Source of the DNA: Methanocalculus taiwanensis | GTDB lineage: Archaea; Halobacteriota; Methanomicrobia; Methanomicrobiales; Methanocorpusculaceae | Assembly (NCBI RefSeq): GCF_024372745.1 | Contig: NZ_VOTZ01000005.1 | Coordinates: 1-53,251 of the forward strand | DNA: 53,251 nucleotides | Direction of reading: 5' to 3' | In this document: positions 1 to 53,251 of the stretch, piece by piece | Position numbering within the stretch: position 1 is the first letter of the stretch | Layout: the number at the start of each line of letters is the position of its first letter | Program-made: the position numbers and the translations under genes | Notes under the pieces: model-generated | What the model saw: the letters and a program-made list of their open reading frames with translations, nothing else | The model's database searches: none | Told to the model about the DNA's origin: nothing

Positions 1-106
1 TGGTTGAATAATAGACGTAGGGTTTCCCCTGGATGTACTTGATCTCAAGGCACTTCTTTCCCATCTCGCGCTGTTTAGCAAGCCACTCTTCCGCCCAGTC
101 TTCCAT
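1..106 (-). CDS. Transposase N-terminus, cut by the window edge
   Basis: From an ATG at 106 the minus strand reads 35 codons without a stop and leaves the window. The peptide starts MEDWAEEWL, then has a K-K-C-L-E-I-K stretch and a Y-V-Y-Y-S-T stretch. From memory, this resembles the N-terminus of IS4/IS1634-type transposases that are frequent in methanogens. The DDE catalytic part would lie outside the window and no terminal inverted repeat can be assigned. It lies beside the ATPase/TOPRIM cassette and the repeat-rich region, which fits an accessory island. The family call rests on a short peptide and is moderate. Confidence 0.5.
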   Translation of the reverse strand, partial: MEDWAEEWLAKQREMGKKCLEIKYIQGKPYVYYST

Positions 107-310
107 GTAATAATATTAGGGAATAATGCCATATAGATCTTTTGATCGTGTGGCCTTGGTTTGATGAAAAGAGTGCTATGTGAAGAGATTATGCCCTATG
201 TGTGGAAAAGTTTGGGCTTAAGGTAATTTCTGATGCAAATGGAGGTAGCTCTCTGCATAGTGATGGTCACTATGTTTCAATAGGTAATTGAAGTGACGAT
301 TCCGGATCTC

Positions 311-340
311 CAGGCATGCCTCGAGACCTGGCATGCCTCA
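311..340. repeat. Short direct repeat in the 107-394 spacer
   Basis: The 10-mer GGCATGCCTC occurs at 313-322 and again at 330-339, and its core AGGCATGCCT is palindromic. The rest of the 288-base spacer between the transposase start and the TOPRIM gene shows no convincing gene. It is pyrimidine-rich near 345-395. Confidence 0.4.
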
Positions 341-394
341 CCCCGCCATCCGCCATCCCTCTTCCTCTCTGATCCTCCTCCCCTACTCATCCCC

Positions 395-913
395 CTACTC
401 CAGGCACTTCCAGTAAAAGAACCGAAACGACCGGTTCTTCTCCCGGGCAACCTTGATTGAGTACCGTTTGATGATCTCGATCATGAGATCGATCCGGGAT
501 ACGTAATGATCCGGGATCATCCGGTTGAACCGCTCTTTTGTGATCCGGTCGGTGCCGGGCAGGGGCCGGAGGCCGAGCGAGCGGGATGCATGGTCGTTTA
601 GGCCGGCGAGATACCAGCCCTCGATCTCCTTTATGACGATGATCACCTTATCGGTATCCAACTCCCGGTACCAGCGTTTCAGGCGGTTCTTCTTCGCCTT
701 CACGGTCCTGTCGCTGTCGATATCGGCGACCATCAGGTAGTCGTCGCCCATCGCCCCGATCCCCCGGATGAAGCCGTCCACCCGGATATGCTTCATCCCG
801 GCATAGGCGATCAGCTCGACACTGGCATATCCCTCCCGGAGTTCGCTTTTCAGGACCCCTTCGAAGAACCTGATATCATCAGGGCCTTCACAGAAGACAA
901 AGAGCCGGTTCAT
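395..913 (-). CDS. TOPRIM-like partner of the upstream ATPase (candidate defence effector)
   Basis: A 172-residue protein with the layout of a small TOPRIM fold: a hydrophobic strand ending in an acidic turn (F-C-E-G-P-D-D, Glu9) and, after a second hydrophobic strand, a D-I-D-S-D motif (Asp64, Asp66). These match the E...DxD metal-binding residues of TOPRIM nucleases such as OLD-family enzymes. A basic stretch (K-K-N-R-L-K-R) and a conserved-looking E-I-E-G-W follow. The gene lies 56 bases downstream of, and in the same direction as, an SMC/RecF-like ATPase. That pairing is the arrangement of split OLD-like and PARIS-like anti-phage systems. Function is inferred from fold motifs and context; I do not recognise the exact family. 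Confidence 0.6.
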   Translation of the reverse strand: MNRLFVFCEGPDDIRFFEGVLKSELREGYASVELIAYAGMKHIRVDGFIRGIGAMGDDYLMVADIDSDRTVKAKKNRLKRWYRELDTDKVIIVIKEIEGWYLAGLNDHASRSLGLRPLPGTDRITKERFNRMIPDHYVSRIDLMIEIIKRYSIKVAREKNRSFRFFYWKCLE

Positions 914-969
914 AGGTCTGGTTCAGTGTTTGGGATCATTGGTCTCATTCATCAAAGCAGAGCAGATCA

Positions 970-2205
970 TCAGAGCCCGAGCAGGTTCTGGATATACAAT
1001 TCCTCTATTCCGACCTCGTTCTTCAGGAACGTCCTGACCTCCTCCCGCCGGGCGGGCTTCGTGATGATCGAATATCCCGCCGAATCCCGTGAAATGAGAA
1101 GGATATCCTCGATATCTGCATGCCTGACGACGCCGGGATTGTGGGTTGTGATCAGGATCTGCTTGTTCCGGGCGGCATCCCCAAACATCGAGACGACACG
1201 GGCGATCAGGTAGGGATGCACGTTCTTCTCAGGCTCCTCGATGACGATGAAGGGCTTCTCATCAAAGTAGAGTGCACAGATCAAATTGATCACATTCACC
1301 GTCCCATCAGAGATCACGGAGGAGGGGAGGGGGTGTTCGTCCCCGTACCGCTCAGTCACCGTGAAGTAGATGGATGAATCCATGAACTTCCGGACATCGA
1401 TATCCTGCACAAATGGAAGTAATTCGGTCATCAGGTTCGACAGCCGCCGCTTCTTCTCTGGATCAGCGAGGATACCCTTCAGGACGATCGCAAGGTTTGA
1501 CCCATCCTCCTCGAGATCGCTCCTGCCCGAGAGGGGGATTGCTTTTCGGGGGGTTCGGGGATCAAAATCATAGATGGCGATCTCGGCAAAGAACCGCTGG
1601 AAGCCGGGCATCGGCACAAGGAGCGGGTTCTCGATGAGCAGGGTCCCGCTCCTTGGCACATTCTTCTGGAGGTACGGGGGGATGATCTCTGTGATCTCAA
1701 TTGCGATCCCCTCAGGCGTGGAGAGCTCATAGAAGACTCCGTCCTCGGTATGGGTGATCCGGAGCTCTCCCTGCCCGCTCTCCCCCTCACCCAGATCGGG
1801 GGTGCAGGAACAGCTGATCCTGAGGAAATCTTCAAGAATCCGGTATCCCCCCTCCTCTATCTGCAATGAGAAGCGGTACTCGATCTGGTGGAAGGAGAGC
1901 GTGTGGCTGCCGCCTCTTGTGTCCCGGACGCCGCTGAAGACGCCAAGCTCATTCTCGAAGATGATCCCAATCTCAGTCGGGACATCGGAGGAGATCCTGA
2001 TATTCCTGATATACTCTGCCCCTCCCTGGAGAGATATCGCGTTTCCAAGCCCGTGCCGTGCGATATCGCGGAAGAACCGGAATATCCTGATGAAGTTCGT
2101 CTTTCCTGCCGCATTTGTTCCGATCAGGATATTATATTCATCCAGATCCACGGTGAGATCCGAGAAACTCTTGAAATTCCTGCATGATACCTGTTTAATC
2201 CGCAT
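970..2205 (-). CDS. SMC/RecF-like AAA ATPase (AAA_15/AAA_21 type)
   Basis: The protein has 411 residues from the ATG at 2205. That start has a GAGGGG-type ribosome site about ten bases upstream and begins M-R-I-K-Q-V-S-C-R-N-F-K-S-F, the usual opening of RecF-like ATPases. An upstream in-frame start at 2331 is less likely. Walker A is G-T-N-A-A-G-K-T at residues 29-36. Near the C-terminus are a signature-like S-D-G-T, Walker B F-I-V-I-E-E-P-E-K-N-V-H-P and an H-loop T-T-H-N-P. The middle is an insertion of about 250 residues, shorter than the coiled coil of true SMC proteins. Proteins of this class often pair with a nuclease in bacterial and archaeal immunity, and a TOPRIM-like gene follows here. 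Role inferred. Confidence 0.75.
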   Translation of the reverse strand: MRIKQVSCRNFKSFSDLTVDLDEYNILIGTNAAGKTNFIRIFRFFRDIARHGLGNAISLQGGAEYIRNIRISSDVPTEIGIIFENELGVFSGVRDTRGGSHTLSFHQIEYRFSLQIEEGGYRILEDFLRISCSCTPDLGEGESGQGELRITHTEDGVFYELSTPEGIAIEITEIIPPYLQKNVPRSGTLLIENPLLVPMPGFQRFFAEIAIYDFDPRTPRKAIPLSGRSDLEEDGSNLAIVLKGILADPEKKRRLSNLMTELLPFVQDIDVRKFMDSSIYFTVTERYGDEHPLPSSVISDGTVNVINLICALYFDEKPFIVIEEPEKNVHPYLIARVVSMFGDAARNKQILITTHNPGVVRHADIEDILLISRDSAGYSIITKPARREEVRTFLKNEVGIEELYIQNLLGL

Positions 2206-2349
2206 ACCGCTGTTTCCCCCCTCGCAACTGATGATCTGATCCAATCTTCGATATAGCTTTCCTTTAGAATTATCCGGAAATCCGGGAAAACCTCCCTGCA
2301 AAGAATCTACGAAAAAAACCGGAGCGATCACGTTTCCCCATTCGGATCA

Positions 2350-2805
2350 TGGAAGTTTGAAGCATATGCGGCGCGGGTATCGGGGGCGGGGTGGCGAGGG
2401 AGCAGGATGACAGAGGTGATACACCCTTGCTCGAAAGAGCAACCTGAAAGGCGATTCTTCAGAATCGGGGTTTATCTGCTCTGGAAGCCCCCGAAGCTTT
2501 CCCGCCACTCCCGCGTTGCATATGCTGGTACCCGGTTCAACGTTTCTGCGAAGCACATGCGGACGGGGACGGGTGGTGGGGTGGGGGGAATTAAAAATGC
2601 CGTTCGTTCTGTCGATGGAACCGGGAAAGGATCTGTCACCGAACATCCTCCGGGGGAGCACTGCCACCTTCCTCCGGATGCCGGTGAAGGCGACCTTGCG
2701 GTCACCAGGCGGGGCTGTTCACCCCGCACGTGAGGATACTGAGCGCTTCGCGCCCACTTCCTGTTACTGTTCTCTCTCCTATCCCAGCCAAAGTTTCTTA
2801 TCCAC
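2350..2805 (-). repeat. Long copy 1 of a structured dispersed repeat
   Basis: This fills most of the 745-base gap between the ATPase and tspO. Read on the minus strand, 2745-2350 matches 9170-9540 of the plus strand over nearly its whole length. It contains several perfect hairpins, for example TTGCTC-GAAA-GAGCAA near 2428-2443, CGATTCT-TC-AGAATCG near 2452-2467, and GGTGACC-GCAA-GGTCGCC at 2706-2689. A promoter-like GGATAAGAA lies at 2803-2795, upstream in the minus direction. No coding frame here looks real. Possible natures are a non-autonomous mobile element or a repeated structured RNA. Confidence 0.7.
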
Positions 2806-2950
2806 TGTTGCTTCTGTGAAAAGGTATCTGTAGTGAGGAGCACACCATACTATCCAGCCGACCATAGCTAAGGAATCAGGGAATTTGGCAATCAGAAATT
2901 TGTAGAAGATCCACAATAAAAAATAAAAACATAGGGTTTTCCCGGAGAAT

Positions 2951-3445
2951 CTAGGGATTCAGCAGGTAGATCGATGCCGTCAGGGCGGTTGCAAAGGTTA
3001 TCCAGCAGATATAGGGGATATTCAGGTATGCAGCCACCTTTGATATCCGGTAGAAATAGACGATCATCCAGAGGATCAGGCACCAGAGGATAATGATGCA
3101 GATCAGCCCGAGGAAGGGTGACGGTATCCCGAAGAAGAGGAACGACCAGATTCCATTAAAGAAGAGCTGCACAAAGAAGATGCCGGTTGCTATCTTCACC
3201 TCCCGCCGCTCCCATCCGGATTTTATGATCAGGAAGAGGGAGATACCCATCAGGATATAGAGTATCGTCCATGCCGGCCCAAAGACCCAGCTCGGTGGGG
3301 TGAACCATGGCCTTGCGATCGTCTGGTACCATCCCGAGACATTCGCTGCTGTTGCGATGCTCCCGATCGCACCGGTCATAAGCGGCAGAAGGACTGCCCC
3401 GATGAGGATGGTGGCATCCCGGAGTGTTTTCACAGGAGATTCCAT
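2951..3445 (-). CDS. tspO: TspO/MBR family tryptophan-rich membrane protein
   Basis: A 164-residue integral membrane protein with five predicted hydrophobic helices. It has the family's aromatic signature: W-Y-Q-T-I-A-R-P-W-F-T-P-P-S-W-V-F-G-P-A-W-T-I-L-Y near the N-terminus and N-x-x-W-S-F-L-F-F-G in the middle. TspO proteins bind tetrapyrroles and other small ligands and act in tetrapyrrole handling or stress signalling; the ligand here is unknown. The start is the ATG at 3445, because the frame extending further upstream runs antisense through the neighbouring lipoprotein gene. It is divergent from the DOMON gene, with a 60-base shared promoter gap. Confidence 0.9.
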   Translation of the reverse strand: MESPVKTLRDATILIGAVLLPLMTGAIGSIATAANVSGWYQTIARPWFTPPSWVFGPAWTILYILMGISLFLIIKSGWERREVKIATGIFFVQLFFNGIWSFLFFGIPSPFLGLICIIILWCLILWMIVYFYRISKVAAYLNIPYICWITFATALTASIYLLNP

Positions 3446-3505
3446 ATGAGATGACTTGCCCTCTACAAAGAAAAGCTTTTCATATCCGGTGACCAGCATC
3501 TGGCT
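3446..3505. promoter_or_regulatory. Divergent promoter region tspO / DOMON gene
   Basis: Sixty bases separate the two divergent starts. A perfect AT-rich palindrome GAAAAGCTTTTC at 3470-3481 lies about 25 bases from each start codon, the distance expected of an archaeal TATA element. It could serve both directions. This is inferred from position and composition only. Confidence 0.4.
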
Positions 3506-4120
3506 ATGAAGGCGTCGATTATTCTCTTCATGATGATTCTTCTTGCACTCCTGGTGATGGCTTCCGGGTGTGCAGCAGATCCCCCCGCAACACCCGCTCC
3601 ACCTGCCCCGGCAGATGAATCCCCCGTCACCGTGGACTGGAATCCTGACGGGATCATCAAACCCGGCGAATACCGGTACAGGCAGGCCCTCTCCGATAAG
3701 ATGGAGCTTCACTGGACCACAACCGACGATATGATCCGGATCGGACTCGCCGGACGAGCCGCAGGCTGGATCGGCATCGGGCTTGGAACCCCCCGGATGA
3801 TGTCGGGCGTTGACTATATCGCGGGGTATGTCGACGGGGAGAATGGAGTGGTGAATGATCTCTTCAGCGAGAACCCCCGTTGCCCGATCCGGATGGACAC
3901 TGCCATCGGCGGAACCGATGATATCCTCAGGTACGGGGGCAGGCAGGCAGATGACGTCACCATCATCGAGTTTGAGCGGCTCTTTGCATCTGGTGACGAG
4001 TATGACTATGAGATCCGGGCGGGAGATCCGATCGCCATCATCTGGGCACTCTCGGAGAGCAATTCGATGACGGTACCGCACCGTGAACGCGGCTCGACAA
4101 CACTCATCCTCAGGAGGTAG
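3506..4120 (+). CDS. DOMON-domain lipoprotein
   Basis: A 204-residue exported protein. A signal peptide of about 20 hydrophobic residues ends in a lipobox (M-A-S-G-C, Cys22), followed by a Pro/Ala-rich linker and a single DOMON-type beta-sandwich from about residue 42 to the end. The domain shows W-I-G-I-G-L-G-T-P-R-M-M and later D-D-V-T-I-I-E-F, typical of DOMON. DOMON domains bind haem or sugars and often feed electrons to membrane cytochromes of b561 type. Six bases after the stop begins a tiny membrane protein, suggesting a two-gene unit at the cell surface. Ligand and partner are not known from sequence. Confidence 0.82.
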   Translation: MKASIILFMMILLALLVMASGCAADPPATPAPPAPADESPVTVDWNPDGIIKPGEYRYRQALSDKMELHWTTTDDMIRIGLAGRAAGWIGIGLGTPRMMSGVDYIAGYVDGENGVVNDLFSENPRCPIRMDTAIGGTDDILRYGGRQADDVTIIEFERLFASGDEYDYEIRAGDPIAIIWALSESNSMTVPHRERGSTTLILRR

Positions 4121-4126
4121 AAATAC

Positions 4127-4357
4127 ATGACAATCGCAGCGATCGCATACACGCCGGTCCTCGGGCTCCCCCTGGTCGTCGTACTTGGGATCATACTCTT
4201 CATCTCTCTCTGCATCACCGCATCGATTGCGGTTATGAAACGGAGAGGGAAACTTGAGAACGTGCCGTTCACCTGGCATTTCCGGATGGCGAGATTCTCC
4301 ATTCTCCTCGCCCTTCTCCACGGGATCATGGGGATCTCCGTCTATTTCGGGTTCTAA
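4127..4357 (+). CDS. Small two-helix membrane protein coupled to the DOMON gene
   Basis: A 76-residue protein with two hydrophobic helices (about residues 12-35 and 55-73) joined by a basic loop (K-R-R-G-K). His49, at the start of the second hydrophobic part (W-H-F), and a second His inside that helix (L-L-H-G-I-M-G) are candidate haem ligands. Its ribosome site AGGAGG (4112-4117) runs into the stop codon of the upstream gene, so the two are almost certainly co-transcribed. The pairing resembles DOMON plus cytochrome b561 architecture, but with only half the helices. Haem binding is an inference. Confidence 0.7.
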   Translation: MTIAAIAYTPVLGLPLVVVLGIILFISLCITASIAVMKRRGKLENVPFTWHFRMARFSILLALLHGIMGISVYFGF

Positions 4358-4435
4358 GTGGATCCACAGAGAAAACAGGAGAATGGAGCGGAATATCCCC
4401 TCCCTTCTCAATGAAAAGGGGTGCCCCGCCACCTC

Positions 4436-4996
4436 TTACAGGAAGAGCCCGTCTACGAGGATCCTGATCCCGATTATAATCAGGATCACGCCGCCGATGA
4501 GCTCGATCCGGTTCCCCAGGCAGCACCCGAATCTCCGGCCTGTCCAGATTCCGGCGATCGATCCGGCGAAGGTAACCGCCCCGATAAGAAGAGCGGCAGG
4601 TATAATCTCCACATCCAGCACCGCAAATGTGGCCCCGACTGCAAGGGCATCGATAGATGTGGCAATGGCAAGGAGGGTCAGGGTAAAGAGACCTGTAATC
4701 CCGGTTTTCCTCTCATCTGCCTCTTCCTGAAATGATTCATAGCACATCTTCCCCCCGATCAGAACAAGCAGGATAAAGGCGACCCAGTGATCAAACGAGG
4801 CGATCAGCCCGCTTCCTGCCTCCCCTGCGAGATACCCGGCAAGTACCATCCCTCCCTGGAAAAAGCCGAAGAAGAGTGCCGCCCGTACTCCATAATAGAG
4901 AACATGACTCTTCATCGTGGCACCAGCGGCAATCGAAATCGCGGATGCATCAATTGCAACGGCGATTGCGATTATCAGGAGCGTTATATCATTCAC
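4436..4996 (-). CDS. mntP: MntP-family manganese exporter
   Basis: A six-helix membrane protein of the MntP (DUF204) family, built as two homologous halves. Each half carries a conserved aspartate in the first helix (A-V-A-I-D-A-S-A-I-S and A-T-S-I-D-A-L-A-V-G), needed for Mn2+ efflux in characterised members. I place the start at the GTG at 4996, because a GAGG ribosome site lies eight bases upstream and the resulting 186 residues match the family length. An in-frame ATG at 5041 would add 15 hydrophilic residues. It is convergent with the small membrane gene. No manganese riboswitch is seen upstream. Confidence 0.85.
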   Translation of the reverse strand: MNDITLLIIAIAVAIDASAISIAAGATMKSHVLYYGVRAALFFGFFQGGMVLAGYLAGEAGSGLIASFDHWVAFILLVLIGGKMCYESFQEEADERKTGITGLFTLTLLAIATSIDALAVGATFAVLDVEIIPAALLIGAVTFAGSIAGIWTGRRFGCCLGNRIELIGGVILIIIGIRILVDGLFL

Positions 4997-5092
4997 CGGT
5001 ACCGCCTCACCGTCCGGCCGGATCCAGTTCCATTGGAACATCCATTCGGTTCATCCTCAAAAAGATTGCCTCCCCGCTATTTTATAGTGGTA

Positions 5093-5196
5093 GTCTGAAG
5101 CATCTCTGCCACCTCCCGCGCAGCACCTGCGCCGCCCAGTACAACCTCCCTGCGAAGCATGTGAGGACGGGGGAGGGGTGGTGGGGAAAACGTCTC
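5093..5196 (-). repeat. Fragment of the dispersed repeat
   Basis: About 100 bases between mntP and the HEAT gene align with the middle of the long repeat at 2480-2590. The clearest shared part is a TGCGAAGCA core followed by a G-rich GGACGGGGGAGGGGTGGTGG run. The hairpin module is missing. This explains most of the 217-base gap. Confidence 0.55.
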
Positions 5197-5213
5197 AGCG
5201 AAGAGCCAAAAAA

Positions 5214-6398
5214 TTACGGCCCTCTCTTCTCTTCCGGCAACCCCCCATCACTCTTTGGGATCAGGGGGCGGTACACGAGATCGGTCTGCCCAAGCGAGAC
5301 CAGGATCTCGCCAGCTGCATTCCTCACCCTGATATCGGGATCATTCAAAGCCTCTTCAAGTGGGCCGACCGAATACCGCTCAAGGCTCCGGAGTGCGTCA
5401 GTTAATCCTTTCACCACTCCATTGTCAGTATCCCTGAGCATCCCGATCAGGGGGAGGACGGCAGCCTCACCGATTTCGGCTGCCTTCTTCCACTGGCGGG
5501 TGGCGATAAAGTACATCACGCGCTCGTCATCATCAGAGGGATGCCAGCCGATCCGGTCAAGCGCCTTCGCAGCTGATTCCCTGACAAAACGATCCTCATC
5601 CTCACAGGCAGAGAGGAGCACGGGGAGGAGCTCTTCATCCCCGAAATGGCCAAGCGCCTCGGCGGCTGCTGCCCTGACATTGGGATTTGTATCTGAGAGT
5701 GCGTCTTTGAGGTGCGGAACTGCCCGTTCATCTCCCAGATGGCCGAGGGCCCTGACTGCATTCACCCGTGGTACATAGTACTCTTCATCAAGCAGATCGA
5801 TCAGGAGCAGAACCGCAGCATTTCTGACGGAGTCAAGCTCCTTCCACTGTCCAAGGGCAATCCTGCGGGCGGCATCCTCTGTCTCATCGGCTGCCCCGGC
5901 ATTCAGCCGGTCAAGTGTCAGGGCAACAAAGCGGCGGGATCGGTACGGCAGCGAGAAGAGTCCACCCTTGAGTCCGGGGATGGCAGCAGGCCCGATCGCA
6001 GCAAGCGTCTCCACCACACGCTCACTCTTCTCTTCATCTATTGTCCCAAACAGGCTGACCAGGGATGAGACGGCCGGCTCCCCGACCGAGGCGAGGGCAA
6101 CGGCTGCAAACCCGGATACTTCCGGATCATCACCCTCAAGATACCCGATCAGAGGCAATACCGCAGGCTCACCGATGGAGGCGAGGACGGCATTCGCAGC
6201 AGCCCGCCGCTTTTCACCTCCCCCGACGGCAACAGAGACGAGCGGAGAAAGGGCATCGGGCATACAATCCAGGAGAGCCGCTGCTGCACCATCCCGTATC
6301 TCCTCATCAGGTGATTCCAATGCCCTGATGAGTCCGGGGATATCCTTCCGCTCTCGCAGTTTCTCAATATTGGGACGTAATATATCGATGAAACCCAT
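5214..6398 (-). CDS. HEAT-repeat protein
   Basis: A 394-residue soluble protein made almost entirely of tandem alpha-helical HEAT repeats of about 31 residues. A recurring pattern is (A/V)-V-P-x-L-x-x-x-L-x-D-x-(D/N)-x-x-V-R-x-A-A-A-x-A-L-G, clearest in the central third. Such repeats form solenoids for protein-protein contacts; some relatives are phycocyanobilin-lyase-like, but no catalytic motif is visible. The ATG at 6398 is preferred over a TTG at 6425 because a GAGG site lies five bases before it. It is a single gene, divergent from the DUF3089 pair. The partner is unknown. Confidence 0.85.
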   Translation of the reverse strand: MGFIDILRPNIEKLRERKDIPGLIRALESPDEEIRDGAAAALLDCMPDALSPLVSVAVGGGEKRRAAANAVLASIGEPAVLPLIGYLEGDDPEVSGFAAVALASVGEPAVSSLVSLFGTIDEEKSERVVETLAAIGPAAIPGLKGGLFSLPYRSRRFVALTLDRLNAGAADETEDAARRIALGQWKELDSVRNAAVLLLIDLLDEEYYVPRVNAVRALGHLGDERAVPHLKDALSDTNPNVRAAAAEALGHFGDEELLPVLLSACEDEDRFVRESAAKALDRIGWHPSDDDERVMYFIATRQWKKAAEIGEAAVLPLIGMLRDTDNGVVKGLTDALRSLERYSVGPLEEALNDPDIRVRNAAGEILVSLGQTDLVYRPLIPKSDGGLPEEKRGP

Positions 6399-6555
6399 GG
6401 ATGCCTCGTAATGGTACTTATTCAATGTTCTTCTATATGTGGGTATTGCGATCAGTCTCAGTTTTCGCCTCTCTTTTCACAGGGTTATTCCGAAACGCTT
6501 AAAAAACATTTTTGTCTTACGATTAACTCTATACATCATCATGGAGATTTTTTCA

Positions 6556-7593
6556 ATGCGTAAGATCAATCACTCTCTGATCTCCTCACTCGTAGTACTT
6601 GGAACCTGTTTCATTCTTGTATGCGGCTGTCTTGGAGGAGAAGCGCCCCCTGTTGACGATGATTCATCTGCAACAGATAGTGCGGGGCACAGTCTGGACC
6701 CCGATTACACCGATTCGTACTACTGGCTGACCCTTCCCTCTGTCCAAAAAGAGGTGGATGTCTTCTATGTCTACCCGACAGTCAGCAGCAGTCAGGAGGG
6801 GTTTATGGATATTACCAGTGATGAAGAACGGGCGCTTGCCCAGGGTATCTTCGATGCACAGGCGAGCGTCTACACTTCACACGCCAATGTATTCGCTCCG
6901 TTCTACCGGCAGATGTCAACACAGGTTACTATGGCACCTGATATGCTTGCAACCGATACCGAGGAGTTCAAGCGTGGCGCAGTTGATGTGCAGGATGCCT
7001 TTGAATACTACATCACCAATCTCAACGAGGGCCGCCCCTTCATCATCGCTGGCCACAGCCAGGGGACGATGGCATTGATCGAGCTGATCAAAAACCGGTT
7101 TGGGGATGACGAAGATCTTCGCAACCGTCTGGTTGCCGCCTATCTCATCGGTTATACGGTGACAGATACAGATCTACAGGCAGCCGGGCTTACGGCGGCA
7201 CAGGGTGCGAATGATACCGGGGTCGTGATAACCTACAACACGCAGTCGGCAACATCGGTTGGGGGTCCCATGCTGATGGAAGGAGCACACTGCATCAACC
7301 CGCTCAACTGGAAGACCGATGATACCTATGCTCCTGCCTCGGAGAACATGGGTGCCCGGTTCTACAATGATTCGACCGGCGAATTCCTGCGTGAAGTAGA
7401 GAACTACTCTGATGCAGAGATCAATGTGGAGACAGGTGCCCTCATGACGACGATACCGGAGGGGGAGGAACTGGATATCGGGTCATACCCCGAGGGCGTG
7501 TATCACCGCTACGATTATGCATTCTGGTACAGGAACCTTGAGAAGAATGTCGGTGACCGGATCGATGCATATCTGAACCAGATGGCTGGTTAG
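6556..7593 (+). CDS. DUF3089 alpha/beta-hydrolase lipoprotein
   Basis: A 345-residue exported protein. The signal peptide ends at a lipobox V-C-G-C (Cys25), followed by an acidic linker and a DUF3089 alpha/beta-hydrolase domain. Landmarks are D-V-F-Y-V-Y-P-T, F-A-P-F-Y-R-Q and the nucleophile elbow G-H-S-Q-G with Ser168. The C-terminus has the family pattern G-V-Y-H-R-Y-D-Y-A-F-W-Y-R-N-L. The start at 6556 has GGAG nine bases upstream; an ATG at 6541 is possible. A TATA-like TTAAAAAAC lies near 6500. DUF3089 members are putative esterases or lipases of unknown substrate. A paralogue follows five bases later. Confidence 0.85.
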   Translation: MRKINHSLISSLVVLGTCFILVCGCLGGEAPPVDDDSSATDSAGHSLDPDYTDSYYWLTLPSVQKEVDVFYVYPTVSSSQEGFMDITSDEERALAQGIFDAQASVYTSHANVFAPFYRQMSTQVTMAPDMLATDTEEFKRGAVDVQDAFEYYITNLNEGRPFIIAGHSQGTMALIELIKNRFGDDEDLRNRLVAAYLIGYTVTDTDLQAAGLTAAQGANDTGVVITYNTQSATSVGGPMLMEGAHCINPLNWKTDDTYAPASENMGARFYNDSTGEFLREVENYSDAEINVETGALMTTIPEGEELDIGSYPEGVYHRYDYAFWYRNLEKNVGDRIDAYLNQMAG

Positions 7594-7598
7594 CATTC

Positions 7599-8624
7599 AT
7601 GAGATCCCGAACTGATACAACGGATCTGGAAGGCCTCCGGGGAAGAGCGCTCGGCATCCCCGTTCAGCTGCCCCCATTCAATCCCGATAGTGATGTTCCG
7701 GAAGCTCCTGAGTATGCGGATCCACAGAGCTGGATCACCTCCCCCGCACACTTCAACAGAGAGCATCACCCCGTGGATCTCTTCTGGGTCTATCCGACCA
7801 TTCTTTCAGATGAATCAACGTACCTTATGAATATCCGTGACCCCGTCCTGCGGGAGAAGGCTGCCTGGACCCTGGTTGAGCAGGCGAGCATCTTCGACGG
7901 GCAGGCAAATATCTATGCTCCTTACTACCGGCAGAACAATGTCAGGATCAATCCGCTGATGCTCACCGATGCCCGGCCGATCTTCGAACTCGGGCAGCAT
8001 GATCTTGTCGCCGCGTTCCGGTACTTCCTTGAATATATCAACAGGGGAGAGCGGCCGATCATCCTTGCCGCCCATAGCCAGGGATCGGTCAGGGTTGTCG
8101 AACTTGTAAAGGCAGGCGAACTCCTTGCCGGTGATCCCGAGTCGATGGAACGACTCGTAGTGGCATACGTCATCGGGTACTCCATCACGCAATCTGATCT
8201 GGATGCAAATCCTCTGATGAAGATCGGCACAAACGCCACAGAGACAGGCTGCTTCATCACCTACAACACGATATCAGACGAAGAAGGAAAGGAGAAGGAT
8301 GGCCCCACCATCCGCACGGGATCGTTTGTCGTCAACCCGCTGACCTGGAAGACCGATACCGGGTTTACACCTGCATCTGCCAATTGTGAAGCTGTCTTCT
8401 TCAGGCACGAAGATCCGGAGCACCCGGTCAGGTACCCCCACTTCGCGGCAGCACAGGTCGTGAACAATGCGCTGGTGATAACAGATATCACGCATCCCGA
8501 AGAACTTCCGGCAACAAGCGTCACGTTTCCAGAGGGCGTATACCACATGTACGACTATGCGATCTTCTATGGGAACCTGCGCAAAAATGTCGAAGATCGA
8601 ATTCGTTCGTATTTCGGGAAATAG
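7599..8624 (+). CDS. DUF3089 alpha/beta-hydrolase, cytoplasmic paralogue
   Basis: A 341-residue paralogue of the preceding lipoprotein, without signal peptide or membrane helix. It keeps the same landmarks: D-L-F-W-V-Y-P-T, Y-A-P-Y-Y-R-Q, nucleophile elbow A-H-S-Q-G (Ser160) and the terminal G-V-Y-H-M-Y-D-Y-A-I-F-Y-G-N-L. It follows the first copy by five bases, so the pair is likely one operon formed by tandem duplication, with one product outside and one inside the cell. No strong ribosome site precedes the ATG, suggesting translational coupling. Substrate unknown. Confidence 0.83.
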   Translation: MRSRTDTTDLEGLRGRALGIPVQLPPFNPDSDVPEAPEYADPQSWITSPAHFNREHHPVDLFWVYPTILSDESTYLMNIRDPVLREKAAWTLVEQASIFDGQANIYAPYYRQNNVRINPLMLTDARPIFELGQHDLVAAFRYFLEYINRGERPIILAAHSQGSVRVVELVKAGELLAGDPESMERLVVAYVIGYSITQSDLDANPLMKIGTNATETGCFITYNTISDEEGKEKDGPTIRTGSFVVNPLTWKTDTGFTPASANCEAVFFRHEDPEHPVRYPHFAAAQVVNNALVITDITHPEELPATSVTFPEGVYHMYDYAIFYGNLRKNVEDRIRSYFGK

Positions 8625-8667
8625 GGGAGGCCACAGATCTCTATTCACACAGGAGACAACACCTGAA

Positions 8668-8835
8668 AACCACAGGTTCAGATGAGGAGAGATCAAGTAT
8701 TCGGAGTGGGTCCTGAAAGCGCTCACTACTCTCATTTACAGGGCGAGAACCCCCGTTTGGTGGCCGAAGGCCGCCCACTCTGAGAACCGAAGGGGGTTGG
8801 TGGTGTCCCGCCCGGAGGGACGAGGGGTCAGTTCA
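8668..8835 (+). repeat. Structured dispersed repeat, copy 2 (hairpin module)
   Basis: Matches the 9643-9822 copy. It has a purine-rich lead-in (GAGGAGAGATCAAGTATTCGGAGTGGG), a GGTGGCC-GAA-GGCCGCC hairpin at 8759-8775 and the downstream block GAACCGAAGGGGGTTGG...GGAGGGACGAGGGGTCAG. The first hairpin is eroded in this copy. It lies just after the DUF3089 pair, in the 1.2 kb stretch (8625-9840) without intact genes. Confidence 0.65.
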
Positions 8836-8949
8836 CATTCAACCACTAATCCCAGCAGATTACCCCCCCCACAACAAGCGCTTACAGGCAGGTACGTTTC
8901 AGTATGCATCTGCTGTCCTGTGACACTCCTCCTTCAGGCAAACCCCCTG

Positions 8950-8969
8950 CCCCCTTCACCTGAAGGGGG
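8950..8969. other. Perfect GC-rich hairpin
   Basis: CCCCCTTCA, two bases, then TGAAGGGGG: nine perfect base pairs with almost no loop, in the gene-free 8836-9164 segment. It is not followed by a T-tract, so it is not a convincing terminator. The surrounding 330 bases show no plausible gene. Confidence 0.45.
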
Positions 8970-9164
8970 TATAAGGATAGCATGGGGGTCCGGGCAATCG
9001 CGGGGGCACCGGCAGCCGCACCGGGTGATGGGTAAGCCTATAGAAGTGCGGCGTAAGAGATAGTACGGACGCAATTGCAGGTGGGCTGTGTTTCCGTTCT
9101 TCGTATGGGCGCGGCAGGGCACGGCAACCATTGATTCTCTACATAGATAGACTGAGATCCGGTA

Positions 9165-9545
9165 CAACACCATCAGCGCTGAAAGCGCCGGATATCCTCA
9201 CTGGCGGGGCGAACAGCCCTGCTTGGTGGCCGCTAGGCCGCCTTCACCGAACTCCGATGGGGGATGGCAGTGCCCCCCCGGAGGATGTTGTGGTGATTCT
9301 TCCACCCCATCCCCACCGCCCCGTTCCCGTCCGCACATGCTTCGCAGGAAACGTAAATCGGGCGGCCGCAGATACGACGCAGGGAGGGGCGGAAATGCTT
9401 TGTGGGGTGCCAGAGCAGATAAACCCCGATTCTGAAGAATCGCCTTTCAGGTTGCTCTGATGAGCAAGGTTTTATCGCCTCTGTCATCCTGCTCCCTCGC
9501 TACCCCGCCCCCGATACCCGCGCCGCACCTGCTTCAATTGCTCCT
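9165..9545 (+). repeat. Long copy 3 of the structured dispersed repeat
   Basis: Plus-strand counterpart of the 2350-2745 element, aligned end to end in reverse orientation. Shared items include the hairpins CGGGGC-GAACA-GCCCTG (9205-9221), GGTGGCC-GCTA-GGCCGCC (9225-9242), AGAATCG/CGATTCT near 9427-9442 and TTGCTC-ATCA-GAGCAA near 9451-9466. Loops differ between copies while stems are kept. The two long copies face each other 6.4 kb apart. Confidence 0.7.
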
Positions 9546-9642
9546 CATGATCCGTCATGATCCGGGTGAGTGGCGTTGGGATCTATACCGGGTTCAATCC
9601 CCCGTTCCGATGAATCAGGAAGACCTGAGCGATCAAAATTTT

Positions 9643-9822
9643 GGATAAAAGTGAATAAACTGAAGTTGAGATGGGAGAGAGACCAATACAAGAAGTGGGC
9701 GCGAAGCGCTCAAATCCTCACTTGCGGGGCGACAAGCCCCGTTCGGTGGCCGAAGGCCGCCCACCCTGAGAACCGAAGGGGGTTGGCGGTGCCCCCCCGG
9801 AGGGATGAGGGGTCAGTCCAGC
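9643..9822 (+). repeat. Structured dispersed repeat, copy 4 (hairpin module)
   Basis: The best-preserved hairpin module. A TATA-like GGATAAAAG (9643-9651) comes first, then GCGC-GAA-GCGC, CGGGGC-GACAA-GCCCCG (9725-9741), GGTGGCC-GAA-GGCCGCC (9745-9761) and a G/C-rich tail ending GATGAGGGGTCAG. It directly abuts the start-less HicB remnant, suggesting that insertion of the repeat damaged that locus. Confidence 0.65.
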
Positions 9823-9840
9823 CTGATTGTGTCTCTCTAG

Positions 9841-10122
9841 AAAAATAGATACAAGATATCAGACCCCCTTTCAGAAAATTGGAGAAGAGTCTCAATTCTT
9901 ATTGAACGCGATGATGAAGGCCGGTATGTTGTTGAGTGCATCGACCTTCCAGGATGTATGAGCGAGGGTGAAACACTCGAAGAAGCTATTGATAATATAA
10001 ATGAAGCCATTGTTGGGTGTCTCCGGTCACGTTTAAGGACGGCATCTGAGAAGATTTTTATAAATGCCCTCCCATCACACATTCGAATCGATCTTGATAT
10101 TCCTGGAATATCCAATGCTTAA
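9841..10122 (+). pseudogene. HicB-family antitoxin remnant without start codon
   Basis: From just after a stop at 9838-9840 to the TAA at 10120-10122 the frame is open for 93 residues. It encodes a HicB/UPF0150 core: I-L-I-E-R-D-D-E-G-R-Y-V-V-E-C-I-D-L-P-G-C, then S-E-G-E-T-L-E-E-A-I-D-N-I-N-E-A-I. The first in-frame ATG (9958) lies after the conserved strand, and no GTG or TTG start occurs before it. The native N-terminus is therefore missing or an unusual start is used. No HicA toxin is present; the expected upstream place is taken by repeat copy 4. Best read as a decayed toxin-antitoxin locus. Confidence 0.65.
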
Positions 10123-10183
10123 TCTGGGCCCCCTCGATACTGTTGCACCAAAGTCTACTATTCCCCCCTCCTCAGATTGACCC

Positions 10184-11023
10184 TCACCTCTTCCCAATCG
10201 CCCTCTCAATAATCCCCGTCCGGTCGATCTCCCCCTCCTTTCCTGCAAGAACCCGCTCCCCGAATGTGGGGGCATCCCTCTCGTACAGCACCCCGAGCGG
10301 GATTGCCCCTTCACCGGCATAGTTCCACTCACGGATCAGCCGCTCTGCAGAATCCCGGTTTGCCGGGTCATGCCCCTCCGGCGTATAGACATGCTCGTCA
10401 TAGCAGGCATGGGCATCATAGAAACTGGCACAGACCTGGAGCACCTCCACAAAGGAGAACCCCTTATGCAGGATGGCACGCTTCAGCACCTCAGCCATTC
10501 CCTTCTTATCCCGGGAATAGGAGCGGGCGATGAAGGTTGCACCCGAGGCGAGCATCAGGTCAGGCGGGTTGATCGGATCCTCATGTGTCCCTTCCGGTGT
10601 CGATTTACCGGCAAACCCAGGCGGCGATGTCGGGGTGTACTGGCCTGTTGTCAGGCCATAGACCCGGTTGTCGTGGATGATCACCGTGATATCCACGTTC
10701 CGCTTTGCCGCAAAGATCAGGTGATCGAGCCCCTCTGCATAGGCATCGCCATCCCCGGCAGAGCAGATCACCGTCAGCTGTGGGTTTCCGAGATGGATGC
10801 CGGTTGCCACCGGGATGCCCCGGCCATGGATCGCATAGAAGCTGTTTGTCTGCATATAGTCTGCAATCTTTGCATGGCAGCCGATCCCGGAGACGATAAC
10901 CACCTCTTCAGGCAGCTTTCCCAGCCCGGAAAGGACGTCCTTTATTGTATGCTGGATCACGAAATTCCCGCATCCGGGGCACCAGGTGTTCTGTGCATGG
11001 CTGATAAACTCTGCTCCCTTCAT
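10184..11023 (-). CDS. 2-oxoacid:ferredoxin oxidoreductase, beta (TPP) subunit
   Basis: A 279-residue catalytic subunit. It has W-C-P-G-C-G (Cys15, Cys18) and G-I-G-C-H for a [4Fe-4S] cluster, and the thiamine-pyrophosphate signature G-D-G-D-A-Y with a downstream N-R-V-Y-G-L-T-T-G-Q. This family oxidatively decarboxylates 2-oxoacids to acyl-CoA with ferredoxin; in methanogens it usually runs in the reductive direction for carbon assimilation. It overlaps the alpha/gamma gene by 4 bases. Whether the substrate is 2-oxoglutarate or a branched 2-oxoacid cannot be decided; there is no separate ferredoxin-like delta subunit next to it. Confidence 0.87.
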   Translation of the reverse strand: MKGAEFISHAQNTWCPGCGNFVIQHTIKDVLSGLGKLPEEVVIVSGIGCHAKIADYMQTNSFYAIHGRGIPVATGIHLGNPQLTVICSAGDGDAYAEGLDHLIFAAKRNVDITVIIHDNRVYGLTTGQYTPTSPPGFAGKSTPEGTHEDPINPPDLMLASGATFIARSYSRDKKGMAEVLKRAILHKGFSFVEVLQVCASFYDAHACYDEHVYTPEGHDPANRDSAERLIREWNYAGEGAIPLGVLYERDAPTFGERVLAGKEGEIDRTGIIERAIGKR

Positions 11024-12654
11024 TGCATCACCCCCCTCACTTTCAGCTCCAGTTCATCAAGGAAAAATGGCCGGCCGCTGACATTTGCGATCCGCCGATC
11101 GGATACGATCCCATACCCCCTGAGCAGGGAATCAAGCTGGCCGGTGGCATTCTCTTCGACCACGATCATCCGCTCGACACCCGCCAGGGCATCGGAAAAC
11201 TGTGCGAGCGGGAAGGGTGCGAGGACGATCGGTCGGATCACCTTCAGCGAAAGCCGCTCCCCAATCTCCCGGCAGGCTTCTCCTGTTGATCCAAAGCAGA
11301 TGAGGGCAACTGGTGCATCCTCTCTGCCATCCACCCTGAGGCAGCCGTAATATGCCATCTCATTTTCGATCGTCGCACCTTTTCTGATCTGCTTCACCGC
11401 ACTGGCAGCAGCGAGATCAGGATCTTCGGTCGTGATACCCACATCATCATGGGTATAGGAGTTCACCTTCACCACGTTGCCGGAAAGCGGTGGCGGATAG
11501 AAGAAAGAGATCCCGTCCGGCATATTGCAGTAACGGGCATATGTTCCGCGTGGAGAGCGGATTGAGGCAATCGGCACGGCAAAAGCAGGATCAATCGAAG
11601 TAGATTTCGGGTGCTCGCCGAGGTTTTTGTCAGAGAGAACAAACACCGGCACCTGGAACTGCCAGGCGAGGTGCACTGCACGGGCAGACCATTCATATGC
11701 CTCTTCGGTGGTGCCCGGAGCGATCACAATCCTCGGAAACTCTCCATGGCCCGCATGCAGGACAAAGCCGAGATCCCCCTGCGAGGAGTAGGTCGGCATC
11801 CCGGTGGAGGGGCCCGGCCGCATCGCCATCACGATCACCACCGGCTGCTCGGCCATACCGGCGAGCGAGACGCCTTCTGTCATCAGGCAGAACCCGCCCC
11901 CCGATGTCCCGACCGCAACCCGTTTTCCGGCATAGGAGAGGCCGAGCGCCATCGTGATCACCGCGATCTCGTTCTCGGGATGGATCACGAGCACAGGCGT
12001 ATTCTGAGCGAGATCAGCCATCGTATGCAGGATCGATGACGAAGGCGTCATCGGGTAGGAGACATAGGCATCGAGGCCGCCCCGGATCAGCCCAAGCGCA
12101 ATCGCATCGTTCCCGGCCAGCATCGGAAGCGGATCATGTGTCCGGATTGGAATCTGCATCCGCTCTTCAGCCGCATGGTATCCCCGGAGGGCAAGCCTCT
12201 GATTCTCATCAGCCCTGCCCCCAAACTCCTTCTGGATCGCCTCCTTCAGGATCTCAGGCGGTATCCCGGCAGCCCGGCAGAATGCGCCGATCAACACCGT
12301 GTTCCGGGCAATAGGCGCCCCTCCTTCTTCCCTGATGATGGTGGTTGCAGGAATCCCGATCCCCTCGCCCTTGCAATCATCGGAGTCATAGATCAAAAGT
12401 GATCCATTACCATGCCGGTTCACCGTCTCCTGGTCAAGAGCGCAGACTATCTCCGGCTTTCCCTGGATCGCCCCGATAGTATCTTCTGCTGCACGGAGAA
12501 TCGCAAAGTTATGCCCTCCCCTGATGAGGGAGGGATAGTCATAGTACATGTAGAGATGGTACCCGAGGAGGCCAAGCACCCGGCCGATTAAGAGCCCTGC
12601 CTTGTTGATCCCCTCGCCTGCCTGCCCGCCGATACAGATCGAATAATCGTTCAT
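11020..12654 (-). CDS. 2-oxoacid:ferredoxin oxidoreductase, fused gamma-alpha subunit
   Basis: A 544-residue fusion. Residues 1 to about 180 are the gamma domain (G-G-Q-A-G-E-G near the N-terminus, Y-P-S-L-I-R-G-G). From about 195 on comes the alpha domain, with Y-P-M-T-P-S-S, P-E-N-E-I-A and T-S-G-G-G-F-C-L-M-T-E. Gamma-alpha fusions are typical of the KorA-like 2-oxoacid oxidoreductases of many archaea and bacteria. Its ATG follows the stop of fdhD without a gap, and its end overlaps the beta gene, so the three are translated together. Substrate identity is uncertain. Confidence 0.87.
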   Translation of the reverse strand: MNDYSICIGGQAGEGINKAGLLIGRVLGLLGYHLYMYYDYPSLIRGGHNFAILRAAEDTIGAIQGKPEIVCALDQETVNRHGNGSLLIYDSDDCKGEGIGIPATTIIREEGGAPIARNTVLIGAFCRAAGIPPEILKEAIQKEFGGRADENQRLALRGYHAAEERMQIPIRTHDPLPMLAGNDAIALGLIRGGLDAYVSYPMTPSSSILHTMADLAQNTPVLVIHPENEIAVITMALGLSYAGKRVAVGTSGGGFCLMTEGVSLAGMAEQPVVIVMAMRPGPSTGMPTYSSQGDLGFVLHAGHGEFPRIVIAPGTTEEAYEWSARAVHLAWQFQVPVFVLSDKNLGEHPKSTSIDPAFAVPIASIRSPRGTYARYCNMPDGISFFYPPPLSGNVVKVNSYTHDDVGITTEDPDLAAASAVKQIRKGATIENEMAYYGCLRVDGREDAPVALICFGSTGEACREIGERLSLKVIRPIVLAPFPLAQFSDALAGVERMIVVEENATGQLDSLLRGYGIVSDRRIANVSGRPFFLDELELKVRGVMQ

Positions 12655-13398
12655 TCATTTCACCTTCCCGTATTGCCCAAGCCCGGTGATACGCTCAGGA
12701 TGCGTATAGACGGTGAACCGCCCCTCCCGCGTAAAACAGATCAGCGTGATGCCGGTCTTCTCTGCCATTGCTATCCCCTGGTCGGTGGAGGCGGCACGGG
12801 ATATGATGATCGGGATGCCTGCATTGGCTGCCTTCTGCACCATCCCTGACGGCTGCCTCCCTGTACAGCCGATCACGCAGTCAGATAACGGGAGATTATT
12901 CAGGACCGCATGGCCGACGACCTTGTCGACCGAGTTGTGCCGCCCGATATCCTCGCACCGGACTGCAAGCTCTCCTTTGTAAAAGAGGACAGAGGCATGC
13001 AGGGCACCGGTCTTCAGCCAGGCATCGGAATCGATCGACTCTCTCACTTCAAGGACCTTCTCAGGAGTGATTCCGGATGTCGAGAAGACTTCCGGCGGTT
13101 CTGCCACATTCGCATAGCCACCCGACGACTCAAGCGCTGCACGATACTCCCCCGTTACCGGAGCCTCGACATAGATATTCTCATCGATGACGGTGACGGA
13201 TTCTATCCGGTCAGCTATCCCTGAAGAGATCACAAAACCTGCACCCAGTTCACGAAGGTGATCGTCGGAGGCGACCATTGTCAGGAGCGGACACTCATTC
13301 AGAAGGAGGGTAAAGGTATCCTCACAGACAATAGCATCATCGATCTCCGAGATTGACCCATTTTTGTACATGATCCCGGTATGGTGAATCAGGTTCAT
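12655..13398 (-). CDS. fdhD: FdhD homologue lacking the usual cysteine pair
   Basis: A 247-residue FdhD family protein. Classical FdhD passes sulfur from a cysteine desulfurase to the molybdenum/tungsten-bisMGD cofactor of formate dehydrogenase. The C-terminal family core is clear: T-G-A-L-H-A-S, R-C-E-D-I-G-R-H-N-S-V-D-K and G-M-V-Q-K-A-A-N-A-G-I-P-I-I. The flexible loop that normally carries C-x-x-C (S-S-C-G-V-C-G-K in bacterial enzymes) here reads F-S-T-S-G-I-T-P with no cysteine. The protein may bind the cofactor without transferring sulfur, or have another role. It lies between cutA (4-base overlap) and the oxidoreductase genes, not beside formate dehydrogenase. Confidence 0.82.
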   Translation of the reverse strand: MNLIHHTGIMYKNGSISEIDDAIVCEDTFTLLLNECPLLTMVASDDHLRELGAGFVISSGIADRIESVTVIDENIYVEAPVTGEYRAALESSGGYANVAEPPEVFSTSGITPEKVLEVRESIDSDAWLKTGALHASVLFYKGELAVRCEDIGRHNSVDKVVGHAVLNNLPLSDCVIGCTGRQPSGMVQKAANAGIPIIISRAASTDQGIAMAEKTGITLICFTREGRFTVYTHPERITGLGQYGKVK

Positions 13399-13724
13399 CC
13401 GCCCACCTCCGTTTGAACCCAGTCAAGGTATGGCTGGTTCCCCTCCGGTACAGGTATACTCAGGATCTCAGGAACATCATACGAGTGGATCGCCTCGATC
13501 CGCTGGATACAATCCCTGCTCGCTTCGGCCGTTGTCTTTACGATCAGCAGCTGCTCATCATCACATACCACTTCGCCATCCCATCTGTACACCGATCGGA
13601 CCGGGGTGATATTCACGCAGGCAGCAAGCCGCTCTTCAATCAATCTCTTCGCAATCTCCTCTGCTTCGCCTGATGGCGCTGTACAGAATATGAGTACAAT
13701 ATCAGTATGATTCATCCCAATCAT
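13395..13724 (-). CDS. cutA: CutA-family divalent-cation tolerance protein
   Basis: A 109-residue trimeric ferredoxin-like-fold protein. The family signatures are E-E-R-L-A-A-C-V-N near residue 32, Y-R-W-D-G-E-V in the middle, and S-Y-D-V-P-E-I followed by Y-L-D-W-V at the C-terminus. CutA binds divalent metals such as copper; its physiological role remains unclear. An internal ATG at 13715 is an alternative start. It overlaps fdhD by 4 bases and follows iscU by 39 bases, so it probably belongs to the same transcript as the Fe-S genes. Confidence 0.9.
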   Translation of the reverse strand: MIGMNHTDIVLIFCTAPSGEAEEIAKRLIEERLAACVNITPVRSVYRWDGEVVCDDEQLLIVKTTAEASRDCIQRIEAIHSYDVPEILSIPVPEGNQPYLDWVQTEVGG

Positions 13725-13763
13725 ACCAACAGAGGCGGGGGGATGTAAAAAAGATTTGGAAGA

Positions 13764-14189
13764 TCATTCACAGGCGTGGCAATCGCCACATCCTGCACAT
13801 GCCACGTCGCCCCACGGGGGAAGCCCCTGCCTCTCCCGGTAATTATTGATCGCCGCATGGATCGCTTCCTCTGCAAGCACTGAACAGTGGAGCTTCTGGG
13901 GAGGGAGCCCCTCGAGGGCTTCTGCAACCGCCTTGTTTGAGACCTCCCATGCTTCTTCGAGTGTTTTTCCGATGATCATCTCAGTTGCCATCGAGGAGGA
14001 GGCAACCGCCGCCCCGCACCCGAAGGTCTGGAATGCTGCATCTTCGATTTTATTCTCATGAATCTTCAGAAAAATCCGCATGATATCCCCGCACTTCTGG
14101 TTGCCGACCTCGCCGATCCCGTCGGCATCCGGGATCTCCCGCTGGTTCCGCGGATTCATAAAATGGTCCATTACTTTCTCTGAGTACAT
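13764..14189 (-). CDS. iscU: IscU/NifU-type Fe-S scaffold with a cysteine-rich tail
   Basis: A 141-residue scaffold on which Fe-S clusters are assembled from sulfur supplied by the adjacent desulfurase. The three scaffold cysteines are present (K-C-G-D, F-G-C-G-A-A, L-H-C-S), with the Asp after the first cysteine. The protein is longer than bare IscU because its end carries [10 protein letters not shown], a C-x2-C-x2-C-x2-C motif that could hold an additional cluster or metal. Its ribosome site lies at the end of the desulfurase gene, six bases upstream. Confidence 0.9.
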
Positions 14190-14195
14190 CTGAAT

Positions 14196-15374
14196 TCACC
14201 TGCTCCTGAGTTCTTTAGGTGTCAATGGCGACATATCCCGGAGCCGCTGTACCACCTTCGGCACAGTCTCCAGTACATAGTCGATCTCTTCTTCTGCCGT
14301 CTCCTCCCCGAGCGTCAGCCTGAGTGATCCATGTGCGATCTCATGGGGGATGCCGCAGGCAAGAAGGACATGCGAGGGATCAAGGGATGCGGATGTGCAG
14401 GCGCTCCCTGTTGAGGCTGCAATCCCGTGTGCATTCAGGAGGAGGAGTATCGATTCCCCTTCGATATATTCGAAGATGTAATTGACGTTGTTTGGGAGCC
14501 GCTCGTTTGGATGACCATTCAGCCTGCTCGCCGGGATTGCACCAAGCCCGGCAATGAGCTTCTCCCTCAGCTTCAGGATACGATCCGTCTTCTCAGGCAT
14601 CAGGGCAACCGCACGCTCAATTGCCGCCCCGAGCCCGACGATTGCAGGGACATTCTCGGTCCCTGCCCGCCGCCGCTTCTCCTGGGCGCCGCCATGCATG
14701 AACGGAGCAATACGGGTGCCCTTCCTGATATAGAGCGCACCGATGCCTTTTGGACCGCGAAACTTGTGAGCTGAGAGAGAAAGGAGATCGACATTCAATG
14801 AATTCACATCAACCGGGATATGCCCGACCGCCTGCACCGCATCGGTATGGAAGGCGATCTTCTTTGTTCTCGCAATCTCACCGATCTCAGCAATCGGCTG
14901 GATAGTGCCGATCTCGTTATTGGCGAGCATGATCGAGATCAGGATCGTATCGTCCCTGATCGCAGCCAGAACATCCGCAACCCTCACCCTGCCAGATTCA
15001 TCCACCGGGAGATAGGTCACCTCGTATCCTTCCTTTTCAAGTGCCTCGCAGGTATGCAGAACCGCGTGGTGCTCGATTGCGGATGTGATAATATGCCGCC
15101 CTTTCTTTGCATGGGCTGTGGCAACCCCGCGAATTGCCCAGTTGTCAGATTCGGTTCCACCTGAGGTGAAGTAGATCTCATCCGCTTTTGCACCGATCGC
15201 CGCCGCAACCTTTCCCCGTGCATCCTCAACTGCGGTGCGCGAGGCTGCCGCGAGATCATAGAGCGAAGAAGGGTTCCCAAAACATTCAGAAAAGTACGGG
15301 AGCATCGCAGATACGACATCGGGATGCGTCTTCGTCGTTGCAGCATTATCCAGGTAAATGAGGCGTTTCTTCAT
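14196..15374 (-). CDS. nifS: Cysteine desulfurase (IscS/NifS type)
   Basis: A 392-residue PLP enzyme that takes sulfur from cysteine for Fe-S cluster and cofactor biosynthesis. It has Y-L-D-N-A-A-T-T at the N-terminus, the PLP lysine in L-S-A-H-K-F-R-G-P-K-G, and the persulfide-forming cysteine in G-S-A-C-T-S-A-S near residue 325. The ATG at 15374 has a GAGGAG site seven bases upstream and is preferred to a GTG at 15380. It heads the six-gene minus-strand unit nifS-iscU-cutA-fdhD-2-oxoacid oxidoreductase. Confidence 0.92.
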   Translation of the reverse strand: MKKRLIYLDNAATTKTHPDVVSAMLPYFSECFGNPSSLYDLAAASRTAVEDARGKVAAAIGAKADEIYFTSGGTESDNWAIRGVATAHAKKGRHIITSAIEHHAVLHTCEALEKEGYEVTYLPVDESGRVRVADVLAAIRDDTILISIMLANNEIGTIQPIAEIGEIARTKKIAFHTDAVQAVGHIPVDVNSLNVDLLSLSAHKFRGPKGIGALYIRKGTRIAPFMHGGAQEKRRRAGTENVPAIVGLGAAIERAVALMPEKTDRILKLREKLIAGLGAIPASRLNGHPNERLPNNVNYIFEYIEGESILLLLNAHGIAASTGSACTSASLDPSHVLLACGIPHEIAHGSLRLTLGEETAEEEIDYVLETVPKVVQRLRDMSPLTPKELRSR

Positions 15375-15428
15375 CTCCACTCTCCTCGTCAGAAGGTATC
15401 GTCATAGAATGGTATAACCATTTGTCAG

Positions 15429-15446
15429 GAATCAGTACCCTGATTC
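15429..15446. promoter_or_regulatory. Palindrome between nifS and dapL
   Basis: GAATCAG-TACC-CTGATTC, a perfect 7 bp inverted repeat with a four-base centre, followed by a third half-copy (GTGATTCT) at 15450-15457. It lies just upstream of a TATA-like TTCTTAAGTA whose distance to the dapL ATG (about 29 bases) predicts an almost leaderless transcript. A transcription-factor site for one or both divergent units is plausible. Confidence 0.4.
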
Positions 15447-15487
15447 TCAGTGATTCTTAAGTACCGTAAGATTGAACAGTACTCACA

Positions 15488-16633
15488 ATGTACGCAGACA
15501 GACTTGACAATCTACCCCCCTATCTCTTTGCCCGTATCGACGAAATGAAAGAAGCAAAGATCCGCTCAGGTGTCGATGTCATCGATCTCGGCGTCGGCGA
15601 CCCGGATCTTCCGACACCTCCGCATATTGTCGAGACACTCTGCACTGCAGCACGTGATCCGGCAACCCATCACTACCCCTCATACCTGGGCCTCTCCACA
15701 TACCGTGAAGCGGTTTCCACCTGGTATAAAAACCGGTTCGGCGTCACCGCAGATCCAAAATCCGAGATTATCACGCTGATTGGATCAAAAGAAGGAATCG
15801 CCCATGTGCCGGAGGCATTCGTCAACCCCGGCGATATCGTCCTCGCGACCGATCCCGGGTACCCTGTATACAAGACATCCACCCTCTTTGCAGAAGGGAT
15901 CTGCCACCCCCTCCCCCTCACCGAAGAGAACAATTTCCTCCCGGATCTCAACGCCATTCCAAAAGATATCCTGAAGAAGACGAAACTCCTCTTCTTCGGG
16001 TACCCAAACAACCCGACTGCGGCAGTTGCTCCGATGAAGTTCTTTGACGAGGTTGTTGAATTTGCACGCGAGCATTCTATCGTGGCTGTCCATGACAACG
16101 CATACTCGGAGATCACCTTCGACGGCTATGTCGCTCCCTCATTCCTCCAGGCAGATGGAGCATCGGAGGTCGGGATCGAGATGCACTCACTCTCAAAGAC
16201 CTATAACATGACCGGCTGGCGGCTCGGGATGGCGGTCGGGAACAGGGAGATCATTGCTGGCCTTGGCCGCGTCAAGACGAATATCGATTCGGGCGCATTT
16301 GATGCGGTCCAGCTTGCCGGTGTGACAGCGCTCACCGGCCCGCAGGACTGTGTCGCCGATGCATGCAAAATCTACCAGGAACGCCGTGACGTACTCGTCA
16401 AAGGCCTCCGAAGTCTGGGATATGATATCTCCGCTCCAAAAGCCACCTTCTATGTCTGGCTGAAAGTCGATGACTCAATGAAGTTCGCAGCCCGTCTCCT
16501 TGATGAAGCGGGTATTGTCGCCACTCCTGGCATCGGGTTTGGCGCAAACGGCGAAGGATATGTGAGGTTTGCGATCACCCGGTCTGTTGAGCGGATCACA
16601 GAAGCTGTTGCACGGATGGAGGCGATGCACTGA
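15488..16633 (+). CDS. dapL: LL-diaminopimelate aminotransferase
   Basis: A 381-residue class I/II PLP aminotransferase of the DapL type, which turns tetrahydrodipicolinate directly into LL-diaminopimelate in the lysine pathway. It begins with L-P-P-Y-L-F-A-R-I and has D-L-G-V-G-D-P-D near residue 35, as DapL proteins do. The PLP lysine is in [13 protein letters not shown], and F-A-I-T-R near the end binds the substrate carboxylate. The next gene, lysA, starts on the last base of its stop codon, which supports the lysine assignment over other aminotransferases. Confidence 0.88.
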
Positions 16634-17934
16634 TGCCTATGCAGCTCCCCTCCCACCTATCCATTCAGAACGGCCACCTGATGAGCGGCGCCCACGATCT
16701 CGTTGATCTTGCAGATCGGTTTGGAACCCCGCTCTATGTGACAAACGAGGACCAGATCCTGGATAACTTTGAGCGGTACGAATCGGCGTTATCGAGTTGT
16801 TATCCAAACGTCCGGCTCCTCTTTGCAGCAAAGGCAAACGGAAACCTTGCTGTCCTCCGGGCTCTCGGGCGGGCCGGTGCCGGTGCCGATGTCTTCTCCT
16901 CAGGCGAACTGATGCTCGCACTCCGTGCCGGAATGAAACCTGAGCGGCTCCTCTTCAATGGCAGCTCAAAGACAACAGACGATCTCAGGCTTGCAGTCGA
17001 AACGGGAGTCCGGGTCTCGGTCGACTCGATCGATGAATTAAACCAGCTCTCCAGAATCGCGACTGAACAGAAGAAGACAGTCCAGATCGCATTCCGGGTA
17101 AACCCCGCACTCGAGGTCCCGACCCATCCAAAGATTGCAACAGGCCTTGCCACCACAAAGTTCGGGATCCCGGCAGCAGAGATCCTCTCTGCATACCAGG
17201 CAGCACTTGATGCCCCCTACGTCGTTCCCGTCGGACTTCACTGCCATATCGGATCCCAGATCCTTGATGTCGAGCCATTTGCCCGTGCCGCCGCCGTCAT
17301 GGCCAAGGTGGCAGGCGAGGTGACCGATATCGGTGTCAACCTCGAATTCCTCGATATCGGCGGAGGGCTAGGTGTACCATACCACCGGGAAACCGATGTC
17401 GCTCCGACACCGGAAGAGTATGCACAGGCCGTGATGCCCGTCTTCCTTGAGGGGATACGGGAGAATGGCATCTCTCCTGAGTTCTGGGTTGAACCCGGCC
17501 GCTGGCTCTTAGCAGAATCAACAGTGCTTCTCACAAAAGTGAACTCGGTGAAACGGGCATACAAGACATTTGCAAATGTCGATGCAGGTTTCAACCTCCT
17601 GATCAGGCCCGCCATGTACGATTCATGGCATGAAGTGATCATGGCAAACAAGGCAGATCAGACCGGAGTGGAAGAAGTGACGATCGCAGGGCCAATCTGT
17701 GAGACCGGTGATATTCTGGCAGCTGACCGCCTTCTGCCAACACCGGAGGCAGGCGATCTGGTTGCTGTCCTCGACTGCGGGGCATACGGGTATGCCATGT
17801 CCTCCCAGTACAATGGGAGACCCCGCTCGCCTGAGGTGATGGTGAAAGGGGATCGTGCCGAACTGATCAGGAGAGGAGAGACACTCGACGATCTCTGTGC
17901 CACGATGGCCATCCCGTCATGGCAGCAGGAATGA
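16633..17934 (+). CDS. lysA: Diaminopimelate decarboxylase
   Basis: A 433-residue PLP enzyme of fold type III that catalyses the last step of lysine synthesis, meso-diaminopimelate to lysine. It shows F-A-A-K-A-N with the PLP lysine (Lys67), H-C-H-I-G-S-Q, the glycine-rich phosphate loop D-I-G-G-G-L-G, E-P-G-R-W and C-G-A-Y-G-Y-A-M-S-S-Q-Y-N. Its start overlaps the dapL stop by one base. It forms the end of a two-gene lysine operon that leads into the RPA gene. Confidence 0.93.
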   Translation: MPMQLPSHLSIQNGHLMSGAHDLVDLADRFGTPLYVTNEDQILDNFERYESALSSCYPNVRLLFAAKANGNLAVLRALGRAGAGADVFSSGELMLALRAGMKPERLLFNGSSKTTDDLRLAVETGVRVSVDSIDELNQLSRIATEQKKTVQIAFRVNPALEVPTHPKIATGLATTKFGIPAAEILSAYQAALDAPYVVPVGLHCHIGSQILDVEPFARAAAVMAKVAGEVTDIGVNLEFLDIGGGLGVPYHRETDVAPTPEEYAQAVMPVFLEGIRENGISPEFWVEPGRWLLAESTVLLTKVNSVKRAYKTFANVDAGFNLLIRPAMYDSWHEVIMANKADQTGVEEVTIAGPICETGDILAADRLLPTPEAGDLVAVLDCGAYGYAMSSQYNGRPRSPEVMVKGDRAELIRRGETLDDLCATMAIPSWQQE

Positions 17935-17944
17935 GCGTGCAGCT

Positions 17945-19240
17945 GTGAGGTTTCATTACGCACTTGTCGATGACATACTGAGCAGGGAGGAGTTCGACCG
18001 GAGGATCGATGAGAAGATTGCTTCTCACGGAGGTGCAATCGATGAGACGGCTGCTGCTCTTCTCCTCGTCGATGAACTCGGCAGAAGCCACCTGAAGATC
18101 CAGGCGATAACCTCCTCCCCTTCCCTGGTCTCATTCTTTGGAAAGGTGGTACAGATCACCGATCCAAAGGATTTCACCCGTGATGATGGATCAACCGGAT
18201 ATGTTTCCCGTATTGAGCTGGCAGACAGCACCGGCTCTATCTCTCTTGTTCTCTGGGATGAGATGGCAGCAGGTGTACAGGAACTTGAGATAGGGGTCGC
18301 CATCGAGGTGATCGGGAGGCCAAAGAAGGGGCAGCGGATCGAAGTGCATGCACTTGCAATCAGGGAGACTTCTGTTGAGATATCGATCTCCGAAGAGAGA
18401 TCACGTTCATTCTCCTCAAATGCTGACATAGATGCCCGTATCCTTGCGCTCTCTTCTCCCCGCACCTTCTCGAGGAGGGATGGGAGTGAGGCAACCATCC
18501 AGGAAGCGATCATCGGGGATCCGACCGGGTGCGCCCGGTTCATCACATGGGATCCTTCTCTGCTTGATGGGATCCCAGAAGGCATATCAGTCAGGATAAC
18601 AGGTGCCAAACGGCGTTCGTCTGACGAGGGTGTTGAATATATCGCACAGGAGGAGACACGGGTTATTCCCCTGGATGAGGAGATCGGTTTTTCTTTTACA
18701 CCATCCAATGAGGTCCATGACAAGGGTGTCTATTCGGTCAGGGGTGAGATCATTACCCTGCATCCTCCCCGGCAGTTTACCACGCGGCGGGGTGAGCTCT
18801 CCTGGGTGAGAAATCTCTTCATCGAAGGGCCGCTCAGGATTGTTATCTGGGGCGATCGGGCATGCGATCCATTCCTCTCCGGTGAAACAATCGAGGTCTA
18901 TAATGCTGGTGCCCGCCTGAACAGGTATGGGGATGTCGAACTCTCTGTTGGATTTGGGAGTGCCATCCGCGTGGTTCCGGGTGAGACAGAAGAGACAGAG
19001 ATCGAAGGTGTCATATTCCTCTCTCCTGAAGGGATGTCTCTCTTTGATGGAAAGACCATCTTCATCATCGAACCACCGGATCTTCAGATCGCCACCCGCT
19101 ACCGCGTCTTTGGCAGGGTATCCGGGAGACGTTTCATTGTTGATCAGGCAACACCCCTTGCAACTGATCCGGAGTCGCTTCTCGCACGGGCAGCGGCTCT
19201 CATCGATCCTTCACTTTCACCCTCCGGGGTCAGGCATTGA
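17945..19240 (+). CDS. Replication protein A-like ssDNA-binding protein
   Basis: A 431-residue single-stranded-DNA-binding protein built of several OB folds. Repeated blocks such as G-K-V-V-Q-I-T-D-P-K-D-F-T-R-D-D-G followed by D-S-T-G-S-I-S-L-V-L-W-D mark each fold, with at least three recognisable. No zinc-finger cysteines are seen, unlike some euryarchaeal RPAs. The N-terminus F-H-Y-A-L-V-D-D-I-L fits homologues, so I use the GTG at 17945. An earlier GTG at 17897 would overlap lysA by 38 bases. RadA follows 54 bases downstream, a recombination and repair context. Confidence 0.85.
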   Translation: MRFHYALVDDILSREEFDRRIDEKIASHGGAIDETAAALLLVDELGRSHLKIQAITSSPSLVSFFGKVVQITDPKDFTRDDGSTGYVSRIELADSTGSISLVLWDEMAAGVQELEIGVAIEVIGRPKKGQRIEVHALAIRETSVEISISEERSRSFSSNADIDARILALSSPRTFSRRDGSEATIQEAIIGDPTGCARFITWDPSLLDGIPEGISVRITGAKRRSSDEGVEYIAQEETRVIPLDEEIGFSFTPSNEVHDKGVYSVRGEIITLHPPRQFTTRRGELSWVRNLFIEGPLRIVIWGDRACDPFLSGETIEVYNAGARLNRYGDVELSVGFGSAIRVVPGETEETEIEGVIFLSPEGMSLFDGKTIFIIEPPDLQIATRYRVFGRVSGRRFIVDQATPLATDPESLLARAAALIDPSLSPSGVRH

Positions 19241-19294
19241 TAACCTCTCCGCCTGAATATCAGAGTATATCTCAAATGAAGGATGTGAGAAGAT

Positions 19295-20269
19295 ATGTCA
19301 GAAATTGATCTTGAAGATGTCCCGGGTGTCGGCCCGGCAACCGCTGATCGCCTCCGTGAGGCCGGATACTGTACAGTAGAAAGTATTGCAACCGCTTCCC
19401 CTGTCGATCTCGCCGAGGCCGCCGAGATCGGCGAGGCGACTGCGAAGAAGATGATCAAAGGTGCGCGTGAGATCGCTGATATCGGCGGATTCAAGACCGG
19501 CACCGATGTCCTCCTCAGGAGAAAGGAGGTGCGGAAACTCAGGACCTTTGTACCCGAATTTGACGATCTCCTCGGTGGCGGTGTTGAGACCCAGGCAATA
19601 ACCGAACTCTATGGTGAGTTTGGATCCGGAAAGAGCCAGATCGTCCACCAGCTGGCAGTCAACTGCCAGCTCCCGGAAGAGTGCGGGGGCCTTGGAGGCT
19701 CCTGCATCTTTATCGATACCGAGAATACCTTCCGGCCGGAGCGTATCGCCCAGATGGTGGAGGGGCTTGATGTTGACTGTGAAGTGGGGACAACCGAAGA
19801 GTTCCTCTCGCATATCCATGTGGCGCGGGCGCATACCTCGGATCACCAGATGCTTCTCATCGATACGGCACGTGATCTTGCAAACGAGCAGAAGGAGAGT
19901 GGCATGCCGATCCGCCTCTTCATCATCGACTCGCTCACCGGACATTTCCGTGCTGAATACGCAGGGCGCGGCACCCTTGCAACACGGCAGCAGAAACTGA
20001 ACCGGCATATGCATGAGCTCTTCAAGCTCGTCGATGAGCACAATGCCGTCGCACTTGTGACGAACCAGGTAATGTCCAATCCTGGTGTCTTCTTCGGGGA
20101 TCCGACCAAGCCTATCGGCGGCAATATTGTCGGGCACTCCGCAACATTCAGGCTGTACCTCAGGAAGAGCAAGGCAGGCAAACGGATAGCACGCCTTGTG
20201 GACAGCCCGAACCTCCCAGAAGGGGAAGCGACATTTATGGTCGAGAAGGCGGGTATCAAGCCGTGCTGA
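19295..20269 (+). CDS. radA: RadA DNA recombinase
   Basis: The 324-residue archaeal RecA/Rad51 homologue that forms filaments on ssDNA and catalyses strand exchange. An N-terminal helix-hairpin-helix domain ([12 protein letters not shown]) is followed by Walker [10 protein letters not shown] at residues 107-115. Further on are Walker B L-F-I-I-D-S-L-T and the L2-loop region [10 protein letters not shown]. No intein interrupts it. The ATG has little leader and the end overlaps the next gene by seven bases. Confidence 0.96.
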
Positions 20270-20955
20270 AGGCAGTCGTCTGCGATATCGATGGAACTTT
20301 AACCGATGATCGCCGGAGGATCAGCACTGGTGCAATCGAGACGATCCGCCTCTTCATCGACCGGGGGATACCTGTGGTGCTTGCATCAGGAAACACCCTC
20401 TGTTTTCTCGATGCACTGGCAAGGATGATCGGAACAGATGGAGCCATAATCGGGGAGAATGGCGGGGTTTTTCAGGTCGGCTATAATGAAGCTCCCCATA
20501 TCACAGGTGATCGCTCATCATGCCTGCTGGCATATGATCGCCTTGTGTCACATTTTGAGGCACAGGAGATAGCCCTCCTCCCATATAGCATGGAACTGCG
20601 GCATGCGGATGTTGCTTTTGCACGAACCGTTCCGGTAGAGGAGGTCAGGTCAGTGGTATCGGATCTCCCCGTCAGGGTAATCGATACCGGATTTGCCATC
20701 CACCTCCAGACTCCCGGGATCTCAAAAGGCACAGCGCTCAGGGCACTTGCCCCAATGCTCTCGCTCTCACCCGGGGATTTCCTGGCTGCCGGGGATTCCG
20801 ATAACGATCTCGAGATGCTTGAGGTTGCAGGTTTTGGAATAACGATGGCAAATGGCAGTGAAAACCTGAAAAAAATAGCTGATCTGGTGACAGATCAGAT
20901 GTATGGTGATGGCTTCTCCGAGGGTCTGCTATCTGCCCTTGAGCGTTTTTTTTAA
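20263..20955 (+). CDS. Archaeal-type phosphoglycolate phosphatase (HAD family)
   Basis: A 230-residue HAD hydrolase of subclass IIB. Motif I is D-I-D-G-T-L-T-D-D (nucleophile Asp8), motif II L-A-S-G-N-T, motif III a Lys in I-S-K-G-T-A, and motif IV G-D-S-D-N-D. The E-N-G-G cap region and length match archaeal phosphoglycolate phosphatases, which remove 2-phosphoglycolate. Related sugar phosphatases cannot be excluded. It starts with GTG at 20263, overlapping radA by seven bases. A T8 run at the stop codon may serve as terminator. Confidence 0.85.
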
Positions 20956-20960
20956 GATGC

Positions 20961-21209
20961 TCACCTGAGCATATACCGATCAACGACAATATAGTCTTTG
21001 ATATCCTTGACGGCCTCGAATGGAATGAGCATGCATTCATCATCGAGCTTGTAGTTTGAGGTGTCAAATCCGGTGTCCGGTTTGACGATCAGGTTGATCA
21101 CCTGGCCGCTTCCGACATCAATAATTATATTCTTTAACTGCCCGATCACCTTGCCGTCACTACTCATGATCTTCTTCCGCCGGAGCGTACGAGCAAACGC
21201 CTTTGTCAT
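20961..21209 (-). CDS. PRC-barrel domain protein
   Basis: An 82-residue protein consisting of one PRC-barrel: S-S-D-G-K-V-I-G-Q-L-K-N-I-I-I-D, then V-I-N-L-I-V-K-P and I-P-F-E-A-V-K-D-I-K-D-Y-I-V-V. PRC-barrels act in RNA processing or protein assembly; in euryarchaea such stand-alone versions are common but of unknown role. It is convergent with the phosphatase (five bases apart) and upstream of nothing on its strand. Confidence 0.85.
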   Translation of the reverse strand: MTKAFARTLRRKKIMSSDGKVIGQLKNIIIDVGSGQVINLIVKPDTGFDTSNYKLDDECMLIPFEAVKDIKDYIVVDRYMLR

Positions 21210-21266
21210 AGAAAGATGGTTGGCTGATAACTATATAAACTATTCCTATTTTCCTGAAATGGCGCA

Positions 21267-22145
21267 TTATAGGGTGGGAAAAACCTCAATAATATCCGAT
21301 TGTGTGAGGATGCCGACAGGCTTTCCACCTGAGACAACGATAACTCTGCCAATTTCACGCTCCTTAAACCGCCGAATCACCTCATAGAGACGCGTATGTT
21401 CACTGACCTCGATGACATCGTGGGTCATTATACTATTCACCGGTGTATCAAGAGGAATATTCGCATCAATTGCTCGTGCGATATCGGTCAGGGTGACGAT
21501 CCCGAGGAGCTGTTCCTGTAAAATGACAGGTATACCTTTAATTTTGTTTTTAGAGCATATTCCTATCGCCTGTTGTATTGTTGCATCAGGCTGGATGCTG
21601 ATTAAGGGTGAACTCATATAATGGCGGATATACTTCTTCGGGAGCGATGTCATCTCTGAGATCGAGATGAGAAGCGCACCCTGGATCTCGTCACGGCCAA
21701 AAACCTCCCCGCGAATCATCAGCTTGTTCACGGGTGTCGGACCGATTGTGATCTCCTCTCCGATAGTGAAATTACGGACGCTCCCGACAATTTTTATGAG
21801 TGAATGACAGAGATCAGGGTGGCAGAGGGTGGTGAAGTCGACCTCGGTCACCCGCACACCCGGAATCGGTTGCCCATTCCTTGATATCGTCACCTCGGCT
21901 GCATCATCGGTTGGTTTGATATTCAGTTCTTTGTATGCATGTGCAGTCGGATGATAGCCTCCCTTTGGCCCGGGAATTCCGTCCACAAGACCAAGCGCCT
22001 TTAGCGCCTGCATCTGGTTTCTGACGGTGCCGGGATTTCTCTTGATAATCTCTGCAATATCATCTCCTTTGATGGGATGAGAATGTTGATGATAGAGTGA
22101 GATTAATGTTATAAGAATATCTTTCTGGATGAGTGAGAGATCCAT
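21267..22145 (-). CDS. CBS-domain transcriptional regulator with N-terminal winged helix
   Basis: A 292-residue protein. Residues 1-65 form a winged helix-turn-helix (I-A-E-I-I-K-R-N-P-G-T-V-R-N-Q-M-Q-A-L). Residues 80-160 are a beta-rich linker, and residues 170-292 carry two CBS motifs (M-S-S-P-L-I-S-I-Q-P-D-A-T and I-M-T-H-D-V-I-E-V-S-E-H-T). CBS pairs bind adenosyl nucleotides, so it probably senses energy charge or SAM; this architecture is widespread in methanogens. It is divergent from nog1, with a 49-base shared promoter gap. Target genes are unknown. Confidence 0.85.
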   Translation of the reverse strand: MDLSLIQKDILITLISLYHQHSHPIKGDDIAEIIKRNPGTVRNQMQALKALGLVDGIPGPKGGYHPTAHAYKELNIKPTDDAAEVTISRNGQPIPGVRVTEVDFTTLCHPDLCHSLIKIVGSVRNFTIGEEITIGPTPVNKLMIRGEVFGRDEIQGALLISISEMTSLPKKYIRHYMSSPLISIQPDATIQQAIGICSKNKIKGIPVILQEQLLGIVTLTDIARAIDANIPLDTPVNSIMTHDVIEVSEHTRLYEVIRRFKEREIGRVIVVSGGKPVGILTQSDIIEVFPTL

Positions 22146-22194
22146 AATGATTAATCACACATATCCGGATAAATACCTTGGGGAAACAGAACTG

Positions 22195-23172
22195 ATGTTT
22201 GATACAATACCTACAGTGCCAACCGCAGATGAGATACTTGATCGGAGTTTCCGCCGTGCAGCCAAGAAGATGCGGGATAAGAAAAATAAAGACCGTGCCA
22301 ATGAGGAATTCGTCATGGCGGTCACCCAGGCCGTCCATGACAAGCTGGTCTCAATTATCCAGTCCTTCCCTGAATTCGATACCCTTCCTCCATTCTATCG
22401 GGATCTCGTTGATATTCTTTATGGGATTGAAGAGATGAGAAAAGCTTTTGGCGGGGTTGGGTGGGCCGCAAAACATACGCGTGATATAGGAAAAGATCTC
22501 GCACGATCGATGCGGCGCTCTCCCGAGAACCTTGCCATACGTAAACAGGCAGTTGCACGGATCGCTTCCATCGTCCACCAGATCGATAAGGATCTCAGGT
22601 TTTTAAATGATGCCCGGAACGTCCTGAGGAAACTTCCGGTGGTATCCTCTGATGAATTCACCATCGTTGTTGCAGGGTACCCGAATGTCGGAAAAAGTTC
22701 GTTCATCAGGCTCGTCTCAACGGCAACCCCGCAGGTTGCCTCATACCCGTTCACCACAAAAGGCGTCATCGTCGGCCATCATGAACTCTCGTGGCGGGAA
22801 CGCGTCCAGTTCATCGATACGCCTGGAATCCTTGATGCCGGAAATAACAGGGAGCGGAACAAGATCGAGCGGCAGGCACTCAATGCACTCATCTATGTCG
22901 CCGATACAATCCTCTTCATCATTGACCCAAGTGAACATTGCGGGTACGATCTCACCACCCAGGAGCTACTGCTTGAGGAAATTAAGGGTTTTGCCCATGT
23001 TCCGGTTATTGTATGCGCAAACAAATCTGATCTGGCACCATATCCGGGTGTGTTGAATATGTCGACTGTTACCGGGGAAGGTGTTTTGGAGGTGCTTGCA
23101 GCCACACTCAGAGAACGAACACCCACGACCACTCCGAGACCAGCAGACACCCTGCCAGAAAACCCAGAATAA
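22195..23172 (+). CDS. NOG1-type GTPase
   Basis: A 325-residue member of the NOG1/OBG-HflX GTPase group, whose eukaryotic relative works in 60S ribosome assembly. An N-terminal helical domain of about 155 residues (I-P-T-V-P-T-A-D-E-I-L-D) precedes the G domain: A-G-Y-P-N-V-G-K-S-S, D-T-P-G-I-L-D and C-A-N-K-S-D. The ATG at 22195 matches the archaeal N-terminus; the frame extends upstream to 22129 but would then overlap the divergent regulator. Its last 65 bases overlap the end of the convergent presenilin gene. Confidence 0.9.
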   Translation: MFDTIPTVPTADEILDRSFRRAAKKMRDKKNKDRANEEFVMAVTQAVHDKLVSIIQSFPEFDTLPPFYRDLVDILYGIEEMRKAFGGVGWAAKHTRDIGKDLARSMRRSPENLAIRKQAVARIASIVHQIDKDLRFLNDARNVLRKLPVVSSDEFTIVVAGYPNVGKSSFIRLVSTATPQVASYPFTTKGVIVGHHELSWRERVQFIDTPGILDAGNNRERNKIERQALNALIYVADTILFIIDPSEHCGYDLTTQELLLEEIKGFAHVPVIVCANKSDLAPYPGVLNMSTVTGEGVLEVLAATLRERTPTTTPRPADTLPENPE

Positions 23173-24010
23173 CTCCCCCATTCAATGGGGGAAGTCCTGC
23201 CTGAGGCTTCCCTGAGAAGACCATCATCAGGAGGACGCCAAGGCCGATGAATGACCCGATTGCAGCCCCTATAGCTGGCACCGGGGACTGGATGAAGGTG
23301 TACGCTGAGACAACCAGTATCGCTGGCATGATTGCATCCCCCATCCCCATCAGGAACGTTCCACGTTCTTTTTTGATATCCCCACTTTCAGCAGATGGCG
23401 TGATCTTCTCGTATGTTCCGGCATATCCCCGCTCTTTTGGGATTATAAAGAGGATCGGCATCTTCTGATCCATCACTCCTTCGGCGAGCGTGATCATATG
23501 TTTTGTCCGGTATACCGAGATCGCATCATAGGCCGCGAGCAGGATCAGAAGTATAATCACCGGCATAACGGCTAGCGACGCGCCGAAGATGGCAGCAACA
23601 CCTGATGCTAGGATGATTCCAAGAGCATCTATCACGTACCATCTCGGGTACCGGTATAAAAGGGCGATGGCAATTATTGCTGCTGCAAATGCTGCTGTGG
23701 CTGCAAAAGTCGCCGATCCGATAAACTGGTTGGAGAGTGCCAGGAAGACATAGAAGTAGGTGAGCAGGATTGCTCCCCCGATGATGAGGCTGATGATCTG
23801 CTGTTTTGCAAACCTGATGAGCAGAAGGAGGACTGCGGTGAATGTCAGGAGGATTGCGAGAAATATGATCGGATTTGTCAATGAGTCCGGATCTTCGAAT
23901 GCGGTCAGCCCGGCATCTTCAACCGGTGCTGCGAGGAGTACCCCTCCGATGATAACAGCAAGGAGGATGATCGGCATGCCAATGATGGCGGGGAGGTTTC
24001 GTCGTTCCAT
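23108..24010 (-). CDS. Presenilin-type intramembrane aspartyl protease (PSH)
   Basis: A 300-residue protein with about nine transmembrane helices. Both catalytic motifs are present: A-Y-D in helix 6 (Asp162) and M-G-M-G-D in helix 7 (Asp225). The third signature, usually P-A-L, reads P-P-L (residues 274-276). The hydrophilic loop between helices 6 and 7 contains E-R-G-Y-A-G-T-Y and many charged residues. Homologues such as the structurally solved Methanoculleus marisnigri enzyme cleave peptides within the membrane; the natural substrate is unknown. Overlaps nog1 tail to tail by 65 bases. Confidence 0.88.
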   Translation of the reverse strand: MERRNLPAIIGMPIILLAVIIGGVLLAAPVEDAGLTAFEDPDSLTNPIIFLAILLTFTAVLLLLIRFAKQQIISLIIGGAILLTYFYVFLALSNQFIGSATFAATAAFAAAIIAIALLYRYPRWYVIDALGIILASGVAAIFGASLAVMPVIILLILLAAYDAISVYRTKHMITLAEGVMDQKMPILFIIPKERGYAGTYEKITPSAESGDIKKERGTFLMGMGDAIMPAILVVSAYTFIQSPVPAIGAAIGSFIGLGVLLMMVFSGKPQAGLPPLNGGVILGFLAGCLLVSEWSWVFVL

Positions 24011-24065
24011 TGTATCCTGCTCCGGATAGGTAGCTTAATCATTATGGTTCTTCTTATGGTAAAAC

Positions 24066-24380
24066 ATGGATCTTCGTGATTATGTCTGGGATCTGATCCT
24101 GATCGTTGTGCTGGTGGTATCCACACTTGTCCTTGTCCTCAGGCTCTGGCAGGATCTCACGATCGTCATTGGAGCAACCCTGATGATGCTCTCGCTGGGC
24201 GGTCTCTTCCTTTCACTGGGGATGAAGATACGGAGCCTTGAGGAGAACATCATTGCCCGTGAGAGGACGATGCGTGTCAACCTTGAAGAGATATCAGCCA
24301 GCATGAACCGCAAATATGACAGGACCGTAGATCAGCTCGGCGAGATTGTTGACAGCCTGACACGGCGAATGTACAGGTAG
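24066..24380 (+). CDS. Small membrane protein with coiled coil
   Basis: A 104-residue protein I do not recognise. It has two adjacent hydrophobic helices (about residues 8-26 and 31-52), then a charged amphipathic C-terminus (R-S-L-E-E-N-I-I-A-R-E-R-T onwards) predicted to be a cytoplasmic coiled coil. It ends eight bases before fen, so it is probably co-transcribed with it, and is divergent from the presenilin gene. No catalytic motif is present. Confidence 0.7.
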   Translation: MDLRDYVWDLILIVVLVVSTLVLVLRLWQDLTIVIGATLMMLSLGGLFLSLGMKIRSLEENIIARERTMRVNLEEISASMNRKYDRTVDQLGEIVDSLTRRMYR

Positions 24381-24388
24381 GGGATATA

Positions 24389-25402
24389 TTGGGAGTTTCC
24401 ATACGTCCCCTGCTGGAAGGGTGCCGCCACCCGGTCAGCTTCGGTGATATTCCCGGGGTCGCAGCGATCGATGCAAATAATGCCCTGTACCAGTTCCTTT
24501 CGATCATAAGGCAGGCAGATGGAACACCCCTGCAGGATACGCGGGGACGGGTGACATCGCACCTCTCAGGCCTTCTCTTCCGGACAGCTCATTTTCTTGA
24601 GAACGGGATTATGCCCTTTTATATCTTTGATGGTCCCCCGCCTGAGTTTAAGGCGAAAACCATCGCCGGAAGACGCGGGATTCGTGAGGCTGGTGAAGTT
24701 GAATGGGTAAAAGCTCTGGAACGAGGGGATACCGATGCAGCTTACCGCGCGGCAATGCAGTCCACACGGGTTGATTCCGCTATACTTGGAAGTGGCAAAA
24801 GGCTTCTCGATGCACTTGGCATACCCTGGATGGAAGCCCCCTCGGAAGGTGAAGCGCAGTCTGCCAGCTTTGTCAATAATGGAATTGCCACATATTCAGT
24901 ATCCCAGGATTATGACTCACTTCTCTTTGGCGCTACTGTCCTCGTCAGGAACCTGACCGTTTCAGGAAAGCGACGGATTGGGGGAAGGCAGGTTACGATA
25001 TCTCCTGAGCGGATTTATCTCTCAGAATTCCTTGAAACGCTTGGAATTACCCGTGAGCAGCTCATCCAGATAGGTATTCTCATCGGGACAGACTTTAATG
25101 AAGGGATCCATGGAATCGGGCCGAAGAAGGCATTGAAGATCGTCCGCGAGGGCCGGTTTTCTGATGTGATGGCAGAAAAAGCACCTGATACCGATCCAGA
25201 ACCGATCATGGAGTTTTTCCTCTTCCCGCCGGTAGCCGAAGCATACCAGCCGGAATGGAAGCCGCCTGATCCCGATCAGATCATCGGGATCCTCTGTGAT
25301 GAGTATGGGTTCTCAACCGAGCGGATTCACCCGGTGCTTGAACGTATAGCAGGGCCACAGAAAGGTCAGTCCGGGCAGATGCGGCTTGATGCCTGGAATT
25401 AG
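24389..25402 (+). CDS. fen: Flap endonuclease 1
   Basis: A 337-residue structure-specific nuclease that removes 5' flaps in Okazaki-fragment maturation and repair. The acidic metal-binding positions are in I-D-A-N-N, I-F-D-G-P-P-P, E-A-P-S-E-G-E-A-Q and S-Q-D-Y-D-S; the helix-hairpin-helix is G-I-H-G-I-G-P-K-K-A. The C-terminus Q-M-R-L-D-A-W-N resembles a PCNA-binding box (QxxLxxWF) with its last aromatic residue replaced by Asn. The start is a TTG at 24389 with GGGGAT upstream, giving the M-G-V family N-terminus. Confidence 0.93.
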   Translation: MGVSIRPLLEGCRHPVSFGDIPGVAAIDANNALYQFLSIIRQADGTPLQDTRGRVTSHLSGLLFRTAHFLENGIMPFYIFDGPPPEFKAKTIAGRRGIREAGEVEWVKALERGDTDAAYRAAMQSTRVDSAILGSGKRLLDALGIPWMEAPSEGEAQSASFVNNGIATYSVSQDYDSLLFGATVLVRNLTVSGKRRIGGRQVTISPERIYLSEFLETLGITREQLIQIGILIGTDFNEGIHGIGPKKALKIVREGRFSDVMAEKAPDTDPEPIMEFFLFPPVAEAYQPEWKPPDPDQIIGILCDEYGFSTERIHPVLERIAGPQKGQSGQMRLDAWN

Positions 25403-25447
25403 TAGTATAGATAAGATCCAGAGGGAATCGCCTTTCCCTCCTCCCCA

Positions 25448-25456
25448 AAGTATAAG
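25448..25456 (+). promoter_or_regulatory. TATA-like element of the phosphoribulokinase gene
   Basis: AAGTATAAG centred about 27 bases before the ATG at 25479, with no clear Shine-Dalgarno sequence between. The spacing predicts transcription starting at or next to the start codon, i.e. a leaderless mRNA. It is inferred from sequence alone. Confidence 0.4.
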
Positions 25457-25478
25457 TCCACAGGGTTGATTATCAACT

Positions 25479-26438
25479 ATGCGTTCCAGTGTATTCCATG
25501 AGGCGCTCCATGATCAGGTTAATCCCTTCATCATCGGGGTGGCCGGGGACAGCGGATCGGGGAAGACGACGTTTACACGGATCGTCAGCATCGTTCTTGG
25601 ACCGTCCCGTGTATCGACGATAACCCTCGATGATTATCACCGGTACGATCGGGATGAGAGGGCCGCATTGTCCATTACCCCCCTACATCCCGATGCAAAC
25701 CGCTTTGACCGTCTTGAGTCGGATATCGCCGCCTTAAAACGTGGAGAGGAAATCCAGAAACCGGTGTACAATCATACAAATGGCACTTTTGATCCGGATA
25801 TCCCCTTCCGGCCAAAAAACATTATTATCCTCGAAGGGCTTCATCCCCTCTTCACAGAAGAGCTACGGGAGATGATCGATCTCGCACTCTTTGTCGATCC
25901 CCACCCCGATGTCAAGTATGCATGGAAGATCCGGCGTGATGTGGGGGAGCGTGGCCATACCCGTGAGGCTGTTTTAGCTGAGATTCGCACCAGAGAACCC
26001 GATTATGAAAAGTATGTGGCTTTCCAGAGGCAATATGCAGATTATGTCATCAGGATTGAAGAAAGCCTGGCAGCGCCGGGCCGTGATCCCCCCGTCTATT
26101 CAGTCTCCCTCCTTCAGGCTGATCCATCTTCCTGCCTCCTCACAAATGTACCATTTACCCTTGATCTCTCACGGATTCTCCCGCTCGTCGATGGTCCTTA
26201 TAGCATCTCCGGCTGTAGTACTGAACTGGATGGCAGGAGCCTTGTCTCAATGAGACTGGATGGATATCTCCCCTATGGGTTTGCACGTTCCCTTGAGGAT
26301 AGTATCGAGGCACAGACTGAGATATGTGCATTGCCTTTCTTCCCGGGAAAACTGGTCTCTCCAACAGATGTGATCGCATTATTGATTGCATGGCAGATTA
26401 TCTGCCGACAGTGTTCTCTCACAGAATCTCCCGTTTGA
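25479..26438 (+). CDS. prk: Archaeal phosphoribulokinase
   Basis: A 319-residue kinase of the phosphoribulokinase/uridine kinase family. The P-loop is G-D-S-G-S-G-K-T (residues 23-30), followed by I-T-L-D-D-Y-H-R-Y-D and D-A-N-R-F-D with the catalytic-type Asp, K-P-V-Y-N-H, and I-I-L-E-G-L-H-P-L-F. Methanomicrobiales such as Methanospirillum hungatei carry an enzyme of this kind that phosphorylates ribulose 5-phosphate for RuBisCO in the reductive hexulose-phosphate pathway. No RuBisCO gene lies in this window. Length and motifs fit phosphoribulokinase better than uridine kinase. Confidence 0.8.
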   Translation: MRSSVFHEALHDQVNPFIIGVAGDSGSGKTTFTRIVSIVLGPSRVSTITLDDYHRYDRDERAALSITPLHPDANRFDRLESDIAALKRGEEIQKPVYNHTNGTFDPDIPFRPKNIIILEGLHPLFTEELREMIDLALFVDPHPDVKYAWKIRRDVGERGHTREAVLAEIRTREPDYEKYVAFQRQYADYVIRIEESLAAPGRDPPVYSVSLLQADPSSCLLTNVPFTLDLSRILPLVDGPYSISGCSTELDGRSLVSMRLDGYLPYGFARSLEDSIEAQTEICALPFFPGKLVSPTDVIALLIAWQIICRQCSLTESPV

Positions 26439-26482
26439 GCAGTGTATCTTTTTAATAGTGCAAAGGTAATCTCTGATGAAGT

Positions 26483-27946
26483 ATGGATCGGACTGAGCAT
26501 TTCACGATCATTGCCCGTGACATCGGGGCTATTCTCCAGTTTTTAGCCTTTGCCTCATCTATTCCGTTGATTGTTGCAATCATCTATTCGGAATGGCATG
26601 TCTTCTTACCTATGGCCCTTGTCCCCCTTGTCTTCTTCATATTGGGAAGTTTTTTGCGGACGATCCCTCATTCAAATAAACAGGCACGGCTCTCGGTTGC
26701 CCTCAGCGCTGTTGCGATGATCTGGCTCATCTCTTCTCTGATCGGTGCAATTCCATTCTATATTGTCTGTGGAATGCCATATGTCGACTGTGTCTTTGAA
26801 GCTATGTCAGGATGGACAACCACCGGCCTGACTATGGCTTGCGGGCTTGATGACTTCCCAAAAACGATCCTCTTCTGGCGATCCTTCATGCAGTGGCTTG
26901 GAGGTATGGGTATCGTTGCTTTTACAGTTGCGATGGTGAACAGATCAGGGCTTGTCCAGAAGGAGCTGTACCGTTCGGAGGCGCGTTCTGAGGCTCTTAT
27001 GCCGAGTGTAGTCGATACGGCAATCCAGATGTGGAAGATTTATGGCATCCTGACACTCGCTGGCATCGGGCTTGTGATGCTCTCCGGCGTGGAGGTATGG
27101 GATGCGGTGAACCTTACACTTGTTGCGATAGCAACCGGCGGCTTTACCATGTACGATGGCGGAATCGCCCACTATAACAATCCTTTCATGGAGCTTGCCC
27201 TCATCCCTATCATGATTGTGGGAGCACTTCCCTTCAAGCTCTACTTCATGATCTATGCAAAACGGGTCGTTGCTTTCTTACGGGATCTCCAGCCATTCCT
27301 GCTCATCTCGATCATCGCCGCCGGGATACTGATTGTCACCTATGATCTCACGAGGATCGGGACATTCCTGATCTCCGACTCCCTCCGCCAGGCTCTCTTC
27401 ATGACTGTATCGGCGGCAACAAGCACTGGTTTCCAGAATACCGATCCCTCTCTCTGGCCGCATGCGACGATCCTCTTCCTTGCAGCCCTGATGGTTGTCG
27501 GCGGATCAACAGGGAGCACTGCCGGAGGTATCAAGCTGGGTCGTGCCATCATCTGTTACGAAGGGCTTGTCTGGTGGTTTCGGCGTATCTTCATATCGGG
27601 TCGTGCAGTCATCCCGTTCCGTCATGAAGGGCGGAGTATCCCGAAGATGATCGCAGAGTACGAAGTCTCAAAGAATATGCTCGTCATCGTCCTCTACCTC
27701 GTCATCATCTTCGCAAGCACCATCCTGATCCTCCAGTTTGAAGGGCCCGGGTATGATTCAAGCCATGTGATCTTTGACGTGATTACTGCAATCTGCAACA
27801 ATGGCATCTCGACAGGGCATATTTCCTCAGATATTTCAGATGGAGGAAAGATCTTATTTATTCTTCTGATGTGGCTTGGAAGGCTTGAGGTAATCCCGGT
27901 CATTGTGCTTGTGGTGGGTCTTGTGAAAGGGTTTGATCGTGCCTGA
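26483..27946 (+). CDS. trkH: TrkH-family potassium uptake channel subunit
   Basis: A 487-residue membrane protein with the four pore-loop repeats of TrkH/KtrB: S-G-W-T-T-T-G-L-T, A-T-G-G-F-T, S-A-A-T-S-T-G-F-Q and N-N-G-I-S-T-G-H. Each places a glycine in the K+ selectivity filter. TrkH normally works with the nucleotide-binding ring protein TrkA; no trkA is next to it here, so the partner must be encoded elsewhere. It ends before a T8 tract. Confidence 0.93.
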   Translation: MDRTEHFTIIARDIGAILQFLAFASSIPLIVAIIYSEWHVFLPMALVPLVFFILGSFLRTIPHSNKQARLSVALSAVAMIWLISSLIGAIPFYIVCGMPYVDCVFEAMSGWTTTGLTMACGLDDFPKTILFWRSFMQWLGGMGIVAFTVAMVNRSGLVQKELYRSEARSEALMPSVVDTAIQMWKIYGILTLAGIGLVMLSGVEVWDAVNLTLVAIATGGFTMYDGGIAHYNNPFMELALIPIMIVGALPFKLYFMIYAKRVVAFLRDLQPFLLISIIAAGILIVTYDLTRIGTFLISDSLRQALFMTVSAATSTGFQNTDPSLWPHATILFLAALMVVGGSTGSTAGGIKLGRAIICYEGLVWWFRRIFISGRAVIPFRHEGRSIPKMIAEYEVSKNMLVIVLYLVIIFASTILILQFEGPGYDSSHVIFDVITAICNNGISTGHISSDISDGGKILFILLMWLGRLEVIPVIVLVVGLVKGFDRA

Positions 27947-27948
27947 TC

Positions 27949-27956
27949 TTTTTTTT
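27949..27956 (+). terminator. T-tract terminator after trkH
   Basis: A run of eight T starts two bases after the trkH stop codon region, the usual archaeal termination signal. It separates trkH from the nitrogenase-like operon. Confidence 0.45.
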
Positions 27957-28012
27957 CAATCATGGTGAAGTTATCACAACTTCTATAGTTCACAAACTCC
28001 AATATCAGAGTG

Positions 28013-28828
28013 ATGAGACAGATTGCCCTCTATGGAAAGGGTGGTATCGGAAAATCAACGACATCGGCAAACCTGTCTGCGGCATGGGCGGATAAGGGGC
28101 TGGATGTACTCCAGATAGGCTGCGATCCAAAACATGACAGCACCAGGATGCTGATGCATGGACGGGTGATCCCGACCGTTCTTGACCTGCTCAGGGAGCA
28201 GAAGCATGATCTCATAGTCTCGGATGTCATCTACACCGGATACTCCGGTGTCAGGTGTGTCGAAGCGGGGGGGCCTGAACCCGGGATCGGATGTGCGGGA
28301 CGGGGCATCATCGCAACCTTCCAGCTCCTTGAGAAGCTCGGTGCGCTGCGAGGGGATCTGATCGTCTATGATGTACTAGGCGATGTCGTCTGTGGCGGGT
28401 TTGCGATGCCGATGAGGGAAGGATATGCAAAAGAGGTGTACCTTGTCACCTCAGGAGAACTGATGAGCCTGTATGCTGCAAACAATATTGCAAAGGCAAT
28501 CTCCCGTCTCAGCGCAAATAAGCGGAGTCAGGTCAGGCTTGCCGGTGTGATCGGCAATGGAAAGAATATCGAATGTGAAGAGGAGCTCGTATCTGAGTTT
28601 GCAGATGCAATAGGATCACAGATGGTCGCATTTATTCCACGATCGAAGACTGTCACGCAGGCTGAACTGAATAAGAAGACCGTCATCGATTATGCTCCCG
28701 CTTCATCACAGGCAGAGGTTTACCGGTCCTGTGCAGATACCATTCTTCTGAACACGGAGTTTTCAATTCCGACACCACTCTCCATTGATGATCTTGAGTC
28801 GCTCGCCTATAGATACCTTAAGGAATGA
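28013..28828 (+). CDS. NifH-like reductase, CfbC/BchL-type
   Basis: A 271-residue homologue of the nitrogenase Fe protein. The P-loop is G-K-G-G-I-G-K-S-T (residues 8-16). The cluster-bridging cysteines are Cys94 ([10 protein letters not shown]) and Cys127 (D-V-V-C-G-G-F). The [19 protein letters not shown] tail and I-P-T-V-L-D resemble CfbC, the reductase of Ni-sirohydrochlorin reductive cyclase in F430 synthesis, more than true NifH. Such proteins deliver electrons with ATP hydrolysis to a NifD-like partner. Two different NifD/K-like genes follow in tight overlap. A GTG just before the ATG is an alternative start. The reaction served is uncertain. Confidence 0.85.
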
Positions 28829-29837
28829 AGGGTGCACCTTAACCGGCGTCCTCTCGGTCACCGGTTTCATGGAGGATGCAGTTACGGTGATCCATGGCCC
28901 CTCCGGATGCACCCATCACAATGCCTCGCTTCTGCATGCCTCACTTGCTGAGATAGATGAGGTGCATATCCCATGCCTCCTCTCCAGCAATATCCTTGAG
29001 GAGGAGGTTATCTTTGGTGGTGAAGATGCGCTTCTCCATACGCTGGATGCCGCAGAGGCACGATCGCCCTCTCTCATCTGTGTTGTATCCACCTGTATCG
29101 CTGATACAATCGGCGATGATTGTGCCGCTCTTTGCAGACAGAAGAGAAGTATGCCGGTTATTCATATTCCGGGTGCAGGTTTTCTCGGTGGCGGGTTTTC
29201 AGAGGGGATCAGAAACGCTCTTACATCCCTTCTTACCCTTGCAGATTCAGATAGCAGCACGCACGATGATAGTGTGCTGATTGTCGGGGAGAAAAATCTT
29301 GAATACGAGGCAGAAGAGAATTTCAGCGAGATCTGCCGGCTCCTCTCCCTCCTCGATCTGGCTCCCGGCATCAGGTTTGTCAGGAGGGCTCCTGTCTCAG
29401 ATTGCCAAAAGATCGGCTCTGCACCGGTGGCAATCATGAGGGAGCCATCCCTTCTGCCGGTCGGATCGATCCTGAGTAGCCGTTTCAACACCCATGTCAT
29501 CCCCGGTTTTCCCGTTGGAACAAAAGGTACCTCTGGTTTCCTTCAGAAGCTTGGGGAGTATACCGGAATCGATCCCCGGTCTGCAATCCATGATGAAGAG
29601 GGGCTGATTGCCGATCTCTATTGCAGCTTTGATGATCTCCGGTGTGAATCCATCCGGCTGAATAGAGCGGGTGCGGATCCCGCCACAATCATGGCAGCAG
29701 AATCAGCCATCAATTCGCTTGGAATGAAGATCAGATCAGAGGGCTATCCTCTCCCATTGCCCTATGATCCGCCCATAGGAATTTCCGGAACCAGGCGAAT
29801 GCTGAATGCGTGGAGGAGGTGCCTTTCCCATGCCTGA
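28788..29837 (+). CDS. NifD-like nitrogenase component 1 protein, first subunit
   Basis: A 349-residue oxidoreductase/nitrogenase component 1 protein. Cys16 (N-E-G-C-T-L-T-G), Cys41 (G-P-S-G-C-T-H-H) and Cys103 ([12 protein letters not shown]) match in spacing (25 and 62 residues) the P-cluster cysteines 62, 88 and 154 of NifD; Cys63 is extra. The protein is much shorter than NifD (about 480) and near the size of CfbD. I find no clear equivalent of the FeMo-cofactor ligands. It starts about 40 bases inside the NifH-like gene (ATG 28788; a TTG precedes it), implying coupled translation. Likely catalytic core with the next gene; substrate unknown. Confidence 0.82.
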
Positions 29838-30948
29838 ATGTATAAACCCCGTCTGGCCATGTGCCCTTACAGGAGCCGCCTCCTTTCTGGCGGGCTTCAG
29901 TGGCCTCTCTGTTGTAATCCACGGATCAAGCGGCTGTTATTACTATCCAAAATCGCTCATCAAGGCACCGCTCCACGGATCATTCATCCTGCAGGAGGAG
30001 GTGATCTTCGGGGCCGGCACCCGGCTCAGATCGGTCGTCTCGGAGATTATGGAGAGGGGTGCTGACCGGGTGGCGGTTGTCAATTCCTGTGTCCCTGCAC
30101 TGATGGGGGAGGATCTTGCCTCGGAACTGGATGGACTTCCGGTTCTCATCATTGATTCCCCGGGTTTTCTCGGAGATGCCGAAGCAGGGTACCGGATCGC
30201 AGCTGACTCCCTTCTCAAGGAGGCAGAGATCACTATTGATGGGGTGAATGTCGGTGGCATCTGCCTCCTTGATCCCTTCTGGCGTGGGAATATGCATGAA
30301 TCAGAACGAATTCTCGCGATGGCCAAAATCCCGGTTGGAGCAGTGCTCTCTTATGATCAGCTGGAATCGCTCTCGCATGCAGCAACGGTGACGGTTTCGG
30401 CAAATCCCGATTATGCAGCTCCACTCGGGAAATCAGGCGGGTCACTCCTTGGCCTTTCCTCCCTGAAGCAAACCCTGATGTATGCAGCCGATTCGATCCC
30501 TGGTGCCGATCCGTCTCCGGTTCTAAAGGAGTGCGATAAGACTGAAGAGATGGTAGTTGCCGCCTGTGAGAAGTACCTCCGGAGAAATGATCCACCTGTC
30601 GCAGCCATCTGTGCACAGTCAGGATATGCTGCGTTCTTTGCCGAACTCCTGGTGCGCTATCTCGGAGCAGAGCGACCACTCATCCTTCCGAGGAATACAA
30701 CAGATACACCAGCTGTCACCGATTACGATCAGATCAGATCAGCCCTCAACTCAGACTCATATGATCTGCTGCTTGGGTCCTCATATGAAGCACGTATCCT
30801 CCCTGATGCAGCATTTGCCGGTATTGCCCCTCCAAACCGTGGGCGTGTTACACTCGGCAGCCGACCGCTTGCAGGAATTGAAGGCACCCTCCATGCGGTT
30901 GAGCTGATCCTGAATGCAATGATGGATCAGAGGAAGAAAGGCAGATGA
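29830..30948 (+). CDS. NifK/NifD-like nitrogenase component 1 protein, second subunit
   Basis: A 372-residue component 1 protein clearly distinct from its neighbour. Cys11 (W-P-C-A-L-T-G-A), Cys36 (G-S-S-G-C-Y-Y-Y) and Cys87 (V-N-S-C-V-P-A-L-M-G-E-D) line up with the three P-cluster-type cysteines of NifK (70, 95, 153; the last spacing is shorter here). Cys4 is extra. The ATG at 29830 has a strong GGAGGAGGTG site eight bases upstream and overlaps the first subunit by eight bases. Known CfbD works as a homodimer, so a second subunit suggests a heterotetramer like NifDK or BchNB. Function not assigned. Confidence 0.82.
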   Translation: MPECINPVWPCALTGAASFLAGFSGLSVVIHGSSGCYYYPKSLIKAPLHGSFILQEEVIFGAGTRLRSVVSEIMERGADRVAVVNSCVPALMGEDLASELDGLPVLIIDSPGFLGDAEAGYRIAADSLLKEAEITIDGVNVGGICLLDPFWRGNMHESERILAMAKIPVGAVLSYDQLESLSHAATVTVSANPDYAAPLGKSGGSLLGLSSLKQTLMYAADSIPGADPSPVLKECDKTEEMVVAACEKYLRRNDPPVAAICAQSGYAAFFAELLVRYLGAERPLILPRNTTDTPAVTDYDQIRSALNSDSYDLLLGSSYEARILPDAAFAGIAPPNRGRVTLGSRPLAGIEGTLHAVELILNAMMDQRKKGR

Positions 30949-30969
30949 TCTGCTTTCATTATTTTGATG

Positions 30970-31009
30970 AAAAAAAGTGTTGTGGGGAATTGAAGCCCCT
31001 GATCTTTTT
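30970..31009. terminator. Bidirectional terminator between the nitrogenase-like and opu operons
   Basis: A GGGG (30984-30987) / CCCC (30996-30999) stem is followed by TTTTT (31005-31009) on the plus strand and, read on the minus strand, by T7 (30976-30970). The two convergent operons end on either side, as expected for a shared terminator. Confidence 0.45.
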
Positions 31010-31014
31010 AGTAA

Positions 31015-31884
31015 CTACCCGTTGATCCAGTAGTTGACTGTATCAGGATTGGCCGAAATCCATGCACGGGCTGCCTCTTCATCAGGGACACCCTCTTCGA
31101 TACTGGTCATGACTTCTGCGATATCGGCAGTGGTCCACTGGAATCTCTGGAGAATTGCGTATGCCTTCGGATCATCTGTTTTAAGCCCGCTACGAGCAAC
31201 AGTGACGATATCTTCCGCATCGCCATAGACGCCTTTTGGATCGTCAAGGAACTTCAGGTCAAACCTGCCGAATTTCCAGTGCGGAGCCCATCCGGTGACA
31301 ACAATCCATTTCTCATTATTATATGCGGACCTAAGCTCTGCTGCCATCCCGGCACCGCTGGATGCAATGAGTTCGTAATCGAGGCCGTATTCAACGATTG
31401 CATCTTCAGTTGCCTGCATAATGCCGGCACCGGGATCGATTCCGATGATCTTCCCATCAAACTGGTCTGCAACTGCGTTCATCTCCTCAATTGAGTTGAT
31501 GGTTACGTATGTCGGAACAACAAGGCCAATACGTGCATTGCCAGGAATATTATCCTGCACATAATCGAGCTGGTCTCCATACTGCTCCCAGTAGTTTTTA
31601 TGGGTGTAGGGGAGCCATGCCGTAGTGGTGAAGTCGATATCGCCATTTGCAAGCCCTGCATAGAGAGGTCCGGCATCCACAGCAACGATATTCACCTTAT
31701 AGCCTGCTTCCCTGAAAACTTCCTGCATCACATGGGTGCTGGCAATGGCACAGTCCCATGTCACGTAGCCAATAGAGATCTCTTTCTGTGGTTCTGTTGT
31801 CTCACCGACACACCCTGCTGTGAGGAGTGCGGTGCAGAGCATAAACCCTGCAAAAAGCGTGATAAACATCTGTTTTGAAATCAT
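31015..31884 (-). CDS. opuAC: Glycine betaine/proline-type ABC transporter, substrate-binding lipoprotein
   Basis: A 289-residue extracellular binding protein of the OpuAC/ProX type. The signal peptide ends in a lipobox (L-L-T-A-G-C, Cys25). The binding domain begins I-S-I-G-Y-V-T-W-D-C-A-I-A-S-T-H, with W-L-P-Y-T-H and later G-W-A-P-H-W-K-F supplying aromatic cage residues for a quaternary amine. It is the last gene of a three-gene minus-strand operon after the permease, separated by 129 AT-rich bases. Uptake of glycine betaine for osmoprotection is the usual role; another quaternary amine is possible. Confidence 0.9.
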   Translation of the reverse strand: MISKQMFITLFAGFMLCTALLTAGCVGETTEPQKEISIGYVTWDCAIASTHVMQEVFREAGYKVNIVAVDAGPLYAGLANGDIDFTTTAWLPYTHKNYWEQYGDQLDYVQDNIPGNARIGLVVPTYVTINSIEEMNAVADQFDGKIIGIDPGAGIMQATEDAIVEYGLDYELIASSGAGMAAELRSAYNNEKWIVVTGWAPHWKFGRFDLKFLDDPKGVYGDAEDIVTVARSGLKTDDPKAYAILQRFQWTTADIAEVMTSIEEGVPDEEAARAWISANPDTVNYWING

Positions 31885-32013
31885 TCATTCACCATCCATT
31901 TTAATTGTTTTGATTTTTATTTGATAGTCTAAGGAGACCAGTTGAACTTTTGTGGTTAATTAGTGAAAAAAGTTTTTGATTATATTTATATATTATGTGT
32001 TTTTTGAAAGTAC

Positions 32014-32886
32014 TTACTCCCGTGTCTTCCCGGTCTTAATCAGGCCCTGCGTGATCCGATCAAGGATGATTGCGATGATCACTATCGCAAGCCCAGCCTC
32101 AAAGCCCATGGCGATATTCACCCGCTGGATACCCACGAGCACCTGGTACCCAAGTCCGCCTGCCCCGATCATTGATGCGATGACGACCATGGAAAGGGCG
32201 AGCATGATGCACTGGTTGACGCCAGCCATGATTGTTGGCATCGCTACTGGCAGCTGAACCTTGATAAGTTTCTGTTGTGGCGTTGCGCCGAAGGCATCTG
32301 ACACCTCAATAAGTTCAACTGGGATCTGCCTGATGCCAAGGTTCGTCAGCCGGATTGCAGGCGGCATTGCAAAGACAACCGTTGCAATCATGCCGGGCAC
32401 ATTTCCAAGGCTGAAGAATATGACCGCCGGGATCAGGTATACAAATGATGGCATTGTCTGCATGAAGTCAAGGAGAACCCTAATTCCTGCGTTAATGGTA
32501 TCGTTATTGGCTGCCAGGATGCCAAGCGGTATTCCGATCAAAAGAGCAATGATCGTTGAGGATATGACGAGGGCAAGCGTCATCATCGCATGGCTCCAGA
32601 GCTGGAGGTTCCAGATCAGGAGCAGTCCGGCAATGCTCAGGAGAGCCAGGCGAAGATCTTTCCGTGTAATCAGATAGATGATAATGCCCAAAATCGGGAT
32701 CATTGCCAGTGGCGGGAGGAGTGTCAGGATATCCTGAAAACCATTGAGAAGGAACCGAAGCACTTCTGTGATCCCATCGAGCAACCAGCCGAGGTTTGCC
32801 TCGATCCAGTCAACGATATCGGATACTAACTGGCCGATAGGGATTTTTGGGAGATCAATAGGATAATCAAGCGACAATTGGCTCAC
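32014..32886 (-). CDS. opuAB: Glycine betaine-type ABC transporter permease
   Basis: A 290-residue inner-membrane permease of the ProW/OpuAB type with about six or seven helices. It has the BPD-transport EAA loop E-V-S-D-A-F-G-A-T-P-Q-Q-K-L-I-K-V-Q-L-P and the family block M-Q-T-M-P-S-F-V-Y-L-I-P. An amphipathic N-terminal stretch of about 40 residues precedes the helices, as in other ProW proteins. It overlaps the ATPase gene by 20 bases. Confidence 0.92.
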   Translation of the reverse strand: MSQLSLDYPIDLPKIPIGQLVSDIVDWIEANLGWLLDGITEVLRFLLNGFQDILTLLPPLAMIPILGIIIYLITRKDLRLALLSIAGLLLIWNLQLWSHAMMTLALVISSTIIALLIGIPLGILAANNDTINAGIRVLLDFMQTMPSFVYLIPAVIFFSLGNVPGMIATVVFAMPPAIRLTNLGIRQIPVELIEVSDAFGATPQQKLIKVQLPVAMPTIMAGVNQCIMLALSMVVIASMIGAGGLGYQVLVGIQRVNIAMGFEAGLAIVIIAIILDRITQGLIKTGKTRE

Positions 32887-34087
32887 TCTCCTTCCGTGCG
32901 AGTGCTGAAAGAACCGATCCCCTCACAATAATTCCTTTCAGCCTGGTATCTTCATCGACAACCGGAAGAGGAAACTTACTATCAGCAATGATCGGGATGA
33001 TCTCTCCAAGCGGGGTATTCAGGTGGATCTGCGGGAGATCATTGATGACGATATTTTCAAGGGTCTTGTGATCGTTTTTTACCGCCTCCACCACATCATC
33101 GATCTGGACGATACCCTTCAGCAGGCGGTGCTGTGTCACCACAAAGAGGCTTGAGATACCATATTCCTTCATCAGGCGTGCAGCAAGACGCGGCCCGCTT
33201 TTACATGAGATGACCGGATCGGCCTTTTTCATCACGTCCTGTGCGGTCAGCACCCTGGTCATATCGACATCGGCAACGAACCGCTCGACATAGTCGTTGC
33301 TTGGGTTCATCAGGATCTCTTCAGATGTTCCGATCTGGATGATCTTCCCATCTTTCATCAGCGCGATCCTGGTTCCGAGCTTCAGCGCTTCGTCGAGATC
33401 ATGGGTGACGAAGATGATCGTCTTATTCAGCCTCTCCTGAAGATCGATCAGTTCATCCTGCATGTCACGCCGAATCAATGGATCGAGTGCACTGAATGCT
33501 TCGTCCATCAGCAGGATCTCAGCATCACTTGCGAGTGCGCGAGCAAGCCCTACCCGCTGTTTCATCCCGCCTGAGAGCTGATCCGGCATGCTCTGCTCAT
33601 ATCCTGCAAGCCCGACCAGGTTCAGCGCCTCTGCTGCTTTTCTATGCCGTTCTTCGAGTTCGATCCCCTGAATCTCAAGACCGAATGCTACATTATCGAG
33701 GACAGTTCTGTGCGGGAGGAGTGCGAAGTTCTGGAAGATCATTCCTGCCTGTTTTCTCCGGAATTCCCTTATCTCATCATCATTCATCGTCACAATGTCA
33801 TTCCCATTGATGACGATACTCCCCGCTGTCGGGTCGATTAGCCGGTTTAAACACCGGAGAAGTGTTGATTTTCCACATCCCGAGAGCCCCATCAGGACAA
33901 ATATCTCTCCTTTGAATACCTGGAAAGAGATATCATTCAGCCCAACAGTCTGACCTGTTTTCTCGAGAATTTCATTCTTTGATTGTCCGTCCCTGAGCAT
34001 CTGGAGTGCTTTCTCCGGCCTGCTTCCGAATATTTTTGAGAGTTTGTTTACGTCTATCTGAACCTCTGGCTCATACTCATTCTCCAT
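32867..34087 (-). CDS. opuAA: Glycine betaine-type ABC transporter ATPase with CBS domains
   Basis: A 406-residue ATPase of the ProV/OpuAA type. It has Walker A G-L-S-G-C-G-K-S-T, Q-loop, signature L-S-G-G-M-K-Q-R, Walker B I-L-L-M-D-E-A and H-loop V-T-H-D. About 110 C-terminal residues form two CBS motifs, which in OpuA-type transporters sense ionic strength. I start at the ATG at 34087, which has a perfect GGAGGTG site seven bases upstream; the frame extends to 34168 without such a signal. First gene of the operon. Confidence 0.93.
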   Translation of the reverse strand: MENEYEPEVQIDVNKLSKIFGSRPEKALQMLRDGQSKNEILEKTGQTVGLNDISFQVFKGEIFVLMGLSGCGKSTLLRCLNRLIDPTAGSIVINGNDIVTMNDDEIREFRRKQAGMIFQNFALLPHRTVLDNVAFGLEIQGIELEERHRKAAEALNLVGLAGYEQSMPDQLSGGMKQRVGLARALASDAEILLMDEAFSALDPLIRRDMQDELIDLQERLNKTIIFVTHDLDEALKLGTRIALMKDGKIIQIGTSEEILMNPSNDYVERFVADVDMTRVLTAQDVMKKADPVISCKSGPRLAARLMKEYGISSLFVVTQHRLLKGIVQIDDVVEAVKNDHKTLENIVINDLPQIHLNTPLGEIIPIIADSKFPLPVVDEDTRLKGIIVRGSVLSALARKESEPIVA

Positions 34088-34155
34088 CAAACACCTCCAA
34101 TGGCTGGATATTCTTAGTTGATGGCATCTGTTTCTGAGCAGATTACACCTGCTGT

Positions 34156-34168
34156 ATGGTGACACCAT
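34156..34168. promoter_or_regulatory. Palindrome upstream of the opu operon
   Basis: ATGGTG-A-CACCAT, a perfect 13-base palindrome about 70 bases before the opuAA start, in the 290-base gap (34088-34377) that otherwise holds only AT-rich promoter-like sequence. A TATA-like AGTATAC on the minus strand lies further upstream, near 34205. A repressor site responding to osmotic state is a possibility. Confidence 0.4.
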
Positions 34169-34377
34169 TACCTGTTTGGTAGAAGGGAACCCCCTCCTGC
34201 TGTAGTATACTTGCTAAAAGCCCTATTAATAGTATGGGGGAATTGTGTGGTATAAAATTTTTACGTCAATAATTATTTGAATCAAAACTGATGGTCTGAT
34301 GAGCGTGCATTCCGTCCTCTGTGACGAAGAGTGATCGACAAACGCTTTACCCTCCTGATAATAATATGTAATCCATA

Positions 34378-35076
34378 ATGGCACCGCAGAGAAAGACATC
34401 ACGGGAGAAGAAACAGGCTGATCCCATCAACTGGACAAAAGTAGGGGCAATCGCAATTGCTGTCCTCTTTGCTGTCATGATGGCAGCATCACTCCTTGGA
34501 ACCGCATGGATTGGCGGGATGAGAGCTATCCAGCCCGGAGATCTGGTTGTTATTGACTATACTGTATACAATGAAATGGATATTCCTATCCTGACTACAC
34601 AGGAGATCGTGGCATCACAGGCAGATCAATTCGTCTACCTGTCTGGCCCGATTGAGGTCTCGGCAGGATACAGTCCAAATGAAGATGTAATAGCAATTCC
34701 TGATCGCTATAACAGCATTGCTCCATATGCTCTTTTCAGAACAGAATTTCAGGAGATCACCGCCGCTCCGATCGGATATCGGGAGCGGGATAGAATCACC
34801 GTCCCCTTTACGTTTGAAAGTGCAGATGCACCACTTGAACGGAATCTGACTGCTGAACAGATTGGTGAGATGGGATATGAATTTGACAATCTCACCGTTG
34901 GAGAGATGATTGCTCTTGGGTTTGCTGATAATCCACAGATCACTCTGGACGATGTTGAGCCTGATATCAGGATCCGTTTTGCATTCATTAAAGAGAAGAC
35001 TGAAGACTCTGTGATCGTCAGGTATGGCTATTCCTATGCTGTTGTTACGATCAACTCAGTCACAGCAGTCTCTTAG
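34378..35076 (+). CDS. Membrane-anchored FKBP-like protein
   Basis: A 232-residue protein with a basic N-terminus (M-A-P-Q-R-K-T-S-R-E-K-K), one transmembrane anchor (about residues 23-46) and an extracellular domain. The domain begins I-Q-P-G-D-L-V-V-I-D-Y-T-V-Y-N, which matches the first strand of FKBP-type peptidyl-prolyl isomerases of the SlyD-like archaeal kind. The rest of the isomerase active site is not clear, so it may be a degenerate or specialised foldase for exported proteins. It is followed 41 bases later by a thioredoxin-like gene, which would fit a protein-folding theme. Confidence 0.6.
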   Translation: MAPQRKTSREKKQADPINWTKVGAIAIAVLFAVMMAASLLGTAWIGGMRAIQPGDLVVIDYTVYNEMDIPILTTQEIVASQADQFVYLSGPIEVSAGYSPNEDVIAIPDRYNSIAPYALFRTEFQEITAAPIGYRERDRITVPFTFESADAPLERNLTAEQIGEMGYEFDNLTVGEMIALGFADNPQITLDDVEPDIRIRFAFIKEKTEDSVIVRYGYSYAVVTINSVTAVS

Positions 35077-35117
35077 ATCCAATACCTTTTTTATCTCAAA
35101 TCCCTAGATGCTCCATC

Positions 35118-35378
35118 ATGGCAGTGAGTATTCTCTCGTTTTATCAGGAAGGGTGCATGGGTTGTCTTGAGCAGGAGCCGATCAATGCCGAAGTGAGTGC
35201 AAACATGTCGGTATCTATCGAATCGATTGATGCAAAAGAGCACCCGGAATATATCAAAACGTATGGACTGAAAGTCACGCCGACGACTGTTATCCTTGTC
35301 GATGGTTCGATGGTGGAGAAGGTGGAGGGTGTGCTTCACCAGGAGGAGTTCTGCGATCTCCTGAAGAAGTACCTATGA
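35118..35378 (+). CDS. Small thioredoxin-like protein
   Basis: An 86-residue thioredoxin-fold protein, the size of archaeal glutaredoxin-like thioredoxins. The redox motif is C-M-G-C (Cys13, Cys16) in place of C-G-P-C, and the cis-proline loop is K-V-T-P-T-T. No signal peptide, so cytoplasmic. Its last six bases overlap the convergent zinc-protein gene. The missing proline in the active site suggests a redox potential different from standard thioredoxin. Confidence 0.82.
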   Translation: MAVSILSFYQEGCMGCLEQEPINAEVSANMSVSIESIDAKEHPEYIKTYGLKVTPTTVILVDGSMVEKVEGVLHQEEFCDLLKKYL

Positions 35379-35945
35379 TCGCTCCCCGTAGATCCGCTTG
35401 ATAAACCGCGCCTCGGCGTAGGAACCGGGTTTTCTGACAAGAGCACCGTCCCTGAGTTTTATCCGGGTCACCCGGAACTGGCGTCCTCCGACAGATGTAA
35501 TCTCGCCTATCGTGTAGACGGTCTCTCCATCGACCTGTTCGTAAAGGGGGTAGGTGACCGCTCCTTTATGCAGCGATGCACGGACGATCACAGAATCTAT
35601 TACCCTGGTCCAGAGGCAGGTGATTTCACGTGTATCGGCTCTTCTCCTGCGCGCGGGTCCAACCTCAATCCCGGTGACCTCGACGCCGAAGATGTCGTCA
35701 CCTACATCTGCGACAAAGGTGTTCCCGATCTCCACAACTTCGTCATCGGTAAGTTCTATTGTTCCCTGTGATGATTCTCCCTCATTGCTGACGACTGCCC
35801 GTATCGCAAGAACCTTTGGAAATTTTATTATTGAACGATGAATATGGCTGCATTCGGAGCATTGCACCGTTGCCGGCTCACTGTCACGAAGAATCTCGTG
35901 ATCGGTCTCTTCCCCGCAGACCGGACATTTGACTGAAATAGACAT
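35373..35945 (-). CDS. HVO_0476-family zinc-finger protein
   Basis: A 190-residue archaeal protein. Two N-terminal C-x-x-C pairs (C-P-V-C and C-S-E-C) form a zinc ribbon over the first 35 residues. A beta-rich region follows, with E-V-T-G-I-E-V-G-P-A-R-R-R-R and T-C-L-W-T-R-V-I-D-S-V-I-V-R-A-S. The pattern matches the conserved euryarchaeal family named after Haloferax HVO_0476; its function is unknown, though a translation or RNA role is often assumed. Divergent from the DUF371 gene, 33 bases apart. Confidence 0.75.
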   Translation of the reverse strand: MSISVKCPVCGEETDHEILRDSEPATVQCSECSHIHRSIIKFPKVLAIRAVVSNEGESSQGTIELTDDEVVEIGNTFVADVGDDIFGVEVTGIEVGPARRRRADTREITCLWTRVIDSVIVRASLHKGAVTYPLYEQVDGETVYTIGEITSVGGRQFRVTRIKLRDGALVRKPGSYAEARFIKRIYGERS

Positions 35946-35978
35946 ACTCTATTAGAATGTGTGCTGACATCATAAACA

Positions 35979-36407
35979 ATGGAGATCGAAGAAGAGATCA
36001 TCTGCTGTGGGCATCCAAACATCAGGGGGTTGCACAGAACCACGTTCGAGGTCACCTGCGAGGATGACCTCTCCCTGCAGGGGGATTGTATTATCGGTGT
36101 TTCGGCAGACAAAGGAGCAGCTGATCTGGGAGATGATTTTCGAAGCCTACTCGCAGATGATTCGGCAACCCTGATCACCCGGCTTGAGGCAGAAGGGATC
36201 ATATGCGAGATCCTCTCCCACGGCTCATCAGGGATGACGCTGGATCACCCGACTGATCTCGTCTGGCGTAGATCTGATTTTGTCTGCGGACGAACAATCG
36301 GGATCGGTTCAGATTATGTTGCCCGGACATTGCCGCGGGATCTAATACGGGTGCTCTCAGAGGGGGCTGAATTGAGAGTCCTGTTAATTGCGAGCCGGCC
36401 GGATTAG
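35979..36407 (+). CDS. DUF371 family protein
   Basis: A 142-residue protein of the archaeal DUF371 family. It opens with C-G-H-P-N-I-R-G-L-H-R-T-T-F-E-V-T and has I-I-G-V-S-A-D-K-G-A near residue 45 and S-D-F-V-C-G-R-T-I-G-I-G-S-D-Y-V-A-R in the second half. No biochemical function is known. Convergent with xseB, with five bases between. Confidence 0.78.
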   Translation: MEIEEEIICCGHPNIRGLHRTTFEVTCEDDLSLQGDCIIGVSADKGAADLGDDFRSLLADDSATLITRLEAEGIICEILSHGSSGMTLDHPTDLVWRRSDFVCGRTIGIGSDYVARTLPRDLIRVLSEGAELRVLLIASRPD

Positions 36408-36412
36408 CGGGG

Positions 36413-36595
36413 TCACTCCTCAGTGATCTCAAGGATGCGGAGTTCTGCTTTTGTGAGGAACTCTTCGCACGTTTTAATCAGTTCGATTCCATCCTTATAG
36501 AGCCTGACACTCTCCTCAAGCGGGGTGTCTGGATCCTCCAGTTTCCGTGCAATCTCACGGAGCCGGGTAACCATCTCTTCATATGTCTCTGTCAT
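36413..36595 (-). CDS. xseB: Exonuclease VII small subunit
   Basis: A 60-residue helical protein with the XseB pattern Y-E-E-M-V-T-R-L-R-E-I-A-R-K-L-E-D-P-D-T-P-L-E-E-S-V-R-L-Y-K-D-G. It binds the large subunit to form exonuclease VII. The ATG at 36595 lies 17 bases inside the xseA end, so the two are co-translated. An in-frame extension to 36658 has no support. Confidence 0.9.
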   Translation of the reverse strand: MTETYEEMVTRLREIARKLEDPDTPLEESVRLYKDGIELIKTCEEFLTKAELRILEITEE

Positions 36596-37823
36596 AGCGT
36601 ACCTCTGTAATTGTTGCATCCATCTCGCCATCCTGGAGATAGATTGTGACTGAATCATCCTTCAGAAGCGCATCAACCGATCTGATCATCTCTCCGTCTG
36701 CAAAGAGGAGGGCATACCCCTTCCGAAGCGGTGCCCTGAGATCTGCTGATCGGATCTCTGCTGCATACCGGGCAAGTTTGCTCCTCTCGGTTGTGAGCCT
36801 TCCGGCTATTGCCCTCTGGAGCCGTTCATGCAGTTCGGCGGATGCCTGTTTCATATCGCTGACGCGCCGTTCAATCCTTCTGCTCAGTATTCTGAGCCGG
36901 ATCTCTTCAAGTTCCGTCGAGAGCCGTTCCAGCCGGTCAAGAAGAAGGTTCTGCATGGCTGCCTTCTGATCTGCATGCTCCCTCAGGAGTGTGACACGAT
37001 CACAGACTACAAGTTCTGCGGCAGCAGATGGTGTCGGCGCCCGGATGTCGCTTGCGAGATCGGCGAGCGTAACATCGACTTCATGGCCGATTGCAGATAC
37101 GACTGGTGTCCTGCATGATGCGATCGCACGGATCACATCGGGATGGTTGAATGCAAAGAGATCTTCAAAACTCCCTCCGCCACGGGCAACGATGATCACA
37201 TCCACATGCCCGTCAATCCGCCGGATGGCGCACGCTATATCATGGTGTGCATTCCCGCCCTGCACCTGGGTCGGCGATAGGATCAGATCGAGGGGGAATC
37301 TGCGTGAGAGGACATTCCTGATATCCTGAAGCACTGCCCCGGTAGGGGACGTAACGACACCGATACGCAGGGGGAATGTGGGGATCGGCTTCTTGTTTTT
37401 AGCTTCAAAACAACCTTCTGCTGAAAGCTCGCGTTTCCATTGCTCAAGCAGAAGGTACTTTCCTCCTGCCCCGGCATATATAAGGCTGTCTGCAATAAAT
37501 TGCGTTTTGCCATAGGGGGGATAAAAGTCGACATACCCATGTACAATCACATCCATCCCGTTCTCAGGTGGTGGCGAGATCCGGAGTGCTGATCGCCTCC
37601 AGATAACGCAGTCGATTGCAACACCCCCATCGCCGCTCTTTCCGGAGAGTGAGAAGTACATATGGCCGGATGAATGCAGCCGGTAATTTGTCACCTCTCC
37701 CCTGACAGAAATCCCGTGAAGCGTGGGGGTATCAAACCTCTCCCTGATGATTTCAGAGAGGCTGGCAACAGAGAGGATCTCCGGCTCTTCTGAAATCAGG
37801 GTGACCTGTTCTCCACCAGGCAT
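36579..37823 (-). CDS. xseA: Exonuclease VII large subunit
   Basis: A 414-residue nuclease subunit that degrades ssDNA from both ends. It has an N-terminal OB fold (I-S-V-R-G-E-V-T-N-Y-R-L-H-S-S-G-H-M-Y-F), then the catalytic core (R-I-G-V-V-T-S-P-T-G-A-V, A-R-G-G-G-S-F-E-D-L-F-A-F-N, V-S-A-I-G-H-E-V-D-V-T-L), then a coiled-coil region for XseB. Exonuclease VII is a bacterial enzyme; its presence together with xseB in an archaeon points to an old transfer from bacteria. Confidence 0.93.
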   Translation of the reverse strand: MPGGEQVTLISEEPEILSVASLSEIIRERFDTPTLHGISVRGEVTNYRLHSSGHMYFSLSGKSGDGGVAIDCVIWRRSALRISPPPENGMDVIVHGYVDFYPPYGKTQFIADSLIYAGAGGKYLLLEQWKRELSAEGCFEAKNKKPIPTFPLRIGVVTSPTGAVLQDIRNVLSRRFPLDLILSPTQVQGGNAHHDIACAIRRIDGHVDVIIVARGGGSFEDLFAFNHPDVIRAIASCRTPVVSAIGHEVDVTLADLASDIRAPTPSAAAELVVCDRVTLLREHADQKAAMQNLLLDRLERLSTELEEIRLRILSRRIERRVSDMKQASAELHERLQRAIAGRLTTERSKLARYAAEIRSADLRAPLRKGYALLFADGEMIRSVDALLKDDSVTIYLQDGEMDATITEVRYDRDI

Positions 37824-37860
37824 AGCAATCTATTTGTGGCAGGATGAGAAGAATCTGCGT

Positions 37861-38718
37861 ATGCTTCGCACCGGTGTATCAAGCATGTTCTTTCATGAAT
37901 ATAGTCTGGATTCGATCTTTTCAGGCATAGTGTCGGCAGGTGCTGATACGGTTGAATTCTGGCTTGAAACACCTTCTTTCTGGACAACCGGGAGGAATGT
38001 CGAGGAACTTGGGCAGATACTTCATGCATATCCCTCCCTCTCTCCAGTCACAGTCCATGCCCCGACACTCGATCTCAACCCGGTATCGATCAACCCTGAA
38101 GTGGCGGCGGTATCTGTTGACGCAGTCTGTTCTGCCATGCTGACGGCAGATGAGATCAAAGCAGAAGTGATCACCATCCATCCCGGCAGAAGAACCGCAA
38201 AACGCCCTCCGAGCAGGGCAGATATGCACAGATTTTGGATCTATATGGAAGCCGTTGAGGCAGCATCCCGTGGTCTCTCGGTTGCTGTTGCAATTGAAAA
38301 CATGGAGCCCCGTGTAAACAGCCTCCTTTCAACACCGGAAGCGGTGAGAGATACGCTTGATGAGTATCCGCATCTCTCCTTTACCTTCGATTATGCGCAT
38401 GCCTGCATCGGGGGGGGAGAGATGGCTGAAGAGTTTGTCAGGCTGAATTGCGATAGGATAAAAAATATCCACGCAAGTTATGGCTCGCCTTCACGTATGC
38501 ATGCACCCCTTGCCGGGACCGAACAACTGGATGGATTAATCAGGATTCTTGCATCTATTGAGTATGATGGTCCGGTCATCTTTGAGATTGAGGATCTGGC
38601 TCTTCCGGAGAGGCACGGCTACCAGGAGAAGTGTTCGCTCCTCGCCGGGGAGGTGGAACAATTCCAGAAAGCATGGCACAAAGGAGTACATTTATCATTA
38701 CAGACTTCAATTGATTGA
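37861..38718 (+). CDS. Sugar phosphate isomerase/epimerase-type TIM barrel
   Basis: A 285-residue protein of the xylose-isomerase-like/AP endonuclease 2 TIM-barrel superfamily. Metal-binding positions expected in the barrel are visible: V-H-A-P, T-I-H-P-G-R, I-E-N-M, D-Y-A-H-A, N-I-H-A-S and F-E-I-E. Members include endonuclease IV, sugar isomerases and epimerases; the sequence does not decide. Start at ATG 37861 with AGGATGAG upstream; the frame extends to 37723 but there runs antisense to xseA. Confidence 0.8.
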   Translation: MLRTGVSSMFFHEYSLDSIFSGIVSAGADTVEFWLETPSFWTTGRNVEELGQILHAYPSLSPVTVHAPTLDLNPVSINPEVAAVSVDAVCSAMLTADEIKAEVITIHPGRRTAKRPPSRADMHRFWIYMEAVEAASRGLSVAVAIENMEPRVNSLLSTPEAVRDTLDEYPHLSFTFDYAHACIGGGEMAEEFVRLNCDRIKNIHASYGSPSRMHAPLAGTEQLDGLIRILASIEYDGPVIFEIEDLALPERHGYQEKCSLLAGEVEQFQKAWHKGVHLSLQTSID

Positions 38719-38780
38719 TAGATACGAAGCGCCTATGAACGATAATTCATCTCGAAGCATCGGAATGGAGTGAGTGCAAA

Positions 38781-40046
38781 ATGGCGGCTGATGCACTCAA
38801 CTTCGCCCTCTTTTTTATCTGCCTCTTTCTCTCTGGATTTTTCTCGGGTTCAGAAGTGGCTCTGATAGCAATCACGCGGGCGAAAGTAAGAACACTTTTT
38901 GCTGAAGGTACAAAGAGTGCCATGGCTCTGGCACAGCTCAAAGAGAATACCGATCACCTCCTGATTACGATTTTAATCGGAAACAATGTGGTGAATGTCT
39001 CGGCAGCGGCGATTGCAACTGCAATTGCAATCGACTACTTTGGGGATGCGGGTGTCGGGATAGCAACCGGAATTGTTGTGATCCTGATGCTCGTCATCGG
39101 TGAGATCGGACCTAAGACGTATGCCTCAAAGCGCGTCGATACATTTGCCCTTTTTGTCGCCCGCCCGATCCTGTTTCTTGAGCAGATCCTCTTCCCGATT
39201 CTCTGGATCTATGACCGGATCAGGCGGGTAAGCATGACAGATGAGGATCTTTTACTCCAGCACGGCGTCACTGAGGAGGAGATCAAGGAATGGATCGATG
39301 TCGGGGAGGAGAGCGGTGTAATCGAGGAGAATGAACGTGTAATGCTCCATTCAGTCTTCCGTTTCGGTGATACGATTGCACGCGAGGTGATGACCCCGCG
39401 ACCGGATGTTGTGATGATCGAGGACTCGACAAGCCTGGACGAGGCGCTGGATATCTTTCACGAGACCGGCTTCTCCCGGCTACCGGTCTATCACAGGGAT
39501 GTGGAAAATATCATCGGCATCCTGAACGTAAAGGATGTCTTCCGGGCAATCCACAGCGGTGTTCCCGATGTTCTGATCCCAGATATGATTCATGATGTCT
39601 ACTTTGTACCTGAATCCAAGAAGATCGATGATCTCTTAAAAGAGCTCCAGTTTAAGCAGTCGCATCTTGCGATCATCCTCGATGAATATGGGGTTTTTTC
39701 AGGGGTGGTGTCAATTGAGGATATCCTCGAAGAGCTTGTGGGCGACATCCTGGATGAGTTTGATATCGAAGAGGATGAAATCCAGGATATGGGCAACGGT
39801 GTCTATATCATTGATGCGCAGGCATGGGTTGAGGATATCAACAACACCCTTCCCGTCCCTCTCCCCTTGCAGCCTGATAATTATGAGACGGTCGGCGGCC
39901 TTGTCTTCACCCATCTTGGCCGCATCCCCCACATCGGCGAATCGATCACCCTGCCGGAGATCAACGGGCGGCTGACCGTTACCCAGATGAGGGGAAGGCA
40001 GATCCTGAAGATCAAACTCACACTCGAACCGGTTCCGGAGAACTGA
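38781..40046 (+). CDS. CNNM/CorC (hemolysin-like) transporter with CBS pair
   Basis: A 421-residue membrane protein. An N-terminal CNNM (DUF21) domain has three to four helices and G-S-E-V-A-L-I-A-I-T-R-A-K-V, I-L-I-G-N-N-V-V-N-V and G-E-I-G-P-K-T. A CBS pair (about residues 205-330) follows, then a C-terminal CorC_HlyC domain. Relatives export Mg2+ or Co2+ with Na+. Its GGAGTGAG ribosome site follows a 12-codon reading frame at 38734. No partner genes are evident. Confidence 0.9.
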   Translation: MAADALNFALFFICLFLSGFFSGSEVALIAITRAKVRTLFAEGTKSAMALAQLKENTDHLLITILIGNNVVNVSAAAIATAIAIDYFGDAGVGIATGIVVILMLVIGEIGPKTYASKRVDTFALFVARPILFLEQILFPILWIYDRIRRVSMTDEDLLLQHGVTEEEIKEWIDVGEESGVIEENERVMLHSVFRFGDTIAREVMTPRPDVVMIEDSTSLDEALDIFHETGFSRLPVYHRDVENIIGILNVKDVFRAIHSGVPDVLIPDMIHDVYFVPESKKIDDLLKELQFKQSHLAIILDEYGVFSGVVSIEDILEELVGDILDEFDIEEDEIQDMGNGVYIIDAQAWVEDINNTLPVPLPLQPDNYETVGGLVFTHLGRIPHIGESITLPEINGRLTVTQMRGRQILKIKLTLEPVPEN

Positions 40047-40081
40047 TCAGTATTATCGGTAGAGCCTTCCCATATATTCCC

Positions 40082-40720
40082 ATGAAACGCATCGTCGTGC
40101 TTGCATCAGGACGTGGCTCCAACTTCCTGGCTGTCGCCTCCGCAGTATCGCGGGGTATGATCAATGGGCGGTGTGTAGGGCTGATCGTCGATCGGCCGGG
40201 AACGCTCGCCGCTGTCCGTGCCGGGGAGCATGGGATCCCGGTCTTCACCATAGATTACTCCGTCTTCTCAACAAAAAGCGCATATGAAGAGGAACTGATC
40301 GGCACTCTCAGGTCGCTTGCTCCGGATCTGGTCGTCCTCGCCGGGTACATGAAGATCCTGGGATCCGGGATTATCAGGGAATATGTGGGAAGGATTATCA
40401 ATATCCATCCCTCGCTTCTTCCGTCTTTTCCGGGTCTTGATGCGCAGGGCCAGGCACTTGCATACGGGGTTAAGGTCTCCGGATGCACTGTTCATTTCGT
40501 TGATGAAGGGACAGATAGCGGCCCGGTGATCCTCCAGAGGTGTGTTCCGGTTCTTGAAGATGATGATCCCGGGATCCTCGCAGAACGGATCCTTGCCGAG
40601 GAGCATATCGCCCTTCCCGAAGCAGTTGCCCTTTTCTGCTCGGATCGCCTCAGGATCCTCGGGCGAACCGTGATCAGGCTTCCTGATGATTCCGGGGAGC
40701 AGGTGCCAGGGAGCCTCTGA
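40082..40720 (+). CDS. purN: Phosphoribosylglycinamide formyltransferase
   Basis: A 212-residue folate-dependent GAR transformylase, step 3 of purine synthesis. It begins I-V-V-L-A-S-G-R-G-S-N-F; the catalytic signature is I-N-I-H-P-S-L-L-P-S-F-P-G with Asn and His, and the catalytic Asp is in G-T-D-S-G-P-V-I. Methanogens use formate-dependent PurT-like or tetrahydrofolate/methanopterin donors variably, so the cofactor is not certain. The RNase P gene follows one base after the stop. Confidence 0.92.
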   Translation: MKRIVVLASGRGSNFLAVASAVSRGMINGRCVGLIVDRPGTLAAVRAGEHGIPVFTIDYSVFSTKSAYEEELIGTLRSLAPDLVVLAGYMKILGSGIIREYVGRIINIHPSLLPSFPGLDAQGQALAYGVKVSGCTVHFVDEGTDSGPVILQRCVPVLEDDDPGILAERILAEEHIALPEAVALFCSDRLRILGRTVIRLPDDSGEQVPGSL

Positions 40721-40721
40721 G

Positions 40722-41042
40722 ATGGGAGAAAAATTCCGCTCTGGAAATGGAAAGAAGATCGCCCGTGAGCGGATCGATATTCTCTTCCATTACGCCCGCC
40801 TCTGGGCAGGTGAGGATCGCAAACGGTCACGGAGCTGTATCCTCCTTGCCAGGAGGATCGCAATGAAACAGAGGATACGCATACCAAAGAGATACCGGCG
40901 CCAGTTCTGTTCCAATTGTACTATCTTCCTTGTACCTGGATCAAACTCCCGTGTACGGATACAGCATGGAAAGGTGATCGTCACCTGCCTTGATTGCGGC
41001 CATACAATGCGTTACCCGGTGGTGAAACAACATGCCCGATAA
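40722..41042 (+). CDS. rnp4: Ribonuclease P protein component 4
   Basis: A 106-residue Rpp21/Rpr2 homologue that binds the RNase P RNA with Rpp29 for tRNA 5'-end maturation. A basic helical N-terminus (I-A-R-E-R-I-D-I-L-F) is followed by a zinc ribbon of two C-x-x-C pairs (C-S-N-C and C-L-D-C) and R-Y-P-V. Start at ATG 40722, directly after purN. Overlaps the YhbY-like gene by 11 bases. Confidence 0.9.
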   Translation: MGEKFRSGNGKKIARERIDILFHYARLWAGEDRKRSRSCILLARRIAMKQRIRIPKRYRRQFCSNCTIFLVPGSNSRVRIQHGKVIVTCLDCGHTMRYPVVKQHAR

Positions 41043-41274
41043 GTACGACAGATCAGCTATTCAGATATTAAAACCGACAATCTGGGTGGGAAAACTTGGT
41101 GTGACACCCGAAGTTGCAGGTGAAATCCGTTCACAGCTCGAGGTGAAAGGTGTTATTAAGATCAAATGGCTGAAGAATGCCCCGATGGATGCCGAGGCTG
41201 TTGTGAATGGTACTGGTGGCGTGGTGATAGCAACCCGTGGCCGGACCATGGTAATTGCCAGAAAACGCGGGTAG
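41032..41274 (+). CDS. YhbY/CRM-domain RNA-binding protein
   Basis: An 80-residue single CRM domain. It has I-W-V-G-K-L-G-V-T-P-E-V, I-R-S-Q-L-E-V-K-G-V-I-K-I-K and A-T-R-G-R-T-M-V-I-A-R-K-R; CRM proteins normally show G-x-x-G in the loop, here G-T-G-G. Bacterial YhbY binds pre-50S particles. It lies between RNase P protein 4 and the ribosomal operon, consistent with ribosome assembly. Confidence 0.87.
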   Translation: MPDKYDRSAIQILKPTIWVGKLGVTPEVAGEIRSQLEVKGVIKIKWLKNAPMDAEAVVNGTGGVVIATRGRTMVIARKRG

Positions 41275-41303
41275 CCCCTTATACCCGTGGCCCGGTCATC
41301 CAG

Positions 41304-41313
41304 AAATTTATAT
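41304..41313 (+). promoter_or_regulatory. TATA box of the S19e operon
   Basis: AAATTTATAT lies 60 bases before the S19e ATG in the 98-base gap after the YhbY gene. Transcription would start near 41338, giving a leader of about 35 bases that contains a GAGGA ribosome site seven bases before the ATG. It probably drives the long translation/secretion operon. Confidence 0.5.
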
Positions 41314-41372
41314 CACCTGAACCGCCCTATACGTAAAGACTGTTAGTGAACCACAGCAGTGAGGAATAGTAA

Positions 41373-41822
41373 ATGACTACAGTATATGATATCCCGGCCG
41401 AACTACTGATCAGGAAGGTTGCAGAGGAGCTCAAGGGTAAACCAGAGATCCAGGCGCCATCATGGGCAGAGTTTGTCAAGACGGGAGTCCATAAGCAGAT
41501 GCCACCTGAGAACACCGACTGGTGGCATATCCGGGCAGCAGCAGTGCTGCGCCGTGTCTATGTTGACGGCCCTCTCGGAGTTGAAAGAATGAGATCAGTA
41601 TATGGCGGAGCCCAGAACAGGGGATCACGCCCGTCCCGTTTCAGGAAGGGGAGCGGCTCGATTGCCCGGAAAATCTTCCAGCAGCTCGAAGCAGCAGGCT
41701 TCCTGGAGAAGGCAGCCGGTGGCAGGCAGGTCTCGCCAGCCGGACGTTCATTCCTGGATAATGTTGCACACGGCCTCAAACCAGAGGTTGCTGAAGCAGC
41801 TCCGGGAATTGAGAAGTACTGA
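41373..41822 (+). CDS. rps19e: Ribosomal protein S19e
   Basis: The 149-residue archaeal/eukaryotic small-subunit protein. Recognisable by V-Y-D-I-P-A-E-L-L-I, A-P-S-W-A-E-F-V-K-T-G, the W-W-H-I-R-A-A-A-V-L-R-R motif and P-S-R-F-R-K-G-S-G. First gene of the operon shared by many archaea with PDCD5, L39e, L31e and aIF6. Confidence 0.95.
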   Translation: MTTVYDIPAELLIRKVAEELKGKPEIQAPSWAEFVKTGVHKQMPPENTDWWHIRAAAVLRRVYVDGPLGVERMRSVYGGAQNRGSRPSRFRKGSGSIARKIFQQLEAAGFLEKAAGGRQVSPAGRSFLDNVAHGLKPEVAEAAPGIEKY

Positions 41823-41834
41823 GGTGATGAGTAC

Positions 41835-42170
41835 ATGGGAGACGATGAGTTATCAGAACTCCGTCAGCGCCGTCTTGCCCAGATGCAGCAACAGCAGCAG
41901 GCAGAACAGCAGGAGGCCCAGCGCCAGCAGCAGATCGATCAGCAGATTCAGATGGTGCTGATGCAGGTTCTGGAGCCGGAAGCGCGTGAGCGTTTAAACA
42001 CGATCAAACTCACGAAACCTGACTTTGCACGAGCCGTTGAGCAGCAGCTTGTGATGCTCGCCCAGCAGGGTCGACTCTCAAGTACTACCAAGATCACCGA
42101 TGCACAGCTCAAACAGCTCCTCAAACAGCTGGTTCCGCAAAAAAAGGACTTTAATATCCGAAGGGTATGA
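41835..42170 (+). CDS. PDCD5-family DNA-binding protein
   Basis: A 111-residue protein with a glutamine-rich N-terminal helix (M-Q-Q-Q-Q-Q-A-E-Q-Q) and the PDCD5 core I-K-L-T-K-P-D-F-A-R-A-V-E-Q-Q-L-V-M-L-A-Q. Archaeal members bind DNA or may bind nascent-chain/ribosome factors. Position directly after S19e is conserved. Overlaps the PP-loop gene by four bases. Confidence 0.92.
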   Translation: MGDDELSELRQRRLAQMQQQQQAEQQEAQRQQQIDQQIQMVLMQVLEPEARERLNTIKLTKPDFARAVEQQLVMLAQQGRLSSTTKITDAQLKQLLKQLVPQKKDFNIRRV

Positions 42171-42781
42171 TGAAGGTTGGTATGCTCTACAGTGGTGGTA
42201 AAGATAGTTCTCTTGCCGCCATCCTGCTCTCGCGGGATTATTCTGTCGAGCTGAACACGTTTGTCTTTAACCCTGATCGGGAGGTTCCGAAAGTCGCGGC
42301 GGCGGCAGAGGCCCTGGGCATGCCCTGGAAGAAGCAGGTCTTTGCGTCAGGTTTCATTGATGAGGCCATTGGAATGCTCGTTCGGTGCGGGTATCCAAAT
42401 GAGGCAATCAATGAGATTCACCGACGGTCCCTCTGTGCACTTGCACAGGAATATGAGGTGGTCGCCGATGGTACCCGGTTTCTTGACCGGGTGCCTATGC
42501 TGAACCCGTCTGAGGTGCAGAGCTATGAAGACAGGATGGGAGTATCATATATACGCCCCCTTCTTGGATTTGGAAGGCGTGAGATTGCACGCCTTGTGGA
42601 TCGGATGCTCACCGTTGTGTATGGTGAGACTTCGATGATAGAAAATGGTGATTATGAACGTGAGATCCGTGAGGAGATGACCTTTCGTGGCATCGACTGG
42701 AGCGGAATCTTTCCTGAGAATCATCAGCAGTCTCTCGTAACCGGGAGACGAATACAGGATCAGGTTGGTGAATACCAATGA
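42167..42781 (+). CDS. PP-loop ATP pyrophosphatase-like protein
   Basis: A 204-residue adenine-nucleotide alpha hydrolase. The PP-loop Y-S-G-G-K-D-S-S is at residues 9-16; [10 protein letters not shown] and [12 protein letters not shown] follow, as in tRNA-modifying and ATP-activating PP-loop enzymes. Substrate not known; the conserved place in the ribosomal operon suggests RNA modification. Two consecutive ATGs are possible starts. Overlaps the L39e start. Confidence 0.82.
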
Positions 42782-42930
42782 GCAAACTGACAAAAGGTCG
42801 AAAGATACGAATGGCGAAAGCCACCCAGCAGAACCGGAGGGTTCCGCAATGGGTCATGATCAAGACGAAGCGTGCAGTTGTATCGCATCCAAAGCGGCGC
42901 AGCTGGAGACGTAGTTCCCTGAAGGTGTGA
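42778..42930 (+). CDS. rpl39e: Ribosomal protein L39e
   Basis: A 50-residue, strongly basic protein. [15 protein letters not shown] at the start and Q-N-R-R-V-P-Q-W-V near residue 18 are diagnostic for L39e, which lines the ribosomal exit tunnel. Its ATG overlaps the stop of the PP-loop gene (ATGA) and it ends three bases before L31e. Confidence 0.95.
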
Positions 42931-42933
42931 GCA

Positions 42934-43197
42934 ATGGTAGAGGCAGAGAAGGAACAGATCTACATCATCCCGCTTCGGGATACAAAACGCGCCCCAAAGT
43001 GGAAGCGTGCGAAGGTTGCAGTGAAGGATATCCGCGTATACCTGCAGAAGCATATGAAGAGCGACGATGTCAAGCTTGACCGGAGCATCAATGAGAAGGT
43101 CTGGGAATGTGGAAGCCAGAAGCCTCCGGCTAAGATCCGCGTCCGGGCCATACGATTCTCAGATGGCCAGGTTCAGGCAGAACTAGCCGGGGAGTGA
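42934..43197 (+). CDS. rpl31e: Ribosomal protein L31e
   Basis: An 87-residue large-subunit protein near the tunnel exit. [23 protein letters not shown] and the acidic C-terminus match archaeal L31e. Directly downstream of L39e and one base before the aIF6 start region. Confidence 0.95.
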
Positions 43198-43198
43198 G

Positions 43199-43861
43199 AT
43201 GAAATATACCCTGTCACTTAATGGCGATCCGAATATAGGGGTCTTTGCACGGGCATTTGAGGAGATTGCGATCGTTCCAGAAACGGCTCCAGATTCATTT
43301 GCCGATAGCGTAGCAGAACTTCTGGATGTTGAGATCGTCCGGATGTTCATACAGGGTTCATCCATCATCGGATCGCTCATCACCGGCAACAGCCGGGGTA
43401 TGGTGGTTTCAGGGTTGATCGGGAGTGAGGAGCAGAGTAAGCTCGAGGAGTACGGGGAAGTGCTGCTCCTGAACGAGACGATGAATGCTGCAGGCAATTG
43501 TATCCTGGCAAACGATTCATTCGCGCTTGTTCACCCGGAGATGCCTGCCAGACTTATCGACCGGATCGGCGAGTTCCTCAAGGTGCCGGTTGAGCGGATG
43601 CAGATTGCAGGGATACCAACCATTGGTATGGCTGCGGTTGCAACGAATAAGGGCGTTCTCCTCTCTCCAAGGGCTACCCCGCAGGAGATTGAACGGATTG
43701 AGTCCCTTGTTTCTCTACCGGTAGGGTGCGGCTCAGTTAATATGGGTTCAATACTGGTTGGAACTGGTGTTCTTGCAAACTCGAAAGGATTTATTGCAGG
43801 CAGCGAGACGACCGGTTTTGAAATTGGAAGGATGGAAGATGTTTTTGGATTACTACGGTGA
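43199..43861 (+). CDS. eif6: Translation initiation factor aIF6
   Basis: A 220-residue pentein-fold protein with five repeats; G-D-P-N-I-G-V-F-A, G-S-S-I-I-G-S-L, N-C-I-L-A-N-D and A-T-N-K-G-V-L-L-S-P mark them. It binds the 50S subunit and blocks premature joining with 30S. Good GGAG ribosome site overlapping the L31e stop. Confidence 0.95.
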   Translation: MKYTLSLNGDPNIGVFARAFEEIAIVPETAPDSFADSVAELLDVEIVRMFIQGSSIIGSLITGNSRGMVVSGLIGSEEQSKLEEYGEVLLLNETMNAAGNCILANDSFALVHPEMPARLIDRIGEFLKVPVERMQIAGIPTIGMAAVATNKGVLLSPRATPQEIERIESLVSLPVGCGSVNMGSILVGTGVLANSKGFIAGSETTGFEIGRMEDVFGLLR

Positions 43862-43866
43862 GCTGA

Positions 43867-44058
43867 ATGGAGTTACCAGAATTTGAGATACGTGGTGCAA
43901 TGAAGATTGGTGATGAATGGAAACCATACACCAAGGTGATTTCTGCACCAAACGAAGCACAGGCGAGAGAGCGGATCTATACCCTGATGGGAAGCAAACA
44001 TCGCATCGAGCGAAGATTAATCAAAATTGAGAGCATAAAGAGTGTCAATGGCGAGTAA
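43867..44058 (+). CDS. rpl18a: Ribosomal protein L18a (LX)
   Basis: A 63-residue protein with the L18Ae/LX pattern F-E-I-R-G-A-M-K, W-K-P-Y-T-K-V-I, A-R-E-R-I-Y-T-L-M-G-S-K-H-R-I-E-R-R. The usual partner between aIF6 and prefoldin alpha in euryarchaea. Its end overlaps the prefoldin start by 11 bases. Confidence 0.93.
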   Translation: MELPEFEIRGAMKIGDEWKPYTKVISAPNEAQARERIYTLMGSKHRIERRLIKIESIKSVNGE

Positions 44059-44503
44059 TGAGAATACTCCGACACCTGAAGAGGAGTTTCAGGCACTCCA
44101 GATGTACCTGAACGAGTTTAATCAGCAGATTGAACTCTTCTCCCGGCAGTTCCAGATGATTGAGCAGGCACGGATGGAGATGATTACCTCCGTTGAGACC
44201 CTTAAAGGGTTGAAAGGCACAACCGATGCTGTCTCACTCCTCCCGGTGGGTGGGGGTGCGGCTATCCTCGCAAAGGTGATCGATGCCGATTCGGTCATTG
44301 TCTCAATCGGAGCTGATGTCTCGGTGAAAAAGACGAATGATGAAGCCGTATCTTTTATGGGAGAGCGGATCACCGAGATGGAAGCCCAGGGGAAACGTCT
44401 TGCAGAGACGGTTCAGAAACTCCAGGCTCAGGCGGCAGAGGTGAGCGGACGCCTTGAACAGCTGTATAGGGCTGGTCAGGGACAACCCACTGGCCGGAGC
44501 TGA
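44048..44503 (+). CDS. pfdA: Prefoldin subunit alpha
   Basis: A 151-residue chaperone subunit: two long coiled-coil helices (about 12-60 and 105-140) flanking a beta-hairpin core (V-S-L-L-P-V-G-G-G-A). Prefoldin captures unfolded proteins for the thermosome. ATG 44048 preferred; a GTG two codons earlier is possible. Confidence 0.92.
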   Translation: MASNENTPTPEEEFQALQMYLNEFNQQIELFSRQFQMIEQARMEMITSVETLKGLKGTTDAVSLLPVGGGAAILAKVIDADSVIVSIGADVSVKKTNDEAVSFMGERITEMEAQGKRLAETVQKLQAQAAEVSGRLEQLYRAGQGQPTGRS

Positions 44504-44512
44504 TCCTGGAGC

Positions 44513-45613
44513 ATGTTTGAAGGCCTGAAAAATAAATTACGGGATGTCCGGTCACGATTTGGTGCTTCTATCGAGGAGACACTCGAAGAGTCTCCGGTCT
44601 CCCCCTCTCCTGCAACCCCTGTTGCTGATCTTACTGCACAGGAGCCTGCACCGGAATCTACAAAGGATGAGATCCATCCTCATGAAGGGGTTTTGGAAGC
44701 TGCTTCTGAGAAGAAGCCAAAAAGCGGCTTTTTCACAAAGGTAAAGACTCTCGTCATAGAGCGCGAGTTCATCCTGACAGAGAAGGATCTTGAAGATCCG
44801 CTCTTTGAACTGGAAATGATCCTCCTGGAATCCGATGTTGCACTTCCGGTAACCGATGCGATCATTGCACATATGCGAACCTCTCTTGTCGGGAATCACA
44901 GGAAGATCCGCGAGAGCCCTGATGAGATCGTAACTCTTGCCCTGAAAAATGCGCTCCGTGAGGTACTTGGCGAGGGGCTTGATCTTCCTGGATTCATCCG
45001 CTCTCATGAAAAGCCCGTGAAGATCCTCTTTACCGGTGTCAATGGCACCGGCAAAACGACCTCGATCGCCAAAGTTTCAGATTTTCTAAAGAAAAAGGGT
45101 TTTTCGATTGTTATCGGCGCAGGCGATACCTATCGTGCCGGTGCGATCGAGCAGATCCGCGTGCATGCTGACCGTCTTGGCATCCGGCTGATCCATCACC
45201 AGGAGGGGGCAGATCCATCTGCTGTCCTCTTTGATGCCGTTGAATATGCCCGTGCCCATAAAGTGGATGTTGTCCTCGCTGATACCGCTGGAAGGTTCCA
45301 TAACCGTGCGAACCTGATGAGTCAGCTTGAGAAGATCAGGCGTATATTCAAGCCGGATCTGATCTTCTATGTGGATGAGGCAACCGCCGGTAACGATGCG
45401 GTTGTCAGGGCCGCTGAGTTTGAGAAGACGATCGGTGCTGATGGCGTCATGCTGACGAAAGTTGATATGGATAAGAAGGGCGGATCTGCAATATCTATTG
45501 CATATACTATCGGAAAGCCGCTTGTATTCCTTGGTGTCGGCCAGGAATACGAGGATATCGTCCTCTTTACACCCGATCTGATCATAAACGAGATTTTAGG
45601 GGAAGATGCCTGA
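44513..45613 (+). CDS. ftsY: Signal recognition particle receptor FtsY
   Basis: A 366-residue GTPase that docks SRP at the membrane. An acidic, low-complexity N-terminal A region (to about residue 65) precedes the N domain and the G domain: [14 protein letters not shown] and T-K-V-D. The stop overlaps the SRP54 start by one base, coupling the receptor with its particle GTPase. Confidence 0.95.
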
Positions 45614-46941
45614 TGCTCGACTCACTCTCCAATTCCCTCAAGGATGCAGTAAAGAAGCTTGCGGGAAAAGCTGTCGTTGACAGGGCCGCAGTTGATGAGC
45701 TGGTCCGCGATCTTCAGCGTGCCCTTATCCAGGCCGATGTGAATGTAAAACTGGTGATGGGGCTCTCCCAGTCCATTAAGAAGCGTGCACTCGAAGAGGA
45801 GCTCCCAAAAGGGATGGGTGTCAGGGATCACGTCCTCAGGATCGTCTATCAGGAGCTCGTCTCGTTGATGGGTCCGGAGGCTGAGGTCTCCCTGAAGCCC
45901 CAGACGATTCTGATGGCCGGTCTCCAGGGATCAGGTAAGACAACGACGACCGCGAAACTCTGCAGGTACTTCCAGCGGAAGGGGCTGAAGGTGGGTGCTA
46001 TCTGCTGTGATAACTTCCGGCCCGGCGCTTTCACCCAGCTCCAGACCCTTTGCCAGAGGATCAATGTCCCGATCTATGGCGATCCGAAAGAAAAAGATGC
46101 TCTCAGGATCGTAAAAAATGGTCTTACCGCTCTCCGTGATGTTGAGGTGATCATCGTTGATACTGCCGGAAGGCACGCCCTTGAAGATGATCTTATCGAA
46201 GAGATCATGCAGATTAACGCTATCGTCAAGCCAAGCCACCGCTGGCTTGTAATCGATGCTGCGCTCGGCCAGGCCGCCCGGGATCAGGCCCGGCGCTTCC
46301 ATGAGGCGATCGGGATCGATGGTGTTGTCATCACGAAGATGGATGGCACAGCCAAAGGTGGAGGGGCCCTCTCTGCGGTTGCCGAGACGAACTCGAGTAT
46401 CGTCTTTATCGGGTCCGGCGAGACGATCGACGATCTCGAGCGGTTCGAGCCGAATGGCTTCATCTCCCGGATGCTCGGAATGGGGGATTTAAAAGCCCTT
46501 GTCGAGCGTGCCGAAGATGTGATGGAGGGGGGCGATCTCGATGTCAACGCGATGCTGAAGGGTAAGTTCACCTTAAAGGACATGTACAAACAACTGGAGG
46601 CCCTAAACAAGATGGGTCCCTTAAAACAGGTCCTCTCCATGCTCCCGCTTGGCGGTATGAACGTTCCAAACGAGGTCTATGATGTCACCTCTGTCAAGAT
46701 GGAACGCTACCGTATCATGATGGATTCGATGACCGATGACGAGATGGATGATCCATCGCTCCTTGGTACATCGCGGATTCATCGGATTGCCATGGGTTCG
46801 GGCTCTTCAGTCGATGATGTCCGTGAACTGATCAAATATTATAAGATGATGCAGCGTGCCCTCAAAGGTTTCAAGGGTGGAGGCCGTTTCTCGATGAACC
46901 GGATGATGAAACAGTTTGGCGGCGGGGATAAGCTGGTATAA
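45613..46941 (+). CDS. srp54: Signal recognition particle protein SRP54
   Basis: A 442-residue SRP GTPase binding signal peptides and 7S RNA. NG domain with [14 protein letters not shown] and [11 protein letters not shown], and a methionine-rich M domain from about residue 300 (M-L-P-L-G-G-M, M-M-K-Q-F). Last gene of the operon; a convergent toxin gene follows. Confidence 0.96.
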
Positions 46942-46962
46942 TCCTGCTTGAGATCCGCATTT

Positions 46963-47274
46963 TCACCGGGTAATTCTCTCAAAGGCTTCCATGGTGAGCC
47001 TTCCTTTTTTTGAAATGATCTTTCTCTTCGGAACGTGTGCCTGGTGCGCCACCAAAACGACGCTATCTTCAAAGAGCTCCAGTCCTCCTTCTTCAAAATC
47101 GTCAAGACTGATAGTGATGGAAGGAAGCGAATCTGCCTTCCTTCGTGAACAGGGGGCGAGGAGGAGGTCTCCGCTCTCCTCTCCAAGGACAATGGCAGGC
47201 CGGACTTTTATACTATCTCTCTTGTGAAAGGAAAAGGGTGCCAGTACAACATCGCGCTGCCTGTAGGAACTCAT
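46963..47274 (-). CDS. MazF/PemK-like toxin
   Basis: A 103-residue protein with the MazF fold pattern: R-Q-R-D-V-V-L-A-P-F-S-F, K-V-R-P-A-I-V-L-G at strand 2-3, then D-L-L-L-A-P-C-S and S-I-T-I-S-L-D-D-F. MazF toxins are sequence-specific mRNA or tRNA ribonucleases. Its GAGGAG ribosome site is seven bases upstream. No standard antitoxin of 70-90 residues is adjacent; the only candidate is a 43-codon frame overlapping its start. Promoter-like TTAATATATA near 47326-47335 on the minus strand. Confidence 0.78.
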   Translation of the reverse strand: MSSYRQRDVVLAPFSFHKRDSIKVRPAIVLGEESGDLLLAPCSRRKADSLPSITISLDDFEEGGLELFEDSVVLVAHQAHVPKRKIISKKGRLTMEAFERITR

Positions 47275-47402
47275 TGTATATTCTCCTCTTCGTCCTGGAT
47301 GAAGGCAATTCTGCTTTTCCCGTATATATTAAGCTGATGTACTGTCATATATGTTATGTACGAATTCCCGGTATACGAGATGAGACTCCTCCGGGAAGCC
47401 AT
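47271..47402 (-). CDS. Possible 43-residue leader or antitoxin frame
   Basis: An open frame from ATG 47402 (or ATG 47348, 25 residues) ends with a TGA that overlaps the toxin's start as ATGA. The C-terminus is acidic (D-E-E-E-N). The overlap is typical of coupled toxin-antitoxin pairs, but the peptide is far shorter than known antitoxins and the promoter-like TTAATATATA lies inside it. It may be chance or a decayed antitoxin. Confidence 0.25.
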   Translation of the reverse strand: MASRRSLISYTGNSYITYMTVHQLNIYGKSRIAFIQDEEENIQ

Positions 47403-47414
47403 ATGGAGCCTGTT

Positions 47415-47978
47415 ATGAGACGATTTGCAATTGTCGGCCATCGTGCCACGACCGATCCCGGTTTTTCCTTAAATGATATGCCCGGGAGTGCCGGAAGAAT
47501 GGATGTACTCTGCCGTTGTGTGAATGCAGGTTTCTTCCTCTCCCATGACCTGAGACGGAATGTGGAGTGTTACCTTATCTTAAAGGGCGGTCCCGAAACG
47601 ACGATCCTCTTCAAAGGAGATAGTGTCCGATCCTTAAATCCTGATGAACGGAGCGCCGGGGCCCTGATAAAAAAAGCTCTTGGAAAGACCTGTGGATCTG
47701 AGTTTATTGAATCGTCTCCCGGTGTGTTTATACGGCGCGGGGGGCTTGCGAGGCTCTTGTCCGAGTATCCCTTCGCGGTTCTTGATGAATCGGGCGATGA
47801 TATTCGAATTGTCAAATCCCTGCCTGAGAACCTTCTGTTATCTGATCATCAGAACTTCACTGAAGAGGAAGAAGCAATGACAGCCGATCTCCCGCGACTC
47901 TCGGTCGGTCCGCAGGTGCTCCATGCCGATCATACCATCACGATTTACCAGAATGAAGCTGACCGGAGGTCCGCATGA
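47415..47978 (+). CDS. trmY: tRNA pseudouridine-54 N1-methyltransferase
   Basis: A 187-residue SPOUT methyltransferase that makes N1-methylpseudouridine at position 54 of archaeal tRNA. It begins M-R-R-F-A-I-V-G-H-R-A-T-T-D-P-G-F-S-L-N-D-M-P-G-S-A-G-R-M-D, the TrmY signature, and ends with S-V-G-P-Q-V-L-H-A-D-H near the SAM knot. ATG 47415 has a GGAG site six bases upstream. It overlaps pus10 by four bases; Pus10 supplies the pseudouridine it methylates. Confidence 0.92.
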   Translation: MRRFAIVGHRATTDPGFSLNDMPGSAGRMDVLCRCVNAGFFLSHDLRRNVECYLILKGGPETTILFKGDSVRSLNPDERSAGALIKKALGKTCGSEFIESSPGVFIRRGGLARLLSEYPFAVLDESGDDIRIVKSLPENLLLSDHQNFTEEEEAMTADLPRLSVGPQVLHADHTITIYQNEADRRSA

Positions 47979-49219
47979 GCGAATTATTCTCACTTGTCGG
48001 CTCTATCCTTGAATATGGGCCGATCTGTGATCACTGTCTTGGAAGGCTCTTTGCCAAGCGCTCATTTGGTCTCTCGAATGAAGAGCGGGGTCATGCACTC
48101 CGGGTTGCCCATGCACTGGATGCAAACCTCCGTTTTGCTCCCTATGAAGAGGGAACCTGCTTTGTCTGTTCTGATCTCTTCAGGGAGATCGATCTCTGGG
48201 CCTGCCGTGTCGCTGATGCCATAGCGGATATCGACCATGAAACATTTGTGATCGGAACCCGCGTCCCCCCGATGATGGCGGAGTCTGAGGAGATGCTCTG
48301 GAGCGACTTCTCTCTCACTGATCCCGAACCCTTAAAGTCCGAGATGAACAGGGAGGTTGGCAAGGCGGTCGGAAATATCACCAATAAGCGCGGGGATCCG
48401 AAGAACCCTGAAGTGACGGTGATCCTAAATATAGCTGAAGAAGCAGTCGAGGTGCAGATTGCGCCGGTCTTCTTCTATGGGAGATATAAAAAGCTTGAAC
48501 GGGGCATCCCCCAGACACACTGGGACTGCCGCGCATGCCATGGTGCCGGCTGCGATGCCTGTGGCGGGACAGGAAAACAGTATCCTGATTCAGTGGAGGA
48601 GCTTATCGGAAGGCCAGCCCGCGACCTCTTTAATGCCGAAGGCATGATCCTCCATGGTGCAGGGCGCGAGGATATCGATGCCCTCATGATCGGTACCGGC
48701 CGCCCCTTCATCATGGAGGTGATCGCTCCCCGGAAGCGGCAGGTCGATCTCCCTGCACTCGAATCTGCCATCAATAGTTCAGCTGCTGGCAGGGTTGAGG
48801 TTGCTCTTTCCCGCTGGAGCAACAGGAGGGAGGTGGAAACCCTTAAATCGCACAAGGCTCATAAAACATACAGGATTCTGGTCGATATTGAGGGACATAC
48901 GTCCCGTGATCTGGTCGAAAAAGCTCTGGAAGGCCTGAATGGGGAGGTGATTCATCAACGCACCCCGCAGCGTGTGTCCCATCGGAGAGCAGATCTTATC
49001 CGGAAACGTACGGTCATCGATATCGGGTGTCTTGGAGTTGAGGATGGCCGGTATCTGATCCAGGTGGTCGGAGAGGCAGGACTCTACATAAAAGAACTCA
49101 TATCAGGGGATAATGGGAGAACAACACCCAGTTTCTCAGAGATCCTCGGCAACCCTGCACGGGTCATGACACTTGATGTCATATCAGTGGAGGGTATGCC
49201 GGAGCATGGAGAGGAGTAA
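47975..49219 (+). CDS. pus10: tRNA pseudouridine synthase Pus10
   Basis: A 414-residue enzyme that forms pseudouridine 54 and 55 in archaeal tRNA. The N-terminal accessory domain has zinc-type cysteines (C-D-H-C and C-F-V-C) and a second C-x-x-C pair set (C-R-A-C, C-D-A-C). The catalytic aspartate lies in A-G-R-E-D-I-D-A-L-M-I-G-T-G-R-P-F. C-terminal I-S-G-D-N-G-R-T-T-P-S-F-S matches the family. Translationally coupled to trmY. Confidence 0.94.
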   Translation: MSELFSLVGSILEYGPICDHCLGRLFAKRSFGLSNEERGHALRVAHALDANLRFAPYEEGTCFVCSDLFREIDLWACRVADAIADIDHETFVIGTRVPPMMAESEEMLWSDFSLTDPEPLKSEMNREVGKAVGNITNKRGDPKNPEVTVILNIAEEAVEVQIAPVFFYGRYKKLERGIPQTHWDCRACHGAGCDACGGTGKQYPDSVEELIGRPARDLFNAEGMILHGAGREDIDALMIGTGRPFIMEVIAPRKRQVDLPALESAINSSAAGRVEVALSRWSNRREVETLKSHKAHKTYRILVDIEGHTSRDLVEKALEGLNGEVIHQRTPQRVSHRRADLIRKRTVIDIGCLGVEDGRYLIQVVGEAGLYIKELISGDNGRTTPSFSEILGNPARVMTLDVISVEGMPEHGEE

Positions 49220-49221
49220 TC

Positions 49222-49515
49222 ATGGCACTACATAACGGTCCACGGAAAAAGACTCGATATAAGTTTAAGAAAGCACTCAGAGCACGTGGTCTCCCACCGG
49301 TCACCTCGGTTATTCAGGACTTCGACATTGGGCAGAAGGTACACATTGTTGTGGAGCCGAGCATCCAGAAAGGAATGCCCCACCGGAGATTCCATGGAAA
49401 AACAGCAACGGTCATCGGGTCACGGGGACGTGCCTGGGTCCTTGAGGTCCCTGATGGGAACGCGGTGAAGGTTGTCATCGCTAAACCACAACATCTAAAA
49501 GCACAGAAATATTAA
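49222..49515 (+). CDS. rpl21e: Ribosomal protein L21e
   Basis: A 97-residue protein with G-P-R-K-K-T-R-Y-K-F, F-D-I-G-Q-K-V-H-I-V, G-M-P-H-R-R-F-H-G-K-T and V-I-G-S-R-G-R-A-W, diagnostic of L21e. Follows pus10 by two bases. Confidence 0.96.
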   Translation: MALHNGPRKKTRYKFKKALRARGLPPVTSVIQDFDIGQKVHIVVEPSIQKGMPHRRFHGKTATVIGSRGRAWVLEVPDGNAVKVVIAKPQHLKAQKY

Positions 49516-49538
49516 ATAGAGCATATCTGGTGATTGGC

Positions 49539-49889
49539 ATGAAAGTAAAGGCATTTATTAGCGAAGAAAGGGTCACCCTTCCGGAGATCCGGGAGGATCT
49601 CCTCAGGATTGAGGCTGCACGGCTTGAGTCCGGGAAGGAGCTGTCTTACGAGCTGAGGAAGAGCATTGAACATGTCAACCACCTCTCAAAGCTCTCTCCT
49701 GATGCTTCAAGATCACTTCTTGATGCGCTGCTCGGTCTTGAGAAGATGAAGCCGGAGATCGCATATCGGATCGTAAACCTGATGCCACGGAATCGGGATG
49801 AACTTCGCGCTATCTATGCAAAAGAGCGGTTCACCCTGACTCCGGAAGAGCTGGATGCGATCCTCGATCTTGTTTCAGCTCAATTATAG
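49539..49889 (+). CDS. rpoF: RNA polymerase subunit Rpo4 (RpoF)
   Basis: A 116-residue homologue of eukaryotic Rpb4 that forms the polymerase stalk with Rpo7. E-L-S-Y-E-L-R-K-S-I-E-H-V-N near residue 42 and a C-terminal HRDC-like helix bundle (L-T-P-E-E-L-D-A-I-L-D-L-V). The ATG at 49539 is spaced correctly from GGTGATT; the GTG at 49530 overlaps that site. Confidence 0.92.
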   Translation: MKVKAFISEERVTLPEIREDLLRIEAARLESGKELSYELRKSIEHVNHLSKLSPDASRSLLDALLGLEKMKPEIAYRIVNLMPRNRDELRAIYAKERFTLTPEELDAILDLVSAQL

Positions 49890-49900
49890 GTGATATGAGC

Positions 49901-50461
49901 ATGAGAGCGGAGAAGAAAGAGAGTCAAGCGCTAGCGATTGATGTACTTCAGCACGGGTATGCAGATGATCCCCGTCCTATCATCAAACGCGAACCTATTG
50001 TTCAGGCAATCGGCATTGATCAGTTCAAACTGCTTGAGATCATTCCTAAAATCTCTGATATCCAGATGCATGAATTGCTGTATATTGGAGATGGCGAACG
50101 GCCAAAGGTTGAGCGTGTGAAACGGAGGCTGAAATACAGTGAACTCACCGCGACTGCCAGGCTGGAACTGCCTTATGCAATCGAGCAGATCGTCAACCAG
50201 AACGAGGAACGTTTTGTTGAATTTTTTAATAAGTCCGTTCCGATCAGCCTGAAACTGCATATGCTCCATCTTCTTCCGGGTGTTGGGAAGAAGATCCTCA
50301 CCGAGGTCCTTGAGGCCCGGCACAGAAAGCCGTTTAACAGCTTTGAGGATATTCGGACCCGTATAAAGGCGCTTCCACATCCAGAGCGGATGATCGTCGA
50401 TCGGATCCTGGAAGAGCTGATGGATCAGGATATTAAATACCATCTCTTCACATCACGATGA
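49901..50461 (+). CDS. DUF655 protein with helix-hairpin-helix
   Basis: A 186-residue archaeal DUF655 protein. An S1/OB-like N-terminal part (A-I-D-V-L-Q-H-G-Y, Y-I-G-D-G-E-R) is followed by a helix-hairpin-helix (L-L-P-G-V-G-K-K-I-L-T-E-V-L-E-A-R). Likely nucleic-acid binding; function unknown. ATG 49901 lies seven bases after GGTGA; the ATG at 49895 is too close to it. Conserved order L21e-Rpo4-DUF655-KsgA. Confidence 0.88.
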   Translation: MRAEKKESQALAIDVLQHGYADDPRPIIKREPIVQAIGIDQFKLLEIIPKISDIQMHELLYIGDGERPKVERVKRRLKYSELTATARLELPYAIEQIVNQNEERFVEFFNKSVPISLKLHMLHLLPGVGKKILTEVLEARHRKPFNSFEDIRTRIKALPHPERMIVDRILEELMDQDIKYHLFTSR

Positions 50462-51231
50462 GGGCACGGCACGATCAGCATTTTCTGACCGATAGAACAG
50501 CCATTCAGCGGATCGCAGATGCTGTTCCCATAACAGGAAAGCGTGTCCTTGAGATTGGCCCTGGAAAGGGGGTGCTCACACAGGCACTCCTCGAAAGGGG
50601 TGCAACCGTTATTGCAGTAGAGATTGATCCATTGCTTGTGGATCATCTTACCAACCGGTTTTCAGATGAGATCGAAGGGGGAAACCTGATCCTTATCCAT
50701 GGCGATGCCACCCGGTGTGCCCTGCCGGATTTTGATATTGTGATCTCCAATCTTCCATACTCCGTTTCATCCCCGATCACCTTCCGCCTGCTCGAGATTG
50801 GTTTTGAGGTGGCAATACTGATGTACCAGTGGGAGTTTGCACGTAAGATGATGACCCCGGCAGGGAATCCCGATACAGGCCGGCTGTCTGTGATGGTGCA
50901 AACCTATGCGAAGGTGAAGCCGCTTCTGGAACTTCCGCCTGATGCCTTTTCCCCGCCCCCGGAGGTCTGGTCGATGGTGGTGAAGATCACACCCGCCGCT
51001 CCTCCTGTTTGGATTCTCGATCGGAAGGTGTATGCCGATCTTGTCCGTGTCCTCTTCTCCCAGAGGAGGAAGAAGATCAGGAATTGTTTAAAAAGTGCTG
51101 CCGGTATTTTTGGAAGAGAACAGATAGACTCCCTCATAGCATCCCTTGATGAGGAGATCCTCTCCCAGAGACCTGAAAATCTTACCTTCGAAGAGTTTAC
51201 AGAACTTGCAAATGCACTCTCCCACGAATAA
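50458..51231 (+). CDS. rsmA: 16S rRNA (adenine-N6,N6)-dimethyltransferase
   Basis: A 257-residue KsgA/Dim1 enzyme that dimethylates two adenines in the 3'-terminal hairpin of 16S rRNA. D-Q-H-F-L-T-D at the start, SAM loop E-I-G-P-G-K-G-V-L-T, catalytic N-L-P-Y-S-V and the C-terminal R-R-K-K-I-R-N. Overlaps DUF655 by four bases. Confidence 0.95.
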   Translation: MRARHDQHFLTDRTAIQRIADAVPITGKRVLEIGPGKGVLTQALLERGATVIAVEIDPLLVDHLTNRFSDEIEGGNLILIHGDATRCALPDFDIVISNLPYSVSSPITFRLLEIGFEVAILMYQWEFARKMMTPAGNPDTGRLSVMVQTYAKVKPLLELPPDAFSPPPEVWSMVVKITPAAPPVWILDRKVYADLVRVLFSQRRKKIRNCLKSAAGIFGREQIDSLIASLDEEILSQRPENLTFEEFTELANALSHE

Positions 51232-51244
51232 TTCCGGTGTACGA

Positions 51245-51814
51245 ATGCCCATTATACCTCCCCAGGTCTACTCCCCTGCCGAGGATACGGTTCTCCTTCT
51301 GAACGCAAGCCTCAGGATCGTCTCTCCCTCAGACCGCGTGCTTGAGATCGGAACCGGGAGCGGTGCGATCGCCGCCGCACTCATGGATTTTGGTGCAACG
51401 GTTGCTGCAACCGATATCAACCCCCTTGCCGCCTCATATGCCTATAGACGTGGTGTGCCGGTGATCAGGTGCAATCTCTTTGAAGGGATCCGCGGGTCGT
51501 TTGACCTGATCCTCTTCAATCCCCCGTACCTGCCCACAGCGCCGGACGAGCGGATCGATGACTGGCTCGAGTACGCACTTGACGGGGGAGAGGATGGCAG
51601 GGAGACGATTCGCCGATTTCTGGCAGCAGCCCCTGCATTTCTCTCCAGTAATGGGAAGATTCTCCTCCTGATATCTTCGCTCACCGGTATCCCCGAGGTC
51701 CTGGAACTCTTCGCTGATGCAGGGATGATTACGTTTGCCGTCGCAGAAGAATCCATAGAAGGCGAGAAGCTTGTTGTCCTCCTCGGTATGAAGGATCTCT
51801 GCCGGGCTTTATGA
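51245..51814 (+). CDS. HemK2/MTQ2-type protein methyltransferase
   Basis: A 189-residue SAM methyltransferase of the small archaeal HemK type. V-Y-S-P-A-E-D-T opens the protein, L-E-I-G-T-G-S-G binds SAM, and N-P-P-Y-L-P is the glutamine-methylation signature. Archaeal relatives modify the GGQ glutamine of release factor aRF1. The start is ATG 51245; a longer frame overlaps rsmA. Its end overlaps the convergent DUF2115 gene by six bases. Confidence 0.88.
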   Translation: MPIIPPQVYSPAEDTVLLLNASLRIVSPSDRVLEIGTGSGAIAAALMDFGATVAATDINPLAASYAYRRGVPVIRCNLFEGIRGSFDLILFNPPYLPTAPDERIDDWLEYALDGGEDGRETIRRFLAAAPAFLSSNGKILLLISSLTGIPEVLELFADAGMITFAVAEESIEGEKLVVLLGMKDLCRAL

Positions 51815-52402
51815 TTGGTGTGCCGGGCAGAACCGGCAGAGGGCATACGGTACATCATCCTCCTTCTCCCTCACCGGGCAGCAGACGACACCCCCTTTCA
51901 GCTCCACCTTCATCCCTCCGGGGAATGGGGTGCCTATTGGGTGAGCGGATTCGAAGAGTATGAAGATGAGGAAGCAGGAGAGGAGGTAGTAGAGAAGCCT
52001 CCCCATCGGGGCCATATGGGCATCGCCGGATTGTCCGGGTGCGAGGCATGCTTCTTCCATCATCAGGCAGAAGGTTGTAAAGAGGGCGGGATCAGGGATC
52101 TCTCCGGGGAGCGTTTCGATTCTCCCTTCACGCTCCATCAGGAGAATCCGGTGATGCGTTCCGAATATCTGTTCCTGGGCAGATTGCTGGTATGCTTTCC
52201 GGTAGAGGGGTGGCAGTCTCTCGATTTCGCGTCTGAGGGCGGCTGCAATCTGCATCAGGTCATGGGGGGTGTAGCTTTTGATCTCTGTTGTGATCAGGCG
52301 GGCGAGGCGTGCTCTTGTCCCTCTGTTGCAGAGCGCAGAGGCAACCCTCCTGATCTCCTCTTCTGCCTCATCCGGGTTAAGGTCGAGCCGTGATCGTGCC
52401 AT
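51809..52402 (-). CDS. DUF2115 (UPF0305) methanogen protein
   Basis: A 197-residue protein of the mainly methanogen-specific DUF2115 family. Helical body (E-I-K-S-Y-T-P-H-D-L-M-Q-I, Y-R-K-A-Y) and a cysteine-bearing end (V-V-C-C-P-V ... C-R-F-C-P-A-H) that could hold metal. A hydrophobic stretch (L-L-Y-Y-L-L-S-C-F-L-I-F-I-L-F) precedes it. Function unknown. Confidence 0.8.
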   Translation of the reverse strand: MARSRLDLNPDEAEEEIRRVASALCNRGTRARLARLITTEIKSYTPHDLMQIAAALRREIERLPPLYRKAYQQSAQEQIFGTHHRILLMEREGRIETLPGEIPDPALFTTFCLMMEEACLAPGQSGDAHMAPMGRLLYYLLSCFLIFILFESAHPIGTPFPGGMKVELKGGVVCCPVREKEDDVPYALCRFCPAHQS

Positions 52403-52508
52403 ATCGTTCTGTTCACCTGACTATTCGAGGATTACTCACACTGTTGCATGCAGATTATACAATGGTATTGATGGGGATGGTTGCTTTCATTCGTAGAAGA
52501 TTTTATAT

Positions 52509-52541
52509 GGACAAATTGTAAATGTCATTTATAATATGTCC
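52509..52541. promoter_or_regulatory. Near-perfect 33 bp palindrome over the ATPase start
   Basis: Two 16-base arms (52509-52524 and 52526-52541) match as inverted repeats at 14 of 16 positions around a single central base. The right arm contains the ATG at 52536; a TATA-like TTTATAT (52502-52508) abuts the left arm. It is a strong candidate operator, or an mRNA hairpin hiding the start codon. Confidence 0.6.
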
Positions 52542-53251
52542 AACACCATTGAGCCCGCCACCCCCATGATCAGGCGGGCAGCAGAAGAGAAAGTCCGTGA
52601 ACTAGCCCGTGGGTTTCCAGCAGTATCGGTGATCGGCCCCCGCCAGTCCGGTAAAACGACGCTTGTCCGAACTGTATTTCCGGATTTGCCCTATGTGCTG
52701 CTTGAAGATCCCGATACCCGTTCATTTGCAGAGGAGGATCCGCGGGGCTTCCTCTCACATTATGAAGAAACCGGGGCAATTCTTGATGAGGTGCAGCGGG
52801 TGCCAGAGCTCTTCTCCTACCTCCAGGGTGTCCTTGACAGGAATAGAAAGCCGGGCCAATTCATCCTGAGCGGTTCCCAGAACTTCCTGATGATGGAGAG
52901 GATCTCGCAGTCACTTGCCGGGAGGGTTGGGATCATCAAACTGCTCCCGCTCTCGATGCAGGAGCTTTCCGATGCCGGTATTGTACCCAAACGCTATGAG
53001 AACCTCCTCTATGATGGATTATTTCCCCGCCCCTACAGCAGCGAAATTCACCCCGGCGACTTCTATTCCTCATATATCCAGACGTATATCGAACGTGATC
53101 TCCGACTCCTGAAACAGGTGCAGAACCTCTCGACATTCCTGTCATTCATGAAGATGTGTGCGTATCGATCCGGGCAGGTGATCAACTACTCATCACTCGC
53201 AGATGACTGCGGTATCACCCATAACACGGCAAAAGAATGGCTCTCCCTTCT
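52536..53251 (+). CDS. DUF4143-type AAA+ ATPase, cut by the window edge
   Basis: The first 238 residues of a P-loop ATPase of the archaeal/bacterial AAA_14 plus DUF4143 family. Walker A is G-P-R-Q-S-G-K-T-T near residue 35. Walker B is G-A-I-L-D-E-V-Q-R, sensor S-G-S-Q-N-F, and DUF4143 starts at Y-I-Q-T-Y-I-E-R-D-L. The family is very common in methanogens, often in many copies, with unknown function and suspected links to mobile or toxin-like elements. It continues past the right edge. Confidence 0.88.
   Translation, partial: MSNTIEPATPMIRRAAEEKVRELARGFPAVSVIGPRQSGKTTLVRTVFPDLPYVLLEDPDTRSFAEEDPRGFLSHYEETGAILDEVQRVPELFSYLQGVLDRNRKPGQFILSGSQNFLMMERISQSLAGRVGIIKLLPLSMQELSDAGIVPKRYENLLYDGLFPRPYSSEIHPGDFYSSYIQTYIERDLRLLKQVQNLSTFLSFMKMCAYRSGQVINYSSLADDCGITHNTAKEWLSL

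Follow-up and report, generated by a model that had tools for sequence, protein, structure and literature searches.

Nitrogenase-like enzymes of known function differ in the make-up of their component 1. CfbD, the component 1 of F430 synthesis, is a homodimer (PMC11423573), and the Cfb system is the only one that lacks a NifK homologue (PMC11423573, PMC12176620). The Group IV HDK enzymes of known function are the methylthio-alkane reductase MarHDK and the isethionate reductase IsrHDK (PMC11423573, PMC12552129); MarDK has P-cluster cysteines as well as an [Fe8S9C] cluster (PMC12552129). Dos Santos et al. (2012; PMC3464626) noted NifE/NifN-like pairs from several phyla, including Archaea, in which each protein has three cysteines and FeMoco ligands are absent; they also mentioned, as data not shown, nifH-nifE fusions followed by nifN. 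The pair Mlab_1040/1039 of Methanocorpusculum labreanum has two and one cysteines, respectively (PMC3464626). In the searchable open literature, we found no report of an order-wide pair of NifD- and NifK-type proteins encoded with the only CfbC of the genome, albeit an earlier description elsewhere is possible.

The window analysed here, a whole stretch of 53,251 nucleotides from Methanocalculus taiwanensis, contains three co-directional genes, referred to as H, D and K (Table 1). As a sequence-only reading of this DNA had described, they overlap tightly (by 41 nt between H and D and 8 nt between D and K, given there as about 40 and 8). Also in agreement with that reading, they encode a NifH homologue with both cluster cysteines, C94 and C127, which are invariant in 41 homologues, and two dissimilar component-1 proteins of 349 and 372 residues. 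Both of the latter exceed the Pfam cut-off of Oxidored_nitro (PF00148), as H does that of Fer4_NifH. The start of K listed in Table 1 is preceded by a Shine-Dalgarno-like GGAGGTG and fits the conserved N-terminus MPECxNP. Since D and K are conserved order-wide, the operon is not a chance arrangement.

Table 1. Features of the H-D-K operon (positions in the window)
Feature	Coordinates	Strand	Start codon (alternative)	Description
H	28013..28828	+	ATG at 28013 (GTG at 28010); stop ends at 28828	NifH-type [4Fe-4S] ATPase; CfbC by curated model; Fer4_NifH 359 bits
D	28788..29837	+	ATG at 28788 (TTG at 28785)	nitrogenase component-1 alpha-type subunit, 349 aa; PF00148 161 bits
K	29830..30948	+	ATG at 29830	nitrogenase component-1 beta-type subunit, 372 aa; PF00148 87 bits
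Terminator-like stem-loop with T-rich tail	30938..30956	+		3' end of K; weak; the consensus is bacterial

AlphaFold models of D and K (pLDDT 88 and 92, respectively) match subunits of nitrogenase, NifEN and DPOR in structure comparisons. With residues numbered on the longer ORFs (D from TTG 28785 and K from ATG 29806), the P-cluster positions are occupied by C17, C42 and C104 in D and by C19, C44 and C95 in K, and all six cysteines are conserved in the alignment. At the column of the FeMoco/L-cluster cysteine (Cys275 of the alpha subunit), every aligned D sequence has Arg, and at that of His442 of the alpha subunit every one has a gap. Given six cysteines and no cofactor ligands, each alpha/beta half is expected to hold a single Fe-S cluster and no cofactor of the FeMo type. 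The ligand pattern would be compatible with an open substrate cavity of the DPOR kind, and the invariant arginines (R197 and R219 in D; R168 and R296 in K) would suit a polycarboxylate, that is, polyanionic, substrate.

No NCBIfam family was matched over its cut-off by D or K, the best match being NifE with 65.5 bits against a cut-off of 505. With the CfbD model TIGR03282, they scored 48.4 and 25.2 bits, respectively (cut-off, 268.4), and with the BchN/BchB models D did not exceed 54 bits (cut-offs, 324 to 509), while K does not appear among the matches listed. The locus resembles CfbC/CfbD in having an ATP-driven Fe protein, which is CfbC by the curated model, and a component 1 of about 350 aa. 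However, D and K are two dissimilar subunits with six cysteines, whereas CfbD is a homodimer with Ser/Cys/Cys at the three P-cluster positions and is encoded elsewhere. DPOR (BchLNB/ChlLNB) and COR (BchXYZ) share the fold, a heteromeric component 1 and the lack of FeMo-type cofactor ligands, but BchB has Pro/Asp/Cys where D and K contribute six cluster cysteines, and the scores are far under the BchN/BchB cut-offs. To our knowledge, the hosts of D/K have no chlorophyll pathway. NifEN and NifDK have the same alpha/beta architecture and cysteines at the P-cluster positions; in contrast to them, D lacks both the FeMoco/L-cluster cysteine and the His442 region, and the subunits measure 350 to 380 aa instead of about 450 to 540 aa. 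MarHDK and IsrHDK have the HDK gene set, and MarDK the P-cluster cysteines, but H-D-K lacks a B-type radical SAM partner and the cofactor cysteine, and in the trees it is separate from the Group IV HDK-type proteins included there. The two and one cysteines of Mlab_1040/1039 are also unlike the six of D/K.

H scored 412.4 bits with the F430_CfbC model NF033200 (cut-off, 402) and fell below the cut-off of the NifH model. In the genome (2.34 Mb in 69 contigs, 99.9% complete), H was the only NifH match over the cut-off, and three component-1 proteins were present, namely D, K and a canonical CfbD. The latter is encoded on contig C17 (504 bits; cut-off of TIGR03282, 268.4), together with CfbB (639 bits; cut-off, 560), CfbE (295 bits; cut-off, 250) and CfbA (150.5 bits; cut-off, 120), in a cfbB-cfbD-cfbE-cfbA cluster that contains no cfbC. 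The earlier statement that F430 genes are absent near the operon thus stands, as the operon lies on contig C5. Of the second, canonical cfbC/cfbD set that the sequence-only reading had considered, the genome holds the cfbD and no additional cfbC, a mixed outcome for the refutation proposed there. A single CfbD over the cut-off was found in 40 out of 40 Methanomicrobiales genomes tested, and among the 29 genomes of the same family that gave a match, 25 encode one NifH-type protein and no more. The NifH-type search threshold also recovers Methanosarcina-type CfbC (about 51% identity, E about 1e-78), which would therefore have been found; since no other NifH homologue exceeds the cut-off, H is the sole candidate reductase for CfbD. 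From gene content, H is very probably the reductase for F430 synthesis, and it appears to be common to F430 synthesis and the D/K pair, a point absent from the earlier reading. In the best trees, H is placed with NifH and not with Methanosarcina-type CfbC (UFBoot 89), while H and CfbC as one clade were not rejected (p-AU 0.22). The replacement of CfbC by a NifH-derived protein, which these trees suggest, is not significant and is thus not asserted here.

K was present in 126 out of 135 genomes of the order that are at least 90% complete. The nine genomes without it are seven of genus g36, which we take to be Methanospirillum-like, plus G129, of one other genus, and G160; in G160 an assembly gap is likely, because H is missing there too. 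In g36 (loci L231 and L233) and G129 (L236), D and K have been lost cleanly and H is still in the same neighbourhood, with fprA, a uridine kinase-like gene or trkH upstream and an unchanged small gene downstream. The H proteins of these genomes continue to score as CfbC, and the Methanospirillum-type lineages that lost D/K retain both CfbC and CfbD. The persistence of H after the loss of D and K indicates that H has a function independent of them, and the loss in Methanospirillum-like methanogens implies that methanogenesis does not depend on the D/K product. Within family f3 (Methanoculleus-like), K now lies 1 to 15 kb from D and is often inverted, yet it is retained, suggesting that the two genes are maintained together even where they no longer share an operon. 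D is 75 to 80% identical to its counterparts in the nearest genomes, a value that falls to about 37 to 48% order-wide, and D-profile scores were at least 392 bits inside the order and at most 188 bits outside. All 80 named loci kept are from Methanomicrobiales or from MAGs named only Euryarchaeota, the closest named genomes being Methanocalculus and a Methanocorpusculaceae MAG. Two full H-D-K copies (L082 and L083) occur in a Methanoregula-type MAG (G182). The sole NifH-type protein of G141 (genus g31), encoded at L303:15597-16373 (+), is diverged (about 53% identity), scores below both the CfbC and the NifH cut-offs and has no D/K nearby.

Phylogenetic relationships were assessed with IQ-TREE on a set reduced from 99 sequences, using LG+G4 and a mixture model. 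D falls on the alpha side and K on the beta side, and a joint D+K clade was rejected (p-AU 0.026); the two are not recent duplicates of one another. In every tree, CfbD makes up a separate clade that includes neither D nor K, a D+CfbD clade being marginally disfavoured and not firmly rejected (p-AU 0.07). D is placed as sister to the D portion of NifH-D fusion proteins (UFBoot 100 with LG+G4; SH-aLRT 87 with the mixture model) and K to the K encoded with these fusions (UFBoot 80 and SH-aLRT 50, respectively). The NifH-D fusion plus K systems, hereafter fusion/K, thus appear to be the nearest relatives of D/K in these trees. In one tree, D adjoins BchN/BchB (UFBoot 96). Neither D nor K clusters with the HDK-type proteins of Chlorohelix and Treponema.

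The fusions, whose D portion is NifE-like, measure about 730 to 805 aa and, with their NifN-like K, were seen at L185:6655-10139, L183, L177-L180, L192, L238 and L241, in Methanosarcinaceae-like and Methanospirillum-like genomes; fusions of this kind are those mentioned in PMC3464626. Fusion/K systems have the same H+D+K content as the operon described here and are nearest to it in the trees, but their H and D are fused, they have their own H, their K shows Asp/Cys/Pro at the three P-cluster positions, and CobN/ChlI/BtuFCD-like genes lie in some of their operons. In several genomes, these operons contain BtuF/C/D-like ABC genes, CbiK-like and CbiS-like genes, ChlI-type ATPases and a CobN/BchH-type chelatase that exceeds the CobN cut-off. 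This looks like an uncharacterised pathway of tetrapyrrole import, metalation and reduction, reminiscent of BchHID plus DPOR. It is mainly because of this chelatase and transporter context that a tetrapyrrole substrate is proposed for D/K. The chelatase context itself is not transferable to the H-D-K operon, since CobN is often absent altogether from D/K genomes, and a functional link between D/K and a CobN chelatase was rejected for want of any association. Moreover, the fusion K has a single cysteine at the three positions, so its function may differ from that of D/K.

The conserved flanks of the 41 loci, namely trkH, a uridine kinase-like gene, fprA and a convergent LeuBCD/AksDEF-like cluster, represent synteny only. 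No tetrapyrrole or cfb gene was found among the neighbours of D/K, to which trkH, the uridine kinase-like gene and fprA are unrelated. Neither the flanking ORFs of the window nor the conserved neighbours of the 41 loci include a radical-SAM B protein, and no sulfur genes were seen near D/K in either set. No CobN or BtuFCD-type transporter adjoins H-D-K, in which H and D are separate genes and not fused. The neighbourhood was therefore set aside as a clue to function, as it offers synteny alone and no pathway signal. Among the other neighbours in the window, a glycine-betaine-type ABC transporter (binding protein, permease and ATPase) at 31015-34168 (-) and a flap-endonuclease-like ORF at 24389-25402 (+) were named by reading only.

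Taken together, H probably drives two different reductions. We give an even chance to the reading in which H serves both the homodimeric CfbD and a heterotetrameric D2K2, the latter probably being a tetrapyrrole reductase; the sharing of H, the assembly, the cluster type and the substrate are what we infer here. The more far-reaching proposal, an order-wide tetrapyrrole reductase that has P-cluster ligands and no cofactor and borrows CfbC, so that one Fe protein powers two chemically different reductions, is plausible but falls somewhat short of that. NifH-family Fe proteins bind ATP and transfer single electrons from a [4Fe-4S] cluster. H would bind ATP, carry the bridging [4Fe-4S] cluster and dock on either CfbD2 or D2K2, giving single electrons to the canonical CfbD homodimer for F430 synthesis or to D2K2. 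At the D2K2 interface, three cysteines from D and three from K would hold an Fe-S cluster, P-cluster-like or [4Fe-4S], relaying electrons to a substrate that, as in DPOR, sits in an open cavity lacking a FeMo-type cofactor. A tetrapyrrole would be the most likely substrate, for example an F430-pathway intermediate, a corrinoid precursor or another hydroporphyrin.

D/K could instead be an auxiliary or alternative reductase of the F430 pathway that works beside CfbD with the same CfbC, acting on Ni-sirohydrochlorin a,c-diamide, on an intermediate or on F430 itself to give a variant. The shared reductase being CfbC, the resemblance of the D/K fold to DPOR-type enzymes and the confinement of H-D-K-type pairs to a methanogen order all fit this idea. 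We nevertheless consider it unlikely, because CfbD is intact everywhere, D/K are dispensable in the Methanospirillum-type genomes and G129, the neighbourhood has no cfb genes, and D stands apart from CfbD in the best trees, though the test of D+CfbD was only marginal. That D/K, like MarHDK or IsrHDK, reduce a small sulfur or carbon substrate is a poorer prospect. Other Group IV HDK systems are of this kind (PMC12552129, PMC11423573) and the six-cysteine pattern of D/K corresponds to the P-cluster positions of MarDK, but the position of the Cys ligand of the MarDK [Fe8S9C] cluster (PMC12552129) is Arg in D. Furthermore, neither a radical-SAM B partner nor a sulfur gene lies near H-D-K, and D and K are separated from the Chlorohelix and Treponema proteins.

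The MCR activation complex contains L-clusters (PMC12176620), which raises the idea of D/K as a NifEN-like scaffold or maturase for its NifB-made [8Fe-9S-C] L-clusters, with H as its Fe protein. NifB is present, and NifE is the curated model most similar to D and K. This role is, however, improbable: where NifE/NifD carry the cofactor cysteine, D invariably has Arg, and it lacks the His442 region. In addition, NifB was found in 22 out of 22 genomes without D/K, so the supply of L-clusters is independent of D/K. That D and K, which adjoin the only CfbC, are the catalytic subunits of the F430 cyclase of Methanomicrobiales can scarcely be entertained, and as the sole cyclase they are ruled out, given the canonical cfbBDEA cluster in the same genome, CfbD in all 40 genomes tested and the absence of D/K from some methanogens of the order. 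Of the two options offered by the sequence-only reading, the separate nitrogenase-like reductase is accordingly favoured over the heteromeric F430 cyclase by the ubiquity of CfbD and the loss of D/K in Methanospirillum-type genomes.

In nearly every member of Methanomicrobiales, the sole CfbC is accompanied by a heteromeric component 1, and the unusual feature would be one Fe protein common to a homodimer and a heterotetramer. Were H to serve both, F430 synthesis would compete or be coordinated with a second ATP-driven reduction. Should the tetrapyrrole-reductase reading be true, Methanomicrobiales would contain an unknown reduced tetrapyrrole or a variant of F430 or of a corrinoid. A heteromeric, six-cysteine, cofactor-free complex with a CfbC-type Fe protein would also be a useful intermediate form in the debate on the origin of nitrogenase from simple reductases.

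Further nitrogenase-like loci were observed during the survey. A single component-1 protein of about 396 aa is encoded at L244:5927-7117 (-), L246:15675-17207 (+) and L302:5993-7171 (-). In two Methanomicrobiales genomes its gene is separated from cfbD by about 2 to 13 kb, and family f7 has the protein as well. Its P-cluster-position cysteines are present, the FeMoco-Cys position is still Cys, and no NCBIfam family is matched over the cut-off. Family f7 also has adjacent D-, K- and H-like triads (L299:7020-10813 (-) and L300:6846-10483 (-)), whose H is sister to the Methanomicrobiales H in the tree. Finally, one contig of family f28 (L195:1-19900) carries a cluster of at least four component-1 genes and three NifH-like genes that does not match the standard nif pattern.

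Follow-up and report, generated by a model that had tools for sequence, protein, structure and literature searches.

The locus described here raises the question of which reaction is served by a pair of nitrogenase component-1 proteins encoded beside a reductase of the CfbC type. The window, i.e. the whole stretch of 53,251 nucleotides of Methanocalculus taiwanensis that was analysed, carries three genes in the order H-D-K, all on the + strand, as are all features given below. H (28013..28828, starting with ATG at 28013; a GTG at 28010 is an alternative start) encodes a NifH-family reductase of the CfbC type, D (28788..29837) a nitrogenase component-1 alpha-like subunit of 349 aa (PF00148, E=5e-47) and K (29830..30948) a component-1 beta-like subunit of 372 aa (PF00148, E=1.8e-24). 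The two component-1 ORFs that a preliminary description had placed at 28788-30948 were both re-found and overlap each other. D overlaps H by 41 nt and K overlaps D by 8 nt. Of the 95 H-D pairs compared, 79 overlap by 41 or 35 nt, and 70 of 86 same-strand D-K pairs overlap by 8 nt, counts in which some genomes are entered twice and gene starts follow our own rule.

Both subunits carry three cysteines at P-cluster-type positions. Those of D are Cys16 (28833..28835), Cys41 (28908..28910) and Cys103 (29094..29096), equivalent to Av NifD Cys62, Cys88 and Cys154. Those of K are Cys11 (29860..29862), Cys36 (29935..29937) and Cys87 (30088..30090), equivalent to Av NifK Cys70, Cys95 and Cys153 (Av NifDK numbering after PMC11423573). 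In profile-profile alignments they stand opposite C57/C83/C151 of an archaeal NifD and C26/C51/C109 of NifK. Cys41 and Cys103 are present in all 92 distinct D homologues and Cys16 in 90, the two other copies being truncated at their start where the fetched sequence ends. Cys11, Cys36 and Cys87 are present in all 102 distinct K homologues. No substitute occurs at any of the six positions among these 92 D and 102 K sequences, a conservation that exceeds chance by far. These counts refer to distinct sequences, proteins from the 80 loci of the wider scan having been omitted when they had no stop in the stretch or were not longer than 300 aa (240 aa for H). The match to the NifD and NifK P-cluster cysteines proposed in the preliminary description from their spacings (25+62 and 25+51) is thus borne out: spacings, alignments and conservation agree, the six positions align with NifDK and their conservation in orthologues is near-total rather than poor.

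The nature of the centre that these residues may hold was initially left between a P-cluster-like and a bridging [4Fe-4S] centre. The six conserved ligand positions stand and, judging from the alignment, probably lie at the D-K interface. In Mar the P-cluster is ligated by 3+3 Cys whereas in BchNB and CfbD the set of six Cys is incomplete and no P-cluster is present (PMC12552129); the DPOR NB protein carries a [4Fe-4S] cluster (PMC11423573). Since about 100 sequences keep all six residues, unlike BchNB and CfbD, the comparison favours a P-cluster-type centre over a bridging [4Fe-4S] one. A caveat to this reading is that archaeal NifE and NifN, as aligned, likewise display 3+3 Cys.

The FeMoco ligands of nitrogenase are NifD Cys275 and His442 (PMC3464626). 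The column of NifD Cys275 contains no Cys in any of the 12 aligned D rows, and no Cys or His past D residue 103 reaches 97% conservation in the 92 D sequences. The profile match of D stops at NifD position 372 of 536, ahead of the His442 region. The absence of a cofactor-binding Cys/His pair noticed at the outset therefore holds, and DK is, judging from its residues, devoid of a FeMo-type cofactor site. The same description had given each subunit one extra cysteine (D Cys63 and K Cys4), which is incorrect: D contains 12 cysteines (16, 41, 63, 98, 103, 112, 116, 183, 206, 279, 286 and 345) and K eight (4, 11, 36, 87, 145, 235, 246 and 261). K Cys4 (29839..29841) is near-invariant (99/102; two exceptions have a Cys one residue off and the third sequence starts after Cys4). 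The column of D Cys63 lacks conservation, R, E, D, P and A being its commonest residues. D Cys116 (29133..29135), absent from that description, is mostly conserved (84/92; the exceptions are four gaps, three other residues and one X), and the two archaeal NifE sequences in the alignment share it.

This shared cysteine is one of the observations compatible with a NifEN-like role of DK, as a scaffold or electron relay, in assembling the [8Fe-9S-C] cluster or in activating methyl-coenzyme M reductase (MCR). NifE is moreover the top NCBIfam match of both D and K (65.5 and 37.9 bits), and L-clusters are used in MCR activation (PMC12176620). Such a role nevertheless appears improbable. The cofactor Cys column is Cys in NifE but not in D, and both subunits fail the NifE cut-off of 505 bits (D also fails that of NifN, with 28 of 327 bits). 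In addition, DK was seen in one order only whereas McrC and Mmp7 are found across Euryarchaeota, TACK and Asgard archaea (PMC12176620). No NifEN was detected in the genome (99.86% complete), whose PF00148 matches are D, K and CfbD only.

The AF2 model of K (pLDDT 90, pTM 0.90) superimposes with VIA-align on a BchB chain of DPOR over 365 of its 372 residues (Z 35.2). The D model (pLDDT 87, pTM 0.84, residues 1-13 below 50) likewise superimposes on a BchB chain from residue 7 to 349, with 326 residues aligned (Z 30.1). BchB is the best match in both cases and AnfK the runner-up (Z 32.5 for K and 27.9 for D), while the Foldseek E-value ranking places AnfK first for K and NifK first for D, not BchB. 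D and K are 179-194 and 84-86 residues shorter, respectively, than their aligned archaeal counterparts NifD and NifK. According to our reading of the models, the third domain includes two strands of at least three residues in D versus four in K. K is therefore predicted to have the complete fold, while the third domain of D looks reduced. The proposal that both proteins are too short does not apply to K and applies to D in part, since D can still be aligned over residues 7-349.

The reductase encoded by H passes the NF033200 F430_CfbC model (412.4 bits, cut-off 402), as do the H proteins of three other genomes tested. It is the sole PF00142 match above cut-off in the genome, a point which, like the CfbC-type score, is absent from the preliminary description. 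Its cysteines 38/83/95/128 (numbered from the GTG) are present in 83/83 homologues. The cfbA, B, D and E genes are clustered on a different contig, C17, where CfbD scores 504.2 bits with TIGR03282, and this cluster does not include cfbC. A search of 61 genomes (60 relatives plus the source) at E 1e-40 detected NifH homologues in 57. In 45 there is exactly one, although a second NifH may escape this count in those of the 61 that are less than 90% complete. This sole homologue adjoins D in 44 of the 45. Since in these 44 of the 61 genomes no NifH homologue other than the one next to D was found, H probably feeds both CfbD and DK, which would place two component-1 proteins on one reductase.

D is present in 202 of the 232 genomes of the class. 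Scans across the class and among the GTDB relatives kept (80 loci kept, 59 other relatives left out) gave clear D/K orthologues in one order only, the Methanomicrobiales. We take G198 to be Methanospirillum hungatei and G012 to be Methanocorpusculum labreanum. D was not found in any genome of group g37 (12 genomes, presumably Methanospirillum) or in G134. The three D-less genomes that were checked (G198, G200 and G134) do have H. No universal methanogenic step therefore needs DK. Full-length or partial K matches occur in five of the 30 D-less genomes (G074, G076, G125, G185 and G049), so some of the D absences correspond to assembly gaps. Matches were obtained in 85 plasmid records. The 50 listed cover no more than 36% of the query, and those with a named feature correspond to nif genes.

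This distribution bears on two further explanations. DK could be a non-catalytic helper of CfbD, for example a regulator or a cluster donor, that uses the same CfbC. The overlap of the locus genes with the only cfbC and the reduced third domain of D would be consistent with this. We nonetheless consider it quite unlikely: the conservation of six Cys in about 100 sequences points to a redox centre in use, and G198 and G134 have a CfbC-like H and CfbD but no DK. Alternatively, DK could supply the missing cobalt-precorrin-6A reductase (CbiJ) step of corrin synthesis, since CbiJ (PF02571) was found in 0/28 genomes searched and CbiC in 25/25. This is highly improbable. The CbiJ gap also exists in the DK-free genomes G198, G200, G134 and three of family f8, which we read as Methanosarcinaceae. 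DK is thus not the general answer to this gap, and precorrin-6A reductase was rejected as its general role.

The gene neighbourhood was compared in two sets of 21 and 80 loci; some of the loci examined were chosen and not drawn at random. Neighbours were mostly named by eye from their first 75 to 90 residues, and some were verified with models. None of the families around the locus is constant apart from H, D and K themselves. TrkH is found in 13/21 and 39/80 loci and a PRK-family gene in 11/21 and 5/80. Genes of the leuB/leuC/leuD type occur in 9/21 loci and in 45, 31 and 38, respectively, of the 80, where leuB is the commonest neighbour; this gene passes a 3-isopropylmalate dehydrogenase model. 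In 15 loci it is found upstream of K and in the same orientation, and none of these has D adjoining K on that strand, an arrangement in which we see no functional meaning. A flavodiiron-type protein and a desulfoferrodoxin recur upstream of H. Loci with a lone H share these neighbours (PRK and flavodiiron type in L176; TrkH, desulfoferrodoxin and flavodiiron type in L178). Their presence beside a lone H makes all four uninformative on DK.

The position of DK in the family was examined by phylogeny. Once CfbD and one long row had been left out, the rebuilt tree placed D as sister to the D portion of a family of NifH-NifD fusions (support 100/99) and K as sister to the K partner of these fusions (99/97); this relation holds among the groups compared and rests on this second tree. 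In the first tree, which included CfbD, the D proteins, the fusions and CfbD lie on one side, the CfbD branch having a length of 3.5. D and K are not nested inside the fusion family and show separate H and D genes and 3+3 Cys. The fusion and its NifK-like partner occur as a pair in some genomes of f8 and g37, the partner being present in 19/232 genomes, including 8/12 of g37. As in D, the seven fusions aligned have no Cys at the FeMoco column, with a Cys one column off in L179. Unlike DK, H and D are fused and the ligand set is 3+1 rather than 3+3: the K partner has kept a single Cys, the other two of its three positions being occupied by Asp and Pro. The H part forms a clade separate from H, in a tree where 12 of the 23 inner forks are open. 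Fused nifH/nifE-like genes are mentioned, with no function given there, in section 11 of Dos Santos 2012 (PMC3464626). Eight fusion loci were inspected: CobN, ChlI/ChlD-like or CbiK genes lie near three of them, four have a FecCD transporter, and four have neither a chelatase nor FecCD. As the sister enzymes are 3+1 and DK 3+3, their function may not transfer to DK. The possibility that the fusion replaces DK was rejected since G053 and G090, among others, carry both.

Taken together, we tentatively favour the view that HDK is a CfbC-fed two-component reductase that holds a P-cluster-type centre but lacks a cofactor, and whose likeliest substrate would be a tetrapyrrole. H would act as the ATP-driven reductase, common to CfbD (the F430 enzyme) and DK, while D and K would make up component 1, which homology suggests to be a (DK)2 heterotetramer. 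The six interface cysteines would hold a P-cluster-type iron-sulfur centre. Electrons would pass from H to this centre and, for want of a FeMoco-like cofactor, straight to an organic substrate in the cavity, as in protochlorophyllide reductase. Candidate substrates are F430 or corrinoid intermediates, variants or damaged forms. The analysis itself shows the sequence conservation, the gene order, the single H, the missing cofactor ligands, the fold as predicted and the sister group; the type of cluster, the oligomeric state, the path of the electrons and the class of substrate are inferred.

The same machinery could act on a non-tetrapyrrole substrate, such as a small sulfur or other organic compound, which seems rather doubtful. 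Two characterised nitrogenase-like families, Mar and Isr, have sulfur-compound substrates (PMC12552129, PMC11423573), and the recurrent DK neighbours include none that was recognised as a tetrapyrrole gene. However, Mar uses an [Fe8S9C] cofactor ligated by MarD Cys270, homologous to the nitrogenase ligand position (PMC12552129), and D has no Cys at this position (the NifD Cys275 column). Nor was a radical SAM gene recognised by eye among the window ORFs and recurrent neighbours. Moreover, the electron donor resembles CfbC, and part of the sister family is linked to tetrapyrrole genes. A tetrapyrrole remains the preferred substrate, though the lack of recognised tetrapyrrole genes around DK counts against it. 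The more precise proposal of a P-cluster-only reductase, in which an [8Fe-7S] relay works with no [Fe8S9C]-type cofactor and a tetrapyrrole that is made or repaired in the metabolism of F430 or corrinoids is reduced with the CfbC shared with CfbD, is conceivable, if on the unlikely side. The P-cluster and the [Fe8S9C] cluster are both present in nitrogenase and Mar and both absent from BchNB and CfbD (PMC12552129). If true, they would be separated in DK, unlike in the characterised families compared in that work. The relay would operate without the cofactor, which would bear on the origin of nitrogenase, and one reductase would supply F430 synthesis and a second enzyme across most of one methanogen order. 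The question is open to test because the close relatives taken for Methanospirillum are without DK and offer a natural comparison.

Among known systems, CfbD probably has its reductase in common with DK, as H scores as CfbC and is the only NifH homologue of the genome above cut-off. It differs in being a single gene and in having Ser at the first Cys column (6/6 CfbD rows). This Ser agrees with the two Cys attributed to CfbD by Dos Santos 2012 (PMC3464626), whereas PMC11423573 gives three. D and K fail the CfbD model TIGR03282 (48.5 and 25.3 bits, cut-off 268.4). DPOR (BchL, BchNB) resembles DK in having no FeMoco and in providing, with BchB, the top VIA-align match of both subunits. Its cluster ligands are three Cys and an Asp (cited in PMC11423573 and PMC3464626) whereas DK has Cys at all six positions and no Asp. 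D scores 54 of 490 bits with BchB and 33 of 420 with BchN, and K matches neither at 0.01. Mo-nitrogenase NifDK and MarDK share the six P-cluster-type cysteines with DK, which differs from them by the lack of a Cys for the FeMo or [Fe8S9C] cofactor and of a conserved His. Finally, Dos Santos 2012 (PMC3464626) describes an uncharacterised 'yellow' nitrogenase-like clade. Its members are not named for Methanomicrobiales in that description, which gives them 3+3 Cys and neither FeMoco ligand, the very pattern of DK.

The three genes lie on the forward strand and overlap one another. H (28013-28828), a CfbC-type reductase of the NifH family, overlaps D (28788-29837) by 41 nt, and D overlaps K (29830-30948) by 8 nt. 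D and K both match PF00148. Of 95 H-D pairs, 79 overlap by 41 or 35 nt, and of 86 D-K pairs, 70 overlap by 8 nt; in these counts some genomes were entered twice and gene starts were set by our own rule. The DK pair is a real, conserved nitrogenase-like component 1. No published study of it was found in the openly accessible literature, subscription journals lying mostly outside this scope. A phosphoribulokinase/uridine kinase-family gene is located two genes upstream of H (25479-26438); at another locus, L176, the phosphoribulokinase-family gene beside H passes a phosphoribulokinase model.

The preliminary description proved mostly right. The six P-cluster-type cysteines it assigned (Cys16, Cys41 and Cys103 in D, spacing 25+62; Cys11, Cys36 and Cys87 in K, spacing 25+51) are exact in position and spacing, and MAFFT and hhalign alignments place them on the P-cluster cysteines of NifD and NifK from archaeal nitrogenases. 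Cys41 and Cys103 are invariant in 92 distinct D sequences, where Cys16 is absent only from two start-cut copies; Cys11, Cys36 and Cys87 are invariant in 102 distinct K sequences. It had also remarked on one extra cysteine in each subunit. This remark was wrong in part. Among orthologues, K Cys4 is kept in 99 of 102 sequences (with a Cys one residue off in two more rows), but D Cys63 is variable, and D Cys116, kept in 84 of 92, had been overlooked. Cys116 need not be a ligand, because both aligned archaeal NifE sequences also carry Cys there.

As first noticed, no Cys/His pair for a FeMo-type cofactor is apparent: the column of the FeMoco ligand Cys275 holds no Cys in any of the 12 D rows, though Cys stands there in NifD, in NifE and in two further nitrogenase-like groups of the alignment. 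Beyond residue 103, no Cys or His reaches 97% conservation in the 92 D sequences; H36 and H43 precede this residue. Both subunits had been considered too short for such a site. This stands in a limited sense for D: although D is alignable from residue 7 through its end, its profile alignment to NifD ends at 372 of 536, and in our reading of the predicted models its third domain has two strands of at least 3 residues against four in K. It does not stand for K, which spans the complete nitrogenase fold. The ranking of structural matches varies with the program, VIA-align placing BchB first for both subunits and Foldseek AnfK for K and NifK for D.

D has orthologues in 202 of the 232 genomes from the class Methanomicrobia, and in 124 of the 135 good ones among them. 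A D search at 1e-22 in 294 drawn genomes of the phylum Halobacteriota gave 63 matching genomes, 54 in the order Methanomicrobiales and nine in a single family, f8. The nine f8 matches (82-97 bits) lie in frames of 739-807 aa, and all seven that were read are NifH-NifD fusions. Scanning GTDB contigs with K gave 139 relatives, of which 80 were kept and examined; these 80 are named Methanomicrobiales or, unspecifically, Euryarchaeota archaeon. H, D and K are adjacent in 55 kept loci, while ten carry all three with K apart, five D and K, and ten K alone within the stretch. K parted from D often has a same-strand leuB-type gene on its 5' side (15 of 80 loci, e.g. L114:2841-5161), and leuB/C/D-type genes recur as neighbours at other loci too. 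D was found neither in 12 genomes of the group g37, nine of these absences being known from handles missing among the D matches, nor in genome G134. No K of the DK type was found in g37, where querying with K yielded just three weak matches (E 1e-9 to 1e-14); there was no match in G134.

H is the one NifH homologue above cut-off in the M. taiwanensis genome, passes the CfbC model and adjoins D, and cfbA, cfbB, cfbD and cfbE are clustered on another contig without cfbC. H should therefore supply CfbD and, judging by position, DK as well. At a threshold of 1e-40, 57 of 61 genomes (the source and 60 relatives) have a NifH homologue, and 45 of them exactly one. Its coordinates lie at most 370 nt from D in 44 of the latter; in the 45th, G049, it belongs to another locus. 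The CfbC model was applied to three H proteins besides that of the source genome. All three D-less genomes searched (G198, G200 and G134) contain H, amid the same upstream genes at the loci read in G198 and G134; H therefore does not need DK. One gene past a cfb cluster, L180:7927-9117 encodes a single NifE-like protein of 396 aa that has Cys in all three P-cluster columns as well as in the FeMoco Cys275 column. Similar single proteins occur in L187 and L188, where they were not seen beside cfb genes.

In a second tree, with CfbD and one long row left out, the sister of D is the fusions' D part (100/99) and that of K their separate K (99/97), NifD/NifE falling on the side of D and NifK/NifN on that of K. 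When CfbD was included (first tree), it joined D's side by a very long branch, and the sister relation of K was not resolved. Both trees were built without DPOR, Mar and Isr sequences. Unlike DK, with its 3+3 cysteines, the fusions have three Cys in the D part and one in K. Chelatase genes (CobN, ChlI/ChlD-like, CbiK) lie nearby at three of the eight fusion loci read, and a FecCD transporter at four; four loci, two of them on short stretches, have neither by eye. Fusion plus K sets at L175:7494-10948, L183:6236-9708 and L185:6354-9831 lie near CobN, ChlI/ChlD-like, CbiK, FecCD transporter or corrinoid adenosyltransferase genes and possibly correspond to a metallo-tetrapyrrole system. As to corrin synthesis, a search of 28 genomes (25 from Methanomicrobiales, three from f8) detected no CbiJ (precorrin-6A reductase), although CbiC was present in 25 of 25 tested; the CbiJ step is a gap in these archaea.

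The conserved six-Cys set, absent cofactor ligands, overlapping genes, single H, predicted fold and kinship are established features of the pair. DK would hold a P-cluster-type centre supplied with electrons by CfbC, and may directly reduce a bound substrate. The weakest step is the nature of this substrate. A tetrapyrrole is the best candidate, on the grounds of the CfbC shared with CfbD, the sister fusions and the resemblance in fold to BchB, none of them decisive; the recurrent neighbours of DK (TrkH, leuB/C/D type, PRK) do not point to one.

Among known systems, PMC12552129 describes Mar as having a P-cluster on 3+3 Cys plus an [Fe8S9C] cluster, and BchNB and CfbD as having neither. Ni-sirohydrochlorin a,c-diamide is the compound that CfbC and CfbD reduce, according to PMC7242693. 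Dos Santos 2012 (PMC3464626) mentions fused nifH/nifE-like genes as well as uncharacterised pairs that have 3+3 Cys but lack both FeMoco ligands; the Methanocorpusculum pair Mlab_1040/1039 presented there has a Cys pattern unlike that of DK. A second, divergent H-D-K set adjoins a FecCD transporter in genome G012 (L186:6427-9566). Of the three Cys, one is retained in its K-like subunit, and this set may be the Mlab_1040/1039 pair.
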